64,000 nt of DNA, taken from NCBI RefSeq assembly GCF_003003235.1, contig NZ_PVUE01000010.1, positions 1 to 64,000 of the forward strand, written 5' to 3'. Under the pieces are notes generated by a model, which was not told the DNA's origin, did not search any database, and saw only the letters and a list, made by a program, of their open reading frames with translations. Made by a program: the position numbers and the translations under genes. Origin of the DNA: Antricoccus suffuscus. GTDB lineage: Bacteria > Actinomycetota > Actinomycetes > Mycobacteriales > Antricoccaceae. Shown here piece by piece: positions 1-64,000 of the stretch; the stretch's first letter is position 1; each line of letters starts with the position of its first letter.

Positions 1-729
1 GACGGGCAGTACCTGATCACCGACCCGGGCCAGTCCACCGAAGCCGCCGCGGTGATGGAGAAGATCCGGGGACTGGCAGCGACGATCAACTTCACGGTCC
101 CGGTGATCCCCGAGGTCACGATCAAGGTCACGATCCCCGCGCACGTGTTGGCCGGGTCCGACCTCGCAGGCACCGAAACCGGCACTCGCCATACCGGAGA
201 CGTGAACGGTGCCGAAGCCGCGGACGACGCCGAAGACGCCGACGGCGCGATGGAAGCCGAAGCGGTCGCGGACCCGCACCGCCGGGCGGTCGCCGCGATC
301 GAGGGGCTCGGACCCATCGATGCCGACCTCGCCCGCCACCTCGCACAGGACGCACGATGGCAACGCGTCATCACCGACCCCTACACCGGCGCCGTCCTCG
401 ACGTCGGCACCAAGATCTACCGCCCACCGGCGCAGATGCGCCGCCGGATCATCGCCCGCGACCAGACCTGCCGGTTCCCCGGCTGCACCCGCCCAGCAGA
501 ACGTTGCGACGTCGACCACATCGACCCGCACCGCCCCGACGGGACCGGCGGCACGACCGGCGACTGCAACCTGATCGCTCTCTGTCGTCGTCACCACCGG
601 CTGAAACACCAAACCAACTGGCGAGTAAAACTCCACGACGACGCGTCGTGTGAATGGACCAGCCCCGCCGGCCGTAAATACCTCACGTATCCCGCCGACA
701 CCGACCCACCACCACCACACCACGACTAG
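1..729 (+). CDS. HNH endonuclease domain protein, 13E12/DUF222 family (3' part)
   Basis: The reading frame is open from the first base, so the N-terminus lies outside the window. The C-terminal third carries an HNH nuclease signature around 468-612: CRFPGC and a later CNLIALC pair of cysteine motifs flanking DVDHIDP and ending in CRRHHRLKH, as in the zinc-containing HNH proteins. The preceding acidic, Ala/Glu-rich stretch (about 170-290) is the variable linker usual after the DUF222 domain. This family is multicopy in actinobacterial genomes (the 13E12 repeat proteins of mycobacteria) and is often linked to mobile DNA, but its biological role is not established. No transposase or inverted terminal repeat is visible beside it. 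Confidence 0.85.
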   Translation, partial: DGQYLITDPGQSTEAAAVMEKIRGLAATINFTVPVIPEVTIKVTIPAHVLAGSDLAGTETGTRHTGDVNGAEAADDAEDADGAMEAEAVADPHRRAVAAIEGLGPIDADLARHLAQDARWQRVITDPYTGAVLDVGTKIYRPPAQMRRRIIARDQTCRFPGCTRPAERCDVDHIDPHRPDGTGGTTGDCNLIALCRRHHRLKHQTNWRVKLHDDASCEWTSPAGRKYLTYPADTDPPPPHHD

Positions 730-747
730 GTCACGTCACTAACTCGC

Positions 748-768
748 TGACCCGCACACGTGCGGTCA
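748..768 (+). terminator. Stem-loop after the HNH gene
   Basis: An inverted repeat (arms TGACC-GCAC and GTGCGGTCA, one bulged C, two-base loop) lies 19 bases after the HNH stop codon. There is no T-run, so it would be an intrinsic terminator only of the U-less type common in actinobacteria, or simply an mRNA-end hairpin. Confidence 0.4.
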
Positions 769-830
769 TGGTCAGGGTCACGACTGATCAGATACCCACT
801 CGAACCGGCAACCGATGCAGTGTCGCGCCG

Positions 831-1055
831 TTAGAAGCGTGAGGGGTTTTCGTTGCCTAGCTTGCTCTTGACCGTGGATACGACGCTCTCGGCTTGCGCT
901 TCAAGCATGCCGGCGACGCCTTGCACCTTGGGATTGTCTTGGAGTTTGCGTGCCGTGCGCATGATTTGCTCGTAGCGCGCGCGGCCAGCCTTCGCGCCGA
1001 GCACGTAGCCGATCCCGAACGCGGCGAACAGCAGAATCTTTCGCATGTGGGACAT
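831..1055 (-). CDS. Small YtxH-like membrane-anchored protein
   Basis: A 74-residue protein with an N-terminal hydrophobic segment (residues about 4-20, RKILLFAAFGIGYVLGAKAG) followed by a charged helical tail. The Gly-X-X-X-Gly and GAKAGR pattern directly after the hydrophobic stretch is typical of YtxH-like proteins found throughout actinobacteria; their function is unknown. The start at 1055 has GGAG three bases upstream; a second ATG three codons in is possible. It is transcribed away from the tRNA pair at 1217-1434. Confidence 0.7.
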   Translation of the reverse strand: MSHMRKILLFAAFGIGYVLGAKAGRARYEQIMRTARKLQDNPKVQGVAGMLEAQAESVVSTVKSKLGNENPSRF

Positions 1056-1216
1056 TCACTCCAAACTAGGTTGTGCGTAGTTGCTTTGACGAATCTACCT
1101 GGTTCCGATACGACGTACCTCCCAAGGAGGCAAACCGTTGAGGCTGCCGAACCAGGCGGGGACCCGATCGCAGCCCGTTGCGGGAGGTACGGTAATCTTT
1201 GGCGTCGCAGCAACGG

Positions 1217-1289
1217 TCCCCTATAGCTCAATTGGCAGAGCATTCGACTGTTAATCGAAGGGTTCTTGGTTCGAGTCCAAGTAGGGGAG
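1217..1289 (+). tRNA. tRNA-Asn (anticodon GTT)
   Basis: Complete cloverleaf of 73 nt. The acceptor stem TCCCCTA pairs with TAGGGGA, discriminator G. The anticodon stem TTCGA/TCGAA holds loop CTGTTAA with anticodon GTT. The T arm has TTCGAGT between TTGG and CCAA. CCA is not encoded. A TAATCT box about 20 bases upstream may be the -10 element. It is followed after 71 bases by a second tRNA on the same strand. Confidence 0.96.
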
Positions 1290-1360
1290 CTTTTAGGTTG
1301 TATAGCGGCGATCCGGAGACCCAGCCGCGAGCGTGCGCATCGGCTCAAGCCGGGCGGCAC

Positions 1361-1434
1361 GGGGTGGTAGCTCAGTTGGTCAGAGCAGTCGACTCATAAT
1401 CGATCGGTCGCCGGTTCAAGCCCGGCCCACCCCA
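1361..1434 (+). tRNA. tRNA with CAT anticodon (elongator Met, or Ile2)
   Basis: Complete cloverleaf of 74 nt. Acceptor stem GGGGTGG pairs with CCACCCC, discriminator A. The anticodon stem GTCGA/TCGAT carries loop CTCATAA (anticodon CAT). The T arm is GCCGG-TTCAAGC-CCGGC. CCA is not encoded. The acceptor starts G1-C72, so it is not the initiator type with an unpaired C1. From sequence alone elongator Met cannot be cleanly told from lysidine-modified tRNA-Ile2. Confidence 0.93.
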
Positions 1435-1462
1435 CTATGTCTGGCCGTGGCACAGTCGAGTT

Positions 1463-2236
1463 ATGTCTGGGAGCCACGTACTGGCCTCGATCGGCGCAGA
1501 CGGTCAGGGCTGGAAACAGGTCGGCGAGCTCGCGTTGGCGTTTTTGTTGTCGTCGGCGATTGGGCTAGAGCGACAGATCCGCGGAAAGAGCGCCGGGCTG
1601 CGCACTCAGGCGATTGTCGGTACGGCGTCCGCCCTCATCATGCTGGTGAGCAAATACGGGTTTAACGACGTCCTGTCTCCAGGTGCCGTCGTCCTTGACC
1701 CGTCGCGTGTCGCTGCGCAGATAGTCACCGGGATCGGATTTCTTGGGGCGGGACTGATCATCACGCGACGGGGCGAAACCCGTGGCCTGACGACGGCGGC
1801 GTCGGTCTGGGAAACTGCGGCGATCGGCATGGCGGCCGGCGCCGGACTCACGGTCCTAGCACTCGTTGTCACGTGTCTGCACTTCATTATCGTGCTGTTG
1901 TTTACATGGCTGTCGCGCTATCTACCCGGATCGGGTCGCGCGACCGGGCACATTCGAATTCGTTACCGAGACGGGCAAGGTGTGCTGCGTGAGATCCTTG
2001 CCGCCTGCAGCAAACGCGGTTGGGTGATCACCGGCATGATGACCGACAATGATCGCTGGTCGGACGGTTTGGGTGAGATCGTCCCGGGCGGCCCCGAACA
2101 TGAGGACGCCGGACGTGCAGACGTGGCGGTCGTGCTGCACGTCGCGGGAGCCGGAATGGACGACTTGACAAGTACGTTGGGCGCCGTCGATGGGGTAGTG
2201 CAGGTCGATCGGCTGACCGAGGACGAGTCGGAGTAG
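1463..2236 (+). CDS. MgtC/SapB family membrane protein
   Basis: A 257-residue protein. The N-terminal half has about five hydrophobic segments and the family motifs GLERQIRGKSAGLRTQ (about residues 33-50), GIGFLGAGLI (about 91-100) and GLTTAASVW (about 108-117). The C-terminal half (about 155-257) resembles the soluble ACT-like domain of longer MgtC proteins. MgtC proteins are inner-membrane factors linked to magnesium limitation and, in some pathogens, to inhibition of the ATP synthase; what this copy does is not shown. It ends two bases from the convergent transglutaminase gene, with no hairpin between them. Confidence 0.88.
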   Translation: MSGSHVLASIGADGQGWKQVGELALAFLLSSAIGLERQIRGKSAGLRTQAIVGTASALIMLVSKYGFNDVLSPGAVVLDPSRVAAQIVTGIGFLGAGLIITRRGETRGLTTAASVWETAAIGMAAGAGLTVLALVVTCLHFIIVLLFTWLSRYLPGSGRATGHIRIRYRDGQGVLREILAACSKRGWVITGMMTDNDRWSDGLGEIVPGGPEHEDAGRADVAVVLHVAGAGMDDLTSTLGAVDGVVQVDRLTEDESE

Positions 2237-2238
2237 CC

Positions 2239-3084
2239 CTACGCCTCGCGGGTGATAGCGACGTTGACGAACAGCGTCGCGCGCGCACTACCTGCGTAGA
2301 GTCCTCGCAGCGGCGCCACGTCGTGGTAGTCGCGCCCGTAGCCCACGATCACGTGCGAGTCTGCGATCTCCAGAGAGTTGGTCGGGTCGTAGCCGGTCCA
2401 GGTACCGCAGTACCACTCGATCCACGCATGCGACTGCGCTGACATCTCCTCGCCGATCTCGGGGTCCTTAGAAGGCTGCAGGTAGCCCGATACATAACGC
2501 GCCGGGATCCCGATCGACCTCAGTGCGCCCAAGGTCACGTGTGCGATGTCTTGGCAGACGCCCTTTTGCTTATCCCATACGACTGAGGCGGTGTCTGTCA
2601 CGTTGGTCGAGCCCGGGACATACTCCAGGCGGTCTCCGATCGTGTCGCAAATGGTCCGGGCCGCCTCAGCGGGCGTGTCTGACCTGTCGGCGACCTCTTT
2701 GGCCAGCGCGGCCAGCTCGGCGGGAGGGCTCGTGTGCTCTGTGGCGAACAGTTGGTCGCTGAGCATCTTCGACCGGTCGCCGATGCCGTCAAGGGCGTCC
2801 CAGCTGACATCTCCGGGTACGTGTTCGCGTGACTGCAATTCGACCAGACTGCGTGCGCTGAGATTGAGCGAGTCGTGCGGACGAAGCGACTCGAAGGTGG
2901 TGACCCGGGTGCCCCAGTAGTCAACGTAGGCGTCGCGAGAGCTCACCGGCGTGATGTCAAGCGTCGAGTGCAGTAGGAGTTGCTTGCGGGTGTCCAGCGG
3001 CAGCATTCGCGCCTCGTTGTACGACGCGCTCACTTCGCCGTCGTAGTTGAAGCCCGTCGTGTGCGTGATCCTAAGCCGTCTCAT
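2239..3084 (-). CDS. Transglutaminase-like cysteine protease family protein
   Basis: A 281-residue protein with an N-terminal beta-rich domain (bacterial transglutaminase N-terminal type, opening RRLRITHTTGFNY) and a transglutaminase core. The triad can be read: Cys in GVCQDIAH, His in SHAWIEWY and Asp in GYDPTN. The family hydrolyses or transfers peptide amide bonds; the substrate here is unknown. Its start overlaps the alpha-E gene by 4 bases, and that gene overlaps the ATP-grasp gene by 7, so all three are probably translated together. The trio is a conserved bacterial cluster, predicted from comparative genomics to make or modify a peptide. Confidence 0.88.
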   Translation of the reverse strand: MRRLRITHTTGFNYDGEVSASYNEARMLPLDTRKQLLLHSTLDITPVSSRDAYVDYWGTRVTTFESLRPHDSLNLSARSLVELQSREHVPGDVSWDALDGIGDRSKMLSDQLFATEHTSPPAELAALAKEVADRSDTPAEAARTICDTIGDRLEYVPGSTNVTDTASVVWDKQKGVCQDIAHVTLGALRSIGIPARYVSGYLQPSKDPEIGEEMSAQSHAWIEWYCGTWTGYDPTNSLEIADSHVIVGYGRDYHDVAPLRGLYAGSARATLFVNVAITREA

Positions 3085-4004
3085 GCGCGGTCACCGACCC
3101 ACACCGGAATCGCCTGACTGGGGAAGTAGCGCTGCTGGATCGCCTGTGAAATAGCCAATGTGGACTCCTGTACGGCGTCGACGTATCCCGTCAGGTTAGC
3201 GACGAGATCACTGACCGGCAGATACTCGAGCTCTGTGCGTAACCGTCCGATACGGCGCCGGCCCGCGTCGGACACACCGGCACGCTGCTCGGTGGGATCG
3301 ATTCGTTGCAGGCATCGTTCGGCGAGGTTGAGGGAGTAAAGCACCGATCGCGGAAACAGCCTGTCAAGCATGAGAAACTCCGCGGCATTGGACGTCTTGG
3401 GCGCGCCGCGGTAAGTACGCAGGAAAACCTCGTAGGCGCCGCACGACCACAGAATGGTGGTCCACGACGGGCGGGTCGGCATGCTTCGGGTGGCAACCAT
3501 CCGCGCGGTCATATCGGCGCGTTCGAGGGTACGACCGAGGGTGAAGAACTGCCACGTCTCGTCGCGACTGGTCGCCGAGTCGATCATCCCGAGTGCCATC
3601 GCGGTGCGGTCACGGACCCAGCCGAAATGCTGGTGCGCCTGCTCGCTGGTGAGGCGTCGTGGCATCCGCATCCGGGTCGTGTTGAGGCACTCCCAGACGT
3701 CACTCGAGATAATTTCCCTTGCCCTGCGGGCGTTTTCGCGTGCCGCGTTAAGCGAGTGCGCGATCGATGCGGGCTGGTCCCGGTCGACTGCCAGCAGCCG
3801 TAGGACGTCGCGTTGGGTGACCGGCTGGCCTTCGGGCGCAGCGCAGCCCATGATGGCTAACAGCGATCGGCAGGCGAGCTCTTCCTCGATGCTCTGGTCC
3901 TCGAGCATCAGTTGGAGGTGAATGTCCGCGATGCGCGCGGTGCTGTCGGCGCGCTCGACGTACCTGCCAATCCAGAAAAGACTCTCGGCGATTCGGCTCA
4001 GCAC
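3081..4004 (-). CDS. Alpha-E domain protein (DUF403)
   Basis: A 307-residue, mostly alpha-helical protein. It opens MLSRIAESLFWIGRYVERAD, the diagnostic start of alpha-E proteins, followed by TARIADIHLQLM and many E/R-rich helices. No enzymatic activity is established for the family; it always travels with a circularly permuted ATP-grasp protein and a transglutaminase, as here. It overlaps both neighbours, so the order of translation is ATP-grasp, alpha-E, transglutaminase. Confidence 0.9.
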   Translation of the reverse strand: MLSRIAESLFWIGRYVERADSTARIADIHLQLMLEDQSIEEELACRSLLAIMGCAAPEGQPVTQRDVLRLLAVDRDQPASIAHSLNAARENARRAREIISSDVWECLNTTRMRMPRRLTSEQAHQHFGWVRDRTAMALGMIDSATSRDETWQFFTLGRTLERADMTARMVATRSMPTRPSWTTILWSCGAYEVFLRTYRGAPKTSNAAEFLMLDRLFPRSVLYSLNLAERCLQRIDPTEQRAGVSDAGRRRIGRLRTELEYLPVSDLVANLTGYVDAVQESTLAISQAIQQRYFPSQAIPVWVGDRA

Positions 4005-5620
4005 GACATCACCCCCTGTTGTTGTTGTTGCTCTTGCGCGGTGCCGCTTGACGAGTCATGCGGTGAGGACTGTGGCGGGTGGATGGACAGGTTCGCCGCG
4101 GGCTGATCCTCCCCGGCACTCACGGTGACCTCCTGGAGGTCCTCAGGCAAGTCCGGCTCAAACAGAGTCGGCGCCGCGCTGCCAAGCACCCAGGTGTCCT
4201 TCGAACCGCCACCTTGACTGCTGTTGACCACGAGCTTGCCCTCGGGCAGGGCGACCCGAGTGAGCCCGCCCGGCAATACCCAGACATCGTCGCCGTCGTT
4301 GACGGCGAATGGACGCAGGTCGGCGTGCCGTGGGCGGATCCCATCGTCCACCAGGGTCGGGATCGTGGACAACTGCACCACCGGCTGCGCAATCCATCCG
4401 CGCGGGTCGCGGCGCAGCGTCTTGCGCAGGTCTGCAAGCTCCTTCTTGGTGGCCGCCGGTCCGATCACGAGCCCTTTGCCGCCGGACCCGTCGACCGGCT
4501 TGACGCACAGCTCGTCCAGCCGGTCGAGCACCTCTTCCAGCGCGCCGGGGTCTTCCAGCCGCCAGGTGTCGACGTTGGGAAGAATGGGGTCCTCGCCGGT
4601 GAAGTAGCGGGTGAGCGCGGGCAGATAGGTGTAGACGAGCTTGTCGTCGGCTACGCCGTTGCCTACCGCGTTGGCGATGGCGACGTTGCCGCGACGCGCC
4701 GCCTCGATGATGCCCGGCGTACCGAGCACCGAGTCCGGGCGGAACTGAAGCGGGTCGAGAAACTCGTCGTCGACGCGTCGATAGATCACATCCACTCGCT
4801 GCGGGCCGGAGGTGGTGTGCATCATCACTCGGCCGCCTGTGCAGAACAGGTCGCGACCTTCGACTAGCTCGATTCCCATCAGCCGGGCGAGCAGCGTGTG
4901 CTCGTAGTACGCCGAGTTGTACACGCCAGGTGTGAGTACGACGACCGTCGGGTCGTCCACGCCGGCCGGTGCGCTCGCGCGGAGGGCCGCGAGCAGCTTG
5001 TGCGGATAGTCACCGACCGCACGAACGGTCAGCGACCAGAAGAGCTCCGGAAGCGTCTGGCCCATAACGCGGCGGTTGGAGATCACGTAGCTCACGCCGC
5101 TGGGAATGCGGACGTTGTCCTCCAGCACCCGCCAAAGGCCCTTCTCGTCGCGGATCACGTCGATTCCAGCGACGTGGATGCGTACGCCGTTAGAGGTGGC
5201 GATTCCGGCCGCCGCGCGGTGGTAGTGCGTCGAGGAGCTGATGAGCTTGGCGGGGATAACGCCGTCCCGAATGCAGTTGCCGGGGCCGTAGATGTCGTCA
5301 AGGAACATCTCCAACACCTTGACTCGCTGTGCGACGCCGGACTGCAGATAACGCCATTCGGAGGCCGCGATGATCCGAGGCACCGCATCCAGCGGGAAGG
5401 GCACTTCTTCACCGGCAAAGTCGAAGGTGATGCCTTGCGCGAGGTACGACGAGGCGAGCGCCTCGGTACGCTCGCGAAACTCGGACTGCGTCATCTGGGC
5501 TAGAGCGTCGAGAATCTCGCGGTACTCGGGCCGTGGCGCGCCGGAAGCGTCGAACATCTCGTCCCACGCTTGCCCGGCGCGTGCCGCGCCTCTTTGGTAT
5601 CCCTCGAAAAGATCAGCCAT
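3998..5620 (-). CDS. Circularly permuted type 2 ATP-grasp protein (DUF404/DUF407)
   Basis: A 540-residue protein. Family motifs are present in order: FLDDIYGPGNC (about 105-116), RVLEDNVRIPSGVSYVISNR (about 165-185), VVLTPGVYNSAYYEH (about 225-240), VDVIYRRVDDEFLDP (about 275-290), CVKPVDGSGGKGLVIGP (about 370-387) and a PRGWIAQPVV strand. ATP-grasp enzymes join a carboxylate to an amine using ATP; with the transglutaminase and alpha-E partners a peptide ligase role is inferred. The C-terminus is a low-complexity Ser/Gln tail with five glutamines, encoded by a short trinucleotide repeat near 4018-4031. The start follows a TAGTGT box by six bases with no ribosome binding site, so translation is probably leaderless. 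Confidence 0.92.
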   Translation of the reverse strand: MADLFEGYQRGAARAGQAWDEMFDASGAPRPEYREILDALAQMTQSEFRERTEALASSYLAQGITFDFAGEEVPFPLDAVPRIIAASEWRYLQSGVAQRVKVLEMFLDDIYGPGNCIRDGVIPAKLISSSTHYHRAAAGIATSNGVRIHVAGIDVIRDEKGLWRVLEDNVRIPSGVSYVISNRRVMGQTLPELFWSLTVRAVGDYPHKLLAALRASAPAGVDDPTVVVLTPGVYNSAYYEHTLLARLMGIELVEGRDLFCTGGRVMMHTTSGPQRVDVIYRRVDDEFLDPLQFRPDSVLGTPGIIEAARRGNVAIANAVGNGVADDKLVYTYLPALTRYFTGEDPILPNVDTWRLEDPGALEEVLDRLDELCVKPVDGSGGKGLVIGPAATKKELADLRKTLRRDPRGWIAQPVVQLSTIPTLVDDGIRPRHADLRPFAVNDGDDVWVLPGGLTRVALPEGKLVVNSSQGGGSKDTWVLGSAAPTLFEPDLPEDLQEVTVSAGEDQPAANLSIHPPQSSPHDSSSGTAQEQQQQQGVMSC

Positions 5621-5674
5621 AGAGCAACACTAACGGGTCGCGGTGTCCAAGGCGGCTGCCGGATCTAGGGCGTG

Positions 5675-6676
5675 TCAGGACTCTGGGACGGCCGCGCCGT
5701 CGTATATGCGCAGGATCTCATCGGCTGCGGCGGCCGCAGCGAGCTGCCCGGTATGAACCTTTTCACTGATGTTCTCGCGCTCGGCCCGAACGCCAGGATG
5801 AGTGGTGAGCCGGTCGTCGAGCTCGGCCTGGACAAGCTTCCAGGTGAGATCCCACTGCTGTTGGTGCCGCTTGTCGAGCAGGCCGGCTTCGCCGACGAAT
5901 TCGCGATGTTCGAGTATGGTGCGCCAGATCTCCTCAATGCCCTCGCCAGCGAGAGCCGAGCAGGTCAGAACCGGTGGTTTCCAGCCGGAACTTCCCGAGT
6001 AGACCATCCGCAGGGCGCCTGACAACTCGCGGGCGGCTGATCGTGCGGCCGGTAGATGCTCGCCGTCGGCTTTGTTGATCGCTACCACATCTGCGATTTC
6101 GAGGATGCCGCGCTTGATCCCTTGAAGCTGATCACCGGTACGGGCCAGTCCGAGCAGTAGGAAGGTGTCGACCATCGTCGCGACGGTGGTCTCGGACTGC
6201 CCAACGCCGACCGTCTCGACCAGGATGGCGTCGTACCCTGCGGCCTCAAGGATCGTGATCGCCTGCGACGTGGACTTTGCCACGCCGCCGAGGGTGCCAG
6301 AGCTCGGTGATGGACGCACATAAGCGTCGGGGTTTACCGACAGCTCAGGCATTCGGGTCTTGTCGCCGAGCACCGATCCGCCGGTGCGCACGCTGGACGG
6401 ATCGACCGCAAGTACGCCGACGCGGTGTCCCTGCGCGGTCAGCAGACGCCCAAATGCCTCGATGAACGTCGACTTGCCGACCCCCGGTACGCCGGAGATG
6501 CCGATCCGTACGGCCAGCTTCTGCGGCTGCGGCAGCGCGCCCAGCAGTCGGCGCGCGAGTACGCGGTGATCGGGTCGGGTGGACTCGATCGCGGTGATCG
6601 CCTGCGCGATCGCTGGACGTGATCCTTCGCCCACCTCACGCGCGACGGCTTCGGGATCCTGTCGCCAATGCGGCAT
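5675..6676 (-). CDS. meaB: Methylmalonyl-CoA mutase-associated GTPase MeaB
   Basis: A 333-residue G3E-family P-loop GTPase. Seen: Walker A GVPGVGKST (about residue 60), LAVDPSS, the switch stretch ILVETVGVGQSE and the guanine motif INKAD. MeaB loads and protects the B12-dependent mutase, gating cobalamin transfer and preventing inactivation. It starts 10 bases after the mutB stop codon as last gene of mutA-mutB-meaB, the usual arrangement. Confidence 0.95.
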   Translation of the reverse strand: MPHWRQDPEAVAREVGEGSRPAIAQAITAIESTRPDHRVLARRLLGALPQPQKLAVRIGISGVPGVGKSTFIEAFGRLLTAQGHRVGVLAVDPSSVRTGGSVLGDKTRMPELSVNPDAYVRPSPSSGTLGGVAKSTSQAITILEAAGYDAILVETVGVGQSETTVATMVDTFLLLGLARTGDQLQGIKRGILEIADVVAINKADGEHLPAARSAARELSGALRMVYSGSSGWKPPVLTCSALAGEGIEEIWRTILEHREFVGEAGLLDKRHQQQWDLTWKLVQAELDDRLTTHPGVRAERENISEKVHTGQLAAAAAADEILRIYDGAAVPES

Positions 6677-6686
6677 CGTGGATCGC

Positions 6687-8860
<2,174 letters not shown>

Positions 8861-8864
<4 letters not shown>

Positions 8865-10705
8865 TTTGCGGTCCCTTCGAGGGTGCTGCGGGTGCGTCGC
8901 AGGAAGTCGATCACGTCTTGTCCTACGGCCATGTAGTCATCAATGAGGTCGGCGATCTCGGGCACGGGCTTGCCGGCCGCTACGACAAAGTCGATGCCGG
9001 CCTGGCGTAGCGCGCCAATCGTGTCCGGCCCAAGCTCGGCGTACCCCGCGTCGCTACCGACAAGACACGCGCCGGCAGCACCGGAGGAGCGGTACTGCTC
9101 GATGAGTGCGGTGGTGTCACTGAGTGGAACACCGTTAGCGACAGGAATGCCGCCCGCAGTGAGCAGGTTGATCGCAAACGACGACCGCGCGGTGTGCGCG
9201 GCGACCGGCCCGATCGGGACCAGGAACATCGGCGTCGTGCACGGGGTGAGACGCAGTTCTTCGAAACCGTCGGCGTCGTGCACCTGAGTCAACAGCGACC
9301 GCGAGCCGAACCGGTTGTAGGCGGACCGGCGTTCAAGCACGGTTTCGTCGGCGAGCGGAAACTCGCTTACCCCGGTGATCGCGAGCTTGCGCGTGTCGAT
9401 CTGCTTCTCCCGGGCCTGCCACGCTTCGGAAACCTCGCTCGCGAGCGCGCCCGACGCGATGACTTCCCTTATGCCGCCAGCCTTTTCAGTCTCAGCAAAT
9501 TTCGTCCAGCTGGCTTCGGCGAGGGAGTTGGTCAGCGACTCGATAGATCCCGAACCGCCGGCCGGATCGGCGACTTGGCCGACATGAGACTCGTGCACGA
9601 GCAGATTAGAGATGTTGCGCGCAATACGCCGGCTGAATCCGTCGGACTCGCCCAGCGAGGAGTCGAAGGGCTGCACCGTGATGGACTCCGCGCCGCCGAC
9701 CGCGGCGGCGAACGTCGCGATCGTCGTACGTAGCAGGTTGGTGTAGGGATCGAACCGCGTCATCATGCGCTGTGAGGTCACCACGTGCTGACGTTGCACG
9801 TCGTCGGTGATCTCGAGCACGTCGCAGATCCGCGCCCAAACGGCGCGGGCGGCCCGCAGCTTGGCGATCGTCGTGAACTGCTGGTCGGTCGCGGCGTACC
9901 GAAACTCAATTAGCCCGGCAGCGTCAGATGGGGCAATGCCTGCCTCGTCGAGCTGACGCAGAAGCGCCACCCCTGTGGCGGCGGCGTACGCCAGCTCCAG
10001 TACCTCACCGGCGCCCGCGTCGTGCACGACAGTGGCATCGACGACGAATCCGCGGATCCCGTTGGCCTGTGCGGACTTTGCCAGCGGCCCGACCTGGTCG
10101 TCGAGTGTCGCGGTGCCGGTCAGTAGGAGCTCGCCGGTCGGGTCGGCGCCAAGGTTGGTGTGTGGGTGCAGCGTGACGTTCTGCGACTTCGCGGCGGCGA
10201 TCAGTGTCTCAGCGGCGCTGAGTGGTTGGTCGGAGTCAAGGACGACAGGCGCGATGTCGAGGAGCACGGGGCTGAGCAGGTCACCGAGACGGTCGAGCGC
10301 GACGGCACCCTCGCGGGCGGTGATCCACAGTGACGCGCCACCGCCGGTGAGCTCGTCCTCAACCTCGGCCGGGGTGCGACCGCTCGATGCGACGGCGATG
10401 CGCAGGTCCCAGGACGGTACGTCGCCAGGTGCGCGGTCGGCGCTGTCGATGACGCCGCGGGTCGCCGCGGCGCCGGTGCTCGATCCGCGGAGGTTGCGCG
10501 CGACCTCGGTCCCGGCAAGCGGGGGGATCGCGACGCCATCGGGCGTCTTTTTCACTAGCAGGCGCGCCGCCGAGGCGGGGTCGTCGCCGTCCTTGAAGCG
10601 TCCAGACTTCTTGAACACCGTGGCGACGGCGGCCTCCCAGTCCTGCTGGGTGGCCGCAGTTGCGGCTGATGCGGTCTGGCGAGATGAAGGGGTGTCGTCG
10701 GCCAT
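8861..10705 (-). CDS. mutA: Methylmalonyl-CoA mutase small subunit
   Basis: About 614 residues, homologous to the large subunit but without the DXHXXG cobalamin motif, as expected for the non-catalytic partner of the heterodimer. A conserved barrel segment is [15 protein letters not shown] place the start at the ATG of [10 protein letters not shown] (10705), which has GGGG three bases upstream; in-frame ATGs at 10714 and 10717 and an open frame up to 10792 are alternatives, but the longer N-terminus does not look conserved. The gene opens the mutA-mutB-meaB operon; the 87 bases before it separate it from the ABC permease on the same strand. Confidence 0.93.
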
Positions 10706-10792
10706 AAGCCCCATCATATTGATGCCAGTTCTGCATTCTGTAGGCGGCGACCCGAAATCACATTTGTCGGTCGTATCGAGGCCCGGCAGCAT

Positions 10793-11620
10793 CTACTTGT
10801 AGCGCAGCCCTTCGTCCCTGCGATAGCCCCACAACGCCAGCCCGAGCAGCGCGGCACTCCACACCACAAGTACCGGAATGGTAGACACGTGCAGGTCAGC
10901 ACCGGTGAGTGCAGAGATGACCAGATCGCGCGCGGCGCGGGTCGGGGTACCGAGTGAGATCGCGTTGAGCCAGCCCGGAAACATCTCGGACGGTAGGAAG
11001 AGGCCGCCGATAAATGCCAACGGCAGCAATAGGACCTGCGCAACGGCAATCGCAGCCTTGGACGGAAGTCCGTAGCCGATCGCTAGACCCAGGCCAATGA
11101 ACGGCGTACCGCCGAGGATCAGCGCACCGAACGCCGCCGGAATGCGCCACCACGACAAAGCGCCACTGGTAAAGGCGTCCGGTGCGGCGGTCAGCAGAAT
11201 GCCGACCAGAAGAAGCGGAATCAACGACAGCACCGCGAACAGTGCTGCCGTGCAGATTCGTCCGGCGATCGTTGCGACGCCACCGGTGGGCAACGTGCGC
11301 AGATAGCTCGTCCACGGGTTCTTGCGGTCTTCAGCGATGCCGACGCCGTATGTGAACAAGAACGTCGACATGATGCTGAATACCGACAGCTGCGCGATTG
11401 CGCCGAGTGAAAACAGCTGATCGCTGGTGATCGCTGACTGCGGGATCACAAAAAACAGGAAGGACATGACCGGAAACGCGACACCCGAAACGACGGCGAT
11501 GGGGATCCGCAGGGTCTCGATGACGTGCGATCTGATCCGACTCTTGATGATCTGGCTCGCCGGAGCGGCCGCGGGGTGAGATTGTTGGGTGATCGAAGTG
11601 GTAGCCGCCAGAGTGGTCAT
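10793..11620 (-). CDS. ABC-2 type transporter permease
   Basis: A 275-residue membrane protein with six hydrophobic segments and the ABC-2 pattern: a first segment after a cytoplasmic start, the gated region PWTSYLRTLP, and a re-entrant stretch LLPLAFIGGLFLPSEMFPGWLNAIS typical of drug and lipid exporters of the DrrB/YadH kind. It overlaps the ATPase gene by 4 bases and forms the exporter with it. Substrate unknown. Confidence 0.9.
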   Translation of the reverse strand: MTTLAATTSITQQSHPAAAPASQIIKSRIRSHVIETLRIPIAVVSGVAFPVMSFLFFVIPQSAITSDQLFSLGAIAQLSVFSIMSTFLFTYGVGIAEDRKNPWTSYLRTLPTGGVATIAGRICTAALFAVLSLIPLLLVGILLTAAPDAFTSGALSWWRIPAAFGALILGGTPFIGLGLAIGYGLPSKAAIAVAQVLLLPLAFIGGLFLPSEMFPGWLNAISLGTPTRAARDLVISALTGADLHVSTIPVLVVWSAALLGLALWGYRRDEGLRYK

Positions 11621-12528
11621 GATGCCGCCTTGCTGGTCATCGCGAGGAATGCTTCCTCGAGGGTCGCGGTGTGGACTTCAAGGTCGCTGAAGTCGACATC
11701 GCGCTGGACGAGCGCACGGACGGTCGCATCCGCATCGTGACTGTTGAGTGTGATCCGCCGGCCTCCTTCTGCGGTCGTCTCGGCCGGCTCGAGGTTGACG
11801 ACGGACGGCAGGTCCTGCAGGGTGCACTCGAGCTCCGGAGTGTTGAGCTGGATGCGACGGATGTCGACTCGGCGCTTGATGTCGGTGAGGGACCCGTCTG
11901 CGATCACGGATCCTTTGTCCATCACCACGACCCGCTCGGCAAGCGCCTCGATCTCGGCGAGGTAGTGGCTGGTAATGATCAGCGTGCCGCCGCCGGTGCG
12001 GTAGTCGCGCAGCTGGTCCCACAGGGTGTCGCGTGCCTCGACGTCCAGCCCGGTTGTGGGTTCGTCGAGAATGACGAGCTCGGGCCGCCCGACCAAGGCG
12101 AGAGCGACGAGAAGCCTGCGTTGCTGTCCACCTGATAGCGCGCCACACTGCTTGTCCGCCAGGGATTCGAGGCCGAACTTTTGGAGCGTCTCGTCGCGGT
12201 CGAGCGGATCGGCAAAGTGCGCGGCGACAAGGTCGATCGTCTCGCGAACCTTGAGCGTCTCCGGCACGGCGGTGGCCTGTGGGGTCACGCCCAGCAGCCG
12301 GCGGTTGCGCGGGTCGCGCGGGTCGCCGCCGAAGATCGACACAGTGCCGGAGTCCGGTCGGCGTAGTCCGCACAGCAGCGCGATCAGGGTACTTTTGCCC
12401 GCACCGTTAGGGCCGAGCAAGCCCACCGACTCGCCGGCCGTCACCTCAAGGCTGACGTCGTCGAGGGCCGTGTGCTTGCCGAACGATCGGGTGACGTGAT
12501 CGGCGACGGCAATGGGTGAGGAACTCAT
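11617..12528 (-). CDS. ABC transporter ATP-binding protein (ABC-2 exporter)
   Basis: A 303-residue ATPase. Walker A GPNGAGKST (about 39-47), signature LSGGQQRR, Walker B LVILDEPTTGLD and the switch histidine in ITSHYL are all intact. The C-terminal 70 residues form the extra domain seen in DrrA/CcmA-like exporters. It overlaps the regulator upstream and the permease downstream by 4 bases each, so the four-gene set is one transcription unit. Confidence 0.93.
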   Translation of the reverse strand: MSSSPIAVADHVTRSFGKHTALDDVSLEVTAGESVGLLGPNGAGKSTLIALLCGLRRPDSGTVSIFGGDPRDPRNRRLLGVTPQATAVPETLKVRETIDLVAAHFADPLDRDETLQKFGLESLADKQCGALSGGQQRRLLVALALVGRPELVILDEPTTGLDVEARDTLWDQLRDYRTGGGTLIITSHYLAEIEALAERVVVMDKGSVIADGSLTDIKRRVDIRRIQLNTPELECTLQDLPSVVNLEPAETTAEGGRRITLNSHDADATVRALVQRDVDFSDLEVHTATLEEAFLAMTSKAAS

Positions 12529-12830
12529 GCGGAAGGCTCCGTATTCTCTAATAGCGCGGCGAGGCTGGCTCGGTAGGTTTCGAACGCTCCGCGGCCGCGT
12601 TGGGTGAGGGCGAGGTAGGTGGCTGGTTTGCGTCCGAGCTGGGCCTTGGTGACTTCGACGTACCCGGCGTCTTCAAGCTTGCGCAGGTGTGTTGAGAGGT
12701 TGCCGGGAGTCATGCTCAGGATCTCTTGCAACCGGGTGAACAGCATCTGGTCCTTCGGACCGAGCGTGGCGAGTGAAGCAACGACCCGCAGCCGTGCCTC
12801 GGCGTGGATGACCGGATCGAGATCAGCCAT
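12525..12830 (-). CDS. Winged-helix transcriptional regulator (ArsR/MarR-like, HTH_34 type)
   Basis: A 101-residue DNA-binding protein. The helix-turn-helix is MTPGNLSTHLRKLEDAGYVEV (about 39-59) followed by the wing GRKPATYLALTQRGR. Small single-domain regulators of this class are commonly encoded inside ABC-2 exporter operons with a DUF-type membrane protein, as here, and usually repress their own operon. The likely target is the perfect palindrome at 13491-13504 upstream of the first gene. Confidence 0.88.
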   Translation of the reverse strand: MADLDPVIHAEARLRVVASLATLGPKDQMLFTRLQEILSMTPGNLSTHLRKLEDAGYVEVTKAQLGRKPATYLALTQRGRGAFETYRASLAALLENTEPSA

Positions 12831-13469
12831 CTAACGCCCCGAGTGGATCGGCGTCGCGCTTCGGGTGAACTTGGTGATCACCGCTCCGACGAAGAATCCG
12901 CCGCCGCCGAGCAGCGCCATGATCGTCAGGTACGTCGGGGTGCCGACCAACATGGCGATCGCGTCGACGACGAGAAACCACACGCCAAGGAGAAAGAACG
13001 GAATATCGTTGCCCATCCCGCCGAAAGCTGTGTACAGCGCGCCGACAAGCAGGACTGAGATGCCCGCGACGATCATAAAGGCTTTGGCTGGCGCCATATC
13101 GATCTGGAAGATCGCTTGTGAGATGAACCCCGAGGCGACAAACACCAGCAACCAGGTCAGGCCGATCATGATGCCGGCCCGACGAGTCGGTCCGCGCACG
13201 CCGGCGCCGAAGCGGGCACCGAGTCCAAATGAGGCGGCGATTCCGGCGACCATCGCGCAGCCGAAGACGATGATCCGCCAGCTGTAAACAGTCGTGGCCG
13301 ACGGATCCAGGGCCAATGCGCCGAATCCGATCAGATACGCCAGGCCCCAGACTGCGTATATCAACGCCTGCGTGTTGTTCGCCCGCGTGGACACCGCGGT
13401 GGTTTGCTGATCGATCAGCCGCAGTGCCGCCGCCGGATCGAGCGGGGCCGAACCGTTCTCGTGTTGCAT
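12831..13469 (-). CDS. Multi-pass membrane protein, first gene of the exporter operon
   Basis: About 212 residues with six hydrophobic segments (LIYAVWGLAYLIGFGAL, WRIIVFGCAMVAGIAASFG, AGIMIGLTWLLVFVASGF and others) after a cytoplasmic N-terminus rich in Ala and Gln. The start at 13469 (MQHENGSAPL) has AAGGGG six bases upstream; an open frame extends to 13529 but would run through the palindrome. It ends directly before the regulator start. Proteins of this kind sit beside the HTH_34 regulator in many actinobacteria; function unknown. Confidence 0.78.
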   Translation of the reverse strand: MQHENGSAPLDPAAALRLIDQQTTAVSTRANNTQALIYAVWGLAYLIGFGALALDPSATTVYSWRIIVFGCAMVAGIAASFGLGARFGAGVRGPTRRAGIMIGLTWLLVFVASGFISQAIFQIDMAPAKAFMIVAGISVLLVGALYTAFGGMGNDIPFFLLGVWFLVVDAIAMLVGTPTYLTIMALLGGGGFFVGAVITKFTRSATPIHSGR

Positions 13470-13490
13470 GAATTCCCCTTGCTGATGTCT

Positions 13491-13504
13491 ACAAAGTACT
13501 TTGT
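13491..13504. promoter_or_regulatory. Perfect 14-bp palindrome, probable operator of the exporter operon
   Basis: ACAAAGTACTTTGT reads identically on both strands. It lies 22 bases before the start of the membrane protein gene, between that start and a TTGCGT-like -35 element on the minus strand. A degenerate second half-site (GCAAAGTGCT) follows at 13508. The winged-helix regulator encoded in the same operon is the obvious candidate to bind it. Confidence 0.7.
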
Positions 13505-13588
13505 AACGCAAAGTGCTCTGCAGTGTCAAGCAGGGGCCTGAATTCAGGGGAAGGCATCTGCAAGCCGGACGCGGGTCACGGACCGTGG

Positions 13589-14392
13589 CTAGGTGATCGA
13601 GACCAGTTCGTCGAGGTCATCGGACGGCAGCGTGCCGTCCACGACGGCGCTGACCGTCGAACGGTGCAGGGTAATGGCGCCGCCGTGGTTATCCAGAAAA
13701 GCGGTGTCGGCCGCGTCGCGGCCGGTCGAGATGCGCACGAGGGTCGAGCGCGGCGCTAGGCAGGTGGCATCCACGACACGCCACTGACCATCGACGAGCG
13801 CCTCGGCGACGGCATGGAAGTCCATCGGATCGCAGCCGGGTGCATAGACGGCGACTAACCGGGCGGGAACATTCACCGCGCGCAGCAGCGCCACCACGAG
13901 GTGTGCGTAGTCGCGGCAGACGCCCGCGCCGGCGAGCAGGGTATCCGTGGCGCCGTCGATCGGATCGCTGCTGCCAGGGACATAGCTGAGCCGGGAGCCC
14001 ACCCACGCCGCGACCTTCTCCAACAATTGGGCGGACGGTAGGTAGGAGCCGAACTCGGTCGCTGCGAATCCGAAGAACTTGTCGGCCTCGGCGTACCTGC
14101 TTGGACGTAGGTACAGCGACCGGGCGTAGTCGTCGACCGGGGCGGGAGAGGTGTTGCCGGTGATCGTCGCGTGATAGGTGACCTGTAGGTCCCCGCCGCC
14201 TACGTCGAGCAGGTGGATGCGGTTGCCCTGCGTGCCGTTGATCTCTCGGGCAGATACCGCGACGCCGTTGTGCACAAACGACATCGTCTCGTCGACGACG
14301 GCGCCCGGGTGATCGGCGACCGCGATCTGAAACTCGAGGCTGGTCGCGTCGTCGATCCCGATGTCGAGCTCAGCCGACACGTGTCGCCTCAT
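13589..14392 (-). CDS. Transglutaminase-like domain protein (second copy)
   Basis: About 267 residues. An N-terminal beta-rich domain is followed by a transglutaminase core with Cys in GAGVCRDYAHL, His in DFHAVAEA and Asp in VVDATC. The ATG at 14392 begins MRRHVSAELD; a TTG at 14413 in the same frame is less likely. It lies 34 bases downstream of the ino1 stop codon on the same strand and may be read from the ino1 promoter. It is not closely similar to the copy at 2239 and has no ATP-grasp or alpha-E partner beside it. Confidence 0.85.
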   Translation of the reverse strand: MRRHVSAELDIGIDDATSLEFQIAVADHPGAVVDETMSFVHNGVAVSAREINGTQGNRIHLLDVGGGDLQVTYHATITGNTSPAPVDDYARSLYLRPSRYAEADKFFGFAATEFGSYLPSAQLLEKVAAWVGSRLSYVPGSSDPIDGATDTLLAGAGVCRDYAHLVVALLRAVNVPARLVAVYAPGCDPMDFHAVAEALVDGQWRVVDATCLAPRSTLVRISTGRDAADTAFLDNHGGAITLHRSTVSAVVDGTLPSDDLDELVSIT

Positions 14393-14426
14393 CGGCGCAC
14401 CGCGGTCCGGCAAGGTGGCCGTCGGG

Positions 14427-15506
14427 TCAGTGATCGACCTTGCCGTCGATGAACTGCTGCACGAGATCGCGTGCCGTGGAGTCGTCGTACTGCTCCGGAG
14501 GCGACTTCATGAAGTACGACGAAGCAGACAGGATCGGTCCGCCGATGCCGCGGTCCTTAGCGATCTTCGCCGCGCGCAGAGCGTCGATGATGACGCCGGC
14601 AGAGTTAGGGGAGTCCCATACCTCGAGCTTGTATTCCAGCGAGGTCGGTACGTCGCCGAATCCCTTGCCCTCGAGGCGGACATAGGCGAACTTGCGGTCG
14701 TCCAACCACGGCACGTGATCCGACGGCCCGACGTGTACGTCACCCTTCGCCAGTTCGCGCGGTACCTGTGAGGTCACCGACTGCGTCTTGGAAACCTTCT
14801 TGGATTCGAGGCGGGTGCGCTCGAGCATGTTCATGAAGTCCATGTTGCCGCCGAAGTTGAGCTGGTAGGTGCGCTGCAGCTCCACTCCACGGTCTTCGAA
14901 CAACTTGGCCAGCACGCGATGCGTGATGGTGGCGCCGACCTGTGACTTGATGTCGTCGCCGATGATCGGTACGCCGGCCTCGGTGAACTTTGCCGCCCAC
15001 TCGGGAGTGCTTGCGATGAAGACGGGAAGGGCGTTGACGAACGCGACCTTGGCGTCGATAGCGCACTGGGCGTAGAAGCGGTCGGCATCTTCCGATCCCA
15101 CCGGGAGGTAGGAGATGAGTACGTCGACTTCGCGGTCCTTGAGGACCTGTACGACGTCGACGGGCTCGGCACTCGACTCGTCGATCATGTCGCGGTAATA
15201 GCTGCCCAGGCCGTCGTACGTATGGCCCCGATCAACCGTCACGCCGGACGTGGGTACGTCGCAAATCTTGATCGTGTTGTTCTGGCTGGCGTTGATGGCC
15301 TCGGAAAGGTCCTTGCCGACCTTGAGGTCGTCGACGTCGAACGCGGCCACGAACTCGATGTCGCTGACGTGGTAATCGCCGAACTTCACGTGCATAAGAC
15401 CCGGCACCGTCTGGGCGGGATCCGCGTCGCGGTAGTAATGCACGCCCTGCACGAGTGAAGACGCACAGTTACCCACGCCGATTATGGCGACCTTGACCGA
15501 ACCCAT
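14427..15506 (-). CDS. ino1: Inositol-3-phosphate synthase
   Basis: A 359-residue enzyme of the actinobacterial/archaeal type. The NAD-binding start [18 protein letters not shown] (4-21), the stretch [11 protein letters not shown] and the active-site block [15 protein letters not shown] are intact, as is [12 protein letters not shown]. It cyclises glucose 6-phosphate to inositol 3-phosphate, precursor of phosphatidylinositol and mycothiol. The start has a strong GGAGGAAAT site. An inverted repeat sits immediately upstream. Confidence 0.97.
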
Positions 15507-15515
15507 ATTTCCTCC

Positions 15516-15540
15516 GAAAGACTAATTTCATGCGTCTTTC
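15516..15540. promoter_or_regulatory. Inverted repeat overlapping the ino1 ribosome binding region
   Basis: Arms GAAAGAC (15516-15522) and GTCTTTC (15534-15540) with an 11-base AT-richer spacer, beginning 10 bases before the ino1 start. It could be an operator or a hairpin that hides the ribosome binding site. No regulator gene is adjacent. Confidence 0.5.
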
Positions 15541-15645
15541 AAAATACACCGAGTGTTCGTGTCAGGGCCGGTCACGGTGCGGTCGCGTCGGTCACGCACC
15601 ATTGGTCGGCACCATTACGCGCGGTCAGCGCCGTAAGAGGAAGCG

Positions 15646-16323
15646 CTAGAACGCCTTTACCAGCGCGATTGTGCGGTCGGTGGCCTTCTTGTTCTTGCCC
15701 TCGGCGTCGCGGTACGTGTAGGTCGTTTTGCTGTGCAGACCGCTGTCTTTGTAGCCGAGCTTGTCGTAGAGCTCAAGCGCTTCGTTGTTGTCTTCGGGCA
15801 CGCTCATCGTGATTTTCTCGTAGCCGCTGCCCTCGACCAGCTTCTCGGCCGCGGCGACGAGCTTGCGGCCGATGTGGTTTCCACGGTGTGCATCGTCGAC
15901 GTGCAGATTGCAGATCGCCGGCACGCCTTTGAGTTTCTTGCGGATCTCGTCATTCCAGTCGCCCGTCCACGAGATCAGCGCCGTACCTGCCGGAGTGTTT
16001 TCCTTGTGCCACATGACGAGGACGGTCGCCTCGCCGAACTGCTGAAGCGCGAGCCAGGAACGAACGATTTCCGGATGGATATACGCGTCGGCATCGAAGT
16101 TCTCGAGATCGTCGAGGGTGCAGATCCGTATGTCGTAGTCCGGCACCTTGACGTCTGCGGTCTTGCGCCCCGAAAAGAACCGTCGGCGGCGCTTGGGCGC
16201 GCTGGCCTCGTCGTCGTCCTCGGGAGCGGTCACGCTCTCGTCGGCTGTGTCCTCGGCTGACTCGTCGGTGCGGTCCTCGGACAGGGTTTCCGCGGCAGCG
16301 TCCTCATCATGCGTATCGGGCAT
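15646..16323 (-). CDS. GNAT family N-acetyltransferase with acidic N-terminal extension
   Basis: About 225 residues from the ATG at 16323 (MPDTHDEDAA), which has AAAGG a few bases upstream; the open frame beyond is not credible. Residues 1-45 are very rich in Asp/Glu/Ala, then a basic patch KRRRRFF, then a GNAT fold: ICNLHVDDAHRGNHIGRKLVAAAE carries the acetyl-CoA binding Q/RxxGxG/A-like motif, and NEALELYDKLGYKDSG is the usual C-terminal GNAT motif. Substrate unknown. The acidic and basic N-terminal segments may be a disordered interaction region. Confidence 0.82.
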   Translation of the reverse strand: MPDTHDEDAAAETLSEDRTDESAEDTADESVTAPEDDDEASAPKRRRRFFSGRKTADVKVPDYDIRICTLDDLENFDADAYIHPEIVRSWLALQQFGEATVLVMWHKENTPAGTALISWTGDWNDEIRKKLKGVPAICNLHVDDAHRGNHIGRKLVAAAEKLVEGSGYEKITMSVPEDNNEALELYDKLGYKDSGLHSKTTYTYRDAEGKNKKATDRTIALVKAF

Positions 16324-16455
16324 CGGCGACCTTTGGTTGGGCGGGTGGAACCTCACCATCAAAGCACCCGCGCCGAACCTGTCCGAAGCGGCCCGACAAG
16401 GGCGTCGGCGGGGATAGGGGTAGCGCAACAGGGGCAACAAGAGGCACAATGTACA

Positions 16456-16477
16456 CAGTGACATGCATGTGTCACTG
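16456..16477. promoter_or_regulatory. Inverted repeat between divergent GNAT and DUF3145 genes
   Basis: Perfect 8-bp arms CAGTGACA and TGTCACTG separated by six bases. It lies in the 225-base gap between the two divergent starts (16323 and 16549), nearer to the DUF3145 gene. The geometry (arms with N6) suits a dimeric helix-turn-helix protein. No other clear element is seen in this gap. Confidence 0.55.
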
Positions 16478-16548
16478 CATCAACACGCGTTACAGCACCG
16501 AAGTCCGGCCGTTGGGGAAGACGTCCGCACGACATCGGAGGTGGCGCG

Positions 16549-17040
16549 ATGCAGACGCGAGGAGTGGTGTTCATTCACTCGTGCCCACAGGCGTTAGTAC
16601 CGCACGCCGAGTGGGCTATTTCGAGTGCGCTTCGTACGCCGGTGCGCATGCAGTGGATCGCACAACCAGCGGGCCCGGGATCGCAGTGCGCGGAGTGCCA
16701 GTGGACCGGTCCATCGGGTACGGCGAACGCGATCGCTAATGCGTTGAAGTCCTGGCCGACACTCGTTTATGAGGTCACCGAGGAGCCGACGGCCGGGACC
16801 GACGGAGAACGCATTGCGTACGTGCCTGACCGCGGCTACTTCCGGGCGCAGACCTCGATCAACGGCGACCTCACGGTCGGCGAAAACCAGCTGCGCTTGC
16901 TGCGTGAGTCCGCGCGCACCGTCGAGGACTTCCGCGCCGGGCTCGACGCGCTGCTCGGTCAGCCGTTTGATGACGTACTCGAGATCTATCGCGAAGGCGG
17001 CGATGGGGCGCCGGTCACGCGTATCCACCGCGCCGGCTAA
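16549..17040 (+). CDS. DUF3145 family protein
   Basis: A 163-residue protein with family hallmarks: the start TRGVVFIHSCPQALVPHAEWA, CQWTGP, and SINGDLTVGENQLRLL. DUF3145 is an actinobacteria-specific family of unknown function. It faces accD6 tail to tail with 17 bases between stops. The GGAGG site ahead of the ATG supports the start. Confidence 0.9.
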   Translation: MQTRGVVFIHSCPQALVPHAEWAISSALRTPVRMQWIAQPAGPGSQCAECQWTGPSGTANAIANALKSWPTLVYEVTEEPTAGTDGERIAYVPDRGYFRAQTSINGDLTVGENQLRLLRESARTVEDFRAGLDALLGQPFDDVLEIYREGGDGAPVTRIHRAG

Positions 17041-17057
17041 TTGCAGCCAGCGGCGCT

Positions 17058-18473
17058 TTAGAGCGGGATGTTGCCGTGCGCGCCGCGGCCGCTCGGCCGC
17101 GAGGCCAGCGCGGTAACTATTTCGCGTCGGGTGTTGGCCGGATCGATGACACGGTCGACCGCGCCGAGTTCGATGGCGCGTTCGACGCCACCGGCGATCT
17201 TCTCGTGTTCGGCGGCGAGCTTGTCTTGCAGCGCGTCGCGTTCCTCGATCGGGGCTGCGGCCAGGGTCTTGCGGTGCAAGATGCCGACGGCGGCCTTGGC
17301 GCCCATTACGGCGACCTCGGCGCCCGGCCATGCAAATACGTTGGTCGCGCCGAGCGAGCGGGAGTTCATCGCGATGTAGGCGCCGCCGTACGACTTGCGG
17401 GTGACGAGCGTGACGCGGGGGACGACGCATTCGGCGAAAGCGTGCAGCAGTTTCGCGCCGCGGCGTACGACGCCTTCCCACTCCTGACCGACGCCCGGCA
17501 GGTAGCCCGGCACGTCGACGATCACGACCAGCGGGATGCCAAACGAGTCGCACATCCGCACGAACCGCGCGGCCTTCTCTGCGCTCTGCGCGTTGAGGCA
17601 GCCACCGAGCCGCATCGGGTTGTTAGCGACCACGCCCACGGAGCGTCCGGCGAGCCGGCCCAGTCCGACGACGACGTTGGGTGCCCACTTGGCCTGGATC
17701 TCAAGGAACTCGTCGTCGAGGATTTTGCGGATCAGGGGCTTGACGTCGTACGCACGCCGTACCTCGGCAGGGAGCGTCTCGGACACGTCATCGGGATCGC
17801 CGATCAGCGATAGGTCGAACTTGCCCTGGTCGCTCATCAAGTTGGCGAGCTGCCGCGCCTTCTCCAGGGCGGTCTCGTCGGACGGGGTGGTGATGTGTAC
17901 GACGCCGCTCTTGCGGCCATGCGTATCCGGCCCGCCGAGCTGCTCCATGTCAACTTGCTCGCCGGTCACCGAACGCACGACCTCCGGTCCGGTCACGAAC
18001 ACGCGTCCGTTGGCGCTCATTACGACGACGTCGGTGAGGGCGGGGCCGTACGCCGCGCCGCCGGCGGCCGGGCCGAGCACCACCGAGATCTGTGGGATGC
18101 GGCCGGAGGCCTGCACCATCGCGGCAAAGACGTTGCCGACACCGTCGAGGGCCTCGACGCCTTCGGCGATCCGGGCGCCACCGCAATGCCAGATGCCGAT
18201 GCAGGGGATCCGCTCGCGCAGCGCCGTGTTGGTCGCATCGACGATGTTCACGCAGCCCGCGGACCCCATTGCGCCGCCCATTTTGGTGGCGTCCGAGCAG
18301 AACGCGATCGCCGGTGCGCCTTGGATCCGGCCACGCGCCCACACCACGCCGGTGCCGTCTTCGCGGCTGTTGATTGGCTCGATGGTGCCCTCGTCGAACA
18401 GTTTTGCCATCCGGAGTACAGGATCGCGCGGATCCTCGGTCACTTCCGGTGCGGTGGCTGCGTGAGCGGTCAC
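17058..18473 (-). CDS. accD6: Acyl-CoA carboxylase beta subunit (carboxyltransferase)
   Basis: A 471-residue carboxyltransferase with N- and C-terminal crotonase-like domains. Acyl-CoA and biotin oxyanion-hole stretches are visible as GPAAGGAAYGPALTD and KSYGGAYIAMNSRSLGA. As the last gene of the fab line it matches mycobacterial AccD6, which makes malonyl-CoA (with a biotin-bearing alpha subunit encoded elsewhere) for FAS-II. GAGGAG precedes the GTG start. Confidence 0.92.
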   Translation of the reverse strand: MTAHAATAPEVTEDPRDPVLRMAKLFDEGTIEPINSREDGTGVVWARGRIQGAPAIAFCSDATKMGGAMGSAGCVNIVDATNTALRERIPCIGIWHCGGARIAEGVEALDGVGNVFAAMVQASGRIPQISVVLGPAAGGAAYGPALTDVVVMSANGRVFVTGPEVVRSVTGEQVDMEQLGGPDTHGRKSGVVHITTPSDETALEKARQLANLMSDQGKFDLSLIGDPDDVSETLPAEVRRAYDVKPLIRKILDDEFLEIQAKWAPNVVVGLGRLAGRSVGVVANNPMRLGGCLNAQSAEKAARFVRMCDSFGIPLVVIVDVPGYLPGVGQEWEGVVRRGAKLLHAFAECVVPRVTLVTRKSYGGAYIAMNSRSLGATNVFAWPGAEVAVMGAKAAVGILHRKTLAAAPIEERDALQDKLAAEHEKIAGGVERAIELGAVDRVIDPANTRREIVTALASRPSGRGAHGNIPL

Positions 18474-18534
18474 GATGACTCCTCTTGTGGGGCGCTAGAT
18501 ATCTAGTCTGAAAGTGTGGTGGACATGCACAGGC

Positions 18535-19758
18535 TCACGCCTTGGTGAACAGGACCGACGCGTTGTGACCCCCGAAGCCGAACGAGTTGCTGATGGCAAC
18601 CTCGATTGGCGAGTATCGAGGGCTGTCCCGCACGATGTCGAGCGCCTGTATGTCGGCGTTGGGGTCGAGATCGGTCAGGTTGAGCACGAACGGGGAGACC
18701 TGGTCGCGGATCGCCAGTACGGCGAAGATGCACTCGACGGCGCCGGTGGCGCCCAACATGTGGCCGGTCGCGCTCTTCGTCGCGCTAATCGTCGCGCGGT
18801 CGCCGATTGTGGCCCGGATCGCCCCAGCCTCGACGATGTCGCCCATCGGCGTGGAGGTGGCGTGCGCGTTGACATGGTCGACGTCAGAGCCGGCAAGGCC
18901 GGCGTCGCGCAGTGCGAGTGTCATCGCGCGCCGCGCCCCGGCGCCGGTTGGTTCGGGCGCCACCATGTCGTAGGCGTCGGAAGAGATTCCGGCGCCGGCG
19001 ACCTTGGCGATGACCGTGGCACCGCGCGCGGCCGCGAAGTCGGCTCGCTCGATGACGAGCACCCCGGCGCCATCGCCCATCACGAAGCCGTCGCGACCGG
19101 TGTCGAATGGGCGCGATGCGGCGGTCGGATCGTCGTTGCGGGTCGATAGTGCCCGGGCCTGACCAAATCCGGCAAGCGGCATCGGGTGGATGCAGGCCTC
19201 CGCACCGCCGACCACCACGACGTCGGCGCGGCCGGCGCGGATAAGGTCGGCGCCGACCGAGATGCTCTCGGTGCCGGAGGCGCAGGCGGAGATCGGCGTG
19301 TGTACGCCGGCGCGGGCGCACAGCTCCAGTCCGACCGCCGCGGCTGGGCCGTTTGGCATGAGCATCGGGATCGAGTGCGGGCTGACCCGTCGTTGACCTT
19401 GCTCGTTGAGGATGTCGTGCTGCGCGAGAAGCGTGACCGCGCCGCCGACCCCGGTGCCGATGACAACGGCAAGCCGTTCGGGGTCGACCTGCGGCGTACC
19501 GGCGTTGGCCCAGGCCTCGCGGGCCGCGACGATGGCGGCCTGCTGGGACGGGTCGAGCCGGCGTGCCTTGACCCGGTCGAGGAACTGCGCCGGCGGTACG
19601 GCGAACGGCGCCGCGATGCGGGTGGTGAGCTTGTCGGCCCAGGGTTGTTCGATCTTGCGAGCGCCAGACTTGCCGGCGAGCAGAGCACTCCAGCTCGACT
19701 CGAGGTCCGCGCCGAGGGGGGTCGTCGCGCCAAGTCCGGTGATGACGATGTCGGTCAC
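18535..19758 (-). CDS. fabF: 3-oxoacyl-ACP synthase II (FabF/KasA)
   Basis: A 407-residue elongating condensing enzyme. The catalytic Cys159 lies in ISACASGTES; the two histidines are in NAHATSTPMGD and KSATGHMLGA; the closing motif GFGGHNAS is intact. It condenses malonyl-ACP with an acyl-ACP. Mycobacteria carry two such genes in tandem (kasA, kasB) here; this window has only one. It is followed after 61 bases by accD6. Confidence 0.95.
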   Translation of the reverse strand: MTDIVITGLGATTPLGADLESSWSALLAGKSGARKIEQPWADKLTTRIAAPFAVPPAQFLDRVKARRLDPSQQAAIVAAREAWANAGTPQVDPERLAVVIGTGVGGAVTLLAQHDILNEQGQRRVSPHSIPMLMPNGPAAAVGLELCARAGVHTPISACASGTESISVGADLIRAGRADVVVVGGAEACIHPMPLAGFGQARALSTRNDDPTAASRPFDTGRDGFVMGDGAGVLVIERADFAAARGATVIAKVAGAGISSDAYDMVAPEPTGAGARRAMTLALRDAGLAGSDVDHVNAHATSTPMGDIVEAGAIRATIGDRATISATKSATGHMLGATGAVECIFAVLAIRDQVSPFVLNLTDLDPNADIQALDIVRDSPRYSPIEVAISNSFGFGGHNASVLFTKA

Positions 19759-19882
19759 GACGGGATATTCCTTACTTGCCTTTTAATGCTGTGTCTTTCC
19801 TTCGTTCGGTCTGTTCTGCGCTCGGCTTGTGCAACGCGGTACGCCGGTGCGCCCCAATGGATGAGCGCACCGGCGTGTGCGA

Positions 19883-20125
19883 CTACTGGTGGTCTTCGAT
19901 GAACTTCATTGCGTCGCCGACGGTCTTGATGTTGGCGAGCTCGTCGTCCGGAATGGCCACGCCCCACTTGTCTTCGACCGCGGTAGCGATTTCGACCATC
20001 GACAGGGAGTCGACGTCGAGATCGTCGGTGAACGACTTCTCGGGGGCGACGTCGGCGGGCAGAACGCCGGCGACCTCTTCGAGGATCTCGGCGAGTCCGT
20101 CCTGAATTTCCTGGGTGGTTGCCAC
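19883..20125 (-). CDS. acpP: Acyl carrier protein
   Basis: About 80 residues. The phosphopantetheine serine is Ser40 in DVDSLSMVE, with the acidic recognition helix EIATAVEDKWGV after it. I choose the GTG at 20125, because AAAGGA lies eight bases before it; the in-frame ATG at 20140 would include that site in the coding region. It carries acyl chains between FabD, FabH and FabF. Confidence 0.94.
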   Translation of the reverse strand: MATTQEIQDGLAEILEEVAGVLPADVAPEKSFTDDLDVDSLSMVEIATAVEDKWGVAIPDDELANIKTVGDAMKFIEDHQ

Positions 20126-20198
20126 GGTATTTCCTTTCATGTGTGGCCCGGCGGCGTCGGCCGCCAGGTTTATGTGCCTGCCACTGCAGCAGACGGAT

Positions 20199-21158
20199 CT
20201 ACGGCATTACAAAAAGCTGGCCAGCGAAGGCCAGCCCCGCACCAAAGCCAATCACAAGTACGAGGTCGCCTGCCTTAGCCTGGCCGGTGTCCGACAGTGA
20301 CGCTAATGCTAGCGGGATCGAGGCTGCTGAGGTGTTTCCTGAACGGGCAATGTCGCGAGCAATTACCGCGTCGTCGCGGAATTTCAGTGACCGCAGCATC
20401 GCGTCGATGATGCGCATATTGGCTTGATGTGGAACAAAGACGTCGATGTCCTCGAGCGTCACACCGGACCGCTCACAGATGCGACGTACCTCGTCGCGTA
20501 TGTCGGTGGTGGCCCAGCGGAACACCGCTGGGCCATCCATCGCCAGCATGCTGTTTCGGTCTGGGATGTAAAGCGCGTCGGCACGGTCACCGGAACTGCC
20601 CCAGACCGCGGGTCCGATGGTCTGGTCATCGCCGCGGGTGACCACGGCGGCGCCGGCGCCGTCGCCGAAGATGATGTACGTCGTACGGTCGCTCGGATCG
20701 ACCCAGTCGGTGAACTTCTCGACGCCGATGACCAGCACGTTGCGGGCGTCGTTGACCTGGATTGCGCTGGAGGCTTGGGCAAGTCCGTAGCAGAACCCGG
20801 CGCATGCGGCATTGACGTCGTACGCCCCAGGGCTGTCGATGCCGAGGCGATGGGCAACCGGCGCGGCCGCGCCCGGGATCGGGGTTGGCAGCGTGCACGA
20901 CGCGACGATGACCAGGTCGATGTCGGCGGCGGTCAGTCCAGATCTGGTCAGGGCATCCTGACCGGCCGCGACGGCCATGTCGACGACGGTCTCGTCGGGT
21001 CTGCTGAAGTAACGCGTCTCGATCCCGACGCGAGTACGAATCCATTCGTCGCTGGTCTCGACGACGGTAGCGAGCTCAGCGTTGGTGACGACCCGTTCGG
21101 GCCGGTAGGCGCCGAAGGACAGGATGCGCGCGTTGTGGCGTGGGGATGGGAATTGCAC
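20199..21158 (-). CDS. fabH: 3-oxoacyl-ACP synthase III
   Basis: A 319-residue initiating condensing enzyme. Cys119 in NAACAGFCYG, His in VPHQANMRI and Asn in SGNTSAASIP form the triad. It starts fatty acid synthesis by condensing an acyl-CoA with malonyl-ACP. Only seven bases separate it from fabD. In mycobacteria fabH lies elsewhere, whereas fabD-fabH-acpP-fabF is the Streptomyces order, so this cluster is a blend: Streptomyces-like order plus a terminal accD6. Confidence 0.95.
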   Translation of the reverse strand: MQFPSPRHNARILSFGAYRPERVVTNAELATVVETSDEWIRTRVGIETRYFSRPDETVVDMAVAAGQDALTRSGLTAADIDLVIVASCTLPTPIPGAAAPVAHRLGIDSPGAYDVNAACAGFCYGLAQASSAIQVNDARNVLVIGVEKFTDWVDPSDRTTYIIFGDGAGAAVVTRGDDQTIGPAVWGSSGDRADALYIPDRNSMLAMDGPAVFRWATTDIRDEVRRICERSGVTLEDIDVFVPHQANMRIIDAMLRSLKFRDDAVIARDIARSGNTSAASIPLALASLSDTGQAKAGDLVLVIGFGAGLAFAGQLFVMP

Positions 21159-21165
21159 TTAAGAC

Positions 21166-22083
21166 CTATTTCCCGTCATCGTTGATGAGAACCTTGGCCT
21201 TGTCCAGGTCCTCCGGAGACTTGATGGCGAGAGTCTTAACGCCCTTCATGCCGCGGCGCGCGAGGCCGGTGAGCGCGCCGGCCGGCGGCAGCTCGATCAG
21301 CGTCGTCACGCCGAGCGACAACATTGTCTCCATGCACAGGTCCCATCGCACAGGCGACACGATCTGGCTGACCAGCCTGTCGAGGTAGCGTTGGCCGTCG
21401 TCGACCTGCGCGCCATCGGCGTTGGACAGCAGCGGCAGGTTCGGCGATGCGGTGACGATGCCGTCGCGCATGGCGCCCATGACGTCCACGGCCGACTGCA
21501 TGTATGGCGTGTGAAAGGCTCCGGCGACGGACAGCTGCACGACGCGAGCCTTCGTCGGCGGGTCCGCTACGAGCGTGCCGATCGCGCTCGCCAACCCCGC
21601 AGCGACGGTCTGCCCGCCGCCGTTGACGTTGGCCGGGGTGAGGCCCAGAGACTCGATCTTGGCGATGACTTCGTCGGGGTCCCCGCCAATCACGGCGGCC
21701 ATCGACGTGTCGGCCTGTCCGCAGGCGGCTGCCATCGCGCTGCCGCGGACGGCGGCGAGCGCGACGGCGGTGTCCCGGCTAAGAGCTCCGGCTATCGATG
21801 CCGCCGCGAGCTCGCCGACACTGTGCCCGGCGACAACCGGGGTCGTACCGGCCGGCATCTCCAAGTGCTGGTAGGCGAGCAGTGCAAGGCTCACAACTAA
21901 CGGCTGGGTTATCGCGGTGTCCTTGATCTCGTCGGCCTCGGCCGTCGTACCCAGTCGCAGCAGATCGAGCCCGGTCAACGTCGACATCCACCGCACGGTG
22001 GATTCGGCGCCTGGAAGGTCAAGCCAGGGGGTGAGCATTCCTGGAGTCTGAGAGCCCTGTCCGGGCGCAACTATCGCAATCAC
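21166..22083 (-). CDS. fabD: Malonyl-CoA:ACP transacylase
   Basis: A 305-residue acyltransferase. The start IAIVAPGQGSQTPGM is typical, the nucleophile Ser88 is in GHSVGE, and a downstream GAFHTPYM motif holds the catalytic His. The GTG start has AAGG seven bases upstream. It lies only 51 bases after aceE, leaving no room for the fasR gene that usually intervenes. Confidence 0.95.
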   Translation of the reverse strand: MIAIVAPGQGSQTPGMLTPWLDLPGAESTVRWMSTLTGLDLLRLGTTAEADEIKDTAITQPLVVSLALLAYQHLEMPAGTTPVVAGHSVGELAAASIAGALSRDTAVALAAVRGSAMAAACGQADTSMAAVIGGDPDEVIAKIESLGLTPANVNGGGQTVAAGLASAIGTLVADPPTKARVVQLSVAGAFHTPYMQSAVDVMGAMRDGIVTASPNLPLLSNADGAQVDDGQRYLDRLVSQIVSPVRWDLCMETMLSLGVTTLIELPPAGALTGLARRGMKGVKTLAIKSPEDLDKAKVLINDDGK

Positions 22084-22134
22084 GTATCTACCTTGCTGGT
22101 TACCGGTCAGTACTGCCAGCGACCGCGCCGTAAA

Positions 22135-24948
22135 TCACGTTGGTTGGCCTCCAGAAAGGTCCGGCGCGGCCTTCGTCGGATCGGTGACGTCGTACCGGTC
22201 GGCCACGTCAACGAGCTTGGACCGGTCGAACTTCCCTTGTGCGGCTAGGGAAGTAAGCGCGCGAAACGTGATCGACTCCGCGTCGACGTTGAAGAACCGT
22301 CGCAGCGCGGGCCGGGTGTCGGAGTGACCGAAACCATCGGTGCCCAATGACGTGAAGTCACCGGGGACCCACCGCGAGATCTGGTCCTGCACCGCGCGCA
22401 TGTAGTCCGAGACCGCGATGAACGGGCCGGACGCGTCGCGCAGCTTCGAGGTGACGTAAGGCATCTTCGGCTTCTTATGCGGTTTGAGCAGGTTGCGCCG
22501 CTCGACGTCGATCGCGTCCCGGCGTAGCTCGTTCCAGGAGGTCACCGACCACACGTCCGCATCGACGTTCCAGTCCGCGCCCAACAGGTGCTGCGCCTTG
22601 AGCGCGGCCTGCATCGCGACCCCCGAGGCGAGGATCTGAACCCGCGGTCGACCGGGGTTTTGATGACCCGCGGAGTAGAGGTAGATGCCGCGCAGCACGC
22701 CTTCGACGTCGAGGTCCTCTGGCTCGGCCGGCTGCGGGTACGGCTCGTTGTACATCGTCAGGTAGTACATGACGTTTTGGTCCCGGCCGTCCTTCCCGTC
22801 GCCGGTCATCCGGGCCAGCCCGTCGCGGACGATGTGACCGAGCTCGAAGGCGAAGGCCGCGTCGTAGGCCACGACCGCGGGGTTCGTCGACGCGATCAGG
22901 TGCGAATGACCGTCCTCGTGTTGCAGGCCCTCGCCGTTGAGCGTCGTACGGCCGGCTGTCGCGCCTAGCAGGAACCCGCGGCTCATCTGGTCGGCGGCGG
23001 CCCACAGCCCGTCAGCGGTGCGCTGGAACCCGAACATCGAGTAGAAGATGTACATCGGGATCATGTGCATCTCGTGCGTGGCGTAGGAGCTGCCCACGGC
23101 AGTGAACGACGCGACCGAACCGGCCTCGCTGATCCCTTCGTGCAGGAGCTGACCGTCGGTCGCCTCCTTGTAGGCCAGGATCAGCTGGGAGTCGACCGAC
23201 GTGTAGTTCTGTCCGTGCGGCGAGTAGATCTTCTCCTTCGGGAAGAACGCGTCCATGCCGAAGGTGCGTGCCTCGTCCGGAATGATGGGCACGATCCGAC
23301 GGCCGATCTCCGGATCCTTGAACAGGTCCCGGACCAGCCGCACGAACGCCATCGTCGTCGCGACCGGTTGCTTGCCCGAGCCGCGCTTCATGACCTCGAA
23401 CCGCTCCGCTGGAGGCTGCTTCAGCGGTTCGACGGTGAACTGCCGAGTGGGCGCGTCGCCCCCCAGCGCTCGCCGACGCTCGCGCATATATTCCAGCTCG
23501 GGTGAGTCTTCGGCCGGCTTGTAGTACGGCGGCAGCTTCTCATCGAGCTGGTCATCCGCGAGCGGGATGTGCATCCGGTCGCGGAACACCTTCAGGTCTT
23601 CCAATGACAGCTTCTTCATCTGGTGGGTGGCGTTGCGGCCCTCGAAGTTGGGGCCGAGCGTCCAGCCCTTGACCGTCTTGGCGAGGATCACGGTCGGCTG
23701 TCCGGTGTGCTCGACCGCGGCCTTGTACGCCGCATAGACCTTGCGGTAATCGTGGCCGCCGCGCTGCAGTCCCCAGATCTGCTCGTCGGTCATGTCGGCG
23801 ACCATCGCCGCCGTACGCGGGTCGCGGCCGAAGAAGTGGTCCCGCACGAACTTGCCGTCGTTGGCCTTGTATGTCTGGTAGTCCCCATCCGGGGTGGTAT
23901 TCATCAGGTTGAGCAGGGCACCCTCGTCGTCCTTGGCAAGTAGCGGATCCCAGTTGGTACCCCAGACCACCTTGATGACGTTCCAGCCGGCGCCGGTGAA
24001 GAACGACTCGAGTTCCTGGATGATCTTGCCGTTGCCGCGCACCGGACCGTCGAGGCGCTGCAGGTTGCAGTTGATGACGAAAGTCAGGTTGTCGAGACCT
24101 TCGCGGGCGGCGAGGCCGATCGCGCCGAGTGACTCGACCTCGTCCATTTCGCCGTCGCCGAGGAAGGCCCACACTCGCTGATCGGAGGTGTCCTTCAAGC
24201 CGCGGTTATGCAGGTAGCGGTTGAACCGGGCCTGGTAGATCGCGTTGAGCGGACCGAGGCCCATTGAGACGGTTGGGAATTCCCAGAAGTCCGGCATCAG
24301 CCGTGGGTGCGGGTACGCCGGGAGGCCGTCGCCGGGCCGGGAGAGCTCCTGGCGGAAGCCGTCCATCTGCTGCTCGGTGAGCCGGCCCTCGAGGAACGCC
24401 CGAGCGTAGATGCCCGGGGACGCGTGCCCCTGGATGTAGATCTGGTCGCCGCCGCCTTCGTGGTTGCGACCACGGAAGAAGTGGTTGAAGCCGACTTCGT
24501 ACAGCGACGCCGACGAGGCGTAAGTAGAGATGTGGCCGCCGACACCGACACCAGGTCGCTGTGCGCGGTGCACCATGATCGCGGCGTTCCAGCGGATGTA
24601 TTCGCGGTAGCGGTGCGCGATTTCCTGGTCGCCAGGAAACTGCGGCTCGCGGCTGGTCGGGATCGTGTTGATGTAGTCCGTGCTTCGCAGCGCGGGCAGG
24701 CCCACCGAGCGTTGCCGCGCGTGGTCGAGCATGCGCAGCATGAGGTGCCGTGCCCGCAACGGCCCGGCGTTGTCGATCAACGCATCGAGCGAGTCGATCC
24801 ACTCGCCGGTTTCGTCCGGGTCGGTGTCGTGGATCTGGGCGACCATGCCGTCCATAATGACCGACTCGCGGTCGGACGGATGAGTGCCGATCACGACGGG
24901 ATGATCAGAATCCGGGGTCTGGGCGGTGGCCGTTGGTTCGGTGGTCAC
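22135..24948 (-). CDS. aceE: Pyruvate dehydrogenase E1 component, homodimeric type
   Basis: A 937-residue thiamine diphosphate enzyme. The TPP/magnesium motif is [14 protein letters not shown] followed by [21 protein letters not shown] and the C-terminal transketolase-like domain (YEVPVxx-like [12 protein letters not shown]) are intact. It decarboxylates pyruvate and reductively acetylates the lipoyl group of the E2 protein. AAGGAG precedes the GTG start. It is the first gene of the line leading through fabD to accD6. Confidence 0.96.
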
Positions 24949-25217
24949 GAGCAGATTCTCCTTAGTGTGGGGTGAATCAAGGGCGATCAGCCGTTGTAGT
25001 GATGATCAACAACAATCTATGCCGGACGTGAACAACTGGCACGAACAGGGCCGGGGTGTCCGATCACCGGCCGATCATTTGTCGCCGGGTGGTGAAGTTG
25101 CTGGTCGTTGGACTACTCTTATTAGCCACTGGTGACTGCTCCGTCATGGGGGCCGGGCGGTCAATACCAGCCGAAACGCGCACACCTAGACATCCTGCGC
25201 ACCGCATCCGCTCACAA

Positions 25218-25748
25218 ATGGATCTCAATATCGTGCCTGATATTCACCGCATCCCTGCGCTCCGGCGTGGGCAGCCGTGGTCATCTCGCATGCAAATTGC
25301 CACTGGGCTGATGATCGCGACCGTCGCCGTTGTCGGCGGCTGCACCTCGCCCGGATCTGCAGACCCCGGCGGCGCCCATGCGCCATCCCCAACGAGCGTG
25401 AGCGCCGACAATGGAGTGAAGCCCAACAGTGCCGACACGGTCCAGAAGCAGTGCTCATTGGCACTGACTTCGGCAGCGGACTTCATGCCGACGTGGAAGT
25501 CTCTCGCAAACCAAGGCACCAGTCCATCTCTCGAACAACGTCAGGCACTCGCAGCCGAGATTCAGATGAGTATCGACCAGCTTGCCGACCAGCTTGCGAA
25601 GATAACCGATTCGACGCTCGCGTCCGACATACAGGACCTGCAGGGAGAGATGGGAAATCTGGTCTCCGCCCTTAACGCCGGCACTGGGGTCGACCTCGCG
25701 GCGTACAACAAGGCCGTCGGCACGGCGAAGGAATTCTGCGACAAGTAG
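25218..25748 (+). CDS. Putative secreted lipoprotein
   Basis: A small exported protein with a hydrophobic stretch IATGLMIATVAVVGGC ending in a lipobox-like VGGC, then a Ser/Pro/Thr-rich linker and a helical domain with two Cys (QKQCSLALTSA and the C-terminal EFCDK) that could pair. The start is uncertain: 25218 gives an n-region with several arginines, 25290 gives a very short n-region without positive charge. Neither has a clear ribosome binding site. No family recognised. The roughly 270 bases between aceE and this start hold nothing else that I can support. Confidence 0.6.
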   Translation: MDLNIVPDIHRIPALRRGQPWSSRMQIATGLMIATVAVVGGCTSPGSADPGGAHAPSPTSVSADNGVKPNSADTVQKQCSLALTSAADFMPTWKSLANQGTSPSLEQRQALAAEIQMSIDQLADQLAKITDSTLASDIQDLQGEMGNLVSALNAGTGVDLAAYNKAVGTAKEFCDK

Positions 25749-25830
25749 CGTATGAACGGGCAACCCAGATCGACCGTGGTGCCCAATCGATTTCGACCCA
25801 CTCTTGATCACATCACGATGGAGGAGACCC

Positions 25831-26298
25831 ATGGCGGAAATTCAGGTCGGCGCAGAGGCGCCGGACTTCACGACGAAGGATCAGAACAACCAGGAAGTGA
25901 CGTTGTCGTCGTTCCGCGGCGACAAGAACGTGCTGCTGGTGTTCTACCCGTTCGCGTTTAGCGGCGTCTGCACCGGCGAGCTGTGTCAAGTGCGCGATGA
26001 CCTCCCGTCGTTCCAGAGCGACGACGTACAGATCCTTGCGATGTCGATCGACCATCCGTTCGCGCTCAAGGCTTGGGCCACACAGGAGGGTTACGAGTTC
26101 CCCTTGCTGTCTGACTTCTGGCAGCACGGCGCGATCGCGCAGCAGTACGGCGTTTTCAACGACAAGGCCGGGTTCGCACTGCGCGGCACGTTCTTGATCG
26201 ACAAGCAGGGCGTCGTACAGTACGCCGGCGTCAACGGCCCGGGCGACGCTCGCGACCAGGGCGAGTGGAAGGCCGCGATCGCGAAGGTCGCCGCGTAG
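25831..26298 (+). CDS. Peroxiredoxin, AhpE type
   Basis: A 155-residue thioredoxin-fold peroxidase. The peroxidatic Cys47 lies in PFAFSGVCTGEL, and the motif arginine is provided later in ALRGTFLID. A second cysteine, Cys52, sits five residues on (CTGELC), which mycobacterial AhpE lacks; it could act as a resolving cysteine as in PrxQ/BCP proteins. GGAGGAG four bases before the ATG at 25831 fixes the start. It reduces peroxides in the cytoplasm. Confidence 0.92.
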   Translation: MAEIQVGAEAPDFTTKDQNNQEVTLSSFRGDKNVLLVFYPFAFSGVCTGELCQVRDDLPSFQSDDVQILAMSIDHPFALKAWATQEGYEFPLLSDFWQHGAIAQQYGVFNDKAGFALRGTFLIDKQGVVQYAGVNGPGDARDQGEWKAAIAKVAA

Positions 26299-26310
26299 GT
26301 AACTACGGTC

Positions 26311-26381
26311 CACTTGTGGCACCGACCGTGCACTTGTGTCACCGACCTCGGTGACACAAGTGCACGGTTCGTGACACAAGC
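26311..26381. repeat. Intergenic inverted repeat array of 20-bp units
   Basis: Two tandem 20-bp units starting CACTTGTG (26311 and 26331) are followed, head to head, by two inverted units. The inner arms 26325-26345 and 26348-26368 are a perfect 21-bp inverted repeat around two bases; the outer units are imperfect. It lies 13 bases after the peroxiredoxin stop and 78 bases before tRNA-Val. It could fold as a long hairpin and end transcription. Other arrays with similar unit length are noted at 32207, 37883, 52229 and 61817. Confidence 0.85.
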
Positions 26382-26458
26382 CGGCGTGGCTCGGAGGTCG
26401 CGTCGTGCTCGTCGTACGCGGTCGCGTAGGGTGGGTCCGCTCCAAAACCCGCACCCGC

Positions 26459-26534
26459 GGGCGTATAGCTCAGTTGGTAGAGCGCTCGCCTTACAAGCGA
26501 GTGGTCACAGGTTCGAGTCCTGTTACGCCCACCA
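26459..26534 (+). tRNA. tRNA-Val (anticodon TAC)
   Basis: Complete cloverleaf. Acceptor stem GGGCGTA pairs with TACGCCC, discriminator A at 26531; the CCA end is encoded (26532-26534), unlike the two tRNAs near 1.3 kb. The anticodon stem CTCGC/GCGAG holds loop CTTACAA, anticodon TAC. The T arm is ACAGG-TTCGAGT-CCTGT. Confidence 0.96.
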
Positions 26535-26564
26535 TTTCCGATCAGGTTTCATCCGCATCCTGCT

Positions 26565-27054
26565 CGCGGCCGTCGATCGGCCCGGCTCACCTCGTCGATC
26601 TTGCGCTGCAGCACTACGCGCTCGGCGCCGTTCTGGCACGACTCTGCAGCCCGCACGTGCGCGGATCGCGACGGCAACCGCGCGATTGAGTTCGATGATC
26701 GGTGATGGCGCGAGCCGGCCGAGCGCTTCGTACAGGATGACGATCCGCTGCCAGTCGGCCACGGGGACCGACTTCGCGACTGCGTGACCCTCCGCGCTGG
26801 ATGATCGCGTCCGTCGAGCGCATGATCAACATGTATTTGGCCATAATGGCCGAGTTGGGGAGCAGCGCGGGAAACTTGTCGAAGGTGGTGTCGATCCTGA
26901 TTGTAGTCAGCACGGATCGATCATTGCTCGGATCGGTCGACACGACGTACGTCGCCGCCACGCCCTGGACCATTGCGGGGGGATTCCACGCCGCGATGAA
27001 GTCCGCGAGCGATACCGACGGCTTGAGCGTGCGAGCGTATACAGCGCGAATCAT
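26565..27054 (-). pseudogene. Decayed remnants: small unknown protein, YCII start and ECF sigma factor C-terminus
   Basis: Three fragments are spliced by deletions on the minus strand. From 27054 a protein start with a good ribosome binding site (MIRAVYARTLKPSVSLADFI) runs about 69 codons. It then continues in frame into the first residues of a YCII-type protein, AKYMLIMRSTDA (from 26844). After about 15 codons the frame has no further YCII similarity; in another frame follows ADWQRIVILYEALGRLAPSP plus ELNRAVAVA, a hallmark of SigJ-like ECF sigma factors (DUF6596 region). Another frame shift later comes NGAERVVLQRKIDEV (26579-26637), the last helix of the same family. YCII and such sigma factors are normally neighbours, so this is a deleted pair. 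Confidence 0.75.
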
Positions 27055-27212
27055 TCAGTGATCCTTTCCTCGTAACATGCGGGCCGTATTCAAGGGTAGG
27101 AGACCGTATGGGTGAGAGTGAAGGCACCGAGATTTGACAGGTTCGGCTGCTAGCGTCCAGTTGTGTGCGCCACATCCGGCGGCGTGCCTCCGCGTATGAA
27201 AGGTGGAGGTCG

Positions 27213-28157
27213 ATGGGTGGTGAGTCTGCACTGCTCGTCGAGCACCTGACCAAGCGTTTCGGCGACCGCACGGCCGTCGATGACGTGTCGTTCGAGGTCG
27301 GCTACGGCGAGGTGTTCGGCTTCCTTGGGCCGAACGGTGCAGGAAAAACTACGACCGTGCGGACCTTAGGCACGCTACTCGTGCCGAGCTCGGGGTCGGC
27401 GACCATCGCTGGAATTGCATTGAGCGCGAAGAACAGCCCGGCAATCCGGTCCCGGATCTCGATCATGCCCGAGTCCCCTGGCCTCTACTCTCGACTCACG
27501 GTCATGGAGAACCTCGAGTGCTTCGCCGGGCTCTACGAACTCGACGATGTCCGTGGGCGCATCGACAGGGCACTGCGCGCGGTCAACCTCGGTAACCGCG
27601 CCGGCGATCAGTGCGGGTCGCTGTCCAAAGGGCTGCGCCAGCGTGTCGCGCTCGCGCGTGCGCTGCTCAACGACCCGGCGGTGTTGTTCCTCGATGAGCC
27701 GACCTCCGGCCTCGATCCGGTGGCCACCCGCGAGGTCTACGGGCTTGTCGACTCATTGCGAGAGCGCGGGGTCACGATCTTCCTCACCACGCATAGGCTG
27801 GCGGAGGCCGAACGGCTCTGCGACCGGGTCGCAATCCTGAGCACAACGTTGCGACTGATCGGCCGCCCAGAGGAGCTACGTCGGCGACTATTCACCCCGT
27901 CGCTGGAGGCGCGCCTCAGGGAACCCCTCGACGACCCGAAATCCGTCTTCGGCGAATTGCCCGAGGTCGAGGGATGGGAACATACGCCGTCCGGCTATAC
28001 AATCACCGTCGCCGATCCTGGGGCCGCGGCACCTCTGGTCGCGCGAGCGCTGGTCGGCGCAGGCGCAGACATTCTCTCGCTCGCGGAGTCTCATCACTCG
28101 CTTGAGGACATCTACCTTGAGCTGATCGATGACGACGTGGAGGCGCGGTCCCAATGA
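27213..28157 (+). CDS. ABC transporter ATP-binding protein
   Basis: About 314 residues. Walker A GPNGAGKTT, signature LSKGLRQR (atypical, K for G), Walker B VLFLDEPTSGLD and switch TTHRL are present. The C-terminal extension is of the CcmA/NatA exporter kind. The ATG at 27213 has GGTGGAGG five bases before it; an upstream GTG at 27165 sits close behind a TAGCGT -10-like box and is a weaker alternative. Forms an exporter with the following permease, with which it overlaps by 4 bases. Confidence 0.92.
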   Translation: MGGESALLVEHLTKRFGDRTAVDDVSFEVGYGEVFGFLGPNGAGKTTTVRTLGTLLVPSSGSATIAGIALSAKNSPAIRSRISIMPESPGLYSRLTVMENLECFAGLYELDDVRGRIDRALRAVNLGNRAGDQCGSLSKGLRQRVALARALLNDPAVLFLDEPTSGLDPVATREVYGLVDSLRERGVTIFLTTHRLAEAERLCDRVAILSTTLRLIGRPEELRRRLFTPSLEARLREPLDDPKSVFGELPEVEGWEHTPSGYTITVADPGAAAPLVARALVGAGADILSLAESHHSLEDIYLELIDDDVEARSQ

Positions 28158-28903
28158 ATGCGGTCCCAATGAGGTTCAGCTGGGCACGGGTCGGCGCGCT
28201 CTTCCAGAAGGAGTTGCGGGACTTTCGCCGCAACCGTTTCGTGGTCCTTACGATGGCCTTCCTGCCGCTGCTGTTCATCATCTTGCCGCTGGTGCAGCTG
28301 CTCGTCGTGCCGGCATCTGCCGACAATCCCAAGCTGGACGCACAGGTCGGCCTCGCGCTGCTTTACATGCTTCTGATCCCCGCGTTCGTCCCGTCGACCC
28401 TTTCGGCGTACTCGGTGGTAGGAGAGCGCGAGCAAGGCACCCTCGAGCCCATCCTGATCACGCCGATCCGACGCGAGGAATTCCTGGTCGGCAAGGCGCT
28501 AGCGGTGCTTGTCCCGACGCTAGTGGTCGCCTACACCATTTTCGGGATCTTCCTAGCGGTGGTAGCGGTGTTCGCCCACCCGGCCAATGCGTCCGCCGTA
28601 TTCGCCGGCTCGCACGTCCTGGTGCAGTTGGTGTTCACCCCATTGCTCGCCGGCTGGTCGATCTGGGCCGGGATCGCGATCTCCACTCGCTCCACCGACA
28701 TTCGAGCCGCCCAGCAGCTGAGCGTGCTCGTCAGCCTGCCTCCGCTCGCAGTCGTTGCTCTGGTGCAGTTCGGCGTGATCGCCCCGTCGCTCCTCCTCGC
28801 GCTCGGCCTTGCCGTGCTGCTGCTGGCTATCGATCTGGTCGCGTGGCGTTTGGTGGCCGCCCTGTTCGACCGTGAACGACTCCTGACCGGCAGGCACGGT
28901 TGA
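28154..28903 (+). CDS. ABC-2 type transporter permease (NatB-like)
   Basis: A 249-residue membrane protein beginning with a soluble KELRDFRRNRF segment, then six hydrophobic segments. The stretch YSVVGEREQGTLEPILITPIRREEFLVGKAL is the conserved cytoplasmic loop of NatB/ABC-2 permeases. The start ATGA overlaps the ATPase stop. Substrate unknown; sodium or a small peptide/lipid are possibilities from the family. Confidence 0.9.
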   Translation: MNAVPMRFSWARVGALFQKELRDFRRNRFVVLTMAFLPLLFIILPLVQLLVVPASADNPKLDAQVGLALLYMLLIPAFVPSTLSAYSVVGEREQGTLEPILITPIRREEFLVGKALAVLVPTLVVAYTIFGIFLAVVAVFAHPANASAVFAGSHVLVQLVFTPLLAGWSIWAGIAISTRSTDIRAAQQLSVLVSLPPLAVVALVQFGVIAPSLLLALGLAVLLLAIDLVAWRLVAALFDRERLLTGRHG

Positions 28904-29010
28904 GAACGACAGTCGTAACCGGAAGACCGGGCCAGGTTTATCGAGCGGGATCCACCGACTAACCGACAAAGCCGGCGAGACGTTGGCCGCGGACTCAGTA
29001 ACCTAACGCT

Positions 29011-30132
29011 ATGGCTGATTCAACCGTCGGTGAGATCGTCGACTTCTTCGAGCAGTGTTACCCGCCCGAGCTGGCCGAGTCGTGGGACGCGGTCGGCCTG
29101 GCTTGCGGTGACCGTACCGCGCCGGTGGGGAGGGTGCTCTTCGCGCTCGACCCGACCGACGCGATCGTCGACGAGGCGATTGAGTACGGCGCGGACCTCA
29201 TCGTGACCCATCACCCGCTGATGCTGCGCGGCGTGCACGCTGTCGCCGCCGACACGCCGAAGGGCAGGATCGTGCACCGGCTGATCAAGGCGGACTGTGC
29301 GTTATTCAGCGCGCACACGAACGCCGACCGCGCCCGCGAAGGCGTCAATGACGCGCTCGCCGGCGCACTGGGTCTGCGCGACACGCGTCCACTCGTGCCC
29401 GCCGAAGGCGCGCGGTTGGAAAAACTCGTCACCTTCGTGCCGCGCGCGGTTGCGGACAGCGTGATTGACGCGCTTGCGTCGGCCGGCGCTGGCGCGCTCG
29501 GCGACTACTCCCGCTGTGCGTTCATCTCGACCGGCGTCGGCACGTTTTTGCCTGGGGCACAGGCACACCCGGCAATTGGGGAGCGGGGTCGCGTCGAGAC
29601 GGTCGACGAGACGCGGGTGGAGATGGTCTATCGATCCGGGATTCGCGCGGACGTCGTCGCGGCGTTGCGTACGGCGCACCCGTACGAGGAACCGGCGTTT
29701 GATCTGCTTGCGATGGTGCCGCTGCCCGACGACCGTGGTCTTGGGCGGGTCGGCGCCCTGGACCAGCCGATGACTCTCGCGGAGTTTGCCCGGCGCGTCG
29801 CTGGGGCGCTGCCGCGTAGTAAGGCCGGGATCCGCACTGCAGGCGATCTCAATACGACGATCCGCACGGTCGCCGTACTCGGCGGCGCGGGGGACTCGCA
29901 CCTCGACGACGCGCGACGCGCAGGAGCCGACGTGTTCGTTACCGCTGACTTGCGCCACCACGTCGTCAGTGAGCATCTCGCCGCGGGTGGTCCCGCGCTG
30001 ATCGATGGCGGCCACTGGTCCACCGAATGGCCCTGGCTGCCGGTCGCGGAAAGGCTGCTCGCGCAGGTCTTCCCGCAACTGGCGACGCAGGTGTCAACTC
30101 TCTGCACCGACCCGTGGGCCGCGTGCGACTGA
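29011..30132 (+). CDS. Nif3-like dinuclear metal-centre hexameric protein
   Basis: A 373-residue protein with the two conserved Nif3/YbgI halves (LIVTHHPLMLRG near residues 61-72 with metal-binding His; FSAHTNADRAREG; and C-terminal DLRHHVVSEHL) and, between them, the roughly 100-residue PII-like insert of the long forms. It binds two metal ions; biochemical role unsettled (GTP cyclohydrolase-like fold proposals). It starts six bases after TAACCT with no ribosome binding site, so leaderless translation is likely. In mycobacteria it is followed at once by the zinc-ribbon protein; here a transporter pair intervenes. Confidence 0.92.
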   Translation: MADSTVGEIVDFFEQCYPPELAESWDAVGLACGDRTAPVGRVLFALDPTDAIVDEAIEYGADLIVTHHPLMLRGVHAVAADTPKGRIVHRLIKADCALFSAHTNADRAREGVNDALAGALGLRDTRPLVPAEGARLEKLVTFVPRAVADSVIDALASAGAGALGDYSRCAFISTGVGTFLPGAQAHPAIGERGRVETVDETRVEMVYRSGIRADVVAALRTAHPYEEPAFDLLAMVPLPDDRGLGRVGALDQPMTLAEFARRVAGALPRSKAGIRTAGDLNTTIRTVAVLGGAGDSHLDDARRAGADVFVTADLRHHVVSEHLAAGGPALIDGGHWSTEWPWLPVAERLLAQVFPQLATQVSTLCTDPWAACD

Positions 30133-30225
30133 CCGTACGTCGGTACGGCGTGGCGCTTGCCTCCGACCTGTGACCTGCGGCATACTTTCGCGCGGCGGGG
30201 AAACGGGCCGAACCTCGGAGTCACC

Positions 30226-30495
30226 ATGTCACAGCCGGACGAAGGCATTCACTCGAACTCGAATCGTCGTACCGACCTCGATCCGCCGGACGCAGACCGT
30301 TGGCGGCCACCTCGTCTGAGCCGTTGGTACCTACTGCTGATCCCCGTTGTGATCCTGCCGCTGTGCAGCTTCTGGTGGAACTCGAACTCTCCCACGTTGT
30401 TCGGGATGCCGTTCTTCTACTGGATGCAGCTGCTGTGGGTGATCGTGACCGCGCTCGTCGTTGGACTGGTCTACTTAAAGACCAAGGAGCAGTGA
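30226..30495 (+). CDS. DUF3311 small membrane protein
   Basis: About 89 residues, two hydrophobic segments (YLLLIPVVILPLCSFWW and FYWMQLLWVIVTALVVGLVYL). The family is encoded next to sodium:solute symporters and is thought to be an accessory subunit. The ATG at 30226 has GGAG five bases upstream. It ends 7 bases before the symporter gene. Confidence 0.85.
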   Translation: MSQPDEGIHSNSNRRTDLDPPDADRWRPPRLSRWYLLLIPVVILPLCSFWWNSNSPTLFGMPFFYWMQLLWVIVTALVVGLVYLKTKEQ

Positions 30496-30502
30496 TCCGG
30501 TC

Positions 30503-32170
30503 ATGGGTACTCGGCACATCACCGAACTGATCATCTGCACCGTGCTGTTCCTCATTGTCGCGGTCATGGGTTTCATGGCTTCGCGTTGGAAGCGCGGCGA
30601 CACCATGCACAGCCTCGACCAGTGGGGCCTCGGCGGACGGCAGTTCGGCACGTGGGTGACATGGTTCCTGGTAGGCGGCGACCTCTACACGGCGTACACC
30701 TTCGTCGCCGTGCCCGCGCTGATGTTCGGCGCCGGGGCAATGGGCTTCTTCGCGATGCCCTACGCAACGATCGCTTATCCGATGGTCTTCCTCGTGTTGA
30801 TCCGACTCTGGTCGGTATCGCACGTCAACGGTTTCGTCACGACCGCCGACTTCGTTAAGGCGCGTTTCGACTCCAAAACGCTCGCGCTGCTGATCGCACT
30901 TACCGGGATCGTGGCGACCATGCCATACATCGCGCTGCAGTTGGTCGGCGTGCAGGCGATTCTTTCCACCATGGGCATCAAGGGAAGTCTGCCGCTGATC
31001 ATTGCGTTTGTCGTCCTCGCGCTTTACACCTATAACTCGGGTTTACGCGCTCCAGCGCTGATCGCATTCGTCAAAGACATCCTGATCTACATCGTCATTA
31101 TCGCTGCTGTCATCTACATCCCGATGCAGATCAAGGGCGGCTGGGGTGGCATCTTCGCCGCGGCCGACGATAAGTTCAGCGCCGGCGGCGGCCCCGGCGT
31201 ACTGCTCGCTGGGCCCCAGCATCTCCAATACATCTCGCTGGCGTTTGGTTCCGCCCTTGCGTTGATGCTTTACCCGCATGCCGCGACTGCGATCCTCGCG
31301 GCGAAGAACCGCAATACGATCAAACGGAACATGGCGTTACTACCGGCGTACTCACTCATGCTGGGTTTCCTTTCGCTGTTGGGTTTTATGGCAATCGCGT
31401 CCGGCGCCCAGCCGATCGGCGCCAATCCGGCCAAGGGCATCGCGGGTGACGGCAACACCATCGTGCCGGTGCTGTTCGACATGCACTTCAGCAGCTGGTT
31501 CGCCGGCGTGGCGTTCGCCGCCATCGCGGTCGGGGCACTCGTGCCTGCCGCGGTCATGTCGATCGCTGCGTCGAACACATTCACCCGCAACATCTACAAG
31601 GCCTACTTCAAACCGAACTGCAGCGCGAGAGAAGAGACCCTCGTCGCGAAGATCGTCTCTCTGGTGGTGAAGTTCGGTGCCGTGGGGTTCATCGTCTTCC
31701 TCAACCCGTCGTATGCGATCGACTTGCAGCTCGTCGGTGGAGTCATCATTCTCACCACGTTGCCCGCCGTCGGCCTTGGCCTGCTGACCAACTGGTTCCA
31801 CCGCGGCGCGCTGATCACCGGCTGGGTGATCAGCATGGCGATGAGCGTCTACATGCTCTGGGATATCCCAAAGCTCAACCCGAAGACTGGTGCCGTCATC
31901 AAGGCACATTTCGGCGGATCGGGCTGGCCGCTGGCGAAGTGGGGTTTCAACACCACGGCGACGATCTACGTCGGCATCGTGACGCTGGCCGTGGGGATTG
32001 TTGTCGCGGTCGTCATGACCTTGATCCTGCGTGCGCTGAAGATCCCAGCAGGCAACGACTCCACGAAGCCATGGGACTACTACGTTCGAAACGACGACGA
32101 GGCAGCGAAAGTCGCCACGGGCGAGGGTGTGCCAGCGGCGCCGGTGAGTACGCCGTCCAGCTCGACGTAG
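30503..32170 (+). CDS. Sodium:solute symporter (SSS family)
   Basis: A 555-residue permease with about 13 hydrophobic segments. Family features include GGDLYTAYTFVAVPALMFGAG, the SSS stretch YNSGLRAPALIAFVKD and AIAVGALVPAAVMSIAASNTFTRNIYK near residue 350. The combination with DUF3311 resembles the MctP-type monocarboxylate uptake systems, so a small organic acid is a reasonable guess for substrate. The C-terminal 35 residues are a cytoplasmic Ala/Ser/Pro tail. Confidence 0.9.
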   Translation: MGTRHITELIICTVLFLIVAVMGFMASRWKRGDTMHSLDQWGLGGRQFGTWVTWFLVGGDLYTAYTFVAVPALMFGAGAMGFFAMPYATIAYPMVFLVLIRLWSVSHVNGFVTTADFVKARFDSKTLALLIALTGIVATMPYIALQLVGVQAILSTMGIKGSLPLIIAFVVLALYTYNSGLRAPALIAFVKDILIYIVIIAAVIYIPMQIKGGWGGIFAAADDKFSAGGGPGVLLAGPQHLQYISLAFGSALALMLYPHAATAILAAKNRNTIKRNMALLPAYSLMLGFLSLLGFMAIASGAQPIGANPAKGIAGDGNTIVPVLFDMHFSSWFAGVAFAAIAVGALVPAAVMSIAASNTFTRNIYKAYFKPNCSAREETLVAKIVSLVVKFGAVGFIVFLNPSYAIDLQLVGGVIILTTLPAVGLGLLTNWFHRGALITGWVISMAMSVYMLWDIPKLNPKTGAVIKAHFGGSGWPLAKWGFNTTATIYVGIVTLAVGIVVAVVMTLILRALKIPAGNDSTKPWDYYVRNDDEAAKVATGEGVPAAPVSTPSSST

Positions 32171-32190
32171 TCTGACCGCCGACGTTCCTC

Positions 32191-32269
32191 GCGTATGTCC
32201 CGCTACGGATCGTCGGACTTTCGCGACGGATCGTCGGACTTTCGCGACGGATGGGTGGACATACGTGAC
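32191..32269. repeat. Tandem array of 21-bp units after the symporter gene
   Basis: Units start at 32207, 32228 and 32249. The first two are identical for all 21 bases; the third is diverged but keeps the ending ACNTNCGNGAC. A 9-bp inverted pair (CGTATGTCC at 32192 and GGACATACG at 32257) brackets the array. The array lies between the symporter stop and the leaderless start of the zinc-ribbon gene at 32294, at one edge of the transporter pair. Confidence 0.85.
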
Positions 32270-32293
32270 GGACGGGCGACGTATGGTGACACC

Positions 32294-33034
32294 GTGCGTA
32301 TAGACCCTGCAATCCAACTCCAGTTACTCGATCTCTCCGCGGTCGACCTCAAGCTTCAACAGCTGACTCATCGGCGCGCGAATCTGCCTGAGATCAGTAG
32401 GATCCAGCAGGCGCAAGAAGAGCTGAGTACAACACAGAGCAGACTGATGGACCTGCAGACCGCCCACAACGACCTCGGTCGCGAGATGGGTCGGCTCGAG
32501 TCCGACACCGAGGCGGTGCGCTCGCGGCAGCAGCGCAACTCCGAGCGGATGACCTCCGGCAGCATCAAAGCGTCAAAGGACCTGGAGGCGATCGAGCATG
32601 AGATCGCGACGTTGAAACGCCGCCAAGGTGAGCTGGAGGACCAGGAGCTCGAGCTCATGGAGCGCGCCGAGCAGATTGACGCGGACCTGGCCACAGTCAC
32701 CGAACAGCGCGCCGGCATCGAGCAGCAGCGGGACGACGCGCTGGCAGCACGCGATGCCGAATGGGTGCAGATTGACCAGCAGGTCGCGGATGTGAAGGCG
32801 GACCGGACCGGGCTTGTCGGGCGGCTACCGGCGGAGCTGGTCGGCCTCTACGAGCGCATCGCGGCTACCGGTACGACGGGCGCAGCGGCGATGACACAGC
32901 GTCGGTGCGGCGGCTGCCGGCTGGAGTTCGACGGGTCCACGCTCGCCGCGCTGCGCAAGGCCGATCCCGAGGAAGTCGTACGCTGCGACAGTTGCGGGAC
33001 GATTCAGATCCGCACCGAGGAATCCGGTCTGTGA
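32294..33034 (+). CDS. C4 zinc-ribbon coiled-coil protein (CT398/Rv2229c type)
   Basis: About 246 residues. Residues 10-175 are a long coiled coil rich in Glu/Gln/Leu; the C-terminus holds a zinc ribbon with cysteine pairs CGGC and CDSC. I choose the GTG at 32294 because it follows TATGGT by exactly six bases and because the open frame upstream to 32195 is encoded by the repeat array. The family accompanies RNase H-phosphatase genes; role unknown, nucleic acid binding is likely. GTGA overlap couples it to the next gene. Confidence 0.85.
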   Translation: MRIDPAIQLQLLDLSAVDLKLQQLTHRRANLPEISRIQQAQEELSTTQSRLMDLQTAHNDLGREMGRLESDTEAVRSRQQRNSERMTSGSIKASKDLEAIEHEIATLKRRQGELEDQELELMERAEQIDADLATVTEQRAGIEQQRDDALAARDAEWVQIDQQVADVKADRTGLVGRLPAELVGLYERIAATGTTGAAAMTQRRCGGCRLEFDGSTLAALRKADPEEVVRCDSCGTIQIRTEESGL

Positions 33035-34197
33035 GTACGCCGATCCGCTACATCGCAGAAGCTGACGGCGGGTCGCGGGGCAATCCCGGTCCTGCCGGGT
33101 ACGGCGCCGTCGTGCGCGATGCCGCCGACGACCTGGTGCTCGCCGAACGGGCCGACGGCATCGGGCACGGGACCAACAATGTTGCCGAATACCGCGGCTT
33201 GATAGCGGCCCTCGAGGCCGCCCTCGAGCTCGGCATCACCGAGCTCGACATGCGGATGGACTCCAAGCTGGTCGTCGAGCAGGTAAGCGGCCGGTGGAAG
33301 GTCAAGCACGCCAACCTGCAGCCACTGGCGACACGGGCTCGGGCGCTCGCGGACAAGTTCGATCAGATCACGTTCACGTGGATCCCGCGTGCGCAGAACT
33401 CGCATGCCGACAGGCTCGCCAACGAGGCAATGGACGCTGCTGCCAAAGGGAAGTCGTGGAGTGAGGCGGAGTCAATGGGTGGAGTTGACAGGCCAGCGGC
33501 CGGCGCACAGCCGGAAGCGCCGGTCGGCGACGCGTTGCCGCGCGAGTCACTCGTCACCGGCCATCCGACGACCGAGCCGACGACGACCCTCATCCTGTTG
33601 CGCCACGGTGAGACCGAGCAGTCCCTGGAACGCCGTTTCAGCGGCCGCTCGGACCTGCCTCTTACCGATAAGGGCAAGGCGCAGGCGCAGGCGGCCGGTG
33701 CACGTATTGCGGCAGCGGGGGACATCGCGGTTGTCGTCAGCTCGCCGTTGCTGCGCACCAAGCAGACCGCGCACGCGGTTGCCAAGCAACTCGGTCTCGA
33801 CGTACACGTCGACAAGGACCTCCGCGAGATCGACTTCGGCGACTGGGAGGGTATGACCTTCGGCGAGGCGAAACGTGCCGGCGGTACGGCGTTCGGCGAG
33901 TGGGCCGGCTCCGACGATATCGCCCCGCCGGGCGGGGAGAGCATGGCACAGTGCCGCGAGCGCGTCGAGCGGGCTCGGCGGCGACTGACCGACAAGTACG
34001 CCGGCCAGAGAGTGCTCGTCGTGACGCATATGACCCCGATCAAGGCGCTGCTGGGTGATGCCCTCGACAGCGCAGCGGCGGTACGCCGGATCAATCTCGA
34101 CCTGTGCTCGCTGTCGCGGGTCGACTACATCGCAGGCGAGCGTCCACGGTCAGTGGTCAAGCTCGTCAACGAGATCAGCTACCTCGGATCGCTCTGA
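33031..34197 (+). CDS. Bifunctional RNase H / histidine phosphatase (CobC-like)
   Basis: About 388 residues in two domains. The N-terminal RNase HI domain shows YIAEADGGSRGNPGPAGYGA, TNNVAEYRGLIAALEAAL, the DSKLV aspartate and SHADRLANEAMD. A linker of about 35 residues leads to a histidine phosphatase domain with LLRHGETEQS, REIDFGDWEGMT and VVTHMTPI. In Mycobacterium the same fusion has RNase H and alpha-ribazole phosphatase activity. The GTG overlaps the stop of the preceding gene. Its last 23 bases overlap the convergent TSUP gene. Confidence 0.95.
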   Translation: MSTPIRYIAEADGGSRGNPGPAGYGAVVRDAADDLVLAERADGIGHGTNNVAEYRGLIAALEAALELGITELDMRMDSKLVVEQVSGRWKVKHANLQPLATRARALADKFDQITFTWIPRAQNSHADRLANEAMDAAAKGKSWSEAESMGGVDRPAAGAQPEAPVGDALPRESLVTGHPTTEPTTTLILLRHGETEQSLERRFSGRSDLPLTDKGKAQAQAAGARIAAAGDIAVVVSSPLLRTKQTAHAVAKQLGLDVHVDKDLREIDFGDWEGMTFGEAKRAGGTAFGEWAGSDDIAPPGGESMAQCRERVERARRRLTDKYAGQRVLVVTHMTPIKALLGDALDSAAAVRRINLDLCSLSRVDYIAGERPRSVVKLVNEISYLGSL

Positions 34198-34951
34198 CGA
34201 CCAGGTACGCCGCGACCGCGAAGCTCAGTACGACGACCACCCACCGAAGGATGTCTTCGCGGATCTTCCGGGCAAACCGGGCCCCTACGACGCCGCCGAT
34301 GAGCGCCATCGGTGCGACGATCGCGACGGCGATCCACTGCACAGGTCCAAAGATCGCGAATGCGACGACCGTGACCGACGAGACGACCAACGAGATCGAG
34401 CTCTTCAGTGCGTTATTACGTCGAAGCGTGTCGGGGACCGTCAGCGCCAGCAGCGCCAAGATGATGACACCGAGCGCACCACCGAAGTAGCCGCCGTATA
34501 TGGCTCCCAAAAAGATCCAGAAGATCATCGCGACCGGATGCTTCTGCTCTCCGGCGGCGGTTTCCTGCCTCGCCGCCGCCCACTTCTTCAGGCGGGGTTG
34601 AAAAGCCAGGAGTACGCCGGCGGCGATCACCAGCGCCGGGACGATCGCGTCGAAAGCCGAACCCGGCAGGGTCAGCAGCAGGACACATCCGATCGCGGAG
34701 CCCACGATCGCGGCTCCCGCGACTTGACGAGTGCGGTGCTTCTGGTCCTTGAGGTCCGGCCAGAAGCCGATGACGCCTCCGAAGTATCCGGGCCACTGAC
34801 TGACGGAGTTGGTGACGTTGGCGACGAGTGGCGACATGCCGGTGCCGAGCATTGCTGGAAACACGACCAGTGAGCCGCCGCCGGCGATGGAGTTGATTGC
34901 GCCGCCGAGGAAGCCAGCCACGATCAGCAGGAGAATTTCGGGGAGAGACAT
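34175..34951 (-). CDS. TSUP family (TauE/SafE) membrane permease
   Basis: About 258 residues, eight hydrophobic segments. Family motifs: GFLGGAINSIAGGGSLVVFPAML near the start and GAIYGGYFGGALGVIILALL at the second repeat, each with the Gly-rich TSUP pattern. Probable exporter or importer of an organosulfur or carboxylate anion. The ATG at 34951 lacks a ribosome binding site but lies eight bases after TACGAT. The 3' end overlaps the end of the RNase H-phosphatase gene; the open frame upstream would run through RNase P RNA and is not used. Confidence 0.88.
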   Translation of the reverse strand: MSLPEILLLIVAGFLGGAINSIAGGGSLVVFPAMLGTGMSPLVANVTNSVSQWPGYFGGVIGFWPDLKDQKHRTRQVAGAAIVGSAIGCVLLLTLPGSAFDAIVPALVIAAGVLLAFQPRLKKWAAARQETAAGEQKHPVAMIFWIFLGAIYGGYFGGALGVIILALLALTVPDTLRRNNALKSSISLVVSSVTVVAFAIFGPVQWIAVAIVAPMALIGGVVGARFARKIREDILRWVVVVLSFAVAAYLVVRAIRGS

Positions 34952-35026
34952 TGCTGGATATCGTAGACACCCGTCATGTTCGCCCAACCGAGTCATCGGG
35001 AATTGCCCATGCCATAGGATGTCGAT

Positions 35027-35444
35027 GCGGCGGACGAGCCGAGCGGGCGGTCGCGGGTTGTGTACATACACGACGCGAGGAACGTCCGGACTCCACAGAG
35101 CAGGGTGGTTGTTAACGGCAACCCAGGGTGACCTGCGGGAAAGTGCCACAGAAAACAGACCGCCCCCGGCTTCGGCCGGTGGTAAGGGTGAAACGGTGGT
35201 GTAAGAGACCACCAGCGGCGAGGGTGACTTCATCGGCTTGGTAAACCCCACCCGGAGCAAGATCGAAAGGCGGCGTGTCTTCGGATATGCTGCTGTGCAG
35301 GCGATTGAGGGCTGCTCGCCCGAGTCTGCGGGTAGATCGCTAGAGGCTGTCGGCAACGGCAGGCGTAGATGGATGGCCGCCCATCGGGACCGCCGCAAGG
35401 CACCCGGGGACAGAATCCGGCGTAAAGCTCGACTCGTCCGTCGC
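35027..35444 (+). ncRNA. rnpB: RNase P RNA, bacterial class A
   Basis: Conserved blocks are all present in order: GAGGAACGTCCGGACT and CACAGAGCAGGGTG near 35076-35105, TAACGGCAAC, GGGAAAGTGCCACAGAAA, ACAGACCGCC, AGGGTGAAACGGTGGTGTA, GGTAAACCCCACC and the 3' block ACAGAATCCGGCGTA. The 5' and 3' ends pair as P1: GGACGAG (from 35032) with CTCGTCC (to 35439), extended outward by GCGG/TCGC with a G-T pair, which sets the limits. It matures tRNA 5' ends. Divergent from the TSUP gene. Confidence 0.96.
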
Positions 35445-35496
35445 CCTTCTGGATTAGGGTGATTATTCCGGTAGTCACTAACCCAAGGAGGCACTC

Positions 35497-35688
35497 ATGT
35501 CCGACGCGCAAGACGATGGTCAGTTTTGGTTAAGGGTCAGTGACAACAAGGTCGTGCGCGCCAGCGAGGCTCGCGCCGACGAACGTATCGGTCCGTACGC
35601 CACCGAAGAAGAGGCCAAACATGGCCTAGAAGCTCTGCATGAGCGTGAACGTCGTAAGCAGGCCGAAGACGACAGTTGGAACGGCTAG
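35497..35688 (+). CDS. Small conserved actinobacterial protein, SPOR-like
   Basis: A 63-residue soluble protein with the family pattern QFWLRVSDNKVV, then ADERIGPYATEEEAKHGLE and a charged tail ERRKQAEDDSW. The central GPYATEEEA stretch recalls SPOR-like folds, and close relatives are found across actinobacteria; function unknown. AAGGAGG five bases upstream fixes the start. The ribonuclease gene begins with the base after its stop codon, so they are probably co-translated. Confidence 0.85.
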   Translation: MSDAQDDGQFWLRVSDNKVVRASEARADERIGPYATEEEAKHGLEALHERERRKQAEDDSWNG

Positions 35689-37083
35689 GTGACTCCCGTA
35701 CGCCGACGGGTTCCCGGCGTCGCGTTCGAGAAGATCCGGGCGGAGCTCGACGTACCGGCCGAGTTCAGTGCCGAGGTGCTCGCCGAGGCTGAGAAGGCGG
35801 CGCGGTCGCCACGGCTGCCCGACGCCGACGACACCGACATTCCGTTTGTGACGCTCGATCCGGCCGGTAGTACCGACCTCGACCAAGCGCTGCACATCGC
35901 TCGCGCCGGTGCCGGTTACCTCGTCAACTACGCGATAGCGGACGTCGGTGCGTTCGTGAAGCCCGGTGGCGCGCTGGATGCCGAGTGTTGGAAGCGCGGT
36001 ACGACGCTCTACTCACCGGACCTGCGCACACCTCTGCATCCGCAGGTGCTCTCGGAGGGCGCGGCGAGCCTCTTACCGGATCAGGTCCGCCCGGCCCTTC
36101 TGTGGCAGATCACGCTTGACGCGGGCGGTGAGGTCCTCGAACACACGCTGCGCCGGACCAGGGTCAAGAGCGTTGCGAAGCTCAACTACGTCGACGTACA
36201 GGCCGATTTCGACGATGGCAAGGCGCACGAGTCGCTTGCGTTGCTCAAAGACGTCGGCGAACTGCGGTTGGCCCTCGCTATTCGGCGCAACTCGATCAAC
36301 CTCGACCTGCCCGAGCAGGAGGTCGAACCCGGACCGGACGGCGCCTGGACTCTGGCCTACCGCGACCAGACACCGTGCGAGAAGTGGAATGCCGAGATCT
36401 CGCTGCTCACCGGCATGGTTGCGGCGAAGATGATGGTCGATGGCGCGATTGGGATCTTGCGCACGCTGCCTGCGGCGCCGCCCGAAGCGGTAGAGGACCT
36501 GAAGAAGACGGCGGCCTCGCTGGGCGTCGAGTGGCCGAAGGGCGCGTCGCCGTCCACGGTGATGGCCGCCCTGGACCGTACCTCCGACGTCAATGTCGCG
36601 TTCCTCGAACAGGCCGCACATCTGTTGCGCGGCGCCGGCTACACCGACTTCGTCGGCACCGTGCCCGAACACGCCGGCATCGCGTCGATCTACGCGCATG
36701 TCACGGCGCCGTTGAGGCGGCTGGTCGACCGTTACGGCAACGAGGTGTGCTTGAGCCTCGCCGCAGGCGTCGACGTACCGCAGTGGGTGCGTGAGGCGCT
36801 GCCTAAGCTACCCGAGGCGATGGCATCGGCCGCAGGGCGCGAGTCGCGGCTGGAGCGGGCGGTCATCGACACCGTCGAGGCGATGTTGCTCAAGGATCGA
36901 GTCGGGGAGTCGTTCGAGGCCGTCGTCGTCGGGCCGGGCAAGGACACCGTCACGATTGTGCTCGACGATCCGGCGGTGCGTGCCAAGGCATCAGGCGGCC
37001 AGCCCAAGATCGGCGACCGGGTCAAGGCCGTGCTCACCAAGGCCGACCCGGACGAACATCTCGTCGAGTTCGAGCTGCGGTGA
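35689..37083 (+). CDS. RNB domain ribonuclease (RNase II/R family)
   Basis: A 464-residue exoribonuclease. The RNB active site can be seen in DADDTDIPFVTLDPAGSTDLDQAL (four Asp coordinating magnesium) and AHVTAPLRRLVDRYGN near residue 340, the family RxxDL-like closing motif. It lacks the N-terminal cold-shock domains and the S1 domain of longer RNase R, giving a compact form common in actinobacteria. 3'-5' degradation of single-stranded RNA is expected. GTG start abuts the previous gene; the next gene overlaps by 4 bases. Confidence 0.92.
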   Translation: MTPVRRRVPGVAFEKIRAELDVPAEFSAEVLAEAEKAARSPRLPDADDTDIPFVTLDPAGSTDLDQALHIARAGAGYLVNYAIADVGAFVKPGGALDAECWKRGTTLYSPDLRTPLHPQVLSEGAASLLPDQVRPALLWQITLDAGGEVLEHTLRRTRVKSVAKLNYVDVQADFDDGKAHESLALLKDVGELRLALAIRRNSINLDLPEQEVEPGPDGAWTLAYRDQTPCEKWNAEISLLTGMVAAKMMVDGAIGILRTLPAAPPEAVEDLKKTAASLGVEWPKGASPSTVMAALDRTSDVNVAFLEQAAHLLRGAGYTDFVGTVPEHAGIASIYAHVTAPLRRLVDRYGNEVCLSLAAGVDVPQWVREALPKLPEAMASAAGRESRLERAVIDTVEAMLLKDRVGESFEAVVVGPGKDTVTIVLDDPAVRAKASGGQPKIGDRVKAVLTKADPDEHLVEFELR

Positions 37084-37847
37084 ACGACGACCTCCGCACG
37101 CCGTTCGTCCAGCGCGGTCCGGTTCGGCGCGTCGTCAGTCTCGTGCCGTCGCTGACCGAGACGATCGCGTACGCGGCGCCAGAGGTGCTGGTCGGAGGTA
37201 CGGCGTACTGCACCCACCCGGCCAGCCTCGACGTGACGCGGGTGGGTGGCACGAAGTGGCCCGATCTCGATGCGGTGGTCGGGCTGCGGCCCGACGTCGT
37301 CGTGGCCAACGCCGAGGAGAACCGGGCCGAGGATATCGCCGCGCTGCGGGCTGCCGGGCTGGCGGTCTACGTCACGGCACCGGCAACGCTCGACGAGGCG
37401 TTCACGTCGTTGGAGCGGATGCTCGCCGCGCTGCAGCTACCGGCGGCGCCGTGGATCGGCGCCGCCCGCGAGGAGTGGAGTACGCCGGACCCACAGCTGG
37501 CCGGGCAGCGAGTCGCGGTGTTCATCTGGCGACGACCGTGGATGGTCGTCGGACGGGACACCTTCAGCGGCGACATTCTACGCAGGCTGGGCCTGGTCAA
37601 CGTGTACGCCGACAACACCGACCGCTACCCGAAGCTGACACCCGAGGAGGCCGGTTCGCTGGACGTCGACCTCGTCGTACTGCCCGATGAGCCGTACGAG
37701 TTCAACGCGACCGACGGCCCGGAGATGTTCGGTGCAACACCCTGTGCGCTGGTGTCCGGGCGACATCTGACCTGGTACGGACCGTCCCTGGTCGAGGCCA
37801 AGGCGGTGCTGTCTGCGGCATTGCGCTCACCGATTATGAGCATCTAG
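37080..37847 (+). CDS. Helical-backbone metal receptor (BtuF-like fold) without signal peptide
   Basis: A 255-residue protein with the cobalamin/Fe-siderophore binding fold: RVVSLVPSLTETI at the start, GGTAYCTHP, VGLRPDVVVANAEEN and ADNTDRYPKLTPEEA. Binding proteins with this fold are normally exported, but no signal peptide or lipobox is visible and the start overlaps the RNB gene (GTGA), so it is probably cytoplasmic. No permease or ATPase partner is near. Ligand unknown. Confidence 0.85.
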   Translation: MNDDLRTPFVQRGPVRRVVSLVPSLTETIAYAAPEVLVGGTAYCTHPASLDVTRVGGTKWPDLDAVVGLRPDVVVANAEENRAEDIAALRAAGLAVYVTAPATLDEAFTSLERMLAALQLPAAPWIGAAREEWSTPDPQLAGQRVAVFIWRRPWMVVGRDTFSGDILRRLGLVNVYADNTDRYPKLTPEEAGSLDVDLVVLPDEPYEFNATDGPEMFGATPCALVSGRHLTWYGPSLVEAKAVLSAALRSPIMSI

Positions 37848-37882
37848 CGCGGATCGCGCCGCCGGAGCGGGTGAGCGGTGTC

Positions 37883-37930
37883 CTTGTCATGCCCACCTCC
37901 TGCTTGTCACGCCACAAGAGGCGTGACAAG
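37883..37930. repeat. Stem-loop with tandem 20-bp unit (CTTGTC family)
   Basis: CTTGTCATGCC at 37883 recurs as CTTGTCACGCC at 37903, a 20-bp period with GCCCACCTCCTG between. The second copy is the left arm of a perfect 11-bp hairpin, right arm GGCGTGACAAG at 37920-37930, six-base loop. It lies between the metal-receptor stop and the MetE-like start and may terminate the upstream operon. The GCCCACCTCCT core recurs at 61817-61844. Confidence 0.8.
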
Positions 37931-37985
37931 GTGAAGTTTCGGTCGACAAGGGACACCGCAAGAGTCCCGTAGCTGAGGAGATCCG

Positions 37986-39107
37986 ATGTCGCGTCGTACC
38001 CACCCACCGTTCCGCGCCGACCACGTCGGCAGCCTGCTGCGTCCGCAGTCGCTGCACGATGCGCGCGCGAAGAGGCAGGCCGGTGAGATCGGCGCCGACG
38101 AGCTGAAAGCCGTCGAAGACGCGGCCATCCGCGACGTGGTCAAGATGCAGGAAAGTGTCGGCCTGCAGACCGCGACGGACGGCGAGTTCCGGCGGACGGC
38201 GTGGCACATGGACTTCATCTACCAGCTTGGCGGGATCGGCTCCACCGACGACAAGATCAACGTGCATTTCCACAACGCGGACGGCGACCTCGACTTCTCG
38301 TCCGCGGCGCTGAGCGTGCATGACCGGGTCACACTCGAGGACACGATCTTCGCGGACGCGTTCACATTCCTCAAAGACGCCGCGACATCCGCGCAGACGC
38401 CGAAGCTGACCATCCCGTCGCCGAGCATGGTGCACTATCGCGGCGGGCGGGCATCGATCGACACCACGGTCTACCCCGACATCGAAGCGTTCTATACGGA
38501 CCTGTCCGCGGCGTACGCCGAGGAGGTACGCCGGCTCGCAGACCTCGGCTGCACCTATCTGCAGCTGGACGACACGAGTCTTGCCTATCTCAACGATCCT
38601 GCCCAGCGCGCCGAGATGGCCGAAAAGGGTGGCGACGGCGAGCACCAGCACGAGACTTATATCCGCAATATCAACGCCGCGCTCGCGGGCCGGCCCGACG
38701 GCCTGACCGTGACGACGCACATGTGCCGCGGCAACTTCCGCTCGTCCTGGGCCGCGTCGGGCGGCTACGACTTCGTCGCCGAGGCGCTGTTCTCGGAGCT
38801 GGCGGTCGACGGATTCTTCCTGGAGTACGACGACGAGCGTTCCGGCGGATTCGAGCCGCTTCGGTTCGTGCCGAGCGACAAATTCGTCGTGCTGGGTCTG
38901 GTGACGACCAAGAGCGGCGTACTCGAAGACAAAGACCAGCTCAAGAGGCGCATCGACGAAGCGGCCAAGGTTATCCCGATCGAGCAACTATGCCTGTCAC
39001 CGCAGTGCGGGTTCTCCTCGACGGTCGAGGGCAACACGCTGACCTACGACGAAGAGGTGGCCAAGCTCGAGCTGATCGTGCAGACGGCGCAGGAGGTCTG
39101 GGGCTAA
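37986..39107 (+). CDS. MetE C-terminal domain-like methyltransferase (YxjG/YxjH family)
   Basis: A 373-residue barrel protein corresponding to the catalytic half of cobalamin-independent methionine synthase. FRADHVGSLLRP opens it; zinc ligands would be His and Cys in THMCRGN and Cys in LSPQCGFSS; LQLDDTSLAYL and ATDGEFRR line the pocket. The N-terminal half of true MetE is absent, so the methyl donor may differ from methyltetrahydrofolate polyglutamate. GAGGAG precedes the ATG. No riboswitch-like leader was seen. Confidence 0.9.
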   Translation: MSRRTHPPFRADHVGSLLRPQSLHDARAKRQAGEIGADELKAVEDAAIRDVVKMQESVGLQTATDGEFRRTAWHMDFIYQLGGIGSTDDKINVHFHNADGDLDFSSAALSVHDRVTLEDTIFADAFTFLKDAATSAQTPKLTIPSPSMVHYRGGRASIDTTVYPDIEAFYTDLSAAYAEEVRRLADLGCTYLQLDDTSLAYLNDPAQRAEMAEKGGDGEHQHETYIRNINAALAGRPDGLTVTTHMCRGNFRSSWAASGGYDFVAEALFSELAVDGFFLEYDDERSGGFEPLRFVPSDKFVVLGLVTTKSGVLEDKDQLKRRIDEAAKVIPIEQLCLSPQCGFSSTVEGNTLTYDEEVAKLELIVQTAQEVWG

Positions 39108-39123
39108 CGCGGGTACCGCTGGC

Positions 39124-40227
39124 TCAGACGCGGTATTCCTGCACCAGCGGGCACTGGAACGGGTCGCGTGAGCCGATGCCGACCTGGTTGAGATAGCGCA
39201 CGACGATGCCGTACGACTCGATCAGAGACTTCTCGGTGTAGTGCACGTTGTGTTTCGCACAGTGCGCCTTGACCAGCGGCGCCACTTTGCGCAGGTTAGG
39301 CCGCGCCATGCTGGGGAACAGGTGGTGCTCGATCTGGTAGTTCAGGCCGCCCATCGCCCAGCTGATGAACGCGCCGCCGGTGACGTTGCGTGACATGAGC
39401 ACCTGCCGGCGTAGGAAGTCCACCCGCGCGGTCTTGGGGACGAGGGGCATGCCCTTGTGGTTTGTGGCGAACGTACCGCCGAGGAGGATCCCGAACAGCG
39501 CCAGCTGGACAAGGATGAACGCGATCGCTAGCCCGACCGGCATGAGCACCAGCGGGAGCGCGATCCCCACGGTCACGCGCAGTATGACGCAGCCAAGCTC
39601 GACCCAGCGTCCTTTCTGGCCGCGTGCGGTGAGCAACATCCGGATGCTCGCGACGTGCAGCGCGGCTCCTTCGAAGGCGAGCAGCGGGAAGAACAACCAG
39701 CCCTGGCGACGGGTGTAGGCGCCGTACAGGCCGGTACGCGCGGCCGCGGCCTCCGGGGTGAACGCAATCGCGTTGGACTTGATGTCCGGATCTTTACCGA
39801 TCTGGTTGGGCGCGTTGTGGTGTTTGTTGTGCTTGCCCATCCACCAGCTGTAGGACAGCCCGGCGAACCCACAGGAGATGACTTGGGCGATCCGCTTGTT
39901 CCACTGCGCCGAGCGGAACATCTGCTGGTGCGCCGCATCATGCCCGAGGTAGCCGAACTGGGTGGTGACCACGGCAAGTGCCGCGGCCAGCGCAAGCTGC
40001 CACCACGAGTCTTCGAGCAGCGCCACCGCGACCCAGATCGCGGCGAACGCCGCAATGGTCAGTCCGATCCGGCTCCAGTAGAAGCCGTGGCAGCGGCCGA
40101 GAAGGCCCGCTTTTTTCACCTCGCGGGAGAGCTCGGTATATGTGCTGACGTACTGACCGCGTGGTCGTTCATCCACAGCTGGTGCTTCAGGAGAGGAAGC
40201 GGGAAGTACGTCGGCGACATTGGACAT
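39124..40227 (-). CDS. Membrane fatty acid desaturase
   Basis: A 367-residue di-iron desaturase. The three histidine boxes are GHDAAH (about 95), HNKHH (about 133) and QIEHH (about 298), the last with a Q start as in front-end/linoleoyl-CoA type and DesA3-like enzymes. Hydrophobic pairs lie between boxes. It introduces a double bond into acyl-CoA or phospholipid chains and needs an electron donor, not encoded nearby. Convergent with the MetE-like gene, 16 bases apart. Confidence 0.92.
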   Translation of the reverse strand: MSNVADVLPASSPEAPAVDERPRGQYVSTYTELSREVKKAGLLGRCHGFYWSRIGLTIAAFAAIWVAVALLEDSWWQLALAAALAVVTTQFGYLGHDAAHQQMFRSAQWNKRIAQVISCGFAGLSYSWWMGKHNKHHNAPNQIGKDPDIKSNAIAFTPEAAAARTGLYGAYTRRQGWLFFPLLAFEGAALHVASIRMLLTARGQKGRWVELGCVILRVTVGIALPLVLMPVGLAIAFILVQLALFGILLGGTFATNHKGMPLVPKTARVDFLRRQVLMSRNVTGGAFISWAMGGLNYQIEHHLFPSMARPNLRKVAPLVKAHCAKHNVHYTEKSLIESYGIVVRYLNQVGIGSRDPFQCPLVQEYRV

Positions 40228-40378
40228 GTGCGTCCTTACGTGAAAGCGATATGCGGTCGTGCCAAGTGCAGTGGCGCGAGCGCACAGGCATCATCAGGCT
40301 ACGCGATCGTCCCACGCATCGCAGGCCTTCGTCACAGGAACGAGCCGAATGGCGGTCAGCGATGTTAATGTCTGTTCG

Positions 40379-41578
40379 ATGAGCGTAAAGCCTCCACTCC
40401 GAATGATAGGCGTATTTGCGGCTCTGATCGCGCTGGTTCTTACGGCAGCCTGCACGGCGGCACCCACGAAGACCTCAAACGCTGGCCAGAGCGCGCCCGC
40501 CACCTCTACGGCACCCGAGCCCAAAGCCGCGACCGTCAGCATGAGTCCGGCGCCCGGAACAACCGAGGTCAACCCACTGTCGCCGATCACGCTGACGGCG
40601 TCGTACGGCGTCCTCAGTGACGTCTCGGTCACCAATCCGGACGGTGCGCCCGTGCAAGGTGCGATGTCCGCGGACTCGGCGACGTGGACGTCGGCCGAAC
40701 CGCTCGGCTACGCCAAGGCCTACACCGCCACCGCGACGACGACCAGCTTCGACGGCGTGATCACCCCGTTTAACGCTACGTTTGACACGCTCAAGCCGGC
40801 CAACAAGACGAAGGCGTCCCTCACGCCAAGCAAGTCCGGTGGCACGTACGGCGTCGGCATGCCGATCATCGCCCGGTTCGACGAGCCGATCGCCGACAAG
40901 GCGACGGCGATGCAGCAGATGGTCGTCACCACCGATCCACCCGTCGATGGGGCGTGGTACTGGTTCAGCAACTACGAGGCGCACTGGCGGCCTAAGGACT
41001 TCTGGGCACCGGGCACGAGCGTCGCGGTCGACATCAACGTGTACGGCGTGCAGGTCAGCGAAGGGTTGTGGGGACAGGAAGACACGCATACCGACTTCAC
41101 CATCGGCGATGCGATGGTCTCCGAGATCGATAACAGCAACTTGCAGATGAGGGTCTACAAGAACGGCGAGCTCATCAAGACAATGCCTGCGTCCATGGGC
41201 AAGGCGAAGTACCCGACTCAAAGTGGGGTTCACGTCGTACAAGAGAAGTACGAGATGAAGACGATGGACTCCTCGACGTGGGGCCTGCCGGTCGACGACC
41301 CCGAAGGTTATGTCACCGACGTGCCGTGGGCGACCCGGATCTCTGGATCGGGCGAGTTTGTGCACTCGGCGCCGTGGTCGGTCTCTGATCAGGGCGTGCG
41401 CAACGCCTCCCACGGCTGCATCAACCTCAGCATGGCCAATGGCAAGTGGTTTTATGACAATTCCAACTTTGGCGACATCGTCACCATCACAGGTACGCCG
41501 GTCAAGCTCCAGCACGGCGACGCCTACATGGACTGGAACATACCGTGGGAAACGTGGGTCCAGGGTGGCAAAAACTAG
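40379..41578 (+). CDS. L,D-transpeptidase lipoprotein (LdtMt2 type)
   Basis: About 399 residues. Signal segment IGVFAALIALVLTAAC with Cys25 as lipidation site, a Thr/Ala/Pro linker, two Ig-like domains (about 60-240) and a YkuD catalytic domain with SHGCINLS holding His345 and Cys347. It makes 3-3 cross-links in peptidoglycan and confers tolerance of most beta-lactams in relatives. The ATG lies seven bases after TAATGT and lacks a ribosome binding site: leaderless. Upstream 150 bases, divergent from the desaturase, hold no other clear feature. Confidence 0.94.
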   Translation: MSVKPPLRMIGVFAALIALVLTAACTAAPTKTSNAGQSAPATSTAPEPKAATVSMSPAPGTTEVNPLSPITLTASYGVLSDVSVTNPDGAPVQGAMSADSATWTSAEPLGYAKAYTATATTTSFDGVITPFNATFDTLKPANKTKASLTPSKSGGTYGVGMPIIARFDEPIADKATAMQQMVVTTDPPVDGAWYWFSNYEAHWRPKDFWAPGTSVAVDINVYGVQVSEGLWGQEDTHTDFTIGDAMVSEIDNSNLQMRVYKNGELIKTMPASMGKAKYPTQSGVHVVQEKYEMKTMDSSTWGLPVDDPEGYVTDVPWATRISGSGEFVHSAPWSVSDQGVRNASHGCINLSMANGKWFYDNSNFGDIVTITGTPVKLQHGDAYMDWNIPWETWVQGGKN

Positions 41579-41590
41579 TCGTCTGACCCG

Positions 41591-41606
41591 GTAACCCATC
41601 CGAAAC
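41591..41606 (+). promoter_or_regulatory. GlnR-type box before glnA2
   Basis: GTAAC (41591-41595) and GAAAC (41602-41606) spaced by exactly six bases match the GlnR consensus gTnAC-n6-GaAAC. It lies in the 101-base gap upstream of glnA2, 73 bases before the start. Only one such pair is clear here, against two before glnA1. Confidence 0.7.
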
Positions 41607-41679
41607 AATCAACAGGCACACTCGTGTCGTACGCCCCGTTTGCCGCGTACGAGCCAACCGTGATCTGTGGGAGTTCGCA

Positions 41680-43035
41680 GTGGATCGTCAGCAACAGTTC
41701 GTTCTTCGCACGCTCGAAGAGCGTGACATCAAGTTCGTTCGGCTTTGGTTTACCGACGTTCTGGGCTATCTCAAGGCGGTGGCGATTGCGCCGGCCGAAC
41801 TCGAAGGGGTCTTCGCCGAGGGCATCGGCTTCGACGGGTCGGCGATCGAGGGTTATACCCGCACGTATGAAAGCGACATGGTCGCGCACCCGGACCCGAC
41901 CACGTTTCAGGTCATCCCACTGGAGAACGGGCAGCCGTCGGACACCGCGCGGATGTTCTGTGACATCAAGATGCCGGACGGTTCGCCGTCCTGGGCCGAT
42001 CCACGCCATGTACTGCGGCGCGTGCTGGCCAAGGCCTCGGACATGGGTTTCAGTTGCTACACGCATCCGGAGATCGAGTTCTTCCTGCTCAAGGATGGCC
42101 CGGACGCGCGCCCGCCACGCCCGGTCGACCGCGGCGGCTACTTCGACCTGCCCACGCACGAAACGGCGCACGACTTCCGCCGACGCGCGGTCACGGCGCT
42201 GGAGGCGATGGGTATCTCGGTCGAGTTCAGCCATCACGAGGTCGCGCCCGGTCAGCAGGAGATCGACCTGCGGTACGCCGATGCGCTGACTACCGCAGAC
42301 AACATCATGACCTTCCGCCACCTGATGAAAGAGGTCGCGCTCGATGAGGGCGTGTATGCCTCGTTCATGCCGAAGCCCTTTACCGACCACGCGGGCTCCG
42401 GGATGCACACCCACATCTCGCTGTTCGAGGGCGACCGCAACGCCTTTCACGACCCGACGGACGAACTGACACTGTCGAAGACCGCGCGATACTTCATTGC
42501 CGGGATTCTCAAGCACGCGACCGAGATCACCGCGGTGACCAACCAGTTCGTCAACTCCTATAAGCGGCTCTACGCTAGCGAGCTGAGCACAACGACGTCC
42601 GAGGCGCCGGCCTGGGTGTGCTGGGGTCACGCCAACCGGTCGGCTCTGATCAGGGTCCCGCTCTACAACCCCGGCAAGGCCAGCTCGACGCGGCTTGAGG
42701 TGCGTTCACCCGATCCAGCCTGTAATCCCTATCTGGCCTTGGCGGTCCTGATCGGCGCCGGGCTCAAGGGCATCGAAGAGGAGTACCAGCTGCCGCCGGG
42801 CGCCGATGAGGACGTGTCGCTGCTGACCCCGGCCGAGAGAAAGGCGCTCGGCTTCCGCGACCTGCCGCACAATCTGGGGGAGGCGCTGGGACTGATGGAG
42901 GAGTCCGACTTCGTCGCAGAGATCCTCGGCGAGCACGTGTTCGACTATTTCCTGTCGAACAAGAACGTTGAATGGCTTCGTTACCGTGCGCAGGTCACTC
43001 CGTTCGAGCTCGACGAGTTCCTGCCGGTTCTCTAG
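41680..43035 (+). CDS. glnA2: Glutamine synthetase type I, GlnA2
   Basis: A 451-residue enzyme whose start DRQQQFVLRTLEERDIKFVRLWFTDVLG identifies the GlnA2 (GSI-alpha-like) branch. Active-site blocks: HPEIEFFLL, GSGMHTHISLF, NRSALIRVP and RLEVRSPDPACNPYLA. It lacks the 25-residue insert of GlnA1; Tyr369 in YQLPPG aligns with the adenylylation tyrosine of GlnA1 but modification is unproven. Makes glutamine from glutamate, ammonia and ATP. Begins a run with the amidotransferase and glnE. Confidence 0.94.
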   Translation: MDRQQQFVLRTLEERDIKFVRLWFTDVLGYLKAVAIAPAELEGVFAEGIGFDGSAIEGYTRTYESDMVAHPDPTTFQVIPLENGQPSDTARMFCDIKMPDGSPSWADPRHVLRRVLAKASDMGFSCYTHPEIEFFLLKDGPDARPPRPVDRGGYFDLPTHETAHDFRRRAVTALEAMGISVEFSHHEVAPGQQEIDLRYADALTTADNIMTFRHLMKEVALDEGVYASFMPKPFTDHAGSGMHTHISLFEGDRNAFHDPTDELTLSKTARYFIAGILKHATEITAVTNQFVNSYKRLYASELSTTTSEAPAWVCWGHANRSALIRVPLYNPGKASSTRLEVRSPDPACNPYLALAVLIGAGLKGIEEEYQLPPGADEDVSLLTPAERKALGFRDLPHNLGEALGLMEESDFVAEILGEHVFDYFLSNKNVEWLRYRAQVTPFELDEFLPVL

Positions 43036-43141
43036 CGCAGTGAGCAGCCACAGCAAGCGCGTCACGAGTCATGACTTACGCGGGCGTTCCTCGTCCACGT
43101 GGCCGCCCAACGACGCCTCGCGCAGACCGTAGACTGACCAC

Positions 43142-43939
43142 GTGCCTATCTCTGATGCCGCTACCGCGCCCGATGCCGACAAGCCATTCATCATCGTCGA
43201 GCATGATGCGAGCAACCCGCCGGAGCGGCTCGCTGACTGGCTCAGTGCGGCCGGCGCGTCGTACGTCGTAGTCAAACCGCACGCGGGCGAACCACTGCCG
43301 ACCGACCTCTCGCCGTACGCTGGCATCCTGATGCTCGGTGGGCAGCAGGTCGCGCAGCGGGTGGACGACGAGCATTTCCCGTGGCGCCAGGCCAGTCTCG
43401 ACATGCTGCGCACCGCGATCTCGCAGAAGGTGCCCACGTTGGCTGTATGTCTGGGATCGCAGTTGCTCGCGATAGCAGGCGGAGGCACCGTCGAGCGCGG
43501 TGACCAGGGCAAGGAGCTAGGTCACGGTCTGGTCGCGCGGCGCGATGCGTCGTACCAGGACCCGCTCTTTATCGACCTGCCGATGACGCCGGACGTGATG
43601 CAGTTTCACGGTGATGTCGTAACCGTGCTTCCCCCGGGCGCGACGCTTCTGGCGACCGGTGCGGTGTACCAAAACCAGGCGTTCCGGATCGGTGACAACG
43701 CGTGGGGCATGCAGTTCCACATCGAGACCGAACCACAGACGTATGCCGAGTGGTTCGAGGTCGGACGCGACCGCCTTGAACAGAAGGGCTACGACGTCGA
43801 CGGCATGATTGAGCGGGCCGTGCGCTACCACGAGGACATGCCCGGTGTCTGGGCGCCGTTCATCGCAAAGTTCGTCGACATCGCCGCAAAGGCATCTCGG
43901 GAGGTCGGTTCCCACGCGGCCGCGGAAGACGACCGGTAG
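43142..43939 (+). CDS. Class I glutamine amidotransferase
   Basis: A 265-residue protein with GATase triad: Cys103 in AVCLGSQLLA, His193 and Glu195 in QFHIETEP. No synthetase domain is attached, as in the GuaA-like stand-alone proteins. Its GTG lies six bases after TAGACT (leaderless), and its stop overlaps the glnE start by one base. In mycobacteria glnA2 and glnE are adjacent; this gene sits between them, suggesting a role in glutamine or gamma-glutamyl metabolism. Gamma-glutamyl hydrolysis is one option. Confidence 0.88.
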   Translation: MPISDAATAPDADKPFIIVEHDASNPPERLADWLSAAGASYVVVKPHAGEPLPTDLSPYAGILMLGGQQVAQRVDDEHFPWRQASLDMLRTAISQKVPTLAVCLGSQLLAIAGGGTVERGDQGKELGHGLVARRDASYQDPLFIDLPMTPDVMQFHGDVVTVLPPGATLLATGAVYQNQAFRIGDNAWGMQFHIETEPQTYAEWFEVGRDRLEQKGYDVDGMIERAVRYHEDMPGVWAPFIAKFVDIAAKASREVGSHAAAEDDR

Positions 43940-46900
43940 TGGCCCCGGACACGCGGCGCAGGCGGCCTAATAACGCGTCCCGACTCGGCTTCATCGACGC
44001 GGAGCGCACGATTCGCTTCCTCGACGAGTTGGGGCTGACCAAGGACGGCGGGGAGTACGTCGACGACGCCGCACGCGAGGTCGTCACCGCGCTCGCCGCG
44101 ACCGGCGACCCGGACGAAGCGGTCCTCAGCGTGTTGCGGCTGAGCGAGACCGCCGAGGGCGCCGCGCTGATACCCGCGATGCGCGACAACGCCGGATTCA
44201 CCGCCCGACTGGGCGCCGTGCTCGGGGCATCGCGTGCGTTGGGCGACTGGTTGATCGCTAACGGTGACCAATGGCGACTGTTACTTGAAATCCCCGACCA
44301 GGACCGGCTCATTGAGGACATTGCGCGCTGCGTCGGCGCGGACCTCGCCGATCCCTATACCGGCTCGGGCGGCACTCTGGCCAGTACTACTGGTACCGAG
44401 GCAGTATCGCTACTTCGTCTGGCGTACAAGAGATGTTTGCTGGAGGTGGCGGCGCGTGACCTAGTTGGGGAGGCGTCCGTCGAAGAGGTCGCCGATCGGT
44501 TGTCGGTCATGGCAGACGCGCTCGTGCAGACCGCTCTCAGCGTTGCCGCCGCAGAGTTGGCCGAGCGTGCCGAGGGTGTCCGGCTGAGTGTGATCGCGAT
44601 GGGCAAATGCGGGGCGCACGAGCTCAACTACCTGTCCGACGTCGACGTGATCTTCGTCGGGGAGCCGATTGGGTCATTCTCGGAGACCGACGCGTTGCGC
44701 AACGCCGCCCATTGGGCCAGCGAGATGATGCGGATCTGCGGCGATGTCGCGTGGGAAGTTGACGCAGCACTACGCCCGGAAGGCAAGTCCGGCGCGTTGG
44801 TGCGCACCATGGATGGGCATCGGTCCTACTACCAGCGCTGGGCGCGCACCTGGGAGTTCCAGGCGCTGCTCAAAGCCCGTCCGATGGCTGGCGATGCCGC
44901 CCTTGGTGCGCAGTACACCGACGAGATCGCGGCGCAGTGCTGGACGGCTGTCGAGCGGGACGGTTTTGTCGAGGACGTGCAGGCGATGCGGCGCCGAGTC
45001 GAGGAAAACCTCAACGACAACATCGCGAGCCGGGAGCTCAAGCTCGGTCCCGGCGGCCTACGGGACATCGAGTTCTCGGTGCAGTTGCTGCAGATGGTGC
45101 ACGGGCGCACCGATAGCGCGATCCGCCCGGCCGCGACGCTCGAGGCGATTCAGGCGCTTTCCGACCGCGGCTACATCGGTCGCACCGACGCCTCCTCGCT
45201 CAGCGACTCGTATCGATTCCTGCGCATCTTGGAGCACCGGCTTATGCTGCAGCGGCTGCGACGTACCCATCTGCTGCCGGACACGGCAGAGGATCTACGG
45301 CCTATCGCCCGCACGCTCGGCTACGGCGTCAGCGGGTCGGGGGACGAAGCCAAGGCGCTTCTGAAGGATCGAGCCAACCATGCCCGCGAGGTACGCCGCC
45401 TCCACGAAAAAGTCTTCTATCGCCCGCTGCTGACCGCGGTCGCCGCGTTGCCGGGAGAAGCGATGCGGCTGACCACTGAGGCGGCGGTCGATCGGTTGCG
45501 CGCTCTTGGGTTCGAGCGGCCAGACGGCGTACTCAAACATGTCGAGGTACTCACCGCGGGCACAAGCAGGACCGCTGCCATGCAACGGATTTTGCTGCCG
45601 ACGATGCTGGCGATGTTTGCCGATTCAGCAGATCCGGACGCGGGCATTTTGGCCTACCGCCAGGTGTCCGAGCAGCTGGGGCACACCCCTTGGTACCTGC
45701 GGTTACTACGCGACGAAGGTGCCGTTGCGGAACGGCTCGCGCACTTGCTCGGCTCTAGCCGCTACATCGCATCGCTGTTTGGCCGCGCGCCCGAGGCAAT
45801 CCAGATGCTCGCTGAGGTGTCTCATTTGCAGCCGCGGATGGTCGCCGCGTTGGAGATCAAGATGCGCGGTGCCGCACAGCGCGCCACCACCTCTGACGAC
45901 GCGATCTCGGCGATCCGGTCACTGCGCCGCGGCGAACTGGTGCGGATCGCCGCCGCGGACCTTTTGGGGTACGCCGACATCGACCAAGTCGGCAATGCGC
46001 TGTGCGCGCTCAACGACGCGACCGTGCGTGCGGGCCTGTTCGTAGCCATGCGCGAGGTCGCCGGAGACCTCGGTATTTCTGTCGACGAGTACCCGTGCGT
46101 GGTCTCGGTGATCGGTATGGGTCGGTACGGCGGCCAGGAGCTGTCCTACGGCTCTGACGCCGATGTCATCTACGTCTATGACACGGTCGAGGGCGCCGAT
46201 CCGGTACACGCGGCCAAGATCGCGAACCGGACCGTTGAGCTGATGGGCCGCATGCTGGGCAAGCCGGGGCCGGACCCCGCCCTCGGCTTGGACGCCGATC
46301 TGCGGCCCGAGGGCAAGCAAGGCGCGCTGGTGCGATCGCTGTCCGGGTACGCCGAGTACTACGCGCGCTGGTCGCAGATCTGGGAAGCGCAAGCACTGCT
46401 ACGCGCTCGCCCGGTCGCCGGCGACGACGTACTCGGGGCGCGTTTCCTTCAGCTGATCGACCCCATCCGCTATCCCACGGGCGGTATCGATGATGCGCAG
46501 CTTCGCGAGATACGGCGGATCAAGGCGCGTGTGGATAATGAGCGGCTGCCGCGCGGCGCGGACCCGACCACGCATCTGAAACTGGGGCGCGGCGGGTTGG
46601 CCGATATCGAGTGGACGGTGCAGCTGTTGCAACTGCAGCATGCGGCCGTACATCACGGCCTGTGGACCACGGGCACGCTGTCTGCGCTGGATGCCGCGGT
46701 GCAGGCAGAGTTGATCGACCCGGATGATGCGGATGCCCTGGAAGAGTCATGGCGGTTGGTTTCTCAGTGCCGCGATGCCAACATGCTCATCAAGGGCAAG
46801 GCCTCCGACCAACTTCCCCATCATGCAAGGGATCTGGTCGCCGTCGCGCGAATTCTCGGCTACCCCACGGACGTCGGTGCCGGCCAGTTCCTCGACGACT

Positions 46901-46959
46901 ATCACCGGGTTACCCGGCACGCGCGTGCCGTTGCCGAAAAGCTGTTCTACGAGACCTGA
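43939..46959 (+). CDS. glnE: Bifunctional glutamine synthetase adenylyltransferase / deadenylase
   Basis: A 1006-residue protein with two nucleotidyltransferase domains: ELNYLSDVDVIFVGE (N-terminal half, removes AMP) and ELSYGSDADVIYVYD (C-terminal half, adds AMP), each followed by LRPEGK and the WEFQALLKARP or WEAQALLRARP block, and by KLGPGGLRDIEF or KLGRGGLADIEW. It switches GlnA1 off and on by adenylylating its tyrosine. GTG start, one-base overlap with the amidotransferase; the end overlaps the sirtuin gene by 13 bases. Confidence 0.96.
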   Translation: MAPDTRRRRPNNASRLGFIDAERTIRFLDELGLTKDGGEYVDDAAREVVTALAATGDPDEAVLSVLRLSETAEGAALIPAMRDNAGFTARLGAVLGASRALGDWLIANGDQWRLLLEIPDQDRLIEDIARCVGADLADPYTGSGGTLASTTGTEAVSLLRLAYKRCLLEVAARDLVGEASVEEVADRLSVMADALVQTALSVAAAELAERAEGVRLSVIAMGKCGAHELNYLSDVDVIFVGEPIGSFSETDALRNAAHWASEMMRICGDVAWEVDAALRPEGKSGALVRTMDGHRSYYQRWARTWEFQALLKARPMAGDAALGAQYTDEIAAQCWTAVERDGFVEDVQAMRRRVEENLNDNIASRELKLGPGGLRDIEFSVQLLQMVHGRTDSAIRPAATLEAIQALSDRGYIGRTDASSLSDSYRFLRILEHRLMLQRLRRTHLLPDTAEDLRPIARTLGYGVSGSGDEAKALLKDRANHAREVRRLHEKVFYRPLLTAVAALPGEAMRLTTEAAVDRLRALGFERPDGVLKHVEVLTAGTSRTAAMQRILLPTMLAMFADSADPDAGILAYRQVSEQLGHTPWYLRLLRDEGAVAERLAHLLGSSRYIASLFGRAPEAIQMLAEVSHLQPRMVAALEIKMRGAAQRATTSDDAISAIRSLRRGELVRIAAADLLGYADIDQVGNALCALNDATVRAGLFVAMREVAGDLGISVDEYPCVVSVIGMGRYGGQELSYGSDADVIYVYDTVEGADPVHAAKIANRTVELMGRMLGKPGPDPALGLDADLRPEGKQGALVRSLSGYAEYYARWSQIWEAQALLRARPVAGDDVLGARFLQLIDPIRYPTGGIDDAQLREIRRIKARVDNERLPRGADPTTHLKLGRGGLADIEWTVQLLQLQHAAVHHGLWTTGTLSALDAAVQAELIDPDDADALEESWRLVSQCRDANMLIKGKASDQLPHHARDLVAVARILGYPTDVGAGQFLDDYHRVTRHARAVAEKLFYET

Positions 46960-47786
46960 GGGATCTGTAGGTCGGTAATGAGTACGGCGAGGGTCTCGCT
47001 GCAGCCGGACTCGATTCGGACATCCGCGAACTCATCGCCGCGGGTCGCGCCCCGATTGACGATCGCGACCGGGATGCCGCTGCGTGACGCCCAGCGCACG
47101 AAACGCAGCCCGGACTGCACGTGCAGGCTGGAGCCGAGCACGAGCAGTCCGGTCGCGGCTTCGACCAGGTCGCGGCAGTGCTCGACCTTCGGTTTAGCGA
47201 CGTTCTCGCCAAACAACACGACGTTGGGTTTGAGCACGCCGCCGCAGATCAGGCACGGCTGAGTGTAAAACGAGTCGGTGTCTTCGATGTCGGCGTCGGC
47301 ATCCGGCGCAGCCGCGCCGTCGTACTGTTCGAGAAAACCGGGATTGGCTGCGGTGAACCTGGACTGCAAGAACTCGCGCGACGATACGGTCCCGCAGTTC
47401 AGGCAGATGACCTCGCTGATCCGCCCGTGCAGGTCGATCACGGGCGAACTGCCGGCGTCCTCGTGCAGGCCGTCGACGTTTTGAGTGATGACGGCGTCGA
47501 CGAAGCCGAACGTCTGCAATTTAGCCAGCGCGACATGCCCGGCGTTGGGGTCGGCGCGGCGGAACTTTGCGAAACCGACATAGCTGCGTGCCCAGTAGCG
47601 CTGGCGGGCCGTCTCGCTAGCGGCGAACTCCTGAAAGGTCATCTGAGTGCGGGGGACCGCATCCGGGCCGCGATAGTCCGGGATGCCTGAGTCGGTGCTC
47701 ATTCCGGCGCCGGTCAAGGTCACCACACCACGCGTGGCAACAAGGTCGGCTAGCGCGTGGCGAAGGTCAGATGGTGCAGTCGGCAT
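46947..47786 (-). CDS. NAD-dependent protein deacylase, sirtuin class II (SIRT4-like)
   Basis: A 279-residue sirtuin. NAD site GAGMSTDSGIPDYRGP, QNVDGLHED, catalytic His in IDLHGRISEV, and a zinc site with CLNC and CLIC pairs. The stretch between the Cys pairs carries a long acidic insert (PDADADIEDTD). Removes acyl groups from lysines. Its 3' end overlaps that of glnE. Start divergent from the leaderless membrane protein gene at 47820. Confidence 0.92.
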   Translation of the reverse strand: MPTAPSDLRHALADLVATRGVVTLTGAGMSTDSGIPDYRGPDAVPRTQMTFQEFAASETARQRYWARSYVGFAKFRRADPNAGHVALAKLQTFGFVDAVITQNVDGLHEDAGSSPVIDLHGRISEVICLNCGTVSSREFLQSRFTAANPGFLEQYDGAAAPDADADIEDTDSFYTQPCLICGGVLKPNVVLFGENVAKPKVEHCRDLVEAATGLLVLGSSLHVQSGLRFVRWASRSGIPVAIVNRGATRGDEFADVRIESGCSETLAVLITDLQIPQVS

Positions 47787-47819
47787 AACTCATTCTTACG
47801 TGAGCGATAGGTTGGGCGG

Positions 47820-48419
47820 GTGGAGCAACCCGCCGAACGTACCCCGAAGCTCGTGCCCATGCAGGCAGTGCCCAACCCTTACACCGATGAGTCGCCGCTG
47901 GTGGTGCGCAACCGGCCCTGGCGGGACAACCTGACCATCACACTGTTGGGTCTGGTATTGATCCTTGGTACGTCGGCGTACCTGATCTGGTCGCTGGTCA
48001 CGGGGGAGCCGTCTCACGACGCGGCCGGGCTGCTCGCCGTCATCGGCATACCACTTGGTGTGGTGCTGTTGTGGTTCATGTTTCGGCTGGGCACCGGTGC
48101 CGTCGTGGCGCTCGGGGATGAGACCATCTCGCGGGTCGTACGGCGACCGGAGGCGCACACCGCGTCGTACGCCGTGCGCGACATCAGTGGCGGCATCTAC
48201 GCGGCTAACGTCAAGTACAGCGCGCTGAGCAGACCCGGTGCGGAGCTGGTGCTGTTTGTTCCTGGGGGCCGGCTGCTGTGGCTCGCGGACGGGATTAGCG
48301 CGCGGGACATCGGCCGGCTCGCTGTGGCATTGAGCAGCCACCACATCGACGAGATCCCCGGTCAGATCCGCAACCGCACGCTGCGGGTGATCATGCGGAA
48401 GATCAACACCGAGCGCTGA
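47820..48419 (+). CDS. Small membrane protein with PH-like C-terminal region
   Basis: A 199-residue protein with two hydrophobic segments (LTITLLGLVLILGTSAYLIW and GLLAVIGIPLGVVLLWFMF) and a soluble C-terminus (RIV-like beta strands, VVALGDETISRVV to IRNRTLRVIMRKI) resembling the PH-like membrane proteins of actinobacteria. Function unknown. The GTG follows TAGGTT by six bases without a ribosome binding site, giving another leaderless start. One base separates its stop from the convergent ligase. Confidence 0.8.
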   Translation: MEQPAERTPKLVPMQAVPNPYTDESPLVVRNRPWRDNLTITLLGLVLILGTSAYLIWSLVTGEPSHDAAGLLAVIGIPLGVVLLWFMFRLGTGAVVALGDETISRVVRRPEAHTASYAVRDISGGIYAANVKYSALSRPGAELVLFVPGGRLLWLADGISARDIGRLAVALSSHHIDEIPGQIRNRTLRVIMRKINTER

Positions 48420-48420
48420 C

Positions 48421-49986
48421 CTACGGGCGCGGCGCCGCGGCGCTGTTACGCAGCTTGAACTTCTGGACCTTGCCGCTGGCATTGCGGGGCAGTACATCGG
48501 CGACGATCACCGCCGACGGCTTCTTGTACGACGCGAGCCGTTCCCGGCACCACGCGATGACCTCATCCTCGGTCGGCGGGTCGGCCGGATTCGTCGGTAC
48601 GACGTACGCGACCGGCGTCTCCACCCACTTCGGGTGCGGCGTACCGACGACTGCGACCTCGGCGACTTTCGGATGCGCGTCGATCGCGGCCTCGACCTCG
48701 GCGCAGTAGATGTTTTCGCCGCCGGAGATGATCATGTCCTTCGCCCGGTCCACGACGGTGATGAATCCTTCCTCGTCCATCACGCACAAGTCACCGGAAT
48801 GGAACCAGCCACCGCGAAACGCTTCGGCCGTGGCCTCGGCGTTCTGCCAGTACTCCTTCATCACCGTCGGCCCGCGGTACACGATCTCACCGACCTCGCC
48901 CTGCCGCACATCGTTCATGTCCTCATCGACAATCCGCGCCTCCACGTCGGGCACCGGCGTCCCGACCGTGCCCATCTTGCGGATCGCGTCCTCGCCGCGC
49001 AACACACACGTCACCGAGCTCATCTCGGTCTGTCCGAACATGTTGAAGTTCGGCGTACCAGGAAAGGCATCCGCCATCGCCTGCAGCACCGAGGGCGGAG
49101 CGATCGACGCGCCCCAGGAGATCCGTCGTAATGACGCCGCGCGCTCGGTCACGCCGGGCACCGCGCAGATCTCCTTCCACTGCGTGGGCACGAAGTAGCA
49201 GGAAGTGACCTTGTCGCGCTCGAAATGCGCGACCACGTCTTCGGCAGCGAAGTTGCCCGACGGCATCAAGATCGTGTGCCCGCCGGCCATCACGTAGTTC
49301 AGAATGCCGTTGAGGCCGCCGATGTGGAACAACGGCAACCCGGACAGCCACACTTCACCGTCGGTGGCGATGTCCTGCCCGACCATAGCGGTCATCGAGT
49401 TCATCATCAGGTTCATGTGCGTGATGACCGCGCCCTTCGGCCGGCCGGTCGTACCCGAGGTGTACATGATGAACGCCGGGTCGTTCTCATCGACGTCGAT
49501 CCCAAGATCGCTGTCGTCGCCGCAAAGCACTGCCTCATAGGCCAGCGCGCCGACCCGATCGTGGTCGCCGCCGCACACCACCAACTGCACGTCCTGATCG
49601 AGTGCGTCGCGGACCGCCGCGGCGTCCGCGGCCAGTACGTCGTCGGCGAGCAGCACCCGCGAACCGGAGTTCTCCACGACGTACTGCGCCTCGTGCGGGG
49701 TCAGCCGGAAGTTGACCGGGACCGCGATCGCGCCGAGCCGCACGATCGCGAAGTACGACTCGATGACCTCGAGGCGGTTTTGCATGAACACCGCGACCCG
49801 GTCACCTCGTCCCACGCCCAACGACTGCAGTCCGCGCGCGAGACGGGTGATCCGGCTGTCCATCTCGCCGTACGTGCGGTGCACGTCACCGAAGCTGAAC
49901 GCCGGCCGCTCAGGGTGTTTACGCGCGCGCCGCGCGAACTGCTCGCCGAGCGACATTCGCCGAGCGGCGTCGATCGACACCGACAC
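48421..49986 (-). CDS. Acyl-CoA synthetase (AMP-forming, FadD family)
   Basis: About 521 residues. AMP-binding signature YTSGTTGRPKG, MFGQTE, the hinge GWFHSGDLCVMDEEGF, and the catalytic lysine in NASGKVQKFKL near the C-terminus. GTG at 49986 has GAAGGG six bases upstream; the open frame extends to 50148 but crosses the regulator region. It activates a fatty or aromatic acid as the CoA thioester. Divergent from a TetR gene, with which it may be co-regulated. Confidence 0.92.
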   Translation of the reverse strand: MSVSIDAARRMSLGEQFARRARKHPERPAFSFGDVHRTYGEMDSRITRLARGLQSLGVGRGDRVAVFMQNRLEVIESYFAIVRLGAIAVPVNFRLTPHEAQYVVENSGSRVLLADDVLAADAAAVRDALDQDVQLVVCGGDHDRVGALAYEAVLCGDDSDLGIDVDENDPAFIMYTSGTTGRPKGAVITHMNLMMNSMTAMVGQDIATDGEVWLSGLPLFHIGGLNGILNYVMAGGHTILMPSGNFAAEDVVAHFERDKVTSCYFVPTQWKEICAVPGVTERAASLRRISWGASIAPPSVLQAMADAFPGTPNFNMFGQTEMSSVTCVLRGEDAIRKMGTVGTPVPDVEARIVDEDMNDVRQGEVGEIVYRGPTVMKEYWQNAEATAEAFRGGWFHSGDLCVMDEEGFITVVDRAKDMIISGGENIYCAEVEAAIDAHPKVAEVAVVGTPHPKWVETPVAYVVPTNPADPPTEDEVIAWCRERLASYKKPSAVIVADVLPRNASGKVQKFKLRNSAAAPRP

Positions 49987-50091
49987 GATCAGCCCTTCCG
50001 TCCGGTGAACCCGAAAGGGAAGTTGCCGACGTCGGGGGAGATCTGCGAATCCAAGGTAATAGCCTTCCCAGAAGATGTTGCCGATTAGGTT

Positions 50092-50105
50092 TGAACACTT
50101 GTTCA
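50092..50105. promoter_or_regulatory. Probable TetR-family operator between fadD-like and tetR genes
   Basis: TGAACA and TGTTCA are 6-bp arms around two bases. Further half-sites, GAACATAC at 50108 and its inverted match GTATGTTC at 50196-50203, lie in the same 239-base gap, the last one overlapping the start of the tetR transcript. The arrangement fits autoregulation and control of the ligase gene by the neighbouring TetR protein. Confidence 0.6.
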
Positions 50106-50197
50106 TCGAACATACTCTGTGTGAAGAATTACGACAATGGTGTCGCATAGGAAGTTTTTGGGTACAACAACGTTCACGCGTAGGTTAGACTGACCGT

Positions 50198-50224
50198 ATG
50201 TTCATCTCAAGAAGGCATCGTTAG
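50198..50224 (+). CDS. Eight-codon leaderless mini-ORF upstream of tetR
   Basis: ATG at 50198 follows TAGACT (50186-50191) by six bases, as leaderless genes in this window do. It encodes MFISRRHR and stops at 50224, one base before the GTG of tetR at 50226. The ribosome would thus end one base upstream of the regulator start, a classic layout for translational coupling. AAGAAGG at the end of the ORF could also serve as ribosome binding site for tetR. Confidence 0.45.
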   Translation: MFISRRHR

Positions 50225-50225
50225 C

Positions 50226-50843
50226 GTGCCGCCGAAGCTGCGTACGACGACGCTCCTTCTGCCGGACGACGAGCCGACCGCGGCCGCAATCCTCAGCGCC
50301 GCCGTACAAGTCATCGGCACGCGCGGCTACCACGGTACGTCGGTGCGTGACATCGCCTTAGCCGCAGGGGTCAGTCCGGGCTCGCTGTACAACCACTTCA
50401 GCTCCAAACAAGACCTGCTCGTGACAATAATGAACCGTGCCATGGACGGGCTGATCACCGCGACCGAAGAGGCCCTTTTCGAGGCCCCCAACGATCCGGT
50501 CGCACGACTGATGGCCGTGATTCGGGTGCACGTGGGAAGCCACGCGATGGGCACGCGGGAGAGCCAGATCGGTAACTCTGAGCTGCGCAGCCTCAGCCCG
50601 GCGGCGCTCGCTCTGACGGTGTCCAAACGCGATACTCAGCAGCGGATGTTCAATCGGGTCGTGCAGGACGGCGTGGCAAAGGGCGTGTTCCACACCAAGG
50701 ACCCGCACGAGGCGGCGCGATTCATCTCCTCGGCGTGTACGGCGGTCGCGATGTGGTTTCGGTCAGATGGCCCGGACTCGGTCGATGAGGTCATCGAGAG
50801 ATATCAGCGCGTAGCGCTCGACGCAGTAGGTTACGGCAAGTGA
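50226..50843 (+). CDS. TetR family transcriptional regulator
   Basis: A 205-residue regulator. N-terminal helix-turn-helix SVRDIALAAGVSPGSLYNHFSSKQDLL (about 41-67) and a ligand-binding C-terminal domain of the YcdC/FadR-like kind. Divergent from an acyl-CoA ligase and in line with a phosphotransferase, so an acyl-CoA or aromatic-CoA ligand is plausible. Confidence 0.92.
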   Translation: MPPKLRTTTLLLPDDEPTAAAILSAAVQVIGTRGYHGTSVRDIALAAGVSPGSLYNHFSSKQDLLVTIMNRAMDGLITATEEALFEAPNDPVARLMAVIRVHVGSHAMGTRESQIGNSELRSLSPAALALTVSKRDTQQRMFNRVVQDGVAKGVFHTKDPHEAARFISSACTAVAMWFRSDGPDSVDEVIERYQRVALDAVGYGK

Positions 50844-50847
50844 ATGG

Positions 50848-52224
50848 ATGAAGATGGCGAATAGCGACGAGGCCGAGGTGCTGGCCGCCGCACTGCAGAC
50901 CCGGCTTGGAAAGGTATTCGACGGCCGCGTTGTCGTCGAGGATCTGCAGCCATTGACGATGGGCGCAAGCCGGGATATCTGGTCGATGACGGCCCGGTTC
51001 GCCGACGGCACTACGCGCGGGCTGATCCTGCGCCGTGATCCACCCGCGGCGCCTCGGCCGGAACAGATGGCCCGCGAAGCTGCCGTGCTCACCAGCGCGA
51101 AACGCGCCGGCGTACCCGTGCCAGAAGTCGTTGACCACGGTGACGCGAGCAATGGCGTTGGCTCGCCGTACGTCTTGATGGAGAAGCTCGACGGTGAGAC
51201 CATCCCACGCAAGATCTTGCGCGACCCCGAGTGGGCCGGCGCACGTGATGGCCTGGCGAGGTCACTGGGCCAGATCATCGCGCGAATCCATCAGATCCCG
51301 CGTGAGTCAGTCCCCGGCCTCCAGGAGGTCGACGCGTTTGACTCGCTCGAGCAGGAGTACCGGGCGAGCGGTGTGCCGTCGCCGGCGTTCGAGCTCGCAT
51401 GGCGTTGGCTGCGGGAGCACCGTCCGCAGCAGGGGACCAGCACCGTCGTACACGGCGACTTCCGGCACGGCAATTTGATGATCGACCACGCGGGCGTGGC
51501 CGGCGTACTGGACTGGGAGCTCGTGCACATCGGCGATCCCATCGAGGACCTCGGTTGGGTGTGCGTCAAGGCGTGGCGCTTTGGCGCGGCGCCGGTCGTC
51601 GGGGGGTTCGGCACCCGCGAGGAGCTCCTAGATGGTTACGCCGAGATCAGCGGCAGCCGTCCCGACCTGGAGACGTTGCAGTGGTGGGAGGTTCACGGCA
51701 CGATCCGCTGGGGCGTGATCTGCCGTCGGCAAGCCAACCGTCACCTGTCCGGGTCCGAGCCGTCGCTCGAGCTGGCCATGATCGGCCGCCGGTTCAGTGA
51801 AAACGAGCATGACGTACTGCTGGCGCTGGGTCTGACTAAACCGCACGAGGTCATCGACCCGATCAAATCGGCCGAAGGTACTCCGGATCCGGTCTTCGAC
51901 GACCCTACGGCCAACCAGCTGCTCGAGGTGCTCGGCGACTATCTCAAGGGCCGATCTGGCAGCGACGTGCCCGCGTACCTCGACCGGGTCGCGGGTAACG
52001 CCGTCTCGGTGGTCAGGCGCGAGGTGCTGGTCGGGGACCAGCTGCGCTCCGAGTATGCCGCCCGCCTCGCTGCGCTTGGCTATGACAGCGAGCCCGCGTT
52101 CGCATACGCGATCCGCGACGGAGCAGTCGATCCGGCCGATGAACAGGTGCTCGATGCGGTGCGTTTCGGCGTCGAGGCGCGTATGACCGTCGACAACCCA
52201 CGCTACCTATCGCTGCCCGGCTAA
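50848..52224 (+). CDS. Phosphotransferase family protein (aminoglycoside phosphotransferase fold) with DUF6285-like C-terminus
   Basis: A 458-residue protein. The kinase-like domain (1-350) has VVHGDFRHGNLMID and GVLDWELVHIGDPIEDLGW, the catalytic and metal-binding blocks of APH kinases. The last 110 residues (NQLLEVLGDYLKG onwards) form the extra domain seen in the acyl-CoA dehydrogenase-associated relatives (ACAD10/FadE36 type). These act in lipid or hydroxy-acid catabolism rather than antibiotic resistance. Four bases after tetR stop, so likely co-transcribed. Confidence 0.88.
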   Translation: MKMANSDEAEVLAAALQTRLGKVFDGRVVVEDLQPLTMGASRDIWSMTARFADGTTRGLILRRDPPAAPRPEQMAREAAVLTSAKRAGVPVPEVVDHGDASNGVGSPYVLMEKLDGETIPRKILRDPEWAGARDGLARSLGQIIARIHQIPRESVPGLQEVDAFDSLEQEYRASGVPSPAFELAWRWLREHRPQQGTSTVVHGDFRHGNLMIDHAGVAGVLDWELVHIGDPIEDLGWVCVKAWRFGAAPVVGGFGTREELLDGYAEISGSRPDLETLQWWEVHGTIRWGVICRRQANRHLSGSEPSLELAMIGRRFSENEHDVLLALGLTKPHEVIDPIKSAEGTPDPVFDDPTANQLLEVLGDYLKGRSGSDVPAYLDRVAGNAVSVVRREVLVGDQLRSEYAARLAALGYDSEPAFAYAIRDGAVDPADEQVLDAVRFGVEARMTVDNPRYLSLPG

Positions 52225-52228
52225 CGGA

Positions 52229-52268
52229 GATCCGCGAGAACTCGACAGGCGATCCGCGGCAACTTGAC
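52229..52268. repeat. Tandem 22-bp unit, two copies
   Basis: GATCCGCGAGAACTCGAC at 52229 and GATCCGCGGCAACTTGAC at 52251, period 22, 15 of 18 bases shared. It begins 5 bases after the phosphotransferase stop codon and ends 37 bases before the HAD gene. Same unit size as the other intergenic arrays here. Confidence 0.75.
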
Positions 52269-52304
52269 GCTCTGGGAATTTGAGTAGGTCGTAGGCTGGC
52301 GCGT

Positions 52305-53033
52305 ATGGCAATCAACAGTGAAGCGCTCGCGGGCGTAAAGGTGCTCATGTTCGACTTCTACGGCACGGTCGTCGACATGCAGGACGGGCTGACGAGGGCG
52401 ATTACGCCGTACCTGGCTTCGAAGGGCTACACCGAAAACCCGCCGAACCGGTTAGTGACGTGGTGGCGGCGTACGCATTTCGAGAACTCGATGATTGACG
52501 CGTTACTCGACCAGCCGCACATTTCCTACCGCGAGATCGGTCGACAAGCGGTCGACTACACGCTGACCCGCGCGGAGATCGACCACACGATGGACGAGGT
52601 CAACGAACTGGTGGCTCAGATCGAGCGGCTGGATCCGTTCCCGGACGTCGTACAGGCATTGACGACCGTCAAGGATGCCGGGCTTCGCCTGGTCATTCTC
52701 TCGAACGGCGATCCCGACATGCTTGCCGCCGGCGTACCGTTCTCCGGCACCGAGCACCTCTGGGACCGCGTGGTCTCGGTGGCCGAGGCCGGAAAGTTCA
52801 AGCCGCACTATTCGACGTACCGCACGGCCGCGCGGCTGGCCGGCGTGGAACCGGCGGAAGTGCTGTTCGTGGCTAATCATGCATTCGACTGCATTGGCGC
52901 GAAGGCGGCCGGGATGCGTACGGCGTTCGTCGATCGCCGAGAACGGCCTTTCGGCAACGAGTACTACCAGCCGGACCTCGTCGTACGCGACGCCGCGCAC
53001 CTCGCGAGTGCGATCCAGCAGATACAGCCCTAA
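52305..53033 (+). CDS. HAD hydrolase, haloacid dehalogenase type II
   Basis: A 242-residue hydrolase. The nucleophile Asp17 is in MFDFYGTVVD; motif II SNGDP, motif III Lys in GKFKPH, and motif IV ANHAFDCIGAKAAGM. Length and the FYGT motif fit the L-2-haloacid dehalogenase branch, but many members dephosphorylate metabolites. Starts seven bases after TAGGCT, leaderless. Confidence 0.92.
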   Translation: MAINSEALAGVKVLMFDFYGTVVDMQDGLTRAITPYLASKGYTENPPNRLVTWWRRTHFENSMIDALLDQPHISYREIGRQAVDYTLTRAEIDHTMDEVNELVAQIERLDPFPDVVQALTTVKDAGLRLVILSNGDPDMLAAGVPFSGTEHLWDRVVSVAEAGKFKPHYSTYRTAARLAGVEPAEVLFVANHAFDCIGAKAAGMRTAFVDRRERPFGNEYYQPDLVVRDAAHLASAIQQIQP

Positions 53034-53034
53034 T

Positions 53035-53071
53035 GGGAAGGTTTGATGCGCTCAGCGCACCAAACCTTCCC
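53035..53071. terminator. Bidirectional terminator hairpin
   Basis: Arms GGGAAGGTTTG (53035-53045) and CAAACCTTCCC (53061-53071) pair perfectly over 11 bp, with an inner TGCGC/GCGCA stem. It sits between the convergent HAD and glnA1 genes. Its end pieces are not followed by long T-runs. Confidence 0.85.
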
Positions 53072-53088
53072 GCTAATTGACGGTTGGG

Positions 53089-54513
53089 CTAGATGTCGTA
53101 GTACATCTCGAACTCGTGCGGGTGCGGACGCAGTCGGATCGGGTCGATCTCGTTCTCACGCTTGTAGCGGATCCACGTCTCGATCAGATCTTCGGTGAAT
53201 ACGCCACCTTCGAGCAGGTAGTCGTGGTCGGCCTCGAGTGCATCGAGTACGGCGGGCAGGTCGGCTGGGACCTGGTCGACGGCTGCAGCCTCGTCCGGCG
53301 GCAGTTCGTAGAGATCCTTGTCGATCGGCTCGGCCGGTTCGATGCGGTTGCGGATGCCGTCGAGGCCCGCCATCATCTGCGCGGCGAACGCGAGGTAGGG
53401 GTTGGCCGACGGGTCCGGCACGCGAAACTCGACGCGCTTCGCCTTCGGGTTGGCGCCGGTGATCGGGATGCGGATGCACGCCGACCGGTTGCGCTGCGAG
53501 TAGACCAGGTTGATCGGAGCCTCGTAGCCGGGTACCAGCCGGTGGTAGGAGTTGACCGTCGGGTTGGTGAAGGCAAGCAGGCTAGGTGCGTGGTGCAGCA
53601 GGCCGCCGATGTAGTAGCGCGCCGTGTCCGACAGCCCGGCGTACCCGGTCTCGGAGTGAAACAGCGGCTTGCCGTTCTGCCACAGGCTCTGGTGGGTGTG
53701 CATGCCCGAACCGTTGTCGCCGAACAGTGGCTTCGGCATGAAGGTGACCGTCTTGCCGGCCGCCCACGCGGTGTTCTTGATGATGTACTTGAACAGCATC
53801 AGCTGGTCGCCGGCGCGCTGCAGGGTGTCGAACTTGTAGTTGATCTCGGACTGCCCGCCGGTGCCGACCTCGTGGTGTCCGCGTTCAATGATGAATCCAG
53901 CCTCCTGCAGGTTGATCATCATCTGGTCGCGCAGGTCGCCGTAGCGGTCGTACGGCGCGACAGGGAAGTAGCCACCCTTGCCGCGTACTTTGTAGCCCTT
54001 GTTGCCACCCTCTTCCTCACGACCGGTGTTCCAGGAGCCGACTTCGGAGTCGATGTGGTGGTACGCCGAGTTGATTGTCGTGTCGTAGCGGATGGAGTCG
54101 AAGATGTAGAACTCGGCCTCAGCACCGAAGTAGGCCTGATCGGCAACGCCGGAGCTGGCGAGGTATTCCTCGGCCTTGCGAGCGATGTTGCGCGGGTCGC
54201 GGGAGTAGGGCTCGCGAGTGATCGGATCATGCACAAAGAAGTTGATCAGGAGGGTCTTGGCCGCACGGAACTGGTCGATCGTTGCAGAGCCGATGTCCGG
54301 CAGCAGCAACATGTCCGACTCGTGGATCTCCTGGAAACCGCGGATCGAAGAGCCGTCGAACCCGAGTCCTTCCTCGAAGGTGTCTGCGCCGAAGTCCTCG
54401 GCGGGCACCGTGAAGTGCTGCATCGCCCCAGGTAGGTCGCAGAAGCGAACGTCGACGAACTTGACGTCCTCCTTCTCGATATAGCTAACTAACTCTTCCT
54501 TTGAGCTAAACAT
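53089..54513 (-). CDS. glnA1: Glutamine synthetase type I-beta, GlnA1
   Basis: A 474-residue enzyme. [38 protein letters not shown] and [15 protein letters not shown] form the active site. Tyr402 in DLYELPPDE is the adenylylation site read by GlnE. GGAGG five bases before the ATG fixes the start. Main enzyme of ammonium assimilation; a complete GlnR box lies 49 bases upstream, so transcription is nitrogen-controlled. Confidence 0.97.
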
Positions 54514-54561
54514 CAATCCTCCGCGGTGGTGGGTGGTCGTGTTCGAGAATAGAGGTTGGTC

Positions 54562-54599
54562 GTTGCTCCTTGGTCACTTGCTTGTTTCCGTCGCGTTAC
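54562..54599 (-). promoter_or_regulatory. Complete GlnR box before glnA1
   Basis: Read on the glnA1 strand, four pentamers GTAAC (54599-54595), GAAAC (54588-54584), GTGAC (54577-54573) and GCAAC (54566-54562) are each separated by exactly six bases. This is the known a-site/b-site pattern gTnAC-n6-GaAAC repeated twice for the actinobacterial nitrogen regulator GlnR. Confidence 0.9.
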
Positions 54600-54668
54600 G
54601 GCGCGTCCGCGACCTGCGGAAACGAGTGTGAACCCGGTTACTCCGTTGTGCCGAATACGCTAGTGCAC

Positions 54669-55067
54669 ATGCCCACCACCCCGTACCCCGGCCAGAACCT
54701 TGGCCTTCCCCAAGAGGGACCGACGTCCGTTGCAACTTATGGCCGGCGGGTTGGTGCGTTTGTCATTGACGCGGTGATCGCCGGGGCAATCACCTGGATC
54801 TTCACGGTTCCTGATCTGCCGCAGAACTGGAGCCTGCTGACGTTCTTCGTGATTTACACCTTGTCGTCGGCGTTTCTTGGACGTACGCCGGGGATGATGG
54901 CGACCCGGATCCGGCTGGCCACCGACCGCGAAGGTAAGCAGCTGGGACTGTGGCGAGCGGCGGTGCGCACCGTATTGACCATGATCGTGGTGCCGGCCGT
55001 GATTAGCGATGGCGACCGGCGAGGGCTGCACGACAAGGCGGTCGGCACCACGGTCGTCAACGACTGA
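54669..55067 (+). CDS. RDD family membrane protein
   Basis: About 132 residues with RDD hallmarks: RRVGAFVIDAVIAGAI in the first segment, GRTPGMMATRIRLATDREG between segments two and three, and RRGLHDKAVGTTVV at the C-terminus. The ATG at 54669 follows TACGCT by seven bases without a ribosome binding site. The same small RDD gene lies between glnA1 and DUF4191 in mycobacteria. Function unknown; some RDD proteins are sodium/proton antiporters. Confidence 0.9.
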   Translation: MPTTPYPGQNLGLPQEGPTSVATYGRRVGAFVIDAVIAGAITWIFTVPDLPQNWSLLTFFVIYTLSSAFLGRTPGMMATRIRLATDREGKQLGLWRAAVRTVLTMIVVPAVISDGDRRGLHDKAVGTTVVND

Positions 55068-55070
55068 AGC

Positions 55071-55865
55071 CTAGCCGCTGCGGCGACGGAGCTGACGGGA
55101 GTTGACCGCCATTTGGCGCCCCTTCGGCAGCGGCCCGTGCGGTACCGGCATCTTCGGCGCGCCGACTGCCTGAAGCCGCTTGGCCAGGGTGCGCACCTCG
55201 GCAGCCTGGATATTGCGCGGCAACTTCATAATGTGGCTGTTGAGCTTCTTGAGCGGTACTTGTCCCTCGTCGTTGCCGACGTGGATGTCGTAGATCGGGG
55301 TGTCACCGACAACCCGGGAGAGGCGGCGCTTTTCCTGCGCGAGCAGAGACTTGAGGCGATGGGGATTACCCTCGGCTACCAACACGATGCCGGCGCGGCC
55401 GATCACTCGGTGCACCAGGTCGGACTGCGCGTTGCCGGCGACGCCTTCGGTGACTCTCCAGTCGCCGCGCATCTGCTTCATCGCCCACGGCGCGGCGCCG
55501 GCCTGGCCCTCGGCCTGCGCGAAGGTAGTGCGTCGGGCGCGGAAGGAGAAGACGAAGAGTCCAGCCAGCAATGCGACCAGCAGTGCCGGCACGATGCCGA
55601 AGAAGAAGTTGGACGTGAACAGCGTGAACGCGGCGTACACGATGACGGCACTGCCGATTGCTGCCAGCAGGATCCAAAACGGTAGCCGCGGGTCCTGTGG
55701 CTTGAGCATTTTGTATGCCTGCCACAGTTCACGCACGCGCGCAAAGCGCTGCTTCTTGACCTTCGGCGCTTTGGCCTTCTTGCTGCCCGACTTGGGCGCG
55801 GATTTCTTGCCGAACCGGGAGCCCAGCTTGGAGCCGGTCTGGGGGGTGGTGGATTGCTTCGCCAT
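55071..55865 (-). CDS. DUF4191 membrane protein
   Basis: A 264-residue protein: Lys-rich N-terminus (residues 1-40), two hydrophobic segments (PFWILLAAIGSAVIVYAAF and FFFGIVPALLVALLAGLFVF), then a soluble domain with DWRVTEGVAGNAQSDLVHRV and GRAGIVLVAEG. This actinobacterial family always accompanies lipA; function unknown. GGAG precedes the ATG. Three bases from the convergent RDD stop; 105 bases separate it from lipA. Confidence 0.9.
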   Translation of the reverse strand: MAKQSTTPQTGSKLGSRFGKKSAPKSGSKKAKAPKVKKQRFARVRELWQAYKMLKPQDPRLPFWILLAAIGSAVIVYAAFTLFTSNFFFGIVPALLVALLAGLFVFSFRARRTTFAQAEGQAGAAPWAMKQMRGDWRVTEGVAGNAQSDLVHRVIGRAGIVLVAEGNPHRLKSLLAQEKRRLSRVVGDTPIYDIHVGNDEGQVPLKKLNSHIMKLPRNIQAAEVRTLAKRLQAVGAPKMPVPHGPLPKGRQMAVNSRQLRRRSG

Positions 55866-55970
55866 AAGGACTCCGATTCTAGTCGCTCGTCTGCCATCAC
55901 TCGCCGTCGGTGGCTATCAGGACTTCAGCCGGCCACCCGGTGAGCCGCCTGTGCGCCAGATCGCCGTCGG

Positions 55971-56981
55971 TCAGCGGCGGACAAGCGAGGACGCCTCCTG
56001 CAACGCAGGCGAGGTGGCCTTCTCGGCCAGGTGACTTAGGTGTTCGGGGATCGGTCGTCCACGGCGCATCATCGCCTGCGCCCACAGGCGTCCGGCGCGG
56101 TACGACGAACGGACCAGGGGACCGGACATCACGCCGGCAAAGCCGATGTCCTCGGCTTCGGCGGCGAGGTCCACGAACTCCTGTGGCTTGACCCAACGGT
56201 CCACCGGATGGTGGCGCGGCGACGGGCGCAAGTACTGCGTGATCGTGATCAGGTCGCATCCCGCGTTGTGCAGGTCGCGCAGCGCCGCACTGACCTCGGC
56301 AGGCTCCTCGCCCATACCGAGGATGAGGTTGGACTTCGTCACCATTCCGGCGTCGCGCGCGAGCGTGATGACACCGAGCGAACGGTCGTAGCGAAATGCC
56401 GGCCGGACCCGTTTGAAGATCCGCGGGACGGTTTCGACATTGTGCGCAAAGACCTCCGGCTCGGCGTCGAAGACCTGCCCGATCAGCTCGGGTTTGCCTG
56501 AGAAGTCCGGCACGAGGATCTCGACGCCGGTGCCGGCGCTTCGTTCGTGGATCTGCCGCACAGTCTCGGCGTAGAGCCACGCGCCCTCGTCATCAAGGTC
56601 GTCGCGGGCGACGCCGGTGACGGTCGCGTAACGCAGGCCCATCTGTTGGACGCTGTCCGCGACGCGCCCCGGTTCCTCGCGATCGAACTGCGCCGGCTTG
56701 CCGGTGTCGATCTGGCAGAAGTCGCAGCGCCGGGTGCATTGGTCGCCGCCGATCAGGAACGTTGCCTCGCGGTCCTCCCAACACTCGAAAATGTTGGGAC
56801 AGCCAGCCTCCTCACACACCGTGTGCAGGCCCTGCGATTTCACCAGCGATTTCAGCTCGGTGTAGGCGGGACCTGTGCGCAACCGGGTCTTGATCCATTC
56901 CGGTTTGCGCTCGATGGGTACTTCGGAGTTGCGAACCTCAAGGCGCAGTAGTTTGCGCCCTTCCGGCTGTATGGAAGTCAC
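55971..56981 (-). CDS. lipA: Lipoyl synthase
   Basis: A 336-residue radical SAM enzyme. Auxiliary cluster motif [12 protein letters not shown] (CX4CX5C) and radical SAM motif CTRRCDFC (CX3CX2C), plus the C-terminal RSSYRAG serine that ligates the auxiliary cluster. It inserts two sulfurs into octanoyl groups placed by LipB. The GTG start follows TAAGGT by six bases, leaderless. Confidence 0.96.
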
Positions 56982-57030
56982 GCGTTGACCTTACGTTCCA
57001 ATCGTTGTGTGCTGCCCTGCGGTGGACGCG

Positions 57031-58014
57031 CTACTTGGTGTCTGTTCCGTCGTGCTTCGGCGGTACGTCGGTCGGCTTCGGAGAGCTGTCGGCCGCTGGC
57101 CCGCCGTCCTTGGGTGCGCCGTCCTTGGGTGCGCCGTCCTTGGGTGGGCTGGTCGGCGCTGCGGGAGCCGCTGGCGCACCCGGCGTCGACGGAGCCGCTG
57201 GCGCGCCCGGCGTCGATGGAGCCGGGGTGGCGGCTGGTGCAGTGGCGCTGGGTGTCGTAGACGGTGTGGGAGGAGTCACCGGACGGCTCGGTTCCTGCCA
57301 GGTCACGCCCGGGTCGGCGGTCGCCTTGCGGACCGCGACGGCGGCGACGCCGGCGCCAACGAGCAGGAACGGCCACTTGCGCCGCTTCTTCTGTGGCTTC
57401 GCCTTCTTGGCCTGCTTCTCGGCGGCGCGCTGGGCCTTGTCCGAGGCCTTCAGCAGCTTCTTCTTCTGCTTCTTGGTGACCTTCTTCGCGGCTTTCTTGG
57501 CGTCGCTCTTGCGGCTCTTGGCCTCGTCGCGTGCGGCCTCCTTCGCTTCGTTGAGGGCGGCAATGGCGGCGACAGCCTGCTCGCGGGCGGCCTTGCGGGC
57601 TTCCTTGACCGTGACCTTGGCGGTGTCCTTAGCCGATCCGGCGCGGTCCTTCGCGATGGCGGCGGCGTCGGCGCGTGACTCGGCGAACTGGTCGCGTGCC
57701 TCGGACACGTGGTCCTTGACGTAGTCGACGGCCGGTGACAGAGACTTGCGAGCGGTCTTGGCGACATCGGTGGCGGCCGATTTCGCGTCGGAGGCGACCG
57801 GGCTGAATGACTCACGGGCCGACTTGGCCACCCCGCTCGCGGCGTGCCGCGCGTCGGCAACGACGGGGCTGAACGACTCGCGCGCGGTTTTCGCTACGTC
57901 GCTCGCGATGTCTTTCGCGTCGCCGAGCTTGGTGGTGAGTGCAGATTTGGCGTCGCCAAGTTTCTCGTTCACATCATCTATGACTGCATCAGTGTTGTTA
58001 CGACGTCCGAGCAT
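57031..58014 (-). CDS. Lys/Ala-rich repeat protein with one membrane segment and Pro-rich tail
   Basis: About 327 residues. Residues 30-115 contain three copies of a roughly 22-26-residue unit with core AKSARESFSPV/KTARKSLSPA. Then a long Lys/Ala helix (about 115-205), one hydrophobic segment KWPFLLVGAGVAAVAV (about 215-230), and a Pro/Ala/Thr/Ser-rich tail holding 24-bp and 15-bp DNA repeats (PAAPSTPG and KDGAP). ATG at 58014 has GAAGGG upstream. No known family recognised; cell-envelope or nucleoid-associated roles are only guesses. Confidence 0.8.
   Translation of the reverse strand: MLGRRNNTDAVIDDVNEKLGDAKSALTTKLGDAKDIASDVAKTARESFSPVVADARHAASGVAKSARESFSPVASDAKSAATDVAKTARKSLSPAVDYVKDHVSEARDQFAESRADAAAIAKDRAGSAKDTAKVTVKEARKAAREQAVAAIAALNEAKEAARDEAKSRKSDAKKAAKKVTKKQKKKLLKASDKAQRAAEKQAKKAKPQKKRRKWPFLLVGAGVAAVAVRKATADPGVTWQEPSRPVTPPTPSTTPSATAPAATPAPSTPGAPAAPSTPGAPAAPAAPTSPPKDGAPKDGAPKDGGPAADSSPKPTDVPPKHDGTDTK
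57103..57147. repeat. 15-bp tandem repeat inside the Pro-rich tail
   Basis: Three units of GCCGTCCTTGGGTGC (57103, 57118, 57133; the last base of the third differs) encode KDGAP on the minus strand. A copy-number variable tract is likely between strains. Confidence 0.85.
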
Positions 58015-58082
58015 GCGTGGTCCCTTCAGAAGTGGCGGTACTTGCTCCATCTAACCAGTCCTGGGCGTAATTCGCTCCGCGA

Positions 58083-58116
58083 TATGATTTGGTCCATGTG
58101 TTCAGTACGGCGATAG
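58083..58116 (+). promoter_or_regulatory. Promoter and leaderless mini-ORF of the leuS leader
   Basis: TATGAT (58083-58088) is followed after seven bases by ATG (58096), which begins the six-codon ORF MCSVRR ending in TAG at 58114-58116. This is the layout of leaderless genes here, so transcription probably begins at or next to the ATG. The leader RNA then continues about 170 bases to leuS. Confidence 0.55.
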
Positions 58117-58185
58117 CACTGCCAGGTAGGGCGGCATACACGCGTCCCACCGGGTGCCGATGGCTCCCCTCACTGGGTGTGGCGT

Positions 58186-58211
58186 ACCCCGCTGCATATG
58201 CGGGGTTTTTT
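58186..58211 (+). terminator. Rho-independent terminator in the leuS leader
   Basis: ACCCCGC (58186-58192) pairs with GCGGGGT (58200-58206), seven-base loop, followed by six T (58206-58211). It lies 54 bases before the leuS start. An earlier segment GGGTGCC (58152-58158) can pair with GGC plus ACCC at 58181-58189, which would break the terminator: a possible antiterminator. Confidence 0.85.
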
Positions 58212-58265
58212 CGTGCCTCGAACCGTATCGCCGGATGACGCACCAGACGAAGAGGACTTGACGAA

Positions 58266-61136
58266 GTGACTACTGATAACACCGCAGATATCCCGCCGTA
58301 CCGCTATTCGGCGGCGCTCGCGAGTGACATCGAACTGTCGTGGCAGGACCGGTGGGATGAGAGCGGCGTATTCCATGTGCCCAACCCGGTGGGCGACCTC
58401 AGTGATGGTTTCGAAAGCGTCAAGGACCGGCCACACCTGTTCGTCAACGACATGTTCCCTTATCCCTCGGGAGAGGGGCTGCACGTCGGGCATCCACTCG
58501 GCTTCATCGGTACCGACGTCTACGCGCGATTCCAGCGGATGAACGGCAGCAACGTCCTGCACACGATGGGCTTCGACGCGTTCGGGCTGCCCGCGGAGCA
58601 GTACGCCGTCGAGACCGGTCAGCATCCGCGCGTCACGACCGACAACAACATCGCGACGTATCGCCGGCAGCTGCGCCGACTCGGTCTCGGGCACGACCAG
58701 CGCCGTTCGATCTCCACCACTGATGTCGACTATTACAAGTGGACGCAGTGGATCTTCCTGCAGATCTTCAACTCTTGGTACGACGAGGATCAGGGCAAGG
58801 CGCGCCATATCGACGAGCTGATCGCGCAGTTCGAGTCGGGTGAGCGGGCCATCGGCGAGGAACACGGCCCGGCCTTGGCCGGCGCGGCCTGGGCCGACCT
58901 GGACGACGTCTCGCGCCGTACCGTCATCGACGCTCATCGGCTGGCCTACATCAGCGAGGCCCCGGTCAACTGGTGCCCTGGGCTCGGCACCGTGCTGGCC
59001 AACGAAGAGGTCACCCCCGAGGGTCGCAGCGATCGCGGTAACTTCCCGGTGTTCAAGCGTCCGATGAAGCAGTGGATGATGCGGATCACGACGTACGCCG
59101 ACCGTCTCATCGCGGATCTGGAACGGCTGGACTGGCCGGACAAGATCAAGACGATGCAGCGCAACTGGATCGGCCGCTCGCAGGGCGCCGCCGTACGCTT
59201 CGCCACTCCTGCAGGTGATCTGGAGGTATTCACGACGCGACCGGACACGTTGTTCGGTGCGACCTTCATGGTCATCGCTCCCGAGCACCCAATGATTGGC
59301 GCGCTGACGCCCAAGACGTGGCCCGACGATGTACCGGAGGCATGGAAGGGCGGCGAGTCCAGTCCAACCGAGGCCGTCGCGGACTACATCGTGAAATCCA
59401 GCCTTCGTACGGATATCGACCGGCAGGGCGACGATAAAGAGAAGACCGGTGTTTTCGTTGGCTCCTACGCGACAAACCCGCTGACGGGCAAGGCGATTCC
59501 CATTTTCGTCGCCGACTACGTGATGATGGGCTACGGCACCGGCGCGATCATGGCGGTCCCGGGCCAGGACGAACGCGACTGGGCGTTTGCCGAGAAGTTT
59601 GACCTGCCGATCGTGCGCACCGTGCAGCCTCCAGAGGACTTCGACGGCAAGGCGTACGTCGGCGACGGCCCGGCCATCAACTCGGTCCGTGAAGACGGCG
59701 CCTTGGACATCAACGGAATGCCTATCGCAGAAGCGAAACAGGCCGTGTTCGAGTGGCTCGAGGCGAGCGGACTGGGCAAGCCGACGACGACATACAAGCT
59801 GCGCGACTGGCTGTTTAGCCGTCAACGTTACTGGGGCGAGCCATTTCCTATCTTGTACGACGAGACCGGGATGCCCGTCGCCGTACCAGAGGACATGTTG
59901 CCGGTAGAGCTGCCGGAAATCGACAACTTCGCCCCTAAGACAGGGGATCCGACGGACGCGTCCAGCGAACCGGAACCCCCGCTCGGCCGCGCACCGGAGT
60001 GGGCGTCGGTCACTCTTGACCTTGGCGACGGGCCCAAGCAGTACCACCGAGAGCTCAACACGATGCCACAGTGGGCCGGATCGTGCTGGTACGAGATCCG
60101 CTACACCGACCCGACCAACAGCGAGCGGTTCGTCGATCCAGCGCTTGAGGAATACTGGATGGGGCCGCGGCACGAGGGTGACACCGGCGGCGTGGACCTC
60201 TATATAGGTGGCGTCGAACACGGCGTACTTCACCTGCTGTATGCGCGTTTCTGGCACAAGGTGCTGCACGACCTCGGTCACCTCATTAGTGAAGAGCCGT
60301 TTCGGCGACTGTTTAACCAGGGCTACATCCTGGCCGCGTCATATACCGATGCGCGTGGAATGTATGTCAAGGCAAGCGAGGTAGAGGAACGCGACGGCAA
60401 GTATTACTTCGACGGCGCCGAAGTCACCCGCGACAACGGCAAAATGGGCAAGAGCCTGAAGAACTCGGTTAGCCCGGACGAGATGTACGAGCAGTATGGC
60501 GCCGATACGCTACGGCTGTACGAGATGTTTACCGGTCCGATGGACCAGTCCCGGCCGTGGGAAACCAAGGCCGTTGTCGGACCGCAGCGGTTGTTGCAGC
60601 GCATCTGGCGCAACTGCATCGACGAGGAGACCGGAGACCTGCGGGTGGCCGACGTCGAGATCAGCGATGAGTCACTTCGCCTGCTGCACAAGATCATTCT
60701 CGCTGTGCGTGACGGGATGTCGACGTTGCGCTACAACATCTCGATCGCCAAGCTGACCGAGCTCAACAACCACATCACCTCGACGTACGCCGAGTCACCT
60801 CCACGCGCGCTGCTGGAGCCGCTAGTGCTGATGCTCGCGCCGCTGGCACCACACATCGCCGAGGAGCTGTGGCAGCGACTCGGTCACGACCAGTCGCTCG
60901 TCTGGGCGGACTACCCAGTCGCGGACGAGTCGCTCGCGAAGGACGACTCGATCGAGATTCCGGTGCAGGTCAACGGAAAGGTCCGTGCGACCGTCGAGAT
61001 CGCGCCGGACGCCGACCGTGACGTCATGGAGACGGCGGCGCGCTCAAGCGACAAGATCGCGGCCGCCATCGACGGCAAGGAAATTCGCAAGATCATCGTC
61101 GTACCAGGGAAACTCGTCAACTTCGTAGTTGGCTAG
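58266..61136 (+). CDS. leuS: Leucyl-tRNA synthetase
   Basis: A 956-residue class I synthetase. HIGH-type motif HVGH at residues 73-76, KMSKS-type motif KMGKS at about 726, and an editing domain between (about 260-430) with [12 protein letters not shown]-terminal anticodon-binding and Leu-specific domains are intact. It charges tRNA-Leu. GTG start with AGAGGA nine bases upstream. The 3' end overlaps lipB by 20 bases. Confidence 0.97.
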
Positions 61137-61785
61137 CGACCTCTGGCTGGGCGAATACGGGGCTTGTGGTGAGCGACTCGCGCAGCGCGACTTCGACGCG
61201 GTCGATGACCTCGTCGATAGGCACTTCGCGTCCGGTTTCCTGACTCAGCGACGTCACCTCCGCGTCGGCAAGGCCGCAGGGGATGATCTGCCCGAATGCC
61301 GCCATGTCGGGATTGCAGTTGAGGGCGAACCCGTGCATCGTCACACCGTGCGCGACTCGTACGCCGATGGCGGCGATCTTGCGATCAGGGCCGTCGCCGA
61401 CGATCCACACGCCGCTGCGGCCGTCGACCCGAGTGGCCTCGACACCGACCGACGCGCACACCTCGATGAGGATCCCTTCGAGGGTACGGACATATTTGAC
61501 AACGTCGATCGGATCGGCCAGTCGCACGATCGGATAACCGACCAGCTGGCCCTCACCGTGCCACGTGATGTCACCGCCGCGGTCGACGTCGATGACGGGT
61601 ATGTCGCCGGATGGCCGATTCTCGGGGCGGGTGCGCTTGCCGGCGGTGTAGACCGATGGGTGCTCGAGCAACAGCACGGTGTCGCCTCGTAGCCCGTTGA
61701 CGTGGTCGTCGTGTAGTTGCTGCTGGAGCTCCCACGCGACGGTGTAGTCGATGCGTCCAAGGCGGCGGATGTCAGCGTCAGTCAT
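61117..61785 (-). CDS. lipB: Octanoyl-[ACP]:protein octanoyltransferase
   Basis: A 222-residue enzyme. [25 protein letters not shown], the catalytic Cys170 in IIPCGLAD and the Lys in [10 protein letters not shown] are all seen. It moves octanoate from ACP to E2 or GcvH, then LipA adds sulfur. The ATG lies seven bases after TAAGTT, leaderless. Convergent overlap with leuS. Confidence 0.95.
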
Positions 61786-61816
61786 GCGGACAAACTTACT
61801 CGCGGCCGGTCGGCCC

Positions 61817-61882
61817 CTGTCGCGCCCACCTCCTCGCTGTCACGGCTATCTCAGCGCGACAACGAGGAGCCTGCTGAGACAG
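61817..61882. repeat. Nested inverted and 20-bp period repeat between lipB and the pseudokinase gene
   Basis: CTGTCGCG at 61817 recurs as CTGTCACG at 61837, 20 bp on, with GCCCACCTCCTC between, the same core as at 37883. Inverted partners follow: TGTCGCGC with GCGCGACA (61854), CTCCTCG with CGAGGAG (61863), and CTATCTCAGC with GCTGAGACAG (61873). It fills the middle of the 195-base divergent gap. Confidence 0.7.
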
Positions 61883-61980
61883 GAGCGTGCCGAGATCCGG
61901 TTCGGGGTCGCAGTCGGCCCGCGTTCGTGGCTGTGGATAACTTTTCGCGCGACCGCGCTGTTCGCTCTAGCGTGGCTGCC

Positions 61981-63453
61981 ATGAGTTGGAAGGTGCCGGG
62001 CTACCGAGCCGATGTGCTCGAGGACACTGACCGCGATCTGGAGTCGTGGCGGGGCATCGATGTGTCGACCGGTGCCGAGGTCGTCCTGCGCAGGAGTCGC
62101 GGTCACGCCGGTCACGTTGAGGTGGCCGAATGGCGATCATCCGCCATCCAGGGCATCGACCACCCCGGTCTCGCCGCGCCTCGTCAGCTTTTCTGCCACG
62201 GAGACGACCTGGTCGTGGTGTACGACGCGCCCGGCCTGAGGGCCGAGCCGAGGCTCGACTCGCGGGTGTCTTCGACGGATGTCGCGGCGTTGCTTTGCGC
62301 CGTGGCGGGCCAGTTGCACGCGTTGCACGCCGCCGGAATGACGCACGGCTCGATTGGGGCGACTACAGTGCGCCGCGGTCACGACGGCGCGGTCCTCATC
62401 GGCGCTGCGGAGGCCGGGCTTCGCGACGGAAGCCGCGATGACCGAGCTCTGGACGACGTGCGATCGCTGGCCGGCCTCGGGATGGATCTGTTGGGCTCGG
62501 CCGGGGACCGCCGCACGGATGACGCCGCCAGCGAGCTGACTGCGATCCTTGAGGCGGCCGCAGCCGCGGAGCCGGACGGGGACGATCCCTGCGACCCGGA
62601 GCCGAGTGCGGACCTGGTGCGGCACTGCAAGCCGTTGGCTTGTGACGAGGCGACCGCGACTATCCGGGCAAGCGCCGGGTCTGATCGCCCAGACCGGACC
62701 GAGTACGTCGCACGGCACCGTCGTACGCCGGCCCGTCGCCGCTGGAGTCGAGTACGCCGCAACCGTCCGGTGGGTACCCGACCAGGTCCCACGGCGGACC
62801 GAACGGCCTCGAGGCCCGCCCGCACGTCGATGCGTCGATACCGTCGCGTCGGGCCTGCGCGGGTCGGTGTTGTTTCCGGACCGGCGACCGGGATTGCGAT
62901 TGTTGCCGTGCTGGTGGCGATTGCGGCGTGGTTAGGCACGGTGTGGGGCGGCGGCGCCCCGCAGCGGGGCCCGGTGCCGACGGCTGCAGCGCATCAGCCG
63001 GTGCAGCCCAAAGACACGGCGGCACTCGATGCGACCGGTGGACCGGACGGGTTTGATGCGAACTCGGCTTCACCGGCACAGTGGGCTGATTACCTCAACG
63101 CGCTCTACGTCGAGCGAGCAAGTGCGATCGACAGCCGGACCGCGGAGTCGCTCGACCGCGTTTACACTCCATCATCCCCGCAACGCGCCGCGGATCTGTC
63201 GCTGATCGCTATGCTCGTCAACTCCGGTGCCCGAATCGATGGTTTTGCCCCGGAACTCGTTGCCGTCAACGACATCTCTCGCGTTGGACCGACAGCGGTT
63301 CTCAGCGTCGCTGACCGAATTCCGCCGTACGCCTTGGTAGAGGCGACCGGTATCGCCACATCACACGCCGGACGAGACGAGCAGGCGGTGACGCTCACCC
63401 TCGAACTCGTCGCCGGCAGATGGCTGATCGACACCGCGATCCGAGCGGCCTAA
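61981..63453 (+). CDS. Membrane protein with degenerate protein kinase-like domain
   Basis: About 490 residues. Residues 1-200 resemble a Ser/Thr kinase C-lobe and N-lobe, but catalytic motifs are lost: GMTHGSIGATTV replaces the HRD loop, and no DFG is seen. A basic linker (about 240-300) leads to a transmembrane segment GIAIVAVLVAIAAWLG and an extracytoplasmic domain (about 355-490) of the DUF/NTF2-like sort. Probable sensor or scaffold pseudokinase. ATG follows TAGCGT by seven bases, leaderless. Confidence 0.75.
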   Translation: MSWKVPGYRADVLEDTDRDLESWRGIDVSTGAEVVLRRSRGHAGHVEVAEWRSSAIQGIDHPGLAAPRQLFCHGDDLVVVYDAPGLRAEPRLDSRVSSTDVAALLCAVAGQLHALHAAGMTHGSIGATTVRRGHDGAVLIGAAEAGLRDGSRDDRALDDVRSLAGLGMDLLGSAGDRRTDDAASELTAILEAAAAAEPDGDDPCDPEPSADLVRHCKPLACDEATATIRASAGSDRPDRTEYVARHRRTPARRRWSRVRRNRPVGTRPGPTADRTASRPARTSMRRYRRVGPARVGVVSGPATGIAIVAVLVAIAAWLGTVWGGGAPQRGPVPTAAAHQPVQPKDTAALDATGGPDGFDANSASPAQWADYLNALYVERASAIDSRTAESLDRVYTPSSPQRAADLSLIAMLVNSGARIDGFAPELVAVNDISRVGPTAVLSVADRIPPYALVEATGIATSHAGRDEQAVTLTLELVAGRWLIDTAIRAA

Positions 63454-63496
63454 CCGTCGCGGTTGAACCCGGATGCCGGTCACGACTACCGCGGGT

Positions 63497-64000
63497 CTAG
63501 AGGCCGAGGTCGCCCTCGAAGTTGCCGGCCTCTAGCCGTTCCTTCATCGTTCCGAGGAACCGTGCCGCGTCCGCGCCGTCGACGACCCGGTGATCGTAGG
63601 ACAGTGCGAGGTAGACGATCGAGCGAACCGCGATGATCTCGCCGAGCTCGGGATCGTTGACGATCGCCGGGCGTTTCACCACGACACCGGTGCCCAGGAT
63701 CGCGCTCTGCGGCTGGTTGATGATTGGCGTGTCGAACAGCGCGCCGCGGCTTCCGGTGTTGGTCAGCGTGAACGTGCCCCCGGTCAGGTCGTCGGGGCCG
63801 GCGGTGCCGCCGCGAACCTTGCCTGCGAGATCGTCGATCTTGCGGGCAAGTCCGGCCAGGTTGAGATCTCCGGCTTCTTTGATGACCGGTACGACGAGGC
63901 CACGGTGGCTGTCGACCGCGATGCCCAGGTTTTCGGTGTTGGGGTAAGAGATCGTGCCGGCCTCGAGATCGAGCGAGGAGTTGACGACCGGGTGCACCTT
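63497..64000 (-). CDS. sucB: 2-oxo acid dehydrogenase E2 (dihydrolipoamide acyltransferase), C-terminal part
   Basis: The frame runs off the window end. The visible 168 residues are the catalytic domain: HPVVNSSLD, GLVVPVIKEAG, GTFTLTNTGSRG and the active-site DHRVVDGADAARF. It takes the acyl group from E1 on a lipoyl arm and passes it to CoA. Its place next to lipB fits mycobacterial DlaT (historically called sucB), which serves pyruvate dehydrogenase with AceE and 2-oxoglutarate-related complexes. Confidence 0.93.
   Translation of the reverse strand, partial: KVHPVVNSSLDLEAGTISYPNTENLGIAVDSHRGLVVPVIKEAGDLNLAGLARKIDDLAGKVRGGTAGPDDLTGGTFTLTNTGSRGALFDTPIINQPQSAILGTGVVVKRPAIVNDPELGEIIAVRSIVYLALSYDHRVVDGADAARFLGTMKERLEAGNFEGDLGL

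Follow-up and report, generated by a model that had tools for sequence, protein, structure and literature searches.

The leader upstream of leuS in the window, by which we mean the whole 64,000-nucleotide stretch of Antricoccus suffuscus DNA analysed here, is probably (with a probability of about 0.7) a sensor-less, degenerate descendant of a leaderless Leu attenuator, leuS being expressed by constitutive read-through past the terminator. Comparison with relatives at the sequence level shows that its terminator and promoter are homologous to those of this attenuator, and that the Leu codons and a significant A:B hairpin have been lost. The functional consequence of these losses, in turn, is what we infer.

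Architecture of the leuS leader

The -10 box of the leader promoter is TATGAT (58083-58088, plus strand), which aligns with GCGGTATGATG / GCGGTATGCTG in the family members L002, L004 and L005. A spacer of seven bases separates it from an ATG at 58096, and our comparison of leuS upstream regions shows that a TANNNT box 6-8 nt upstream of the leader start is the rule throughout the order. The ATG opens a leaderless mini-ORF of six codons (ATG TGT TCA GTA CGG CGA TAG, 58096-58116, plus strand), which encodes MCSVRR. The initial annotation had described this box, the gap and the ORF, and had pointed out that the latter contains no Leu codon; the sequence agrees on each count. MCSVRR occupies the position of the canonical Leu leader peptide in relatives, and four of its five codons after the ATG are minority synonymous codons, GTA (13%) and CGA (8%) among them. 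Short ORFs of this leaderless type (TANNNT, 6-7 nt, ATG or GTG, 4-30 codons) occur six times on both strands of the 64 kb, and only about 0.01 are expected on the plus strand of the 215-bp intergenic region. Thus, the placement of the mini-ORF beats chance.

The mini-ORF is followed by a diverged stretch (58117-58185, plus strand), which in relatives is the site of the Leu codons and of the A:B hairpin, and which aligns to our covariance model R1, described below, with helix A:B deleted. About 70 bases downstream of the mini-ORF stop lies the intrinsic terminator, ACCCCGC-TGCATAT-GCGGGGT plus T's (58186-58211, plus strand; hairpin 58186-58206, T-run 58206-58211), which is matched by R1. Its folding energy is -14.0 kcal/mol and exactly 54 bases separate its end from the leuS start codon (GTG, 58266), so that the GC hairpin and T-run reported at this distance in the initial annotation were indeed found. 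Only one other place in the 64 kb has a perfect, G+C-rich hairpin of 7 bp with five T behind it. The gene itself (58266-61136, plus strand) encodes a leucyl-tRNA synthetase of 956 amino acids that is 76-77% identical to those of family members, and it is the sole full-length leuS match in its own genome. By eye, the sequence from the terminator to leuS shows no TANNNT box.

Two further features border these elements. Directly downstream of the T-run is the motif CGTGCC (58212-58217, plus strand), common to relatives as TTTTTT[c/g][a/g]TG[t/c]C, whose T and C are conserved to at least 90% in 44 aligned leaders (A1); the motif is kept across families despite its position beyond the termination point. 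On the other side, upstream of leuS, CCATCTAACC (58048-58057) recurs in L004 and L005 and, as CTATCTAACC, in L002. Its minus-strand reading contains GGTTAGAT, which may serve as -10 box for the divergent gene 57031-58050, whose product is an Ala/Lys-rich protein with KDGAPKDGAPKDGGP repeats close to its C-terminus.

A leaderless Leu attenuator precedes leuS across actinobacteria

We compared the leuS upstream regions of 138 loci from the same order and from other actinobacteria. The rule applied to find leader ORFs required a TANNNT box, 5-8 nt, an ATG or GTG, and then a short frame in which Leu codons are adjacent. In 99 of the 138 regions it detects, just downstream of the -10 box, a leaderless ORF whose Leu codons stand in tandem (M..LLL..P[C/R], then stop). 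An automatic rule calls a hairpin plus T's downstream in 86 of these 99 leaders, with the caveat that in a handful of cases (L019, L022, L032, L146 and L172 among them) the called hairpin differs from the visible CCCC/GGGG. Typical leader peptides are MAGVFLLLTEPC, MTGGLLLPQPC and MSTARLLLSKPR. The stop codon usually falls within segment A (GCCGTGCTGA). The pairing partner of this segment is segment B (TCAGCACGGC), which in the typical form abuts the terminator CCCCTC-loop-GAGGGG-TTTTTT. Both helices, A:B and the terminator, covary in the alignment of 44 leaders: 92.9% of the cells are paired, compared to 86.9% in shuffles, 54 compared to 16.5 cells are double-changed and the covariation score is 0.251 compared to 0.139, values that 0 of 500 shuffles reach in each case. 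Moreover, 10 pairs are changed on both sides (6.0 in shuffles; 1 of 500 as high), and sliding the helix partners results in far lower covariation values. None of 12 canonical leuS leaders has an Rfam match above threshold.

The system found in the 99 regions is already known from Streptomyces as the leuS attenuator with the leader peptide LeuL2. It was predicted in 2005 (PMC1262725), and in S. lividans LeuL2 is MRAVRLLLSEPR, leaderless by RNA-seq, with a terminator before leuS (PMC8079986). By analogy to the ilvBNC attenuator of C. glutamicum, whose antiterminator and terminator hairpins adjoin one another at the base (PMC11857589), A:B would be the antiterminator of the canonical leaders. We also considered translational coupling via a second ORF downstream of the terminator (in the window from GTG 58213 to a TGA over GTG 58266). 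This candidate was rejected, since a second ORF ends over the leuS start in 27 of the 68 leaders that have a start codon there, which is close to the third that reading frame alone predicts and thus no evidence of coupling.

The window leader keeps the terminator half of the conserved structure

The covariance model R1 was built from the 44 leaders. In the window it matches 58166-58217 with 19.3 bits (E 0.0042 in 64 kb), a match that spans the terminator, the T-run and CGTGCC and in which helix A:B is deleted; searched against the 4.68-Mb genome, it reports this locus as the only match (E 0.31). By its E value over the whole genome the match is modest, and it is carried by the terminator half. 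These results bear out the attenuator layout proposed in the initial annotation, in that the position, the promoter and the terminator are homologous to those of the widespread leaderless Leu attenuator of leuS. Conservation and covariation, which had been named there as the check, hold for the terminator but for neither the antiterminator nor the content of the ORF.

Our sample of the family comprises five genomes from three genera, one of them from the genus of the window. The R1 scores are 54.9 bits for L003, 34.9 for L004, 19.3 for the window (L001), 16.8 for L005 and 12.3 for L002. Of the four members besides the window, L003 and L004 keep Leu codons, and their leader peptides MTNHLRQRIYGLLR and MVVRRAVRGALLL, respectively, are canonical, the latter with LLL as specifier. 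The Leu codons are lost in the window, in L005, which lacks tandem Leu codons, and in L002, which has little sequence between the -10 box and the terminator. MCSVRR has GTACGGCG in common with the L004 peptide, and on the strength of this one relative it may represent the N-terminal remainder of a formerly longer leader peptide that was truncated by a stop. In the LeuS protein tree the five family members group fully (100/100), and within this group the window branches off first, with support of 87/93, which falls short of the strict threshold; the Leu codons of the window and those of L002 and L005 may thus have been lost in separate events. The sequence between promoter and terminator is unconserved even within the family. 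A hairpin of -14 to -20 kcal/mol with a T-rich tail is kept in all five members, including the three without Leu codons.

In another family (f3), the leuS leader of L185 lacks any Leu ORF; its hairpin, AGCCCTCCTG/CAGGAGGGCT, is strong and is followed by a short T-rich tail. This is a second case, apparently independent of the first, in which the sensor was lost and the terminator kept. A similarity search found no similar leader in plasmids.

No switch hairpin above chance in the window

The initial annotation had also claimed an upstream segment able to pair with the 5' arm of the terminator. The best such pairing in the leader amounts to -13.5 kcal/mol, but it is equalled or beaten by 68% of dinucleotide shuffles and the claim does not hold. 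The same is true, as far as testable, for a functioning alternative stem: a hairpin that spans the interval between mini-ORF stop and terminator is not above chance (27.5% of shuffles match it), and neither is one placed, as in the canonical leaders, directly against the terminator (21-47%). All three shuffle tests for an antiterminator in the window are therefore negative. The abutting hairpin of L005 is likewise not above chance, being matched by 75% of shuffles. When the same test is applied to canonical leaders, in contrast, 73 of 75 have an abutting hairpin stronger than all of 20 shuffles, with a median z of -4.7. Finally, going by usual footprints, a ribosome at the mini-ORF stop would not reach the structure that adjoins the terminator, because the stop lies too far (about 70 bases) upstream of it.

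A scan of the window yields RNase P and three tRNAs only, and no T-box or other Rfam riboswitch at gathering score. For none of the mechanisms suggested in the initial annotation, which were stalling on Cys/Arg codons, a ligand or a separate small RNA, did we find supporting evidence.

Function of the leader and alternative readings

In relatives, the first transcribed base is also the first base of the short leader ORF, which contains two to four Leu codons. According to established attenuation logic, slow reading of these codons would leave segment A free to pair with B beside the terminator, favouring read-through into leuS, and during fast reading the ribosome would cover A and the terminator would form. 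In the window, transcription would start at about 58096, and it would be of no consequence whether the mini-ORF is translated or not. Since this ORF has no Leu codon and ends about 70 bases before the terminator, and since A:B is unrecognisable, the state of leucyl-tRNA charging should not be relayed to the terminator by a ribosome on MCSVRR. At most, the terminator would hold leuS output at a fixed level by stopping a constant share of transcripts, and leuS would be expressed by read-through. What speaks against this sensor-less remnant is that the terminator before the only leuS is intact and strong rather than decaying, which could mean that control persists; that weak alternative hairpins of -18.8 to -26 kcal/mol are present, albeit not above chance; and that the R1 match is modest, resting as it does on the terminator half.

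The attenuator might alternatively have been retargeted, with the Val-Arg-Arg codons (GTA CGG CGA) as the new specifier and leuS following the supply of Arg/Val or the general translation rate. The intact terminator, the placement of these codons relative to the stop, which is that of the Leu codons of relatives, and the minority status of GTA and CGA would all fit. However, the window has no antiterminator above chance to relay a stall, and VRR is also found in the N-terminal part of the L004 peptide, where LLL is the specifier, so that it looks inherited. Moreover, we know of no biological link between LeuRS and Arg. Retargeting to Val/Arg has no positive support and we regard it as unlikely; we are similarly doubtful of the wider notion that the leader has been re-specified, such that the Val-Arg-Arg ORF, or leaderless translation itself, controls the kept terminator and the supply of LeuRS follows a non-cognate signal. 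It is also quite improbable that the leader is still a Leu attenuator whose sensing ORF lies elsewhere, either in the ORF from GTG 58098, which is in a different frame, has scattered CTG/CTC/CTG codons and continues through the terminator, or in that from ATG 58156 (MAPLTGC...). Both frames are open and R1 aligns 58166-58176 (CCCCTCACTGG) to the Leu-codon segment CTCCTTACCGG, but this segment contributes little score and tandem Leu codons are absent. In addition, 58156 has neither a -10 box at leaderless distance nor a Shine-Dalgarno sequence, and GTG 58098 is nine bases from the -10 box, a rarer spacing than seven.

The terminator might instead be under selection regardless of the ORF, setting a low constant output of leuS or shaping the 5' end of its RNA. 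Its retention in five of five family members would be explained in this way, as would that in L185, but on sequence alone such fixed-level attenuation is inseparable from slow decay, and other lineages without Leu ORF (L149, L153 and L159 of f14.g51; L025 and L030 of f7) show no such terminator. We consider it improbable. Finally, promoter and terminator would delimit a transcript of about 115 nt, which might be a separate small RNA with targets of its own. Such an RNA is, however, a by-product of every attenuator; it has no Rfam match, and the interval that would encode it is the one that is unconserved even within the family. This makes a dedicated small RNA highly implausible.

Comparison with known attenuators and intact leaders in the same genome

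The window agrees with Streptomyces LeuL2 (MRAVRLLLSEPR; PMC8079986, PMC1262725) in the gene controlled, in a promoter whose predicted start is that of a leaderless short ORF downstream of the -10 box, and in a rho-independent terminator close before leuS that is homologous by covariance model. It differs in that the ORF has only six codons and none for Leu, where LeuL2-type leaders have at least two in tandem, and in that the A:B hairpin from the stop region to the terminator-abutting segment is unrecognisable. The three-hairpin attenuator of C. glutamicum ilvBNC (PMC11857589) belongs to the same class of leader, in which a short ORF begins with the transcript or right beside its 5' end and the antiterminator hairpin adjoins the terminator; its gene and codons are different, and the window has neither specifier codons nor a significant antiterminator. 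The Cys-rich leader ORFs of actinobacterial cys operons (PMC1262725) are also short ORFs ahead of an amino-acid gene. However, they contain runs of the cognate codon, whereas in MCSVRR there is just one Cys codon and the cognate one, Leu, is absent.

Two other leaders of the same genome (G000) are intact. The leuA leader (L193, minus strand, 3451-3404 of contig C3) is leaderless, encodes MYGALLLLSGRDETL with five Leu codons, and is close in form to S. lividans LeuL1, MRFGLLLLSCRGEGL. The ilvB leader ORF (L195, plus strand, 1200-1235 of contig C2) encodes MTPRQNLVVIH, and in the 90 or so bases downstream of it a hairpin, GCGCGTC/GACGCGC, directly abuts the terminator ACCCCC/GGGGGT-T6. Its -10 box does not fit TANNNT; by its Leu-Val-Val-Ile codons it is a probable attenuator responding to branched-chain amino acids. 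Judged by these leaders, the genome retains Leu sensing outside leuS, and among the three leaders examined the loss of the sensor is thus specific to leuS.

The comparison yields a covariation-supported model of the leuS attenuator for many actinobacterial families, for which no Rfam family exists. Reading the window leader as a remnant would account for an attenuator-like layout with the wrong codons, and its interest is mainly evolutionary: a leaderless amino-acid attenuator would have been dismantled within one bacterial family, losing its sensor codons and switch hairpin before its terminator, and the leuS leader would have degraded while those of leuA and ilvB stayed intact in the same genome.
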